Below, piece after piece: positions 1-32,385 of a stretch of 32,385 nt of DNA (position 1 is the stretch's first letter; each line of letters opens with the position of its first letter). The translations under genes were made by a program, and so were the position numbers. The notes beneath the pieces are model-generated. The model searched no databases. It was given only the letters and a program-made list of their open reading frames with translations, and was not told the origin of the DNA. Source of the DNA: a virus; IMG/VR virus record IMGVR_UViG_3300008459_000209, positions 1 through 32,385 of that record, one strand, 5' to 3'.

Positions 1-210
1 AATGGAAATATTAAAAAACTCTTAATAGAAATTAAACCACACAAACAAACACTTCGTCCAGAAGCTACTAAAAATAAAAAAGTTAAAACAATGATATATG
101 AACAGACTCAATTTGCACTTAATCAAGCCAAGTGGCAAGCTGCTGAAGCATGGAGCAAATCTAAAGGATATCAATTTATTATTTTAACAGAAAAACATAT
201 AAATAGTTGA
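1..210 (+). CDS. 4: Head-completion nuclease, gp4-like (3' part only)
   Basis: The gene enters from outside the window and reads in frame from base 1 to a TGA at 208-210, giving the last 69 residues. The visible part has LLIEIKPHKQT, then a basic stretch, then NQAKWQAAEAW and FIILTEK. This order (hydrophobic strand, conserved E-x-K-P, Q/T/P, AKW helix, final ILTEK strand) is what I expect at the end of T4 gp4-type head-completion proteins, which have a TnsA/restriction-endonuclease-like fold. E-I-K would belong to the nuclease core. In T4 the product acts on filled heads before tail joining. It lies directly upstream of the head operon here, which fits. The N-terminal half cannot be checked, so the family call rests on this C-terminal pattern. 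Confidence 0.62.
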   Translation, partial: NGNIKKLLIEIKPHKQTLRPEATKNKKVKTMIYEQTQFALNQAKWQAAEAWSKSKGYQFIILTEKHINS

Positions 211-258
211 ATCTTTGCTTTCTATTGTAAATAATAATAACAAAAAGATAATTATATC

Positions 259-266
259 TATAAATA
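259..266 (+). promoter_or_regulatory. T4-late-type promoter box TATAAATA before the protease gene
   Basis: An exact TATAAATA octamer, the T4 late-promoter consensus, ends 11 nt before the ATG at 278. No -35 element or Shine-Dalgarno sequence is visible. A start site about 6 nt downstream would leave a leader of only about 6 nt. The region is AT-rich, so the match alone is not proof. Confidence 0.5.
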
Positions 267-277
267 TTTAAACAATT

Positions 278-952
278 ATGTCCAATAATGCCTATAATCT
301 CTTAATAGAGGAACCAACATACGAAGTTCAATATCTAATCGAAGAAAAAAATAGAAACACTCCTTCTATTTTACACATTCAAGGACCGTTTTTAATGGCT
401 AATGAAGCCAATAAAAATAAAAGAGTATATCCATTAGAAGAAATGGTTAAAGAAGTTGGAAGATATACGTCTGAAATGATTGACACAAAAAGAGCTACTG
501 GAGAATTAAATCATCCATCTAGTCCTGATATTAATTTAGAAAGAGTTTGTCATGTTGTTACAGAATTAAAACAAAATGGTAATATTTTTGAAGGTAAATC
601 CAAAGTTCTATCAACACCAATGGGACAAATCGTTCGTTCTCTTATAATGGATGGTGTAAAGCTCGGTGTATCTAGTCGTGCATTAGGTAGATTACAAGAA
701 GATGGAAGAGGAGTTAATCGTGTTTCTGATTTTAGATTAGTGGCAGTAGACGTTGTTGCTGATCCTTCGGTTCCTTCTGCCTTTGTTAATGGCATCCTAG
801 AATCTAAACAATGGATTTTAAATGAAGATGGAAAATTTGCTCCTACTTATGAAAGATTTGAAAATGCAATTTCAAACATTCCTAATAAAGAAGGAAATAA
901 ATATTTAACTGAACAAATAATTAAATTTATTAATTCATTGAAAACATTGTAA
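278..952 (+). CDS. 21: Prohead core protease, gp21-like
   Basis: This 224-residue protein matches the gp21-type prohead protease, a serine protease with a herpes-assemblin-like fold that degrades the scaffold and trims capsid proteins after prohead assembly. Visible landmarks are GELNHP with candidate catalytic His79, GVSSRALG with candidate nucleophile Ser132 or Ser133, and VADPSVPSAF with conserved Asp162. Length is close to T4 gp21 (212 residues). The N-terminus carries two LIEE motifs (residues 9-12 and 20-23) that resemble the L-x-E cleavage consensus of this family, so self-trimming is plausible. The start ATG has no Shine-Dalgarno sequence but follows a TATAAATA box. Downstream neighbours are its expected substrates: a small core protein, the scaffold and the major capsid protein. 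Confidence 0.9.
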   Translation: MSNNAYNLLIEEPTYEVQYLIEEKNRNTPSILHIQGPFLMANEANKNKRVYPLEEMVKEVGRYTSEMIDTKRATGELNHPSSPDINLERVCHVVTELKQNGNIFEGKSKVLSTPMGQIVRSLIMDGVKLGVSSRALGRLQEDGRGVNRVSDFRLVAVDVVADPSVPSAFVNGILESKQWILNEDGKFAPTYERFENAISNIPNKEGNKYLTEQIIKFINSLKTL

Positions 953-966
953 TTGTTATAAGTAAG

Positions 967-974
967 TATAAATA
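967..974 (+). promoter_or_regulatory. TATAAATA late-type box, 5 nt before the start codon
   Basis: An exact TATAAATA octamer with only 5 nt between it and the ATG at 980. If it works like a T4 late promoter, transcription would begin at or next to the A of the start codon, giving a leaderless message. There is no Shine-Dalgarno sequence in the same interval. Confidence 0.5.
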
Positions 975-979
975 ATATC

Positions 980-1201
980 ATGAACACTCGAAATTTAATT
1001 TCTAAATTAGTAGCTCAAATATGTGAAAATAATTTTTCAGATGCTAAAAAAACTTTAGATACGGTAGTAACCGAAAAGGTAAAAACACGTATTAAAAATA
1101 CAATTAAAAAACAATCACCCGATAAAAAAGATAAATCAAAATGTGATTGTACAAAAACTAAAAAAAATTTAGCAAAAAAGGTAGTAGGTAAGAGTAAATA
1201 G
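980..1201 (+). CDS. Small basic prohead core protein (putative)
   Basis: A 73-residue, very Lys-rich protein between protease and scaffold. The N-terminal half contains NNFSDAKKTLDTVVTEKV, a pattern (short helix, DAK, then EKV) that recurs in small core proteins of T4-type phages and echoes FETAVNEKVNAQV in the neighbouring scaffold. The C-terminal half is a disordered-looking Lys/Thr tail with a CDC motif. In T4 the corresponding slots hold gp67 and gp68; gp68 is also basic but longer. A role in the internal prohead core, perhaps binding DNA or the acidic scaffold, is inferred from position and composition. No catalytic motif is visible. Confidence 0.55.
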   Translation: MNTRNLISKLVAQICENNFSDAKKTLDTVVTEKVKTRIKNTIKKQSPDKKDKSKCDCTKTKKNLAKKVVGKSK

Positions 1202-1206
1202 TAATA

Positions 1207-1214
1207 TATAAAAA
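1207..1214 (+). promoter_or_regulatory. Late-type box TATAAAAA, 4 nt before the scaffold start
   Basis: A 7-of-8 match to TATAAATA, followed after 4 nt by the ATG at 1219. Position mirrors the boxes before 278 and 980. AT-rich background makes an isolated match weak; the repeated placement is the argument. Confidence 0.35.
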
Positions 1215-1218
1215 TTTT

Positions 1219-2112
1219 ATGGATATCTCATCAATAATACCAGCATTTGATACAAACGTTCTCAACGAAGAAGCAGCCTCCGCAATCGCAGAAGCATTTG
1301 AAACAGCAGTTAACGAAAAGGTAAATGCTCAAGTCGAACTTCAAGTTGAAGGTGCTCTCAGCAAACAAGACGAAGAACATGCTTCTAAATTAGGAAAATT
1401 ATTAGAGGCTATTGATGCCGATCATTCCGAAAAATTAAAAAAAGTTGTAAATGCTATTAATGAAAATCATGCTTCTAAATTAATAAAAATAGTTAATTTC
1501 TATAAAAAGGCATTAAACGAAAAAGCAGAAACTTTCAGTGAAAAGGTTGTAAATCAAATCAGCAACTTCTTAGATGCTAATCTTTCAAAATCCATTCCTC
1601 ATGCAGAATTAGAAGAAGCAGTTGCAAACAAAACTGCAATCAAACAATTAGAACAAATTAAAAAAATCATTTCATTCGATCCTGCTACTTTAAATGAAGA
1701 TGTTAAAAGTCTCATCACACAAGGCAAGAAAAAAATTGAAGATCTTCATGAAGAACTCAATGTTTCTTATAAAGAAAACATCGATTTACATGAACAACTA
1801 AACGACTTAAAAGGTGCTTTAATTTTAGAACAAAAAACAAAAGGAATGCCAACTTCTAAAAAAGAATATATTTCTAAATTATTGAGCGATAAACCCGCTT
1901 CTTATATTGAAGAAAACTTTAAATTTGTTGTAGAAATGTTTGAAAGAGAAGAAAAGGACTTGTCTGGTAAATTAGTTGAAGAAGCTAAACAATCAGCAGT
2001 ATCTAAAAATGCTAAAGTACCTTATTCCAAAGTAATTTCTGAGTCTACTGTTGTTAATAGAGAAAACACACCAGTAAACAGATACCTAACAGCTTTACAA
2101 GATATTAGATAA
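1219..2112 (+). CDS. 22: Prohead scaffolding core protein, gp22-like
   Basis: A 297-residue, highly charged, mostly helical protein with long predicted coiled coils, placed between protease and major capsid protein exactly as T4 gene 22. T4 gp22 is 269 residues. It builds the internal core that shapes the prohead and is then digested by gp21. Residues about 54-92 contain three units with a 15-residue period (HASKLGKLL, HSEKLKKVV, HASKLIKIV); the DNA for the first and third shares an identical 15-mer at 1378 and 1468. VLNEE at 14-18 is an L-x-E type site that could be a protease target. The start follows TATAAAAA by 4 nt and has no Shine-Dalgarno sequence. Confidence 0.85.
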   Translation: MDISSIIPAFDTNVLNEEAASAIAEAFETAVNEKVNAQVELQVEGALSKQDEEHASKLGKLLEAIDADHSEKLKKVVNAINENHASKLIKIVNFYKKALNEKAETFSEKVVNQISNFLDANLSKSIPHAELEEAVANKTAIKQLEQIKKIISFDPATLNEDVKSLITQGKKKIEDLHEELNVSYKENIDLHEQLNDLKGALILEQKTKGMPTSKKEYISKLLSDKPASYIEENFKFVVEMFEREEKDLSGKLVEEAKQSAVSKNAKVPYSKVISESTVVNRENTPVNRYLTALQDIR

Positions 2113-2123
2113 TTTCGAAGGTG

Positions 2124-2146
2124 GGGAAGAGCACAACGCACTTCCC
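2124..2146 (+). promoter_or_regulatory. RNA hairpin in the scaffold-capsid intergenic region
   Basis: GGGAAG-a-GC and GC-a-CTTCCC flank a 5-nt ACAAC loop, giving a GC-rich stem interrupted by an A-A mismatch. No U-tract follows, so it is not a standard terminator. It could mark an RNA processing site, stabilise the 5' end of the capsid message or attenuate transcription. It is one of few GC-rich spots in the intergenic DNA. Confidence 0.5.
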
Positions 2147-2165
2147 GAACGCTAAATAAATCCAT

Positions 2166-2183
2166 AAGGAGAAATAATAAATA
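2166..2183 (+). promoter_or_regulatory. Distant AAGGAG and late-type box AATAAATA before the capsid gene
   Basis: AAGGAG at 2166-2171 is a good Shine-Dalgarno core but lies 16 nt before the ATG at 2188, longer than the usual 5-10 nt. AATAAATA at 2176-2183 (7 of 8 to the late consensus) lies 4 nt before the ATG. A second, weaker box, CTAAATA, starts near 2151 and would give a leader that includes AAGGAG. Which signal is used cannot be decided by reading. Confidence 0.4.
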
Positions 2184-2187
2184 ACAT

Positions 2188-3633
2188 ATGAACAATGTAA
2201 AACCCGCACCTGGCTTCATTGACAGAAATCGTGCAAATCAACTACTCGAAAAATGGGCCCCTGTACTTAATTACTCAAGTGATAAAGTCAGACCTATTGA
2301 AGACGAACATGCTCGCGTTACCACAGCTATGCTGATGGAAAACCAAGAGCGTTGGTGTTTAGAAGAAGGTGGAAACTACTCAGGAAATGGCGGTGCCTTC
2401 GGCAACGGCAGTTCTGTTGGTGGTATCTACAATCCTCCCGGCACTGTTGGTTCTAATGATGGTTATGCTCAAAATGATGCTCGTTTACCAAAGGTATTAA
2501 TACCTATGATCAGACGTACATTCCCAGAGTTAATCACTAACGAAATCGTCGGTGTTCAGCCAATGAGTGGCCCAGTTGGTCTTGCATTTGCTCTGCGTTA
2601 CCGCTATGAGAACTCTAGCTTGGGTGCAAATGGTCTTGATGGTTATCAAACAGGTGCCACAAACAATAGCAACAACGGTACTCCCCGCGTTGCTGGACCA
2701 AATGAACTCGGTTATCAGTTCCTCGACACTCGCTTTACAGGAACAAGTGCAGCCTCCCTTACCGGAAACAGTGATTTTGATATCGCTGAGTCCGATCAAG
2801 GTGTTGCAGCTATCCTAAGCCAGTTCGAACTTTCTGGAAACATTCCTCAAGTTACTGTTGAATTCAGCAAAACAGCCGTCGAAGCTGGCACACGCCGCCT
2901 CGCCGCTCGTTGGTCTGTTGAACTCGAACAAGATCTTAAGAACATGAACGGCCTCGATATCGATGGTGAATTGACAAACGCTATGTCGTATGAAATTCAA
3001 GCCGAAATCGACCGTGAAATGATCATCAGAATGGTTCAGATCGCTCTCAATGCAGGTAGTAAAAATGGATACAGCTTCTGGTATGCTCAATCAGCTGACG
3101 CACGTTGGCTCGGAGAGAGAAACAGGGACTTCTATAGCAAGGTAATTGTCGAAGCTAATCGCATCGCAATTCGTAATCGTCGTGGTTCTGCCAACTTCAT
3201 TGTTGCAACACCTCGCGTTTGCGCAATCCTTGAGATGCTTCCTGAATTCCAGTGGATGTCAGTAAACGGAAACGTCAACACTCAACCAACAGGCATTGCC
3301 AAAGTTGGAACATTGGGTGGTAGATTCACTGTTTACCGCGACACTCGTACAGACGCACAGTATCTCGCAGGTCAAAGATCAGCAGCACTTGAGTATGCAC
3401 TTCTTGGTTACAAAGGCACAGAATACTACGATACTGGTATCGTGTATTGCCCATACATTCCTGTGATGATTCAGCGTACAGTAGGTCCAAATGACTTCTC
3501 ACCTCGCGTCGGTTTAATGACTCGTTACGGGGTAGTAGATTACATCTTTGGTGCTTCCTTGTACTACCATGTAATCATCGTCAAGGGCTTGGGAACTGAA
3601 TTTGAAGCCAACGGTTCTAAACTCTATCTGTAA
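2188..3633 (+). CDS. 23: Major capsid protein, gp23-like
   Basis: A 481-residue HK97-fold capsid protein of the T4 gp23 family (T4 gp23 has 521). The signature block at residues 103-136 reads VLIPMIRRTFPELI, then VGVQPMSGPVGLAFAL, as in gp23. The N-terminal ENQERW (51-56) corresponds to ENQEKDF in T4. LEE at 58-60 followed by a Gly-rich arm is the likely gp21 cleavage point. Residues 81-99 (YNPP to DAR) recur in the small protein at 31307-31588. Base composition stands out: many CTC, CGC, GGC and ACC codons and visibly higher GC than all neighbours, as expected for a very highly expressed gene under codon selection. A strong terminator follows the stop. Confidence 0.95.
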   Translation: MNNVKPAPGFIDRNRANQLLEKWAPVLNYSSDKVRPIEDEHARVTTAMLMENQERWCLEEGGNYSGNGGAFGNGSSVGGIYNPPGTVGSNDGYAQNDARLPKVLIPMIRRTFPELITNEIVGVQPMSGPVGLAFALRYRYENSSLGANGLDGYQTGATNNSNNGTPRVAGPNELGYQFLDTRFTGTSAASLTGNSDFDIAESDQGVAAILSQFELSGNIPQVTVEFSKTAVEAGTRRLAARWSVELEQDLKNMNGLDIDGELTNAMSYEIQAEIDREMIIRMVQIALNAGSKNGYSFWYAQSADARWLGERNRDFYSKVIVEANRIAIRNRRGSANFIVATPRVCAILEMLPEFQWMSVNGNVNTQPTGIAKVGTLGGRFTVYRDTRTDAQYLAGQRSAALEYALLGYKGTEYYDTGIVYCPYIPVMIQRTVGPNDFSPRVGLMTRYGVVDYIFGASLYYHVIIVKGLGTEFEANGSKLYL

Positions 3634-3652
3634 TCACAGAACTCAAAAACTT

Positions 3653-3684
3653 ACCCATCCTCGAAAGAGGGTGGGTATTTTTTT
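3653..3684 (+). terminator. Strong intrinsic terminator after the capsid gene
   Basis: A 10-bp stem, ACCCATCCTC with GAGGGTGGGT (one T-G wobble), closes a GAAA tetraloop at 3653-3676 and runs into a T-rich tract from 3678. Read on the minus strand the same hairpin is followed by a short T-tract (AAGTTTTTG), so it may also end transcription of the minus-strand gene at 3713-4198. Confidence 0.93.
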
Positions 3685-3712
3685 GTATTTTTTTTAAATG
3701 AAATAAAAGATA

Positions 3713-4198
3713 TTATTGAATAATATCGTCTAGTAATTCTATCTTTTCTCTTTTGCTAGAATCTTTACCTTGAAGTTTCCCCATTATTTCATCTCTTGTT
3801 GCTATTAAAATATTATTTGTTTGTGTTCCAACACCAAGAGATTTTGATGCTGTAGATTCTACCTTTGCAACTTCTAGATTGTTTTTATGCTGTTTTGCTT
3901 GTAAATTGATTTTGTTTAGATTATCTATTGCTTTAGTTGTTGCACTGATTAATTGTGCCAATGATGCAATTTCTTTAGGATCTTGTCCGCTTATAACTAA
4001 ATCTTTTAAACTATTTACAGCTTCTAATCCCACCTCAATTACTTGAGCGGTTTTTTCATATACATAACTACTTACATTGTCATCGGTTAAGGGAGGTGAC
4101 GCTTCTCTTGTGACTTGTTTATTTAATTTTGGCTGTGCTGGCACTGAATCGATTCGCAATTGATCTATTATCGAATCTATTTCATTTGATTGTTCCAT
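3713..4198 (-). CDS. 16: Terminase small subunit, gp16-like (probable)
   Basis: 161 residues, mostly helical. The layout resembles T4 gp16 (164 residues), which recognises DNA and regulates the packaging motor: a poorly conserved N-terminus, a DDNVSSYVYEKTAQVIEVGLEAV helix region, GQDPKEIASLAQLISATTKAID, an NLNKINLQAKQHKNNLE helix, then NNILIATRDEIMGKL near the end, comparable to the ATVFMGSPTELMDEI segment of gp16. These agree in order and spacing rather than in long identity, so the call is tentative. It lies convergent to the capsid gene and away from any large terminase gene, unlike T4 where 16 and 17 are adjacent. Its promoter may lie in the 62-bp gap to 4261, which contains CTAAATAATTAG on this strand. 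Confidence 0.6.
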   Translation of the reverse strand: MEQSNEIDSIIDQLRIDSVPAQPKLNKQVTREASPPLTDDNVSSYVYEKTAQVIEVGLEAVNSLKDLVISGQDPKEIASLAQLISATTKAIDNLNKINLQAKQHKNNLEVAKVESTASKSLGVGTQTNNILIATRDEIMGKLQGKDSSKREKIELLDDIIQ

Positions 4199-4226
4199 AA
4201 TGATATATCTTTTACTAATTATTTAG

Positions 4227-4254
4227 TTGATTGTTCCAATAATTCTACTATAAT
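4227..4254 (+). promoter_or_regulatory. Sigma70-type promoter, TTGATT-N16-TATAAT
   Basis: TTGATT at 4227-4232 and TATAAT at 4249-4254 are separated by 16 nt. The -10 hexamer ends 6 nt before the ATG at 4261, so a start site at the usual distance would fall on or next to the start codon. This would drive the dUTPase-like and clamp-loader genes before late transcription. Confidence 0.6.
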
Positions 4255-4260
4255 ATAGAA

Positions 4261-4653
4261 ATGTTTGAAACTCCGAAAATATACTTCACAAAAACAAATG
4301 AAAATGCGGAACTTCCACATAGAGAAAACATAAGTGATCCTGGATATTTGTTCAAAGCAACAGAAGATATTACAATACCATCTAGAAATCAAATAAAGAT
4401 TTCCACCAATCTAATCATAGAAGACATTGTAAAGGGTGTTTGGGGCTTAATAATGCCCACTGACGCTCTTAATGAAGAGTATGAAGTGTTTCCCCTTACA
4501 AAGATAATAAACAATACATTTAGAGGGGAACTTAAGATTTGTCTTTACAATGCATCTGAAAATGATTATACATTAAAAAAAGGTGAAGTATATGCTAGAA
4601 TTGTTTATATGCCACTGTTAACTATTGAACCAGAATTGAAAAAACATGAATAA
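4261..4653 (+). CDS. dUTPase-fold protein with altered catalytic motifs
   Basis: 130 residues with the order of dUTPase/dCTP-deaminase motifs still readable. Motif 1 is SDPGYLFKA (26-33; usual DAGYDLxA), motif 2 WGLIMPTDAL (61-70; usual GLIxxRSG), motif 3 TKIINNTFRGELKICLYN (80-97; usual GxIDxxYRGExxVxxxN) and motif 4 LKKGEVYARIVYMPL (106-119; usual xxGDRIAQLVxxP). The second Asp of motif 1 is Leu, the Arg-Ser of motif 2 is missing, and the catalytic Asp and stacking Tyr of motif 3 are Asn and Phe. Motif 5 is absent. The fold is therefore likely kept but dUTP hydrolysis doubtful. It overlaps the clamp-loader start by 8 nt, so the two are translationally coupled. Possible roles are regulatory binding or structure; none is shown by sequence. 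Confidence 0.65.
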   Translation: MFETPKIYFTKTNENAELPHRENISDPGYLFKATEDITIPSRNQIKISTNLIIEDIVKGVWGLIMPTDALNEEYEVFPLTKIINNTFRGELKICLYNASENDYTLKKGEVYARIVYMPLLTIEPELKKHE

Positions 4654-5590
4654 TCACTATAACACATTATGGGTTGAAAAATATCGTCCCAAAAATCTTG
4701 ATGATATTATTTTAGATGGAGACGTTAAAGAACACTTCAAGACAATTACTGAAGATGTTCCTAGTATATTGTTTTATGGACCTCCGGGTATCGGTAAGAG
4801 TAGTTTAGCAAAAATACTTGTAAATGACATATTAAAGTGCCAATACCTTTACATAAACGCTTCTGATGAGAATGGTATTGATACTATAAGAAATAAGGTA
4901 ATAACATTTGCTCAGACTCGTTCTATTGATTCCAAGAAAAAGATTGTTCTTTTGGAAGAAGCAGACGGTCTTACTGGTGAATCTTTAAGAATCCTTCGTA
5001 ATGTTATGGAAGAGTACTGTGATACTACTCGTTTCATATTGACAGCTAACAATTTAAACAAGATCATGGAACCAATTAGATCTCGTTGTATTTTATTTAA
5101 AATTCAACCAACACTAAGAGGGTGTGCAGATCGTTGTATTGAAATTCTAAAGAAGGAAAATATTCAATTTGATATTTCTTCTATTAAGAAAAACCTAACA
5201 AACTTTTTAAATGATAGATACCCAGATCTTAGAAGAATAATTAATGATTTGCAAAAATTCTCTGTAACAGGAACTTTAGTATTTCCAGAACAGTATGAAA
5301 TCTCTAATATTTCTAGTTATATAATAGAAGGACTAGTTTCTAAAAGTATATCTTCATTAGAAATACGAAAAAAGATAATAGAATCGGAAAAGGACTTTAA
5401 TGGTGATTATCAAGAACTGATGAAAAATATATTTGAATATACCTATAAATCAGACGATTTAACAGATAAAGTAAAAAGAAGTCTTTTGATTGATTTAGGA
5501 GAATACATGTATAGAGACAATTTCGTGTTGGATCATGAAATCAATTTCTTTTGCTGTATTCTAGCAATAGAAAACTCTATTTGTTCTTAG
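4646..5590 (+). CDS. 44: Sliding-clamp loader large subunit, gp44-like AAA+ ATPase
   Basis: A 314-residue AAA+ ATPase of the RFC/gp44 family, close to T4 gp44 (319). It opens with LWVEKYRPKNLDDIIL, the RFC-box start. Walker A is GPPGIGKS (45-52), Walker B VLLEEAD (101-107, with EEAD in place of the usual DEAD), sensor 1 lies in TANN (133-136), and SRC (146-148) supplies the arginine finger of clamp loaders. The C-terminal collar region from about residue 230 is helical. In the replisome it would load the gp45 clamp with a small-subunit partner; a candidate gp62 homologue lies at 25021-25416. Its 3' end overlaps a convergent gene by 14 nt. Confidence 0.93.
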   Translation: MNNHYNTLWVEKYRPKNLDDIILDGDVKEHFKTITEDVPSILFYGPPGIGKSSLAKILVNDILKCQYLYINASDENGIDTIRNKVITFAQTRSIDSKKKIVLLEEADGLTGESLRILRNVMEEYCDTTRFILTANNLNKIMEPIRSRCILFKIQPTLRGCADRCIEILKKENIQFDISSIKKNLTNFLNDRYPDLRRIINDLQKFSVTGTLVFPEQYEISNISSYIIEGLVSKSISSLEIRKKIIESEKDFNGDYQELMKNIFEYTYKSDDLTDKVKRSLLIDLGEYMYRDNFVLDHEINFFCCILAIENSICS

Positions 5591-6185
5591 ATTTTTTTCT
5601 TTTAGGACCAGTAAAATATTTCTTTGCAATAGCAGGAGAAGCTGGAATAGATGTTTGTGCTGTTGCTAGTTTATTATCTATTGGATGATTATTAAGACCC
5701 TTGAAAGCATCAGTATCCACGGGTATTGGTTTACATTGAGCGTAATTATCGTATCTTTCGTATTTATTTGGAACACCTTGTACTGGTGGTAAATTTACTC
5801 CAAAATCTAAAACTTCTACAAGCTCAAAGTCTCCCGGAACTTGAAATTCATTGAATTCAGTAGGTGATTGTAATGAACGTGGATCTGTTTTTAATGTTAA
5901 AATAATATTAATAGATCCTGCTAAATCATTTGCATCTTTAGCAGATGCATTTGTGCTGTTACCAGCAATATCATGAATAAAAAAGAATAGATTTGGATTT
6001 TCTTCTATTCTACTTCTAAGCCACTGATCAAAGCTAGAATCTTTCTGATATCTTGCTTTATAAAAATCAGAATTAAAAAACTCCTTACGTAGTTTTACTG
6101 GAGTATTTGTACGAAATCCACCATTTGAATGATGTGTATGTGCCTTTTCGCACAATGTTTCAAATTTATTAAATTTTTTACTCAT
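5577..6185 (-). CDS. Unknown protein, possible virion component
   Basis: I chose the ATG at 6185 (MSKKFNKFE), giving 202 residues. An in-frame ATG at 6218 would add 11 residues but would sit 2 nt from the divergent gp25 start and swallow the shared promoter region. I do not recognise the family. The N-terminal third is basic and aromatic (FETLCEKAHTHHSNGGF, FFNSDFYKARYQ), the middle has WLRSRIEENPNLFFFIHDIAGN and a beta-rich section, and the C-terminus is Pro/Ala-rich and ends in a Lys/Arg tail (GPKRKKSKNK). Lying between clamp loader and baseplate genes, it could be a tail or head component, but nothing in the sequence proves it. It overlaps the clamp-loader gene by 14 nt tail to tail. Confidence 0.6.
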   Translation of the reverse strand: MSKKFNKFETLCEKAHTHHSNGGFRTNTPVKLRKEFFNSDFYKARYQKDSSFDQWLRSRIEENPNLFFFIHDIAGNSTNASAKDANDLAGSINIILTLKTDPRSLQSPTEFNEFQVPGDFELVEVLDFGVNLPPVQGVPNKYERYDNYAQCKPIPVDTDAFKGLNNHPIDNKLATAQTSIPASPAIAKKYFTGPKRKKSKNK

Positions 6186-6202
6186 ATATATTAGGTTTTT
6201 GT

Positions 6203-6210
6203 CATAAATA
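6203..6210 (+). promoter_or_regulatory. Late-type box CATAAATA before the gp25 gene
   Basis: A 7-of-8 match to TATAAATA ends 10 nt before the ATG at 6221, inside a 35-bp gap between two divergent genes. The larger motif ATAAATATTTA is nearly palindromic, so the same spot could also serve the minus-strand gene starting at 6185. Confidence 0.4.
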
Positions 6211-6220
6211 TTTACCATAC

Positions 6221-6727
6221 ATGGCTGCTATTTACATAGATAATCTAATAAAACCTAGAGAAATAAATTCTCCTAGTAGTTATCCTTCAAAAGAAACTGT
6301 ACAAAATAAATTTGTATATACAGATTTAAAATTAGATTTAAAAGAAGCCAAAAATTTAGGAAACGGATTAAATCCTGCTATTTCCAATGATATTGAGGCT
6401 TCTTATGACTTAGAGGCAATAAGAAACTCTCTTTATAATATTTTTACAACAAGAAAGGGGCAAAAATTATTAAATCCTCTTTTTGGAGGTTCTTTAGATC
6501 AACATTTATTTGAAAATATCACAGAATTTAAAGCTAAAATATTGGGAGACAGCATCGTAGACTCTGTTTCAAGATTTGAAAATAGAGTGCGAGTAGATTC
6601 TGTACAAGTAATGCCAATGTATGATGAAAATCAATATTACGTAATATTTAATTATACTATATTAAATATAAAAGATATTAAAAAATTTGAAATATTATTT
6701 AATGCAAATAACATAACATTTATATGA
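6221..6727 (+). CDS. 25: Baseplate wedge protein gp25 (lysozyme-like fold)
   Basis: 168 residues; the family core is LEAIRNSLYNIFTTRKGQK followed by LLNPLFGGSLDQHLFENI, the hallmark of gp25/GpW-type baseplate wedge proteins. The second half (VDSVSRFENRVRVDSVQVMP and the paired strands after it) is the usual beta portion. T4 gp25 is 132 residues; the extra length here is an N-terminal extension. In the T4 baseplate gp25 joins the gp6 dimer and links the wedge to the sheath initiator. The next gene is gp6, and the two overlap by ATGA, indicating coupled translation. Confidence 0.93.
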   Translation: MAAIYIDNLIKPREINSPSSYPSKETVQNKFVYTDLKLDLKEAKNLGNGLNPAISNDIEASYDLEAIRNSLYNIFTTRKGQKLLNPLFGGSLDQHLFENITEFKAKILGDSIVDSVSRFENRVRVDSVQVMPMYDENQYYVIFNYTILNIKDIKKFEILFNANNITFI

Positions 6728-8520
6728 GCGATATAGCCCCATTTAACAAAAATTCTTACATTGCCTTTGATGGTGTCAGTATTCGTGACATCATTGTAAA
6801 TCGTCTTAATCAAGGAAAGGTATTTACCGATCAAAATTATCAAGGATCTAACTTATCTGCTCTTATTGATGTTTTAAGTTATACTTTTAATACTTTATTA
6901 TATTATTTAAACAAAACTTCTTCGGAGAGTATGTTTTCAGAAGCACAAATATATGAAAACATGAATAGAATAGTAAAGCTTTTGAATTATAGACCCATTG
7001 GTAGATTAGGACAAAATGTTCCATTCAGATTGTTTGCAAATTCTAACATACCAAGAGGAAATTATTTTGTTCCTAGATATAGTTATGTAAATGTCGGAGG
7101 AACACAATATTCTATAAACAAAGACATGGTATTCTCAAAGTTATTTGATGGAACTGCCGAAATAAATGATGTCAATAATAGCTATCTCTTATATCAAGGA
7201 AGTTTCAAAGAATATCCAATATATACAGCATCTGGTATTGATAATGAAGTTTTATTTTTATCATTAGGAGATTCTGTAAAAATAGATCACTTTAATATTT
7301 TTGTATATGTAAAAGAAAAAAATTCTGACAAGTGGGATGAATGGACAAACGTTTCTGACATATTTTTATATACATCAACAGACAATGTATATACTACAAG
7401 ATTCAATCAGAATTTAAGATATGAAATCCAATTTGGAAATGGTATAACAGGAAAAAAAATAAACGAAGGAGATCAAATAGCAGTTTATTATTTACAAATA
7501 GATGATACTACTCCTTCTTTGGGACAAGGTGCATTGGATAATTCTAAATTTATTAATTTTAATAGTACTAGATACAATGAAATATTGTCTTCTATTTCTT
7601 TTAATTTTAATTCAAAAATAGACACAACACAATTAAATTACATTTCAATTACCAATGATTATCCTTCAAATTCATATACTGATTATGAAAATGTAGATAA
7701 TATAAGAAACAATGCCCCACAAGCATTTACTGCTCAACAAAGACTTGTTACTGCATTGGACTATGAAGTTTATATGAGATCTAATTTTCCTAATATCATT
7801 ACAGATAATAGAGTTGTTAGTAACGAAGATTATATGAGAGGCCATATGAGATATTTGTATAACATAGGATTGAATAATCCACAAATTCAAAATCAAGTTT
7901 TATTCAATCAAGTTAAATTTTCAAATTCTTGTAATTTCAATAATTTATACATATATACAATACCAAATAATAATTCACAAAACTTTTTATCTCCACCTCA
8001 AAAAGAAATAATTATAAATAGCTTGTCACCCAATAAAACAATAGCAGCAAATCCCGTTTTAATAGATCCTATATTTATGAATTTGGATTTTTATATAAAA
8101 CCTCCATTTGGAAATGCTAGTTTTGATGATCTATCTAATTGCAAATTAAGAATAGTTAAAAGCAAATATACTAGAAGAGCATCTTCTAGTATATTACTAG
8201 AAATACAAAATTTATTTAAAAATACCTTTAATCATACCGCATCAAAACTAGGAGATTTAATAAACATAAATCAATTAAATTCTGATATATTGAATATGGA
8301 TGGTGTGGATTATATAGAAACATATAGATCAGATTCTGATACTTCCATTAATGGATTGTCATTAATGATGTGGAATGATTTATATCCTGAATTAGATACT
8401 AGGGTATATACACAAAATGTTAAATTAGATTTCTTCCAATATCCTTTATTTTATAACATAGCAAATATATCTTCTAGAATAGAAATAGTAGAAGACGTAA
8501 CATCAGTTTCAAAAATATAA
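6724..8520 (+). CDS. 6: Baseplate wedge protein gp6 (baseplate J-like)
   Basis: 598 residues (T4 gp6: 660). The N-terminus has the wedge-type opening with DIIVNRLNQGKVFTDQNYQG followed by LIDVLSYTFNTLLYYLNK and a helix pair. The central FTAQQRLVTALDYEVYMRSNFPNI segment, with its Arg-Leu-Val-T-xx-DYE pattern, is diagnostic of gp6/baseplate J proteins. In T4, gp6 forms the inner wedge ring and is the scaffold for gp25, gp53 and gp7. It overlaps the gp25 gene by 4 nt and is 4 nt ahead of the giant gene at 8525, so the three form one late operon. Confidence 0.9.
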   Translation: MSDIAPFNKNSYIAFDGVSIRDIIVNRLNQGKVFTDQNYQGSNLSALIDVLSYTFNTLLYYLNKTSSESMFSEAQIYENMNRIVKLLNYRPIGRLGQNVPFRLFANSNIPRGNYFVPRYSYVNVGGTQYSINKDMVFSKLFDGTAEINDVNNSYLLYQGSFKEYPIYTASGIDNEVLFLSLGDSVKIDHFNIFVYVKEKNSDKWDEWTNVSDIFLYTSTDNVYTTRFNQNLRYEIQFGNGITGKKINEGDQIAVYYLQIDDTTPSLGQGALDNSKFINFNSTRYNEILSSISFNFNSKIDTTQLNYISITNDYPSNSYTDYENVDNIRNNAPQAFTAQQRLVTALDYEVYMRSNFPNIITDNRVVSNEDYMRGHMRYLYNIGLNNPQIQNQVLFNQVKFSNSCNFNNLYIYTIPNNNSQNFLSPPQKEIIINSLSPNKTIAANPVLIDPIFMNLDFYIKPPFGNASFDDLSNCKLRIVKSKYTRRASSSILLEIQNLFKNTFNHTASKLGDLININQLNSDILNMDGVDYIETYRSDSDTSINGLSLMMWNDLYPELDTRVYTQNVKLDFFQYPLFYNIANISSRIEIVEDVTSVSKI

Positions 8521-8524
8521 TTAA

Positions 8525-11500
8525 ATGTCTCTTCCAATTATAATTCCCAATCAAACGTTTTCTTTATCTGCTGGTAATTATGCTGTAGACCAGATAGACA
8601 GAACAGGTACTACTCCGCTTACTTGGACTATAGTAGGATTGCCAGATGGATTGACTTTTGATTATGTAAATGGTGGATTTTATGGAACTCCTATACAAGC
8701 AGGTGTTTTTTATTCCTTTGTTGTTTTACAAAATTCCGAAGGAACAGATTCTTCTGTTGTTGAATTTAAAATAGAAGATGTATATTCAAGTTCTGTAGTT
8801 TCTTTTTCTATTTCTCCAAATAAAGGATATGCTAATTCTACTCCTTTTCAATTTGTTCCTATAATAGCAGGATCCCAAAAACCAATTTCACTTACATGGG
8901 AATTTGGTGATGGAAGTATATCAAATGAACAAAATCCTATACACATATATAAAGTTCCAGGAAAATATATTGCAAAATTACATGTACACTTTAAAGGAAA
9001 AGTTCTATCTTATAATACAGAAATATTTGTAAATCTTTTAATAAACGAATCTGTATATTTTGATTTTGTTCCTCCTCCAACATTTTCTGGACATTATAAT
9101 AGATATCCCTTTAAAGTAAATTTCACATCCTCTAAAAAAGGACCGCATTATATAGATTTAGGAGCACAATTTTCAAGATCATATCAATTACAAGATGTTG
9201 AAAATAAATGGTCATTTTTAAGACCCCATTGGAGATTTTTAGATTTGTTGGGAAACGAAATTAGTACAATTGTTCCTAAAGAGACTGAAATATATACTAC
9301 AGATTTAGGTGCAATAAATACACAAGGAACTGGATTATTTTCTGGAGTAACAGGAACTGCGGAGTTCTATTTCATTGACGATATTTATAACTATGATCTA
9401 TCCGTTAAGGACGATGCATATTCAACAGTAATTGCTACATTAAGGACAAATGAAATAAAATCAATTCATGATGGATTTCATGTCAATAATGATTTACCAG
9501 GATTTTCTAATAGTTTAGCAACTGCTTCTTGTCCGTATATGGTTTTACATAGACCAGTTGATAATGTAAACATAACCGATAATGGAAAAACATATAGTGG
9601 ATTAAAATTTGAAAATGCTCAACAACCAGTAATAATAAATACAAATTACTTAAAACCATTTCCAGAACCATTTTACTGGAAAGATGATAGTAACGAAGTT
9701 GATGTATATTATCCTAGAAAAAATGAATTTTCGCATAATTTTCCATTAGAAAATCAAAATAATGTTACTGTAAATTCAGGAGCAACTGGAATGCGTGTTG
9801 ATTTTGTCCCATTGCCAACATTTGAATGGAAAGATAAAGACAATTTAAAAACACCTGGATATTATAAAGGAAATTTCATAATACAAGACATTTTAACAGC
9901 AAATCCTATTCTTACAGCAAGTGCTGACATAACATATCCTCCACTTTCTACACAACATCATAGTCCTATTTTATGGATATCAAATCCAGAAGCGGGATTG
10001 ATGACTACTGCTCAGTATATTTTCAGAGACTCTCTTTCTGCTGCGTTTGACACTCCTAACATGAAAATAGCAGTTGTTAATAATTTTAACATGCCGATAA
10101 TAAGGAAAGTTGATTTCACTACAGATGCAATGGCTATTACTGGATTTCATGGTATTAACAGCATAGCAGCATTGCCATTACCGGCTTATCATGCATGGGC
10201 ATTAGACTCAGAATTGAATTACCTTTATAGATTAACAACAAAGGGAACTATTTTATGTGCTATTGACATAAATCAAATTATAAGAGATAATAGTTTAGGA
10301 TTTTTAACAAATGAATATGCTTCACCAGCATCTATCGTGTTGGATGGTAAACAAAACATTTGGATGACTCTTTATGATACGGTATCTACTTTAAAATTTG
10401 ATAGATTTGGAAACTTTTTGTTTGCAACTACACCTTTAAGCAGTACGGGATACATATTCCCTCCAGCACCTAATATTGAAGGTCCTTGGTATGCTCAAAA
10501 TTCATACTATGATTATGATGAATCTGAACAATATGATTGGAATACTGTAAATAATAAAGATGTAAATTTTGTAGAACCTACATACATAGATTCAGATACA
10601 AAAAACAATGTCTGGGTATCATATTCTCATTATGCTAGTGGATATTTAGTTAAATACGATTCTAATGGAGGTCTTATATATTCACACACATACCCAGTAT
10701 GTTCTTGTCCTCAATCAATAGCAATTGATGTTGATGATAATGTTTGGATTGCTCTTTCTAATAATATATGGAGTTCTAGAGAATGTACATTAGAAAAGAG
10801 ATCCTCTACTGGTACATTGTTAAGTTCATTCTACCCTATTATGGGTTTAAATCATTTAACTCTTGATTGGGATCAAAATATTTGGTTTACATTTAGTTAT
10901 AGTCATATAGGGAATATAAACACAAAGTCTGGAAGTATATTTGTTACTGATTTGTCTGGAACAGGAGTCACTAAAAATGCCTCTGATTGGTTCGATCCTT
11001 CTGATAATACCGATGAAACCGCTTTAGAGGGTATTGGATGCGATTTAAAAGGAAGAGTATATGTTATAAATTCTATAGAGAATCAAGTGTATGTTTTAGA
11101 CACAAGAACTAAGAAATTTTTAAATAAATTTTATGTGAATCCTCAAGGATTCACGTTTTATATGGATGATCAGTCATCTTCCACCAGAATGCTTGCTGAT
11201 ATTTGGGGAAAATCTTTACAAGCAAACGGAGATTGGACTGGATTGAGGTGGGTTAGAAAACATGGACACGAATTACCTTATTATACAACAGATACTTTTA
11301 CGGATTATATAACAGGATCGACTGATAAAATCAATTACATTACAAATGATATAAAATCTATAGCCAAATTAAATGAAAATTTTGATATGGCAGATTATAT
11401 GAAATCTTTAGCGTTCATGCCTTCTTTAATAGAAAGTAATGTATTATTTGATGACTTTTTAGGTTCTATAATGGGGAAATATCCATTTAGAAATGATGAT

Positions 11501-12118
11501 TTGGGTGTAAATGTTTATGAAAAAATTTCAAATTTTACAATAAACAATGCAGATGTTGATTATTGCAATATAGATCAATTAAACAGCATGGCAATGACAT
11601 TGAATGTAGATCCAAATGATCTTAACTTTAATCTTCCATTGTCTTTAAAATCTATACTGAACATATGTAGTATAAATCAATCCAGATTGTTTGGTTCTAT
11701 TTCTTTACAAGAAGATGCGTTTTCAAAAATAAACAATCAAGACGTATTAAACAGAGGAGATCTTATATCCTCTTTGTGTTATACAGTAACAGCAGGAACT
11801 CCTGTTGTTTTAAAAGATAAATCAATTAATAAATATCAAAAAATAGAAACATCTGAAATAAACAGTTGTTCTGCATATTCAATTTCAGTTTTAGCAGAAT
11901 ATATAGGACTAGGAAATAGTGATTGGGATTCTTATTACGAGTTTTATACCTTTAATCCTAGCTATGATTTAACTAATATAGAAGGCATTATAGATTGGAA
12001 TAACGATAAAACTACTATAAACAGAAATCTATCGAGTTCTAAATATTGGTACGGACAAGATGGATATCTATCATATATTTTTATATATGATTTATATAAA
12101 GGATTGGGTTTAATTTAA
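8525..12118 (+). CDS. Giant baseplate/tail protein with Ig-like, PKD and propeller-like segments; gp7 position
   Basis: 1197 residues. Residues 1-85 resemble a putative Ig (He_PIG) domain: GLPDGLTFDYVNGGFYGTP. Residues 93-170 are a PKD domain with WEFGDGS (125-131), then NPIHIYKVPGKY. A middle region of about 535-880 has propeller-type repeats with the turn motif D-x-x-N-x-(V/I)-W (near 694, 737 and 784), like NHL/Vgb lyase blades. GDWTGLRWVRK at about 901 recurs in the protein at 16701-20099. The C-terminal 230 residues are helical, including LPLSLKSILNICSINQSRLFG. Position after gp25 and gp6 and the length match T4 gp7 (1032), the wedge arm, but the surface modules are additions suited to glycan or cell-surface contact. 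The gene ends tail to tail with the minus-strand gene at a TTAA. Confidence 0.7.
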   Translation: MSLPIIIPNQTFSLSAGNYAVDQIDRTGTTPLTWTIVGLPDGLTFDYVNGGFYGTPIQAGVFYSFVVLQNSEGTDSSVVEFKIEDVYSSSVVSFSISPNKGYANSTPFQFVPIIAGSQKPISLTWEFGDGSISNEQNPIHIYKVPGKYIAKLHVHFKGKVLSYNTEIFVNLLINESVYFDFVPPPTFSGHYNRYPFKVNFTSSKKGPHYIDLGAQFSRSYQLQDVENKWSFLRPHWRFLDLLGNEISTIVPKETEIYTTDLGAINTQGTGLFSGVTGTAEFYFIDDIYNYDLSVKDDAYSTVIATLRTNEIKSIHDGFHVNNDLPGFSNSLATASCPYMVLHRPVDNVNITDNGKTYSGLKFENAQQPVIINTNYLKPFPEPFYWKDDSNEVDVYYPRKNEFSHNFPLENQNNVTVNSGATGMRVDFVPLPTFEWKDKDNLKTPGYYKGNFIIQDILTANPILTASADITYPPLSTQHHSPILWISNPEAGLMTTAQYIFRDSLSAAFDTPNMKIAVVNNFNMPIIRKVDFTTDAMAITGFHGINSIAALPLPAYHAWALDSELNYLYRLTTKGTILCAIDINQIIRDNSLGFLTNEYASPASIVLDGKQNIWMTLYDTVSTLKFDRFGNFLFATTPLSSTGYIFPPAPNIEGPWYAQNSYYDYDESEQYDWNTVNNKDVNFVEPTYIDSDTKNNVWVSYSHYASGYLVKYDSNGGLIYSHTYPVCSCPQSIAIDVDDNVWIALSNNIWSSRECTLEKRSSTGTLLSSFYPIMGLNHLTLDWDQNIWFTFSYSHIGNINTKSGSIFVTDLSGTGVTKNASDWFDPSDNTDETALEGIGCDLKGRVYVINSIENQVYVLDTRTKKFLNKFYVNPQGFTFYMDDQSSSTRMLADIWGKSLQANGDWTGLRWVRKHGHELPYYTTDTFTDYITGSTDKINYITNDIKSIAKLNENFDMADYMKSLAFMPSLIESNVLFDDFLGSIMGKYPFRNDDLGVNVYEKISNFTINNADVDYCNIDQLNSMAMTLNVDPNDLNFNLPLSLKSILNICSINQSRLFGSISLQEDAFSKINNQDVLNRGDLISSLCYTVTAGTPVVLKDKSINKYQKIETSEINSCSAYSISVLAEYIGLGNSDWDSYYEFYTFNPSYDLTNIEGIIDWNNDKTTINRNLSSSKYWYGQDGYLSYIFIYDLYKGLGLI

Positions 12119-12585
12119 GTTTTAACAGTAGATATTAAATAATTTGCTTTATTAAAAGCAGATAATATCTCTTCTATTTTATTATTAATTCCAGTCTTAG
12201 ATTGTGTTATAAATGTATTAAGTTCCAAGGAAGTTAAAATTGCTGATATTTCTTTATAAACAGAAAAATAAGTATCAATAATTCTATCAGAATCATCTCT
12301 AAATTGAGAAATGTTGTTTATGTCTAAACATTGACATTGTGATATTATTTTAGGAAAAATAATATCATTTTGTCTAACAGTTCCTATAATTTCTTCTTGA
12401 AGAGAATCAAATAAATCATCTAAATCATCATATAAATCACCTAATATGATATGAACAGGATGGTTCAATACATACCAATGAATCATTTTAATAGAAGATA
12501 ATGTCTTCAATAAAAATGATCCAAATTCTCTAGTTGTATCTAAAGAATTCGTGCTTGCTTGTGTTGTTATTATTTGTATTTCCAT
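12115..12585 (-). CDS. Ferritin-like/Dps-like four-helix protein (DUF5856-like)
   Basis: 156 residues, predicted all-helical. EFGSFLLKTLSSIKMIHWYVLNHPVHIILGDLYDDLDDLFDSL (split here by position: 20-40, then 41-62) has the Dps/ferritin-like pattern of a His on one helix (H36, with H42 and H45 next to it) and acidic residues a few turns later (D50, D53, D54). I recall similar proteins in large phages annotated as DUF5856. Metal or oxygen chemistry is possible but unproven, and the remaining Glu/His ligands of true ferritins are not obvious. It is the last gene of the fibre-cluster operon, 3 nt after the preceding stop. The upstream sequence is A-rich without a Shine-Dalgarno site. Its stop overlaps the plus-strand stop in TTAA. 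Confidence 0.55.
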   Translation of the reverse strand: MEIQIITTQASTNSLDTTREFGSFLLKTLSSIKMIHWYVLNHPVHIILGDLYDDLDDLFDSLQEEIIGTVRQNDIIFPKIISQCQCLDINNISQFRDDSDRIIDTYFSVYKEISAILTSLELNTFITQSKTGINNKIEEILSAFNKANYLISTVKT

Positions 12586-12588
12586 AAT

Positions 12589-13035
12589 TTATTTTCTTTT
12601 ATATATTTCTGTTTTAATTAAAAAATCTCCAAGTATGGTATCACCGCTTGATAGAAGCTTATAATTGTTGGTATCGGAAATATCAACGTCATCTGTTTTT
12701 TTAATCTCTTCTTCATTTTTTAATTCAACATTTTCTTCACTTTTAAAAGAATTTAATCCCAACTTATCATTAGTAAAATTAACAGTATAACCAAAATCCT
12801 CCAATTCTTTTTTTAATGATTTTAATAAATCTTCTGTGTTTTTAAAAAATAATCTCCAAAAAGGTATTGGAAATATAATATTCAACGCATTTACTCTTAC
12901 GGCACATTGTTGACACGGTTCTGTTTTTTTAGTAATTATTTTAGTTATCCATCCTATTAATTTACTGTGCAAAAAACAAGCTACCAAATCACCCAATCCG
13001 CGAGAATATTTAATTTTTAAATTTGGATCTTTCAT
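12589..13035 (-). CDS. Unknown protein with CxxC motif
   Basis: 148 residues, family not recognised. The N-terminal half is distinctive: RGLGDLVACFLHSKLIGWI, then PCQQCAVRVNALN and FPIPFWRLFF. One Cys-x-x-Cys pair plus a nearby Arg could bind metal or form a redox pair, but no second pair is present. The C-terminal half is acidic and Lys-rich and looks poorly ordered. It overlaps the upstream gene by ATGA and is followed closely by the ferritin-like gene, so it is translated as part of the fibre-cluster operon. I cannot assign a function. Confidence 0.6.
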   Translation of the reverse strand: MKDPNLKIKYSRGLGDLVACFLHSKLIGWITKIITKKTEPCQQCAVRVNALNIIFPIPFWRLFFKNTEDLLKSLKKELEDFGYTVNFTNDKLGLNSFKSEENVELKNEEEIKKTDDVDISDTNNYKLLSSGDTILGDFLIKTEIYKRK

Positions 13036-13406
13036 AATACGCTAGAAATTCTTTTATTAAACTTATCAACAGCAGTTAAAATACAATCAGACATATCATA
13101 AAAATCATCATCTGCTAAATTGTCATTATTTTGTATTATTTTTCTTAATTGTTTCATTATAGTAATTAATTGAACATTTAAAGGATATTTTTTATCTATA
13201 TATTCAAAAGTGTGTCGTTCTTCTTGTATTTCTTCTATAGAAGAACCGATTGGAAGCATTTCTCCAGTTTCATAATCACCTTTCCACTCCCAATTTGAAA
13301 TATTTGTTTTTTCGGATGGTACTTCTCTTCTTAGAATAGGAGAATTGGGTGGTATTTCATCACTATATCCTATAAATTGTTTTTTATCGTTAAAAATGGC
13401 AAACAT
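13032..13406 (-). CDS. Small protein, possibly fibre-associated
   Basis: 124 residues, not recognised with certainty. It begins MFAIFNDKKQFIGYSDEIPP, a short beta-hairpin style opening seen in small proteins encoded next to phage tail fibres, continues with NWEWKGDYETGEM, and ends in a helical half (NVQLITIMKQLRKII and the helix after it). No catalytic motif is visible. An exact TATAAATA lies 9 nt before its ATG, so it probably heads a three-gene transcript with the CxxC protein and the ferritin-like protein. A chaperone or fibre-linked role is only suggested by location. Confidence 0.6.
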   Translation of the reverse strand: MFAIFNDKKQFIGYSDEIPPNSPILRREVPSEKTNISNWEWKGDYETGEMLPIGSSIEEIQEERHTFEYIDKKYPLNVQLITIMKQLRKIIQNNDNLADDDFYDMSDCILTAVDKFNKRISSVL

Positions 13407-13415
13407 TATAAATAA

Positions 13416-13423
13416 TATTTATA
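13416..13423 (-). promoter_or_regulatory. TATAAATA late-type box, 9 nt before the start at 13406
   Basis: Exact match to the T4 late consensus on the minus strand. With a start site about 6 nt downstream, the leader would be about 3 nt. No Shine-Dalgarno sequence is present between it and the ATG. Confidence 0.5.
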
Positions 13424-13446
13424 AGATATTATGAATATGCAAAGAA

Positions 13447-14982
13447 TTAACTCTTATATGGTCCAAGCAAGTCTCCAAATGTAGCTCCTATACGATTTGA
13501 ACTTAATGTTTGTATTAAAGACAATCCAATTACACAATAACCAGGGGCTCCACCAAAAGGTGGTAGTGAAATACCTCTAGAATCGAATCCTCCAGAATTT
13601 TGTCCTTTTTGTCCTAGTGTTCCTCCAGGTGTTCCGTTTGTATAACCAAATCCACCATTTCCGGGTATGGTAAGGCTTCCATCGTTTCCATTAGTTCCGC
13701 TTTGCGTTGTGAAAGAATAGGAAGACAATGTAGAAACATTCGATCCTCCTACGCCATAATACCCCTTCGTATTTCCTGCTCCTCCACCGCCTCCACCGCC
13801 ACCTTTTAGTATAGGTTTTGTTCCATTACTATTTAATGGAAATTTTATAGAATAAAAACTATTATCTTTATATGAGGCTAATCCTCCACCACCACCACCG
13901 CCTCCTCCTGCTATTGTTCCATCATTTAAAAACATTTTAACAGGATAATTAAGAACTATCGCATTTCCACCCGCTGTTCCGTTATTTGTACTATTTAAAG
14001 GAATTCCTAATGATTGACCATAACCACCGTTTCCTCCATATCCAACTATTGTTCCATAATTTAAAATATTTATATCATCTCCATGTTTAAATCCATTTAT
14101 ACTAAATGCTTCTCTATTTAAAACTTCGCTACCAATAACTACACTAGAATTTATTATAACTTTTATGTCAGTATTTCCTGCTAGATATTTTCCGGTTCCA
14201 ATAACATGATAATACAAATCAAAATTAAATTGACTATCTGTTATTGTTATTTCTATAAATGGTCTTTTCTTTGTAGTGTTTACTACTATTCTTATTGGTG
14301 TTTCTTTTTCTACATCGTCTTGTTGTGTTGTATCTTGATCTCCATAAACAACTCCTAAAAACACCCAGTTACCCCTTTGAACCTCAAATTTATATATATT
14401 ACCTTTTAATAAATGAATATCTTTTTTTAAAAATTTAGCATACATTTCTCTAATATTAAAAGAAAATTCTGGACTTGTTTGTATGTCAAATAAATAACTA
14501 TTATCTAAAGGATCTACAGGAATATTATATAAAAAAAATGTTAAATTTACATTTGTATTTTCATTGAAATCTAAAGGATTGAAGTTAGAATTTAAATAAC
14601 TTTTAGCAACAGATATTAATTTATCGTTTCTTTGATTTATACTAGGACAACTTATTGCTATATTAGCATATGTAGATATGTTTAATGGATAGTGAACGGA
14701 GAATGTATGTTTAGACCAATAAGAACTTAATATATTAACAGTAGCATATGCCATATTAAATCTTAATGGATCTTCAAATTGATTTGTTGCTTGTATAAAA
14801 AACGGAATATTTTCTTTTAAATCATCAAAAATAGCTTGATAATTGTCAGAATTAATAGTAAGCATGCTGGATAAATTACAAATTTCAGTATCTAATTTTA
14901 AAAGATTAAAATTATGTTTTGCCGCAGAATCGCCTACACATTCGTTTTTAGTTATTTTTTTAATTGGAATATCAGTACTCAT
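13447..14982 (-). CDS. Tail fibre/adhesin with polyglycine-rich tip
   Basis: 511 residues in two parts. The first 190 share a module with the two upstream proteins: a GDS-x4-(N)-x-N start (NECVGDSAAKHNFNLLKLD), a helical and Trp-rich part (SSYWSKHTFSVHYP) and SYLNSNFNPLDFNENTNVNLTFFLYN. The last third is glycine-rich with two runs of eight to nine Gly (near residues 354 and 393) and many GNGG/GGxGG turns. Such sequences form polyglycine-II helix bundles in gp38-type phage adhesins, so this is a strong receptor-binding tip candidate. The start overlaps the upstream stop by ATGA. The gene ends before a promoter-bearing gap. Confidence 0.75.
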   Translation of the reverse strand: MSTDIPIKKITKNECVGDSAAKHNFNLLKLDTEICNLSSMLTINSDNYQAIFDDLKENIPFFIQATNQFEDPLRFNMAYATVNILSSYWSKHTFSVHYPLNISTYANIAISCPSINQRNDKLISVAKSYLNSNFNPLDFNENTNVNLTFFLYNIPVDPLDNSYLFDIQTSPEFSFNIREMYAKFLKKDIHLLKGNIYKFEVQRGNWVFLGVVYGDQDTTQQDDVEKETPIRIVVNTTKKRPFIEITITDSQFNFDLYYHVIGTGKYLAGNTDIKVIINSSVVIGSEVLNREAFSINGFKHGDDINILNYGTIVGYGGNGGYGQSLGIPLNSTNNGTAGGNAIVLNYPVKMFLNDGTIAGGGGGGGGGLASYKDNSFYSIKFPLNSNGTKPILKGGGGGGGGAGNTKGYYGVGGSNVSTLSSYSFTTQSGTNGNDGSLTIPGNGGFGYTNGTPGGTLGQKGQNSGGFDSRGISLPPFGGAPGYCVIGLSLIQTLSSNRIGATFGDLLGPYKS

Positions 14983-15926
14983 TTTGTTAAAAACCTTTCA
15001 AATGTCCATGCACAATTTTTAATTGAAAATACAACTGCAATTAAATCGTCAACTTCATTTCTATCTTGAAAAAACATTTCTACATTAGCCTTTATATATC
15101 CATATGCTGTTTGTGCATTTGATGTAATGGTAGTAGTTGTATTTGCTGGAGTCCATGATATTGTTTTATATAATATTCTTTTAAAGTTTGAAATGACATT
15201 GAATGCTGTTTCCGTCCATGTTGGAATTGTTGCTGTAGATACATTAGATGGAGCAGTAAGTGTTAATGATGGCTGTGGTTGTGTCCTTACATAAGGAGGA
15301 AGATCATAAAAACAAGTTACATTTTTTGATTGTGAGCATGTTGCAGACGAACCCTTACAATCAAAATCTCCATTACTACAATATACATATCCTGTATAAA
15401 AATTTTTACAAGTAATAGTAATTGTTTTATTTGCAGTTGTACATAATGTATAATCTGTTAATAGTTGATTTTCATTAACGTATGTTCCATATGCCCATCT
15501 ATGCGCATATACTATAAGTTTTTGATTTTCTACATAATTATTAATGGGTATTCCATTTTTTATAGTTATTTCTGGAAAATAATTAGAAGCCCATGTCTGT
15601 AGAGAATTTACTATATCACTTTTAGATATGTCTATATTAAATATAGAAGGGAAAAAAATAGTTATTGGTTTCAACCAACCCGCAGAATTTGTTTCTACTA
15701 TAGTACATACATTTAATAGAGTAGATGAATGTGTTTGCGAAATTGTTGTAATTTGTTTTAAAGTGTTTTTAAAATCTTTATAATAATTCACAACAGGTGT
15801 CCAGTAATCATTTGCTCTTTGTGTTACTTCTTTTGTTAACAAATCTAAAGTTTCATAATTTAAATTTATAGAACTCAAGGAATCGCCTATAGAAGAAGTT
15901 GGTTGTATATATATAATATCGTTCAT
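14979..15926 (-). CDS. Tail fibre-like protein with Cys-rich segment
   Basis: 315 residues. The N-terminus (SIGDSLSSINLNYETLDLL, residues about 11-29) is the shared module start of this cluster, followed by Ser/Thr-rich helical repeats with Trp (NDYWTPVVNYYKDF, SAGWLKPITIFFPSI). The middle, about 180-225, is Cys-rich: CTTANKTITITC, then YCSNGDFDCKGSSATCS and VTCFYD, at least eight Cys in some 50 residues. The C-terminus returns to the FKRILYKTISW style. It sits in a row of three related genes linked by ATGA overlaps and is best read as one of several fibre or baseplate-appendage proteins. Metal binding or disulfides in the Cys region are inference. Confidence 0.65.
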   Translation of the reverse strand: MNDIIYIQPTSSIGDSLSSINLNYETLDLLTKEVTQRANDYWTPVVNYYKDFKNTLKQITTISQTHSSTLLNVCTIVETNSAGWLKPITIFFPSIFNIDISKSDIVNSLQTWASNYFPEITIKNGIPINNYVENQKLIVYAHRWAYGTYVNENQLLTDYTLCTTANKTITITCKNFYTGYVYCSNGDFDCKGSSATCSQSKNVTCFYDLPPYVRTQPQPSLTLTAPSNVSTATIPTWTETAFNVISNFKRILYKTISWTPANTTTTITSNAQTAYGYIKANVEMFFQDRNEVDDLIAVVFSIKNCAWTFERFLTK

Positions 15927-16699
15927 ATATTAATCCAAACATTGTTTATGTTTTTAAATTTCATATTTATAGTTCTACATGTTGTTTTTTCTATGACATC
16001 TCTATTCAATCCTATAGATAATTGTTTGCTTCCTCCACCTTGACATGCTACTGGCACAGAAGTAGCACTAGAATTTATAATGGTACATTTATCATATGCA
16101 TTGGTACATGGTCCCCATCCAGCCAGTCCTCCGTGGTGATTACATCCTCTGGACGGTTTAGGACAACCAGAACAAGAAAGAATACCTCCACCACCATTTG
16201 GTATGCATGGTTCGTAAAGAGATCTATTAAACTTAAAACTAAATGATGTTTCTTGATTTAAATATATCAAAACATTTACCATTTGATCGTCAGTGTAATA
16301 TATTGGATTGAAATTTACGTCTAACCAATTTTTTATTAAAGAAATTTGTTGAATCGATGTTTTAGAATACCAAACAGTAAAGTCTATCATCTGTGGATAA
16401 TATAATTGTATATGCTTATTCCAAGAAGAACTTAACTTACTAACAGTTGTTGAAAGATCTATCCAAGCAGCACTAAATTGTTTAACATTACTAGCAGTAG
16501 TTAACCATCTAGCACTATATTGACTAACTAATGTATATATGTCATACCAATTGTTTTGTTGAATATACAAAGAACTTATAGATTCACTTAAAGTTAAAAA
16601 GTTATAATTTATAATATCCAATGAATCTTTTAAACAGTATCTTTGATCTATTAAATAGACATTCGAACATGTAGGTGTTATTTTTTCAAAAGTAATCAT
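15923..16699 (-). CDS. Tail fibre-like protein with Gly/Cys-rich C-terminus
   Basis: 258 residues. It starts with the same module (CLKDSLDIINYNFLTLSESIS), followed by Trp-containing repeats about 20 residues apart (QNNWYDIYTLVSQYSARWLT, FSAAWIDL, LSSSWNKHIQLYYP) and SLIKNWLDVNFNPIYYTDDQMVNVLIYLN. That last block aligns with the SYLNSNFNPLDFNENTNVNLTFFLYN block of the protein at 13447. The C-terminal 80 residues are rich in Gly and Cys (CIPNGGGGILSCSGCPKPSRGC, then NHHGG, later VACQGGG). It overlaps its downstream sister by ATGA and follows the giant LamG gene by 1 nt. Role in adsorption is inferred from paralogy and place. Confidence 0.65.
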   Translation of the reverse strand: MITFEKITPTCSNVYLIDQRYCLKDSLDIINYNFLTLSESISSLYIQQNNWYDIYTLVSQYSARWLTTASNVKQFSAAWIDLSTTVSKLSSSWNKHIQLYYPQMIDFTVWYSKTSIQQISLIKNWLDVNFNPIYYTDDQMVNVLIYLNQETSFSFKFNRSLYEPCIPNGGGGILSCSGCPKPSRGCNHHGGLAGWGPCTNAYDKCTIINSSATSVPVACQGGGSKQLSIGLNRDVIEKTTCRTINMKFKNINNVWINI

Positions 16700-16700
16700 A

Positions 16701-19700
16701 TTATATCCAATTTATTTTATATAAAGAAGTCTCTGCTGGTTTAATTTTATTAATACAATCTTTTATAGTGGTTTCTATAAGATATTTTAAATCATCATTT
16801 ATGTTTAAATTATGTATATTAATATTAAAATAATTACTCTTACTTCCTGGTAATTGATTTTTATACCAATATTCAATTTCTTCTATAAAATTTCTATCTC
16901 CTACGTTAATATTCCATTTTAAATATTTTCTAGGATCTGCAAGTTCAGAAGAGAAGTATATAGCTTCTATTTCACCTACACTTAATGCTTTTGAATATAA
17001 TCTCAAATCGGCAATATTTCCTATAAATTTATTAACATCATCCAATCCAATAAGATCGTTTAATGTGGTGTTTTTGATACTTGCTGCTCCTAATAATAAT
17101 GAAGATCTATAATCATAATACAATTCATATAAATTAGGTTCGAAAGATACCTTGCCTACATTAATGGTATCAATATAAAAATCAGCAATCCCTCTAAATG
17201 AATCAAAAACAAAAGAAAAATGATGCCAACCGTGAGGTAAAGAGCTTGTTGTAAATGATAAAGAAAGTAATTGAGGATCTCTTCCGTCTGGTTGTGCTAT
17301 TTTAAATTTCCAAGAAAGTGTTGTTTTTCTTGGAATAAATTTTCTAACAAACTGATATCCAGTAAAATCACCTTTTGCATTGAATTTTAATTGATCAAGA
17401 TTTTCAACATTTAATGTTCTTAAATCTGATCTATATTCCATGCTACCAAGACTATCTATGGCATATATTTCATTATCTCTTGTATCTACTAATATTAAAA
17501 CATCTTCAAATTGCTCTTTTCTATTACAAACATCAGAAGCAATTAAAGGTGTTCTTACAAAATCTATATATCTAAATACTAAATTATCATCACAAGGATC
17601 TAATGGATTAGAAACTCTTCTTCCTATTCTAAAAGAAAAATCTACAGTATCAGTTATGCTATTTATTCTAGAAATTCTGTCTTGTTCATGTGATATCCAT
17701 AAATTATTATTAAAATCCACTGATATTTGTTGTGTAAACCCTACAGTTGCATAAAATATTTTATTTTTATATAAACTACCTCCTATTACTTCCCATAAAA
17801 CATTGTTATTGTCTATTACCGAAACATATCCGCTTGAAAATATAACTTCATCATCAATTAATGTTATTTCTATTCTTTTTGTACTAAATGGAACATCAAC
17901 AGAAAGAAGATATTGCATATTAGAATCAAATACACTATACATTTTTTTTGTATCATCATATAAATAAAATCTTTTTTGTGAATCTATTTCTATTTGATTT
18001 ATGTTTTCTATAAAATAACTAATATTAGTTACTTGTAATATCAACGAATTTACTTGATTAAATTTTGATGCTGTTTTATTTAAAACATCAAAAACCCAAT
18101 AGGTGAAATCTGGTAATCTAAATATATAACTATATTCAGTATCATATCCATATAAAGTATTAGGAATTAATAAAGGAACTTCACTTAATTTTTTAAACTT
18201 ATAATTTAAAGTATATGCAGTAGCAGAAATTGAATTTGTAATTGTTAATACGGGAATACCATTTCCATTTGAATTTATTAATCCAAATCCACTTTCAAAA
18301 TAGTTTCCAAATATTTGTTCACCATTGATATTAGACCAATCATCAACGTTTAACCACATAGAAGCTGTCAATCTTTGTTTTTGTAATAAAGAATCGTTTG
18401 CAAGAAATAATGCATGATTGTTTCCTTTTAATTTCCAATAATTTCCTATAAAAGTATCAGGATCTGCAAAATATACCAATCCATCATTTCTAAAGTCAGA
18501 ATTATCTAAAAGAGGAGAAGACAACCATTCAGTTATACTCAAAACATTGGCTCCTTCGTTTATAGTAGAATTTTTATCTAAAAAGTTTAAGAAAATTTTA
18601 CTATTATCAATTCCACCTCGTTCATAACTATATAAAACACCTGGTTCAAAATATGTTTCTGAAGGAACGTCGAATGTATATTCATTAGTTGGATATATTC
18701 TTTCATTATATACTAATGCTTTGGCTGTCAATGCTTGATCTAATGTGTAATATGCAGCATTATAGTATCTATCCATCCATATTTTATCTCCAGTATTTGT
18801 ACCAGAAAGCCATGAGCATAACCATGTATTATCAAATTTTTTAATACTCTTCGGCTGAGATATTCCTTTTATTATTTCTTCATAATCCCCTCTATACATA
18901 CACAATCTATCAGAAGTAAATGGTATTTCTCCTGCAATCGCACCATCTTCTATAAGACCAGAGGATTGTAGGGATATTCTCTTAGAAGTAGGTGGATAAT
19001 AAAAAATATTTTCAGAATCTTCATTAAAGGTAAATTCTTTAGTGTTTGACTGATATCCTAAATAAACTCTATCATATCCCTTAGCTTGATTAGTTCCTGT
19101 ATATATTTTATTATATGTTCTTTTTATTGAGGGACATGCTGTTAATATCGGATTAGCTGTTGAATATGTGTATTCAGATGTTTGATAATTTTTAAGACCG
19201 TGTATTTGTAAATCATAAAAAGCTTCATCTTGGGTTTTCTTTATATTTTCTATAGGAAACATTCCTAAATAATTTTGAGAGTATAAATTAGACATTGAGA
19301 ATTCCTCATTTATACCTAAAGGATTTGGAATTTGAGTAGGATTTACATCATAAGAAACTAAAAAACTGTCTGAAGTGCTTTTTTCTTTTTCTATTTCAAA
19401 TTGTTTATATGAAACAAAATTAAAAAAATAAGATATTGGTACATTATTTGATAATGCTATTGGGATAACTACTATACTATAATTCGTACTATCTACATAC
19501 AAAATTCTGCCATAATAACTATTATATTCAAATATGGCAATAGAACTAACACCTAATATATAGTCAAATATTTGTGTATCAGATCTAGGATGTACTTCGG
19601 TTTTAAAAAGAACAGTAGCAGATGTTCCAATTCTATTTAATGTTAAAAAATCTCCCTCATTGTTTTGAATTGAAAGCGTATCATCAGAATTGAATATAAA

Positions 19701-20099
19701 AGAAAATATGTCATTATTTGAATAATCGTTACTTCTACTATCTTTTAAGTAAAATGAACTATTATTATCATTTAAATCTGTTCTATATTGTTTTATTACA
19801 GTATTATTCCTAGACAATATAGGGGATTCTATTTTTGTTAACGGTATTTCAATATTAGGAATTTCTTTATTTTCTAAAAAGTAAGAATTATATATAAAAT
19901 TAGTTAAAAACATTCCTGTTTTCTTATTAATAGAAAAGTCCATTGCATTTTTAAGAAAATTATGCAATTTAAAGGACATCCCATTAGAACACAACACATG
20001 AGTATTTTTAACTTTAAAGTTATCACCAACTACGTTAAAGTCTACTGGTCTCCAAGACGCAGTACCTAATGTATTTTGTATATTAAAAACAGCTGACAT
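16701..20099 (-). CDS. Giant tail/adsorption protein with LamG-like and propeller-like domains
   Basis: 1132 residues. LamG/concanavalin-like features appear twice: LTASMWLNVDDWSN and EQIFGNYFESGFGL at about 575-605, and LSWKFKIAQ, then LPHGWHHFSFVFDSFRG and ADFYIDTINVGK at about 923-985, the classic LamG strand pattern. Between them lies a propeller-like region with ISVDFNNNLWISHEQDRI, and GDFTGYQFVRKF at about 909, which matches GDWTGLRWVRK of the giant protein at 8525. The propeller may be inserted between two LamG domains or within one. LamG and propeller modules commonly bind glycans, so a host-contact role is reasonable. A TCTAAATA box lies 6 nt before its ATG, behind a terminator. Confidence 0.65.
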   Translation of the reverse strand: MSAVFNIQNTLGTASWRPVDFNVVGDNFKVKNTHVLCSNGMSFKLHNFLKNAMDFSINKKTGMFLTNFIYNSYFLENKEIPNIEIPLTKIESPILSRNNTVIKQYRTDLNDNNSSFYLKDSRSNDYSNNDIFSFIFNSDDTLSIQNNEGDFLTLNRIGTSATVLFKTEVHPRSDTQIFDYILGVSSIAIFEYNSYYGRILYVDSTNYSIVVIPIALSNNVPISYFFNFVSYKQFEIEKEKSTSDSFLVSYDVNPTQIPNPLGINEEFSMSNLYSQNYLGMFPIENIKKTQDEAFYDLQIHGLKNYQTSEYTYSTANPILTACPSIKRTYNKIYTGTNQAKGYDRVYLGYQSNTKEFTFNEDSENIFYYPPTSKRISLQSSGLIEDGAIAGEIPFTSDRLCMYRGDYEEIIKGISQPKSIKKFDNTWLCSWLSGTNTGDKIWMDRYYNAAYYTLDQALTAKALVYNERIYPTNEYTFDVPSETYFEPGVLYSYERGGIDNSKIFLNFLDKNSTINEGANVLSITEWLSSPLLDNSDFRNDGLVYFADPDTFIGNYWKLKGNNHALFLANDSLLQKQRLTASMWLNVDDWSNINGEQIFGNYFESGFGLINSNGNGIPVLTITNSISATAYTLNYKFKKLSEVPLLIPNTLYGYDTEYSYIFRLPDFTYWVFDVLNKTASKFNQVNSLILQVTNISYFIENINQIEIDSQKRFYLYDDTKKMYSVFDSNMQYLLSVDVPFSTKRIEITLIDDEVIFSSGYVSVIDNNNVLWEVIGGSLYKNKIFYATVGFTQQISVDFNNNLWISHEQDRISRINSITDTVDFSFRIGRRVSNPLDPCDDNLVFRYIDFVRTPLIASDVCNRKEQFEDVLILVDTRDNEIYAIDSLGSMEYRSDLRTLNVENLDQLKFNAKGDFTGYQFVRKFIPRKTTLSWKFKIAQPDGRDPQLLSLSFTTSSLPHGWHHFSFVFDSFRGIADFYIDTINVGKVSFEPNLYELYYDYRSSLLLGAASIKNTTLNDLIGLDDVNKFIGNIADLRLYSKALSVGEIEAIYFSSELADPRKYLKWNINVGDRNFIEEIEYWYKNQLPGSKSNYFNINIHNLNINDDLKYLIETTIKDCINKIKPAETSLYKINWI

Positions 20100-20105
20100 T
20101 ACATA

Positions 20106-20113
20106 TATTTAGA
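20106..20113 (-). promoter_or_regulatory. Late-type box TCTAAATA, 6 nt before the giant LamG gene
   Basis: 7-of-8 match to TATAAATA on the minus strand, with 6 nt to the ATG at 20099. It lies just after a hairpin that would end the preceding transcript, a compact terminator-promoter arrangement. Confidence 0.42.
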
Positions 20114-20114
20114 C

Positions 20115-20141
20115 AAAAAACCCTATTATTGTAGGAGTTTT
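20115..20141 (-). terminator. Intrinsic terminator after the 59-residue gene
   Basis: On the minus strand, AAAAC-T-CCTA pairs with TAGGGTTTT around a 6-nt loop, leaving one bulged T, and continues into a run of six T. It starts 2 nt after the TAA of the small gene and precedes the promoter-like box of the giant gene. Confidence 0.6.
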
Positions 20142-20143
20142 TA

Positions 20144-20323
20144 TTAAAAAGTTGGAGTAACCGTTGGAGTAACCGTTGGAGTAACGGTAGATGTTGCTGT
20201 TGGTGTTGGTATTGGAAGAGATTCTAATACGGAAACACGATCAAAAAGCTCTTGAAAGTTATCTGTTATCGTATTTCTTACGTCTAAAAGTCGATCTCCG
20301 TTATTAAAATTTCTTAATGCCAT
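20144..20323 (-). CDS. 59-residue fibre-related mini-protein with Thr-Pro repeats
   Basis: A short gene filling the gap between two large ones. Residues 1-36 (FNNGDRLLDVRNTITDNFQEL and a short helix) resemble the GDSL-x-x-(I)N-x-NF-x-x-L module start of the three fibre proteins at 13447-16699. The rest is Pro/Thr-rich: PTPTATSTVTP then TVTPTVTPTF, from a 12-bp unit repeated in tandem. A GATAAATA box lies 7 nt before the ATG and a terminator follows, so it looks like a complete, separately expressed unit. It could be a linker or plug that uses the same docking module, or the remnant of a fibre gene that lost its body. Function is inferred only. Confidence 0.65.
   Translation of the reverse strand: MALRNFNNGDRLLDVRNTITDNFQELFDRVSVLESLPIPTPTATSTVTPTVTPTVTPTF
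20153..20188. repeat. 12-bp tandem repeat encoding Thr-Pro-Thr-Val
   Basis: GTTGGAGTAACC-type units (TGGAGTAACCGT) occur about three times in tandem, the last ending as AACGGTAG. On the minus strand they encode repeated TVTP. Exact tandem DNA repeats suggest length change by slippage, which would alter a stalk-like Thr-Pro segment. Confidence 0.8.
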
Positions 20324-20330
20324 ATAATCC

Positions 20331-20338
20331 TATTTATC
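20331..20338 (-). promoter_or_regulatory. Late-type box GATAAATA before the 59-residue gene
   Basis: 7-of-8 match to the late consensus on the minus strand, with 7 nt (GGATTAT) to the ATG at 20323. It lies in the 37-bp gap downstream of the stop of the preceding gene. Confidence 0.42.
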
Positions 20339-20360
20339 TTGAACAGATTACTTATTAAAG

Positions 20361-21278
20361 CTATTCCGTCCAAATGAAATTATCATTCCAAATATTTAAA
20401 TCATTCCAAAAATCAACAACAGGTGATGGTAATGGAATCGAAGATGGACTAAATCCAGCAATAATAGATCCTGTAGTATAATAATAAAAAGTAAAAAATT
20501 CGTTTTTTATCGTGGATAAATTTATGCTATTAGTGATATACACATCAGATGAATCTGATGAAATGTCATGTGTTGTTGTTATTCCTAAATTACAATTAAA
20601 ATAATTGTTTATATCGTAATTATTTGTAAAAGTAACTCCATTTAATCCATTGATATATAAAGTAAATATACTTATGTTTTCATCTATTATAAAATAATAT
20701 TGTTTATATGGATCGACATCAATAATGAATCCATCATAATTTATATTAATGTAAGTAGGTGGTATATTTTCTACTAATCCTATGGATATACCAGATACAC
20801 AAGGTCTTACTTCTTGTGTGAATCCTCTCCAAGAACTGACTCTATACATAATAGAATCTCTTGTAAGAAGTCCATATCCAGCTTCATTTTCGACAATAAC
20901 ATCTAAATTATTTTCAGTTTGAATTGGTTTTTTTTGTAATTCATAAAAAACGGCATCTGGAACATCAAACATCAATACATTTTCGTTTCTTACCTCAAAA
21001 AATGGTATAGATACTCCACAAAAAGGAGGATTGTACGGTGATAGTTTGGGATAATTTCCAAATGGATTGTAACACGCATAACTTAAACTATTAAATATAG
21101 TAACATCAGATGCACTTAAATATACATTTCTAATTTCATAAAAACTTTTTCCCGAAACTATAATTTTTTTTAATTGTTCCGATGAAATAGAAGGCAGCAA
21201 AACTGAAATTTTATAAGGAAATACATTCTGAGCACTTGGCTTGGCATAAATAAGAACTCTTGCGTCGGGTTGTTTCAT
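20361..21278 (-). CDS. Putative virion protein with IPT/TIG-like segment
   Basis: 305 residues, almost entirely beta by appearance. Residues about 50-145 (FYEIRNVYLSASDVTIFNSL, then MFDVPDAVF and LDVIVENEAGYGLLTRDS) have the strand and turn pattern of IPT/TIG Ig-like domains found in phage virion proteins. The last part repeats FWNDLNIWNDNFIW at the C-terminus. I do not recognise a specific gene. It is 2 nt downstream of the gp15-like tail stabiliser and upstream of the fibre cluster, so a tail or neck role is plausible. No signal peptide or catalytic motif is visible. Confidence 0.6.
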   Translation of the reverse strand: MKQPDARVLIYAKPSAQNVFPYKISVLLPSISSEQLKKIIVSGKSFYEIRNVYLSASDVTIFNSLSYACYNPFGNYPKLSPYNPPFCGVSIPFFEVRNENVLMFDVPDAVFYELQKKPIQTENNLDVIVENEAGYGLLTRDSIMYRVSSWRGFTQEVRPCVSGISIGLVENIPPTYININYDGFIIDVDPYKQYYFIIDENISIFTLYINGLNGVTFTNNYDINNYFNCNLGITTTHDISSDSSDVYITNSINLSTIKNEFFTFYYYTTGSIIAGFSPSSIPLPSPVVDFWNDLNIWNDNFIWTE

Positions 21279-21280
21279 GA

Positions 21281-21979
21281 TTATAATTCGGGTAAATTGA
21301 AGAAATCACCAACTGGATTATCAGAAATAAAAAATTTTTCGTCTATTGTATAGATTTTTTTAACAATCTGATCACTCTTCTTAAATAACCAACCTTTTAT
21401 TGTAAATGACGTATCTGCTACTAGCCTATAATTCTGTGTAGGTCCAATATCCGTTGGATATGAGAGATTTATTTGACCATTCCACAAAACTTCTGTTCTT
21501 ATTTCAAAATTTTTAGAAAATGGTAGTTTCCAAGAAATTACAATATAAGGATCACAATAAGGAATAAAATTTGTTAAAATTTGATCCATATCCGATTGAA
21601 ATTTTGTAATAATACTCATATTAACACCTATATTAACAGCAACTGGTTGTGGTATGTTTTTAAGGTAATCGGATGAAATTGTTTCATCAAAAACAGGAAT
21701 AAAAAAAGAATCTAGTTTATTTGTAGTTCTAGTATTGTCTCTACTCATCCCATTTATACTAACAGCAACTACAGGAACTGTTAATCCACCAGGTGCTGGT
21801 GTTTTTAAAGTATCAAATACTCTTTGTTTAGGAGCATATACAAAATTAACACCAAATCCACTGGTAGGTGGTGTTAATGTCTTTTTGTTATCATATCTTT
21901 TAATGATAATGTCATTAAAAGCAGAAACAAACTGCTCCATTAAAGTTTGTATTTCAAAATTAAAAGTGTAATTCTTCAC
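21281..21979 (-). CDS. 15: Tail sheath stabiliser, gp15-like
   Basis: 232 residues from a GTG start; no ATG is available because an in-frame TAA lies 12 nt upstream. The central block MSIITKFQSDMDQILTNFIPYCDPY (split: 121-130 and 131-145) corresponds to LSIFTRYEDDMFQIVEQILPYFQPH in T4 gp15, and FTIKGWLFKK to FEVNGWMYPP. The N-terminal NDIIIKRYDN and VNFVYAPKQR also fit the family. In T4, gp15 forms the hexamer capping the tail tube and sheath and joins tail to neck; T4 gp15 has 272 residues. A TGTAAATA box (6 of 8) ends 6 nt before the GTG. The upstream helicase gene stops 15 nt away. Confidence 0.85.
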   Translation of the reverse strand: MKNYTFNFEIQTLMEQFVSAFNDIIIKRYDNKKTLTPPTSGFGVNFVYAPKQRVFDTLKTPAPGGLTVPVVAVSINGMSRDNTRTTNKLDSFFIPVFDETISSDYLKNIPQPVAVNIGVNMSIITKFQSDMDQILTNFIPYCDPYIVISWKLPFSKNFEIRTEVLWNGQINLSYPTDIGPTQNYRLVADTSFTIKGWLFKKSDQIVKKIYTIDEKFFISDNPVGDFFNLPEL

Positions 21980-21985
21980 TTTTAA

Positions 21986-21993
21986 TATTTACA
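21986..21993 (-). promoter_or_regulatory. Weak late-type box TGTAAATA before the gp15-like gene
   Basis: 6-of-8 match to TATAAATA, 6 nt from the GTG at 21979. It is weaker than the other boxes, but the spacing is the same and the context is right: the boundary between replication and virion genes. Confidence 0.3.
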
Positions 21994-23661
21994 TCATATG
22001 ATACGTTCTAAAAAATGTTTAGGCAAAAATTGTTTACTAGAAAGTATAGAATTAACAGCATTTCCATCTAAAATATAGGTAACAGAGTGATCTTCAGTAG
22101 ATCTAGTACATCTTCCACACATTTGTACTAGTGTATCCAACATCTTCATCATATAATAATTCTTATTCTTATCATATAACTTTTTAATGCGTTTAGAATT
22201 CAATGGTAAAAAGGGTGCTTTTAATATAATTTGAAATCTACCCAAATCGCCATCTAAACTAATTCCAGTATCTAAAGAAGGACTGACTAAAATAGTAGCA
22301 TCCTTTCTTTCTTTATGTTCTTTAATTATTTCTTCGTTAGAATTTCCCAATTCTCGAAAAAGAAATCTATCATCATCACCTATTATCTTTTTCAATGCTT
22401 GTGTTATTTGATTTGTGTGAGTATGTATAATACCCTTTTCAGATTTATGTATGTTACAAATCTCAGTAGCGATATTTAAGATATTTGGAAGATCTTTATT
22501 GTTGTTCTTATAAGAAAGACTATATTTTCTAGAAGATTTTATAGGTGATTTCTTAGAATCAAAAACAGAAGGAATATCAATATATCCATATTCAATCTCA
22601 GATATTCCTAGTGATTTTGTAAACTCTTTAACATTACTAATAGTAGCAGACATCATTAAAATAATATCAGCACCATCAAATATGTTCCTAGCAAGGGGTT
22701 TTATATCATAGGGAACAAGAGTAACTCTATCAGAATTCCTCTCTTCTACCAAATATTCACATTCTTCCCAATATCTAATGATGTCTTCAATAGAATTAAC
22801 AATACCATTCAATTTACCCAATCTTTGAACTTCTTTTGTTCGTATCTTCTCAGAAATTTCTTCGCCTTTTTTAGATAATCTACTACGAAGTTTATCTAGT
22901 TCGTCTTTAAGCTTTAAATATACATCTTGCAACCAAATTCCAGCCTTAACAGAATCATCCGTAGTTAGTTTTTTGAAATCTATACCTTCTGCTGAAAGGT
23001 GAGCATAATTTATAGTGACTGAATATTGCCCAACTAATTCAGATTCTAAATTACTTGCTTCATCAAACACATAAACTTCTCTTCTCCTTAAGAATCCGGG
23101 AAGACTCATGAATGCTCTGTAATTCAATATAGGATCTATAGAAACAAATGCTTCATTTCTGCTTTTATAATATGGACATCTGTTAGCGGCAAAGCACTTT
23201 TCCTTTAATTTAGGAGAATGTAGACATGGTGCAAAATCTACAGACACATTAGGATCAACGTCACAATTATAATTACTCTTTCCTTTAACAACTAATGAGT
23301 CAGAAAATAATTGTTTATACTGATCTTGTAATGACTTAGTAACAGTTAAAATATAACTCCCAAACGAATCTCCGCTTAAAAAATCATCTTCATACTTGTA
23401 CGAATTATCAGAATTCTTTTTGTATATAGAATATGATTGTATCAATTCAGATCTTGTATGATCAATTGGCGAAGAGGATCTAGCAACTGCTGCTGCTATG
23501 TGAGATTTTCCACTCCCAGTAGGGAGTGATGCTATTGCAAATTTTTTACCACTAGAAAAAATCTCAGATATTTTCTTTAATGCGATTTCTTGTGCTGGTC
23601 TTGCTATTGAATCTGAAGGGAATGTTTTTAAAAAATCAACTAATGGGATTGTTTTTTTCAT
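21994..23661 (-). CDS. DinG/XPD-type superfamily 2 helicase with Fe-S cysteines
   Basis: 555 residues. Walker A is LPTGSGKS (46-53). Four cysteines, C133, C146, C156 and C162, lie between motif I and motif II with the spacing of the 4Fe-4S domain of XPD/DinG helicases. Motif II reads VFDEASNLE (198-206), with DEAS instead of DEAH. Motif VI is QMCGRCTR (513-520). The N-terminal RPAQ serves as the Q-like motif. Such enzymes are 5'-3' helicases that unwind forks, R-loops or G-quadruplexes. The gene overlaps by 26 nt with an upstream small Cys-rich gene, so the two are probably made together. T4 itself does not encode a DinG-type enzyme, so this is an accessory replication or repair function. Confidence 0.88.
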   Translation of the reverse strand: MKKTIPLVDFLKTFPSDSIARPAQEIALKKISEIFSSGKKFAIASLPTGSGKSHIAAAVARSSSPIDHTRSELIQSYSIYKKNSDNSYKYEDDFLSGDSFGSYILTVTKSLQDQYKQLFSDSLVVKGKSNYNCDVDPNVSVDFAPCLHSPKLKEKCFAANRCPYYKSRNEAFVSIDPILNYRAFMSLPGFLRRREVYVFDEASNLESELVGQYSVTINYAHLSAEGIDFKKLTTDDSVKAGIWLQDVYLKLKDELDKLRSRLSKKGEEISEKIRTKEVQRLGKLNGIVNSIEDIIRYWEECEYLVEERNSDRVTLVPYDIKPLARNIFDGADIILMMSATISNVKEFTKSLGISEIEYGYIDIPSVFDSKKSPIKSSRKYSLSYKNNNKDLPNILNIATEICNIHKSEKGIIHTHTNQITQALKKIIGDDDRFLFRELGNSNEEIIKEHKERKDATILVSPSLDTGISLDGDLGRFQIILKAPFLPLNSKRIKKLYDKNKNYYMMKMLDTLVQMCGRCTRSTEDHSVTYILDGNAVNSILSSKQFLPKHFLERII

Positions 23662-23896
23662 TCTTAATCAAATCAAAATTAATAAGTTTACGCAGACATT
23701 TACAAGGGACGTGTGCTTGTGTTTGGGTATCTCTAGCAGTATATCCTCTTCCATAGCACTTAGAGCAGTTGTTAGATGGTTTTTTATTTAAAGGAAGTTG
23801 TCCAACGTCCATTAAGGGGAAATCATTTTCTAGAATTTCGTAAAAAGTACCAGAAAATACACTGAATATTAATAATTTATTTGAGGTTTGCATCAA
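23636..23896 (-). CDS. Small zinc-ribbon-like protein (DnaJ-type CxxCxGxG)
   Basis: 86 residues. Residues 44-67 hold CSKCYGRGYTARDTQTQ and then PCKC, so four Cys (44, 47, 65, 67) can bind one zinc in a DnaJ cysteine-rich style (CxxCxGxGY). The first 40 residues are hydrophobic with FSGTFYEILENDFPLM and may pack as a small beta domain. Similar short CxxCxGRG proteins occur in T4-type phages without known function. It overlaps the helicase by 26 nt downstream and the gene at 23877 by 20 nt upstream, so it sits in a tightly coupled operon. Protein-protein or nucleic-acid binding is inferred. Confidence 0.65.
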   Translation of the reverse strand: MMQTSNKLLIFSVFSGTFYEILENDFPLMDVGQLPLNKKPSNNCSKCYGRGYTARDTQTQAHVPCKCLRKLINFDLIKNEKNNPIS

Positions 23897-24236
23897 TAGT
23901 TAAAATAGTATTCCAAAATTTACTAGAACTTCTTTTAGAAGAATATAATTTCATATAATCTTCACAATCTGGATAGTGTTTTGCTAGTGTTTTAATTCTA
24001 TAATCAAAATAAACCAAATCGTCTTCTTGGTGTAGTTCTACTTCAAATGGTATAGGTATTTCAATCCTTTCTGTCTTCTTTTTAGCAGTATCCATTATGA
24101 ATGTCAAGTAGAAGTTTTTTTGATAAAACAGAACTAGCTTTCCTTGTTTATATACCTTTCCATTTAACTCTAAATTTATATGTTTCTGTAATAAAAACAT
24201 ACAACAATTTTCTAAAGGTGTTTTTGAAATATTCAT
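23877..24236 (-). CDS. Unknown protein in the replication operon
   Basis: 119 residues, family not recognised. It has a hydrophobic N-terminal helix (LENCCMFLLQKHI), a beta section (KLVLFYQKNFYLTFIMD) and an acidic, aromatic C-terminal part (FEVELHQEDDLVYFDYRI). No catalytic motif is apparent. Its start overlaps the upstream gene by ATGA, and its end overlaps the zinc-ribbon gene by 20 nt, so expression is coupled with the helicase operon. Confidence 0.62.
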   Translation of the reverse strand: MNISKTPLENCCMFLLQKHINLELNGKVYKQGKLVLFYQKNFYLTFIMDTAKKKTERIEIPIPFEVELHQEDDLVYFDYRIKTLAKHYPDCEDYMKLYSSKRSSSKFWNTILTIDANLK

Positions 24237-24616
24237 TTTTGCATAAATGCTGCTTTTTGTGATGCTGTTAATTTTTTTATTACTTTATCAAAGTATTCCC
24301 AAAACTTTTCAACGGGTTTTGTTGGAATAGCTGAAACAACATAACAACTTTCTACTGAAACATTCCTCCAATCTTGAAATAAAATATCCCAAACAGTTAA
24401 TAATCCCTTAGAGTCTGCATTGTATGTTGCACTTTTAACAGGTGGTTTAAAATTCAAAATTTCTTTTCCTAAAACTGAATTTAATAATTCAGCATCTAAA
24501 GTAGCTAACATTCTCCTACTTGAAGAGCCTCCTATAATTTTCACTCTTCGAGTGAATTTCAATTCGACAACATTATTCCTACATAAAGATTTTAAACCAC
24601 TTAAAGAAAGTTTCAC
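24233..24616 (-). CDS. Unknown protein in the replication operon (GTG start)
   Basis: 127 residues from GTG; upstream in-frame codons lead to a TAG without an ATG, so GTG is the best start. Lys-rich, with LSLSGLKSLCRNNVVELKFTRR, then SSRRMLATLDAELLNSVLGK and KPVKSATYNADSKGLL. A TVWDILFQDWRNVSVESCYVV block and a helical C-terminus follow. The basic N-terminus could bind nucleic acid, but I do not recognise the family. Its stop overlaps the next gene by ATGA. Confidence 0.6.
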   Translation of the reverse strand: MKLSLSGLKSLCRNNVVELKFTRRVKIIGGSSSRRMLATLDAELLNSVLGKEILNFKPPVKSATYNADSKGLLTVWDILFQDWRNVSVESCYVVSAIPTKPVEKFWEYFDKVIKKLTASQKAAFMQK

Positions 24617-24634
24617 ATCATTTTCATATATGAT

Positions 24635-25015
24635 CTATTCTTTTGGTACACAAACACCAAAGATTCTAGATTCATTCAAGAAAACAATATTTTTAAGTCC
24701 ATTTAAGTTGGAAACTTGTATTCCTTTATCATTAGGAAATACAATATAATCTTCTTCCTTTACTGTTTTACAATTAGGTCCAGCCAAAAGAACCTTTCCT
24801 ACTCTCCATACATGATTTACAGCATGTATAGGAACCCACATGCTACCTCTTTTGACTAAATCGCCTTCTTCGTTAATGTCAGCATATTGTACCATTAGAA
24901 TATCATCCAATACTCTGGATAATTTCCAACCATCAAGTTCAAATTCACTTCCTTTATAGTTGTCAATTTGAACTAATCCACCAATTCTATCTTCCATATC
25001 GGGTCGTTGTATCAT
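24635..25015 (-). CDS. GroES-like co-chaperonin (gp31 counterpart, tentative)
   Basis: 126 residues. The C-terminal half, VWRVGKVLLAGPNCKTVKEEDYIVFP (split: 69-80 and 81-94), then GLKNIVFLNESRIFGVCVP, follows the second half of GroES: G-x-V-x-A-x-G-P, V-x-x-(G)D-x-V-x-F, then the strand ending in E-x-x-I. The N-terminal half is unlike GroES, with FELDGWKLSRVLDDILMVQYADINEEGDL in place of the usual roof and mobile loop, though a short acidic loop is present. T4 gp31 is a diverged GroES needed to fold the capsid protein, so a capsid-folding role fits a phage with this head. Weak sequence evidence overall; it could be an OB-like domain of another kind. Confidence 0.5.
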   Translation of the reverse strand: MIQRPDMEDRIGGLVQIDNYKGSEFELDGWKLSRVLDDILMVQYADINEEGDLVKRGSMWVPIHAVNHVWRVGKVLLAGPNCKTVKEEDYIVFPNDKGIQVSNLNGLKNIVFLNESRIFGVCVPKE

Positions 25016-25020
25016 ATTAT

Positions 25021-25416
25021 TTATTTAATAGTGCTTTGTATTTCTGCAAGTGTCTTTTCATACATTTCTATCTCTCTAGAGGAGATTTCTAATACTCTTG
25101 CAAAATTTAAATGTTCGTCAGTTTCCTTTTTTTCTTGTGATTTCTTTATGTATGAATATTTTTTGAACATTTTTGGTAAAACATTTCTATAAAATCTAGA
25201 TAGAAATGTTTTATTTGAAGAAATGTCTGAAACCTTAATCCATCTATTAGTAGTTTGATTAACTATTTGTGCTATTACCGGATCAACCATAGACAACCAA
25301 CGATTGGTAATATACGAATATGGAATATTTTCATCACAAGACGGTTCCTTTCCTTTTTTCTTTAAAATCCAATCCAAATACACAAAAAGATTGTCATTAT
25401 ATGGTTTTTTTGTCAT
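25021..25416 (-). CDS. Possible clamp-loader small subunit, gp62-like
   Basis: 131 residues, mostly helical. The opening PYNDNLFVYLDWILKKKG, a short acidic link, then YSYITNRWLSMVDPVIAQIVNQ resembles the start of gp62-type proteins, where a helix ending in a Lys is followed by an invariant-looking (V/I)NR-x-LS and an N. The rest (LPKMFKKYSYIKK, then a helix with EISSREIEMYEKTL) also has the helical style. T4 gp62 is 187 residues, so this would be a short version. The clamp loader needs one gp62 beside four gp44 subunits, and no other candidate is in the window. It overlaps the glycosyltransferase stop by ATGA. Confidence 0.45.
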   Translation of the reverse strand: MTKKPYNDNLFVYLDWILKKKGKEPSCDENIPYSYITNRWLSMVDPVIAQIVNQTTNRWIKVSDISSNKTFLSRFYRNVLPKMFKKYSYIKKSQEKKETDEHLNFARVLEISSREIEMYEKTLAEIQSTIK

Positions 25417-26081
25417 TTACAATATTTTTTCTTAAATTTAACATTACTATCATGCCAATTAGTGCTATTCATGCTATCTCCTAGACCAAAATGAGTACAT
25501 CGTATAGGATAAACTCCAATTTTAACTTTATTTCTATTTGCAATCAAAGAAAATGCTAAATCATAATGATGAAATTCAAATTCCTCATCGAATCTTGTAT
25601 TTGTTTCTAGTAATTTGTCAACATTAACAGCAATAAAGACACCATCTATTAAAAGTGCTCTACTAGGTGTTGGTCCGAATACTGTAGTCCATGTTTGTTT
25701 GTCTTTTGAATGTGCAACTTCACCAACATGAGCATCTCTAGGAGACATCAAATGCCATGCGGTGATATCAGAACTTATATTACATTGTTTAGAACCAGCC
25801 AATCCAACTATATCAAAGGACTCAAATGCCATTTGTAGCTTTTCTAAAATAAAAACATCATCAATAATGACATCATGATGCACAAACACAACACATGTTC
25901 CTTTATTTTCTTCTGTTATGAAGGTATTGTATAATTTGCTAAGCCCTTCTTTGTTGTTAAAGAAGACTGTTGTTTGATTAGTTAGTCCTAATTTATCAAG
26001 ACTAACTGATATTTGACATTTTTCAGAGTATTCGGATTCGGAATAAGGAGTTGCAACTACAAATTTATATTTTTTATTCAT
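25413..26081 (-). CDS. Family-2-like glycosyltransferase
   Basis: 222 residues. The N-terminus FVVATPYSES is a nucleotide-sugar-binding type strand-loop; CVVFVHHDVIIDD (63-75) holds the acidic metal-binding motif in HHDV form rather than DxD; SYNTFI-type helix KLYNTFITEE precedes it. FDEEFEFHHYDLAFSL carries the acidic acceptor-site motif, and GVYPIRCTHFGLG the late conserved His. These are the steps of GT-A fold enzymes such as GT2. Phage glycosyltransferases modify phage DNA, virion proteins or host surface sugars; which applies is unknown. The gene lies upstream of the gp62-like and GroES-like genes in one run and is divergent from the gene at 26170. Confidence 0.75.
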   Translation of the reverse strand: MNKKYKFVVATPYSESEYSEKCQISVSLDKLGLTNQTTVFFNNKEGLSKLYNTFITEENKGTCVVFVHHDVIIDDVFILEKLQMAFESFDIVGLAGSKQCNISSDITAWHLMSPRDAHVGEVAHSKDKQTWTTVFGPTPSRALLIDGVFIAVNVDKLLETNTRFDEEFEFHHYDLAFSLIANRNKVKIGVYPIRCTHFGLGDSMNSTNWHDSNVKFKKKYCK

Positions 26082-26114
26082 AATTTAGTTTGTTTTTACA
26101 TCATAAGAGGTAAA

Positions 26115-26139
26115 TATAAATATATTATCTCACAAGGAG
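26115..26139 (+). promoter_or_regulatory. TATAAATA late-type box and distant AAGGAG before 26170
   Basis: TATAAATA at 26115-26122 lies 47 nt before the ATG, leaving a normal-length leader, unlike the other late-type boxes. AAGGAG at 26134-26139 is a good Shine-Dalgarno core but ends 30 nt before the ATG, with no other start codon in between. Confidence 0.55.
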
Positions 26140-26169
26140 ACTCACAAATCAACATAAAGTTTTAAAATT

Positions 26170-26700
26170 ATGAAAAATTCCATTAAAAATATAATAAAAA
26201 ATGATAGCACATTAACAGAATGTGATATTCCTTTTATTCGCAGCTTCTATTCTTCTTTATTAAAGGAACAAGACGAAGAAACAACAGAAGATGTAGTTGC
26301 TGCAACAAATAATGGAAAAAATGTTGCTTCTCCAGAAGATTTTTCACCAGAAAAAACTAAAGCTGATTTTGAAGGCTCATTAGAAGCAGAAACAGATCCG
26401 CAAGACTTCGACACCGAAGGATTGGATCCTAATATTTCAACAGAAAGCGTTAAACAAATTAAAATGTGGTCTTCAAAATTAGATGATTTTGCTGGTTTCT
26501 TAAACGATCCTTCATCGCAATCCCTTCATAAAATATTAGCGGATAGTGATAAACCAGGGAGTCTTTTAAGAGGCGTAACTAGAAAAGCATCAGACAGTAT
26601 TACAAGAATTGCTGGTGAAATTGAAAAATTAAAAGAAGTGTTGAACTCGTTCATCATTATGGCTCCTAAAAAGCTAAGAGATAGTGAACAAATCGGTTAA
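26170..26700 (+). CDS. Unknown acidic protein, possible internal head protein
   Basis: 176 residues and the only plus-strand gene within the minus-strand replication block. The N-terminus is short helical and hydrophobic (IPFIRSFYSSLLKEQDEE), with LTE at 15-17 and LKE at 31-33, the L-x-E shape used by prohead proteases. Residues 34-95 are acidic and disordered-looking; the C-terminal half is helical (SVKQIKMWSSKLDDFAGFL, then ITRIAGEIEKLKEVL). A TATAAATA box 47 nt upstream points to late expression, which supports a virion role. No family recognised. It ends tail to tail with the primase gene in a TTAA. Confidence 0.6.
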   Translation: MKNSIKNIIKNDSTLTECDIPFIRSFYSSLLKEQDEETTEDVVAATNNGKNVASPEDFSPEKTKADFEGSLEAETDPQDFDTEGLDPNISTESVKQIKMWSSKLDDFAGFLNDPSSQSLHKILADSDKPGSLLRGVTRKASDSITRIAGEIEKLKEVLNSFIIMAPKKLRDSEQIG

Positions 26701-27653
26701 TATAAATTTTCTAAAACAAATTTATAATCAATTTCAGTCAAATTATCGGCAACTGCCCACTCATTAAAATCTTTAAATGGAACATCTGGCCATTTAAAGA
26801 CATATTCTCGATTTAAAAGTAGTTTAGTTATATTTTCCTTTGCTGCTTGATCAAATTTTGGATTATCAAGAACCCAGATTCTTTTATGGAAGGGAAAATT
26901 TTGCAATTGTGTGTTTTGTGTGTCTGTTAGAGTAAGACCTGCTACACCTAGTCCATTTCTAACAAAAATAGCATCCAATGCACCTTCAAATAGAAATAAA
27001 GCATCTATTTCAGGTTCTAATCTATCAATTCCAAATAAAGACTTATCAGAACCAAACTTTCCTAAATATCTTGGCTCAATTCCATCTAGTGCTCTTGTTT
27101 GATAAAAAACTATCTTACCATTAAAGTCGTAATAAGGAATACATAATCTATTTCTGTGAAAATTATCAGTTAAACTTATGAAATAAGAACGGCTTTTATT
27201 TATGGCAGTATCTAGTTTTCTACTAGAGATATATTCTAATGCACTTTGAAAATTTTTATTGGTTCCATAAAAAATTTGCTGTTGATTATCTAACAAATTT
27301 ATAGAATCATGAGGTAAAACCATAGAACTAGTGTATGTTTTTTTGTTATTTGATATTTCACTAGAAATATCCCTAGAAAAACTTCCAGAATGAACCTCTG
27401 CAAAAATTTCTTCCTTTGTCATTCCACTTACTTGATACAACCAAGTATAGGAATTCCATGATTTAGTACAATTGAAACAATAAAAGCTATTTGTATCTGG
27501 GTAATAAAATAGTCGCTTCTTCTTCAACCAACTTTTTCCTTCCCTACAAACAGGACAAGATGCATTATAAGCTCTCGTATGTCTATTATACGAAGGACTA
27601 CCACTGTAGGTATAGAATTTCTCTAAAATATAATTAGAAGGTAGATTTTCCAC
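26697..27653 (-). CDS. 61: DNA primase, gp61-like
   Basis: 318 residues (T4 gp61: 342). The N-terminal zinc finger is CPVC at 33-36 and CFNC at 59-62, as in DnaG/gp61 primases. The Toprim core shows LFEGALDAIF with Glu223 and Asp227 and WVLDNPKFD with Asp263 and Asp268 as metal ligands. FYQTRALDG and RNRLCIPYYD are the expected strands between finger and Toprim. It makes RNA primers for lagging-strand synthesis with a gp41-type helicase, which is not in this window. The start is GTG at 27653, 6 nt from a sigma70-type -10; the next Met is residue 79, inside the protein, so no shorter start is reasonable. The gene ends against 26170-26700 in TTAA. Confidence 0.92.
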   Translation of the reverse strand: MENLPSNYILEKFYTYSGSPSYNRHTRAYNASCPVCREGKSWLKKKRLFYYPDTNSFYCFNCTKSWNSYTWLYQVSGMTKEEIFAEVHSGSFSRDISSEISNNKKTYTSSMVLPHDSINLLDNQQQIFYGTNKNFQSALEYISSRKLDTAINKSRSYFISLTDNFHRNRLCIPYYDFNGKIVFYQTRALDGIEPRYLGKFGSDKSLFGIDRLEPEIDALFLFEGALDAIFVRNGLGVAGLTLTDTQNTQLQNFPFHKRIWVLDNPKFDQAAKENITKLLLNREYVFKWPDVPFKDFNEWAVADNLTEIDYKFVLENLY

Positions 27654-27659
27654 CTAAAA

Positions 27660-27688
27660 ACTATATGAAAGTTTTTCTAATATGTCAA
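27660..27688 (-). promoter_or_regulatory. Sigma70-type promoter TTGACA-N17-TATAGT of the primase gene
   Basis: A perfect TTGACA (27683-27688) and TATAGT (27660-27665) with optimal 17-nt spacing on the minus strand. The -10 ends 6 nt before the GTG start, so the start site should fall at or beside the GTG. This is the best host-type promoter in the window and implies early or middle expression of the primase. Confidence 0.78.
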
Positions 27689-27697
27689 CAAATTATT

Positions 27698-28489
27698 TTA
27701 TCTGTCCCAATATGGTCTATAATCTCTGTCAGAGTCTAAGTCATTGTCCCTATCATCATCAAATGTATCTTTAAAAGAATTTTTAAATGTAGATTTTATA
27801 TCCTCATCAGCTTCTAGTGGGTCTTCAAACTCAGAATCGGCATCATCAATCTCTAGTGTTGGTGTAAATGAACCATCATCTTCTTTAACGGATAGAGTAT
27901 TCCCTTGTTTTTGCAAAAATCCCTTTTTTATTAAAGAATCTACAACTTCTTTAGAATTGTTAAATTGTGCTTCTACGTCACTCAAAGAAGTTTCGACATC
28001 AGATTGCTTCACGAATTCATAAATAGCAGATTCTAAAGATGTCATCTCCTCAGATTCGCCTTCTTCTTCTGGCATATCGGAAGTGTTTTCACCAGGAACT
28101 ACTAGATTATACTCATCATGAAGAATAAGATTAACTACAGCCTTAGTCATTCTATCGGTATATGTCTTCCTTCTATCTCCTTTGTTTTTATATACAGAAT
28201 CAACTGACATATTAACAGCATTTCGCAATTCATCAAAATCTGAAGGATTTCTTGTTTTGATACCTTCAACAACACTAGACAATAATTGTTTAATAGAATC
28301 TTCCGAAAGATTTGCATATCTAGGACTGCCCGACCAAGAATTAACAATAACATCAAAGTCTCCGCTATTTAACTTTTCTAACATCTTGTCAGAATCAATT
28401 GAAATATTGGCATATTTTAAATTTTTTGCAGTACGGCCCTCTTCTAACATTTCACTAATTATATTGTTGGCTAAGTTATCAAATTTCAT
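27698..28489 (-). CDS. Unknown acidic protein with possible winged-helix segment
   Basis: 263 residues. The N-terminal MKFDNLANNIISEMLEEG is a short amphipathic stretch with I-S-E and L-E-E sites (11-13 and 15-17) of the prohead-protease type. Residues 20-130 are helical. About 155-205, LESAIYEFVKQSDVETSLSDVEAQF and VVDSLIKKGFLQKQGNTLSV look like a winged-helix turn, with the Lys-rich wing. The C-terminal 45 residues are almost entirely acidic and Asp-rich (DDRDNDLDSDRDYRPYWDR). I do not recognise it. The primase promoter lies just after its stop. Confidence 0.6.
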   Translation of the reverse strand: MKFDNLANNIISEMLEEGRTAKNLKYANISIDSDKMLEKLNSGDFDVIVNSWSGSPRYANLSEDSIKQLLSSVVEGIKTRNPSDFDELRNAVNMSVDSVYKNKGDRRKTYTDRMTKAVVNLILHDEYNLVVPGENTSDMPEEEGESEEMTSLESAIYEFVKQSDVETSLSDVEAQFNNSKEVVDSLIKKGFLQKQGNTLSVKEDDGSFTPTLEIDDADSEFEDPLEADEDIKSTFKNSFKDTFDDDRDNDLDSDRDYRPYWDR

Positions 28490-28522
28490 ATTTAATTATT
28501 ACTTATCTTTTGTGAAGTATTT

Positions 28523-29161
28523 TTAAGGAATGTAAATATCAGAAATCAAACTCGCATCTTCACCAAACGGTTTTCCATCAACATCTACATAAAGTTCTGT
28601 TAGTTTTATTCTTTCTTCTGGATTACCAAATATTTCAATTACAGGGGGACCGTCATCAGTAGGAAATACTCGGCCATCTTGTTGACGATATGATTGAACA
28701 AATGTTTTAAAAATATTATCAATTTCATCCCTATATACTAAATCATCATCTCTTAAATCGTCTTTAACGAAATCAACCGGAGAAACACTTGTTAATGGTA
28801 TAAAAAAGATTATATCAAAATCTTCCAATGCTCGTCTCACCATAATTCTAGATTGATCTAGAAACTTTTCAGAAACTTTTCCATTTAAAAAAAGCCAAGA
28901 AGAATATGCTAAGTTATCAACAATACATCTATCAAAAATAACATTATCTTTTCTTGTATATTGACTAGATTCTTTCACTAGTGCCTCTAAAATAGCCATC
29001 TGACTATCTTCTGTTCCATTTTTAGAGTGTGGAAGTTCTTTATCTTTTATGAAATCTCTATATGTAGTAGCTGGTGTTGTATACGAAGTCCATTTTTTCA
29101 AAAAATCTTTAACATATGTAGATTTTCCCGTGCAGTGTGTTCCTGAGATTGCTATTTTCAT
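28523..29161 (-). CDS. P-loop nucleotide kinase-like ATPase (AAA_28/NadR-like)
   Basis: 212 residues. Walker A is GTHCTGKST (7-15). VIFDRCIVDNLAYSSWL (74-90) carries the D-R-x-x-x-D-N-x-A-Y pattern of AAA_28 and deoxynucleoside/NadR-type kinases, and FDIIFFIPLT follows as the next strand. A lid-like acidic region (DDLRDDDLVYRDEID) comes later. Substrate cannot be read from these motifs; nucleotide, nucleoside or NAD-precursor phosphorylation are all possible and would fit phage nucleotide metabolism. It overlaps the gene at 29158 by ATGA. The stop lies 33 nt before the next gene start. Confidence 0.8.
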   Translation of the reverse strand: MKIAISGTHCTGKSTYVKDFLKKWTSYTTPATTYRDFIKDKELPHSKNGTEDSQMAILEALVKESSQYTRKDNVIFDRCIVDNLAYSSWLFLNGKVSEKFLDQSRIMVRRALEDFDIIFFIPLTSVSPVDFVKDDLRDDDLVYRDEIDNIFKTFVQSYRQQDGRVFPTDDGPPVIEIFGNPEERIKLTELYVDVDGKPFGEDASLISDIYIP

Positions 29162-29427
29162 AAAACAATAGTATTAATTATTTCTGGGAAAAAGTCAACC
29201 ATTTCTTTTGAAAAAAGATCATGATCTTCGTATTCTTTGTGTATAGAAACATTTTCTATTAATATCGAAGGATGTTTTTTTCTCATTTCTATGAGAATTT
29301 CTCTTAGATTTTCAACATCATCACGATACCAAGAGGAATCTATGAATGGACATGTGGAAAACAATATGGCTTCCATTATTAGCTTATATTGTTCTTGTGT
29401 TAAATTTTCAATTGAATAGTTGTTCAC
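29158..29427 (-). CDS. Small unknown protein coupled to the kinase (GTG start)
   Basis: 89 residues from GTG; no ATG in frame is available. YSIENLTQEQYKLIMEAILF is helical, then SSWYRDDVENLREILIEMRKKH, and a beta-like SILIENVSIHKEYEDHDLF. The family is not recognised. The ATGA overlap with the kinase start argues for coupled translation and perhaps a shared job. Confidence 0.58.
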   Translation of the reverse strand: MNNYSIENLTQEQYKLIMEAILFSTCPFIDSSWYRDDVENLREILIEMRKKHPSILIENVSIHKEYEDHDLFSKEMVDFFPEIINTIVL

Positions 29428-29463
29428 TATTTGAAATCTAACATAAGTTTTAAAAAAATCAAG

Positions 29464-29796
29464 TTATTCTGATCTAGGAATGGAACTATTTTGATTTAAA
29501 ATTACCATTAAAGTGTCTTCAATTTTTTTTAATGAAGACAAATCATCTGTATCTAGATTTATATTTGATAATTCTCTTTGATCTTCAAGATTATCAGAAG
29601 AAGATTTGTACAAAGCATCCTTCAAAGCTTTTAAAAGTGTTTTATACTTAATAACGTCTAAAACAACATCTTTAGGTTCTGGTAAAGCGGAAGGTATTTT
29701 AGAATCCATTTCAGATGGCTCAATTGAAGGTTCTTCTGTATTATTTAAATCTTCTTCATTTAGCACAGAATGTAATAGTTTTAAAAATTTGCTCAT
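29464..29796 (-). CDS. Small acidic protein with protease-like N-terminal signal
   Basis: 110 residues. The N-terminus MSKFLKLLHSVLNEE is a basic-amphipathic peptide ending in LNEE, the same V-L-N-E-E found at 14-18 of the scaffold. Residues 16-45 are acidic and Pro/Ser-rich, the rest helical (YKTLLKALKDALYK). A GATAAATA box lies 7 nt before its ATG, indicating late-class expression. Together these suggest a head-targeted, protease-trimmed internal protein, as with T4 internal proteins, but that is inference only. Confidence 0.58.
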   Translation of the reverse strand: MSKFLKLLHSVLNEEDLNNTEEPSIEPSEMDSKIPSALPEPKDVVLDVIKYKTLLKALKDALYKSSSDNLEDQRELSNINLDTDDLSSLKKIEDTLMVILNQNSSIPRSE

Positions 29797-29803
29797 TTGA
29801 TAT

Positions 29804-29811
29804 TATTTATC
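29804..29811 (-). promoter_or_regulatory. Late-type box GATAAATA before 29796
   Basis: 7-of-8 match to TATAAATA on the minus strand, 7 nt from the ATG. The same GATAAATA and 7-nt spacing occurs before the 59-residue gene at 20323. Confidence 0.42.
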
Positions 29812-29832
29812 CTAAAATATTATTATAATTGA

Positions 29833-30315
29833 TTAATATTTAAAATTTTTAGAAAAGAATTCTAAATCTTCTCCACTAGGGACTCCTAGTCTTATAGATT
29901 TATAATATCCTTCAGTATTATTAAATAATAAAGGATTCTTAATTTCTTTAAAATATTTTGTTTTCTTTTTTATTATAGTTTTAATATTTTTACCAAATTC
30001 ACTATAATTCATAAAATATTTACTATATTCAGAATTTATTATAATATCTTCTTTATATATAGTGAATATCTTAATATTTAAATCTCTAAAGATTAGTATA
30101 AAGCTTTCTAGTAGTTTGTCAAGTTCTTTTTCTAAGAAAAATTTAAAGTATTTTTCTTTTTGTGTAATTAGTTTATCTTTAAGTAGATCCCATTCATCAA
30201 AATCTCTTATAATATTTTTAGTAATTATAGGAAGATATTCATTTATAGGAAATATTATTACTCTTTGCGATATATAATATATTAAAAAATCTTTAATTTT
30301 TGATTTTTCTGACAT
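29833..30315 (-). CDS. Unknown Lys/Ile-rich protein
   Basis: 160 residues, strongly Lys/Ile/Phe-rich, predicted mostly helical (FFLEKELDKLLESFILIF). It has IITKNIIRDFDEWDLLKDK and a C-terminal SIRLGVPSGEDLEFFSKNF. No recognised domain or catalytic motif. It overlaps the upstream Cys-repeat gene by 23 nt, so the two are translated from one message. Confidence 0.55.
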   Translation of the reverse strand: MSEKSKIKDFLIYYISQRVIIFPINEYLPIITKNIIRDFDEWDLLKDKLITQKEKYFKFFLEKELDKLLESFILIFRDLNIKIFTIYKEDIIINSEYSKYFMNYSEFGKNIKTIIKKKTKYFKEIKNPLLFNNTEGYYKSIRLGVPSGEDLEFFSKNFKY

Positions 30316-30853
30316 CCATATCGACTATAGCATCTATCAATGCGTTTTCAACTATTTCTTTAGGTAAAGCTAAAGAAGCTTCCGATATTGTTTGCGAAAA
30401 TTCTGAAAGTTGTTTTTTAAATTTGTTTTTAAATTCAACGGTTTTTATTAAATCTTTTTTTGACAGGTTTTTGTATGTTGGGGCTTCTTGGAAAGAAAAT
30501 GTCTCCAATAATGGTTCTGCAATAGAAGCAATCATGTAAGATACTCTTTTATATAATCGATCTAAAGGAGATGTATATGTTTGACCTTCTATTAAAATAG
30601 AACTAGCCATGTTTAAAACATATGTTAAAACAGCAGCTTTTTCGGCTTGTACTGCTGATTTATTTAAAAATTCTACACCTCTTACATGTGTATTTCCATA
30701 AGGATTATAACAACATCCACCACCATGTGATTCTGAACCACAATATATACAACCAGATGCGTTTATATGTACATGAGTATCTGTAGGTGAATATATACAC
30801 CCTTTACCATAAGATTCAGATCCACAATATATACAACCAGCAGAATTGTTCAT
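30293..30853 (-). CDS. Protein with two Cys/His zinc-ribbon-like repeats
   Basis: 186 residues. Two near-identical units open it: residues 6-29 (GCIYCGSESYGKGC, then HVHI) and 34-58 (GCIYCGSESHGGGC, then THVRG). Each has C-x-x-C, then GC about eight residues on, then an H-x-(H/R), so each can bind one zinc. The remaining 130 residues are helical (AVQAEKAAVLTYVLNMASSIL and later helices), perhaps an interaction module. I have seen CxYCGS-x-SYG-x-GC units in other bacterial and phage proteins but know no function. An AGTAAATA box is 6 nt before the ATG, and it overlaps the downstream gene by 23 nt. Confidence 0.62.
   Translation of the reverse strand: MNNSAGCIYCGSESYGKGCIYSPTDTHVHINASGCIYCGSESHGGGCCYNPYGNTHVRGVEFLNKSAVQAEKAAVLTYVLNMASSILIEGQTYTSPLDRLYKRVSYMIASIAEPLLETFSFQEAPTYKNLSKKDLIKTVEFKNKFKKQLSEFSQTISEASLALPKEIVENALIDAIVDMDVRKIKN
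30692..30838. repeat. Tandem coding repeat, about 84 bp, encoding CxYCGS units
   Basis: Two copies of a coding unit of roughly 84 bp. The segment for GCIYCGSES is nearly the same base for base in both (GGTTGTATATATTGTGG on the minus strand), while linkers differ. This indicates internal duplication. Confidence 0.7.
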
Positions 30854-30859
30854 TTTTAA

Positions 30860-30867
30860 TATTTACT
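30860..30867 (-). promoter_or_regulatory. Weak late-type box AGTAAATA before the Cys-repeat gene
   Basis: 6-of-8 match, 6 nt from the ATG at 30853. The wider GTAAATATTAAAA followed by the start codon is the same as before the gp15-like gene at 21979, where GTAAATATTAAAA is followed directly by GTG. Confidence 0.33.
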
Positions 30868-30890
30868 TTTTAAGTACAAAAATTCCAATA

Positions 30891-31307
30891 CTAGTTTCTT
30901 TTAAGATTTTTAGGAGGAGTACCTATTCTAACATTTATTATACCATTATAGTAATCATCACTTAATAAAACGTCTCTACTAATCTGTTCTTTGATTTCTT
31001 CGTATGCTAATTCCCATTTAGAACCACAAGTTTTAAGTATTTTAAATGTAAAATTTTCTTTTCCGTGTTTTAGTATGTCTTCGTTAAGAACATTTGAAGA
31101 ACTTGTATATGATTTCCAATCAGATTCTTTAAAATCTATTCGATTTCTTGTTTTTCCCTTTAATGGTTTTCTTTTTATCTTCGATTGGCATTGTTTTTTT
31201 CCAATATATTTTTTATTATTGATATTATTTGTTATTTCATAAATAAAACCAAATGTTTCTTCTGTTATAATAACATTTTCAAGTAAAAACCAATGACCGA
31301 AATCCAT
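30891..31307 (-). CDS. GIY-YIG domain protein (possible endonuclease)
   Basis: 138 residues. The motif pair is GFIYEITN (20-27, FIY in place of GIY) and NKKYIGKKQC (31-40). ESDWKSYTSSS, a DILKHGKENFTFKIL helix-strand and KWELAYEEIKEQI with its Glu, then YYNGIINVRIG, complete the order usual in phage GIY-YIG nucleases. This type lacks an added DNA-binding region, so a stand-alone small nuclease is likelier than a homing enzyme; no intron is seen around it. The usual catalytic Arg is not evident near the YIG, where Lys dominates. It overlaps the upstream small gene by 1 nt (TAATG). Confidence 0.72.
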   Translation of the reverse strand: MDFGHWFLLENVIITEETFGFIYEITNNINNKKYIGKKQCQSKIKRKPLKGKTRNRIDFKESDWKSYTSSSNVLNEDILKHGKENFTFKILKTCGSKWELAYEEIKEQISRDVLLSDDYYNGIINVRIGTPPKNLKRN

Positions 31308-31588
31308 TATAATGCCTTTCTTTGAAGATTTCTTCTGATAATTAATGATTTGTTTTTCTTTTTAGATTTATTTTTACCTTTTTTAGAAAATCCACCATAA
31401 ACATATCTAGCATCTCCTCTTGCCATAGAATCACTGTTATTTACATTAGAGGGTGGATTGTATACTGGTTCTTGTGGAGTACCTAATGATCCCCCTGTTC
31501 CAGCAGCATTCATATTTTCTAAAATATTATTAACTAACGCTTGAAAATTGTTTAACATATAGTATAGTTGTATAATATTTAATGCCAT
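31307..31588 (-). CDS. Small basic protein with capsid-arm-like motif
   Basis: 93 residues. Residues 43-61, YNPPSNVNNSDSMARGDAR, align without gaps to residues 81-99 of the major capsid protein (YNPPGTVGSNDGYAQNDAR), with 10 of 19 identical. The N-terminal 28 residues form a hydrophobic/amphipathic helix, and the C-terminal 25 are Lys/Arg-rich (KKGKNKSKKKNK). The rest of the capsid protein is absent. It could decorate or bind the capsid, or dock on a capsid-binding partner, or the match may be short convergent sequence. The start codon is one nucleotide from that of the divergent UvsY-like gene. Confidence 0.6.
   Translation of the reverse strand: MALNIIQLYYMLNNFQALVNNILENMNAAGTGGSLGTPQEPVYNPPSNVNNSDSMARGDARYVYGGFSKKGKNKSKKKNKSLIIRRNLQRKAL
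31549..31576 (+). promoter_or_regulatory. Possible promoter TTGTTT-N16-TATAAT for the UvsY-like gene
   Basis: TATAAT at 31571-31576 with TTGTTT at 31549-31554 upstream, spacer 16 nt. It lies inside the divergent gene and 13 nt before the ATG at 31590. The -35 is only partly consensus. Confidence 0.4.
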
Positions 31589-31589
31589 T

Positions 31590-31988
31590 ATGGATATTTT
31601 CTTAAAATATAAAGAAGAAATTGATGAAGATACAAAAATAGATCAAATAAATCTATTAGATCGTCAAATGATGCATCCGGCAACTAGACACAAGTGGGTT
31701 GCTAGATTAATCCAACACAAAAGAACAAAAAATGAGTTGGAGAGAAGAAAAAAACTTTTAAAAGAAGAAGTTGTTAAGACTTTAGAAGAAAAAGGCATAC
31801 CTACTGGTCTTCCGAAGGCAAGTTTAATGTCTAAAGTTGAAAATTCTGACGGAATTAAAAAAATAACACAAGAAATAGAAGATGTGGATCTTATGATCGA
31901 ATATCTTGAAAGAGTCGAACAAATTTTTAAAAGCATGACATATGATTTAAAAAATATAGTAGATATCTCTAAAATGGAAATGACTTGA
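31590..31988 (+). CDS. uvsY: Recombination mediator, UvsY-like
   Basis: 132 residues, close to T4 UvsY (137). It is Lys/Glu-rich and helical: an acidic start (EEIDEDTKIDQINLLDRQ), a KWVARLIQHKRTKNELERRKKLLKEE stretch like the KW and K-rich part of UvsY (split: 36-50 and 51-61), then a C-terminal helical part ending LIEYLERVEQIFKSMTYDLKNI with the hydrophobic/K-x-I pattern. UvsY loads UvsX recombinase onto gp32-coated ssDNA. The next gene is UvsW-like, a neighbourhood shared with T4 where uvsY and uvsW are close. Its stop and the next start overlap as TGATG. Confidence 0.75.
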   Translation: MDIFLKYKEEIDEDTKIDQINLLDRQMMHPATRHKWVARLIQHKRTKNELERRKKLLKEEVVKTLEEKGIPTGLPKASLMSKVENSDGIKKITQEIEDVDLMIEYLERVEQIFKSMTYDLKNIVDISKMEMT

Positions 31989-32385
31989 TGGTAGAACTAA
32001 CTCTAGTAAAACAAAACGGACAGATATTAACAGATTCAAATACGTTAAATATCATCCGTGAATATTTTTCTATAGCAAATCCTGCATATAGAAAAAATGT
32101 TCCATACATTCCTAGTCGTTTATATTGTATAACACCTGGAGGAAAGTTTGATATTGGATTAACTGGAGAAATAATAAAGTTATTGGAAGAAAATAATTAT
32201 ATTTTTAATATTTCAGATGAAATTAAGAAACAATTTTCATGTGGTTTTGAAAATCCTACTATAACATCTTTAGCTTTTGAGTTTAGAGATTATCAAGAAA
32301 AATCTATCATAGCCGCCATAAAACAAGGAAGAGGAATTACAGTTATTCCAACTGCTGGTGGTAAAACTCTTATATGTGCTGGTTT
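31988..32385 (+). CDS. uvsW: Helicase UvsW-like (N-terminal part, runs off the window)
   Basis: The first 132 residues of a superfamily 2 helicase. An N-terminal domain (LTLVKQNGQILTDSN, then PYIPSRLYCITPGGKF and a loop up to about residue 85) precedes the motor: FRDYQEKSIIAAIKQGRG is the Q-like motif, and VIPTAGGKTLICAG is Walker A (motif I) in the UvsW style. UvsW is a 3'-5' branch-migration and unwinding enzyme that turns recombination and R-loop intermediates into replication forks in T4. The remaining motifs lie beyond the window. The ATG overlaps the UvsY-like stop by one base. Confidence 0.88.
   Translation, partial: MVELTLVKQNGQILTDSNTLNIIREYFSIANPAYRKNVPYIPSRLYCITPGGKFDIGLTGEIIKLLEENNYIFNISDEIKKQFSCGFENPTITSLAFEFRDYQEKSIIAAIKQGRGITVIPTAGGKTLICAG

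Follow-up and report, generated by a model that had tools for sequence, protein, structure and literature searches.

Three adjacent genes on the minus strand of a 32,385-nucleotide viral DNA stretch (hereafter, the window; IMG/VR record IMGVR_UViG_3300008459_000209) encode proteins that sequence comparison identifies as paralogues with an N-terminal module of common descent. We consider it fairly probable that this module is a divergent virion anchor of the T4 gp9/gp10 type that carries exchangeable ends, in an uncultured T4-like myovirus. The three genes, designated A, B and C, form an array; the ends attached to the module are swapped between phages, and such arrays are linked to baseplate and head genes. 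From these data we infer a trimeric protein, a docking site and receptor binding.

The core of the window is of the T4 type and lies on the plus strand (gp21, gp22, gp23, gp44, gp25 and gp6), and its minus-strand block includes the tail sheath stabiliser (gp3) and a helicase. The capsid protein is ~65% identical to the capsid proteins of several contigs that bear the motif described below, vs only ~34% for its best cultured relatives, the cyanomyoviruses. The viral contigs compared are labelled L002-L053, of which L013 (225 kb) and L014 (52 kb) were used for detailed comparison of the array. The relevant features of the window are the following.

6221 to 8520, plus strand: gp25 and gp6 baseplate wedge genes (phrog_261, E 3e-32; phrog_219, E 4e-40)
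12115 to 12585 and 12589 to 13035: Dps-like gene (phrog_858, E 1e-8) and Cys-containing unknown
13447 to 14982, minus strand: gene C, 511 aa, module with an appended tip (foreign profile, E 2e-8; orthologues)
13450 to 14346, minus strand: Gly-rich tip of C, residues 213-511, tail-fibre adhesin-like (PHROG matches)
14347 to 14982, minus strand: shared module of C, residues 1-212
14979 to 15926, minus strand: gene B, 315 aa, module with a Cys-rich insert (foreign profile; closing F/W strand as in A and C)
roughly 15117 to 15443, minus strand: Cys-rich insert of B, about residues 162-270
15923 to 16699, minus strand: gene A, 258 aa, module with a Cys-rich insert (foreign-motif profile, E 6e-10; L013 and L014 orthologues)
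16025 to 16213, minus strand: Cys-rich stretch inserted into A's knob, residues 163-225 (nine-module alignment; low-confidence loop in the model)
16562 to 16654, minus strand: docking peptide of A, residues 16-46, VYLIDQRYCLKDSLDIINYNFLTLSESISSL
16701 to 20099, minus strand: protein of 1132 aa, LamG and propeller-like (Pfam Laminin_G_3, E 4e-8)
20144 to 20323, minus strand: ORF of 59 aa, truncated stub of a 245-aa gene with a weakly motif-like N-terminus

The modules of A (15923), B (14979) and C (13447) extend over ~200 residues and consist of an N-terminal peptide of approximate consensus GDSLxxINxNFxxLD, followed by a predicted helix and then by a small knob that ends in F..N..W.F. By blastp, C matches A with an E-value of 1e-8 and B matches A with 0.02. 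A profile of 49 motifs from other phages only, from which window sequences were left out to avoid circularity, recovered exactly A (E 6e-10), B (E 1.8e-7) and C (E 2e-8) among 404 six-frame window ORFs, with the next ORF at the noise level of 0.06; the collection of the 49 motifs had itself relied on a profile in which the window modules were included, and had been begun from a DNA motif pattern. Profile comparison, which an earlier sequence-only reading of this DNA had proposed as a check, thus detects similarity for all three proteins. No PHROG or Pfam family was found for the window modules.

Nine sequences, including the L013 and L014 orthologues, align from the start to the closing F..N..W.F strand, and the alignment used for modelling, of ten rows, is invariant at N33, S90, W93, P102, F248 and W255 (A numbering). 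In both A (163-225) and B (~162-270) the Cys-rich stretch precedes the closing strand, and is therefore an insert within the module. Only C runs on past this strand, for ~300 residues with 21% Gly. Several details of the sequence-only reading change: of the diverging C-termini that it described, the Gly-rich end of C stands, but the Cys-rich parts of B and A are internal in the alignment. Its FNPxxF/Y...VN block is common to C (511 aa) and A (258 aa), which are not the two longest proteins (B has 315 aa), and the spacing after D-S in its pattern is x3 rather than x4, with H-N-F-N-L in C.

It is highly improbable that the shared pattern is convergent and reflects low-complexity N-terminal coiled-coil starts that look alike. 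The motif is short, a look-alike could arise in Asn-rich proteins encoded by an AT-rich genome, and the 59-residue ORF is a case of such weak mimicry; however, similarity continues for ~200 residues, in which columns of N, S, W, P, F and W are invariant, and profile E-values of 1e-7 to 1e-10 stand against noise at 0.06. For A, B and C, the foreign profile and the whole-module alignments refute convergence.

The order of genes is the same in L013 and L014: the orthologue of the 1132-aa gene, then A, B and C, followed by orthologues of 12589 and 12115; L013 additionally has an orthologue of 13032 after the array. Orthologues were identified for A (L013:8404-9192, 35% identity; L014:8312-9184, 31%), B (L013:9174-10004; L014:9166-9960) and C (L013:10001-10699; L014:9962-11191). 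A and B are conserved over their full length in the three phages, including the Cys-rich insert. In the window, C ends in a Gly-rich stretch; its L014 counterpart (409 aa) has an unrelated end, and its L013 counterpart (232 aa) has none. L013 instead has a Gly-rich stretch matching phrog_10745 on another protein, of 1265 aa, which is encoded upstream of the orthologue of the 1132-aa gene. In the module tree, B (100/98) and C (99/99) form clades across phages, thus the paralogues probably predate the split of these phages; the finer branching order is unsure because of long branches. In the window, B overlaps A start-to-stop at 15923-15926, and C overlaps B at 14979-14982, which suggests coupled translation of the three genes.

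The 1132-aa LamG gene just upstream of A is a syntenic marker of the array: it has orthologues beside the arrays in L013 and L014, and matches near module genes in L038, L040, L045 and L046. Its product and the protein encoded at 8525-12118 have a weakly similar stretch (residues ~770-920, E about 1e-3). The latter is a very large protein with PKD and Ig domains, located directly after gp6, as is gp7 in T4; it was rejected as a gp7 homologue by sequence, with no support found against T4 gp7. In each of the three phages, the array is followed by a Dps/starvation-protein-like gene and by a conserved unknown that contains Cys, and in L013 a run of sugar-transferase-like and methyltransferase-like genes, recognized by eye from the proteins, occupies 11982-20479 after the array.

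The different ends of C in the three phages, together with the varied domains fused to the module in relatives, bear out the idea of a shared N-terminal module with exchangeable ends. The accompanying idea, that all members dock at one place, is not supported: A, B and C are separate orthologue groups whose order is kept in three phages, which suggests, on the analogy of T4 gp9/gp10, that they would occupy distinct, non-interchangeable positions and are not alternative ends for one socket.

The tip of C matches the profiles phrog_11439 (tail fibre, E 1.6e-20), phrog_10745 (E 3e-16) and phrog_2056 (tail fibre/host specificity, E 1e-5), and no solved structure was matched by its sequence. Judging from this domain content, C is the best candidate adhesin, and receptor binding is plausible. 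Two further variants of the tip were observed: a 17-residue in-frame deletion in a near-identical phage (L007:3-857), and a sequence that diverges after residue ~405 close to the contig end (L006:5192-6430).

A narrower version of the anchor interpretation, which overlaps it, has A and B as purely structural baseplate proteins, spacers like gp9, gp10 or gp11, with C as the only receptor-binding protein and no receptor-binding array in the window. We give this a little under an even chance. It fits the conservation of A and B along their whole length in three phages, where the end of C is swapped or missing, and T4 gp9 and gp10 themselves are connectors, not receptor binders; in other phages, however, the peptide carries adhesin-type ends on several genes per array.

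The sequence-only reading had counted four genes with the N-terminal module. Three of them, 13447, 14979 and 15923, are confirmed by the foreign profile and by orthologues; the 20144 ORF was rejected as a fourth member, since it scores E 0.09 against the foreign profile and is a truncated gene. Its spacing is GD-x8-I-T-D-NF, vs GD-x4-IN-x-NF in A, B and C, and its N-terminus is closer to the gp9/gp10 spacing than to the array motif, at a non-significant E of 0.45; a pattern made for this N-terminus found no relatives. L002 has 98.6% identity to the window in this region (L002:1051-2833), and its reading frame from the same start codon encodes a 245-aa protein (L002:1051-1788) with a motif-like N-terminus, Thr-Pro repeats, and a C-terminal domain with 51% identity to the 20361 protein (residues 177-300 of the latter). 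Next come a gene of 337 residues and the 1132-aa gene. Relative to L002, the window lacks about 1.6 kb there. The same right-hand junction as in the window is present in L006:1-40, and L004 has the undeleted sequence, thus both forms seem to exist in the population. A terminator-like hairpin follows the 59-aa stub in the window.

A degenerate DNA motif pattern identified 27 stretches in viral contigs and had no match in bacterial or archaeal genome contigs. In a whole-contig profile search, the peptide was present in 19 of 19 IMG/VR contigs, with 1-7 copies each and 69 in total; these contigs were picked for holding the motif, and they include some that are closely related to one another. At least two module copies are carried by 18 of the 19 other contigs, and L015 has seven consecutive module genes. 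Like A, B and C, the sets in these 18 contigs were classed as modular arrays, taken as two or more neighbouring genes with a homologous N-terminus and non-homologous ends. Among 49 module proteins scanned against Pfam and PHROG, Phage Tail Collar (PF07484) was found in five and Kelch in three; pectate-lyase-like, Rax2 propeller and Gly_rich_2 domains are single cases, and many tail-fibre and collar PHROGs were matched. Among the 49 foreign rows, the docking peptide has three conserved cysteines, with frequencies of 94%, 86% and 73% in those rows that are aligned at the position concerned. Searches of 50,697 cultured phage records by tblastn returned nothing for A, B, C or the 1132-aa protein, and against cultured phages the 45-aa motif consensus had no match better than E 0.5; its best match, Vibrio phage vB_pir03, was rejected, as the motif is absent there.

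Module genes adjoin the gp25/gp6 baseplate wedge genes in L028, L029, L042 and L043, and are located near gp21-23 in L031, L033, L039 and L053. The module could instead anchor head fibres or capsid decorations, so that the array would display proteins on the capsid and not on the tail. This is the main alternative for the site of attachment, because several arrays have gp23, and not baseplate genes, as their neighbour: in L031, L033, L035, L039 and L053, module genes are found a short way downstream of gp23, and a head-type virion structural protein (phrog_1645) follows the L015 array. We nevertheless regard it as unlikely, given that the window array is located among the gp6, gp25 and gp3 genes, that ends of the collar, tail-fibre and pectate-lyase-like kinds typically belong to tails, and that the motif resembles those of the baseplate proteins gp9 and gp10.

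The structure model of A contains an alpha/beta knob formed by residues 96-162 and ~230-258 (pLDDT mostly 80-93); the Cys-rich stretch is predicted as a low-confidence loop between knob strands, and the preceding helix is also of low confidence. Outside the knob of A the models are weak, with mean pLDDT of 53 for A and 32 for C, and the model of C was discarded as unusable. No significant Foldseek match to the knob was found in PDB or BFVD, and a search of the module against PDB sequences gave coiled-coil noise only.

The anchor interpretation draws on a comparison with T4 gp9 and gp10, two paralogous baseplate proteins with one N-terminal segment in common (TGDxLxxGGxKINxNFxELY) and different ends. 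Aligned by hhalign, the set of 49 motifs and the gp9/gp10 N-termini show a resemblance over only 18 columns, with a four-residue gap (P 2e-5, probability 77%), and the score of 24.9 was reached in none of 300 column shuffles (at most 14.5). Beyond these ~18 columns, the window proteins have no match to the full domain PF07880 (T4_gp9_10_N, 175 positions): none was found at E<=10 in the window record and seven other motif-bearing contigs, which include contigs of 218 and 225 kb that carry gp25 and may be incomplete, whereas T4 and two cyanophages, used as controls, match above the cut-off. The knob sequence also differs, and there are 3-7 paralogues per phage rather than two. In T4, the N-terminal domain of gp9 binds gp7, and the N-terminal 200 residues of gp10 are homologous to gp9 (PMC3004832). 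Based on the hhalign resemblance and the gp9/gp10 precedent, the plug is most likely a divergent anchor of this type.

Two other known systems are comparable, and a literature search for arrays of this kind found nothing closer than gp9/gp10 and these two. In CBA120 (TSP1-4) and the RaK2 tail-fibre complex, receptor-binding proteins assemble via conserved T4-baseplate-like N-terminal domains (PMC8825819, PMC10253068). Several proteins are thus joined through conserved N-terminal domains there as well, but in those phages a single anchor protein holds the rest in a branched complex, whereas each gene described here has its own anchor peptide. The module proteins showed no detected similarity to gp10-like XD domains. 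The second comparison is with Gly-rich tail-fibre adhesins (phrog_11439, phrog_2056, Gly_rich_2), whose tail-fibre/host-specificity profiles are matched by the tip of C, although this tip is fused to an anchor module. Adhesins of this type are S16 gp38-like.

Under the anchor interpretation, A, B and C would be paralogous virion proteins, each opening with the docking peptide GDSLxxINxNFxxLD. This peptide may lead into a helix that probably forms a trimeric coiled coil, with the small alpha/beta knob after it. If the proteins behave like gp9, the peptide would insert at the outer rim of the baseplate wedge (gp6 and a gp7-like protein), so that the knob and whatever domain comes after it would face outward. 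A and B, with fixed Cys-rich loops in the knob, probably fill structural positions of their own, and C would present an exchangeable adhesin end. In related phages, duplication appears to have raised the plug to as many as seven copies, to which collar fibres, a pectate-lyase-like domain or propellers are fused, and the outcome would be a modular adsorption array.

More tentatively, and with considerable doubt, it can be speculated that a compact plug peptide with three conserved cysteines replaced gp9/gp10, and that such phages carry 3-7 plugs with exchangeable adhesins and polysaccharide-degrading ends. It is equally doubtful, as part of this replacement, that the cysteines provide a disulfide lock to the baseplate and that the virion bears a crown of several receptor-binding proteins, not one fibre type.

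The plug provides a sequence tag for virion surface proteins in T4-like phages that are known here only from metagenomes, and a search with it retrieves candidate receptor-binding genes for which there is no other annotation. If the link to gp9/gp10 is true, a baseplate segment would have shrunk to a short anchor, and copies of it would now make up a modular set for host recognition.
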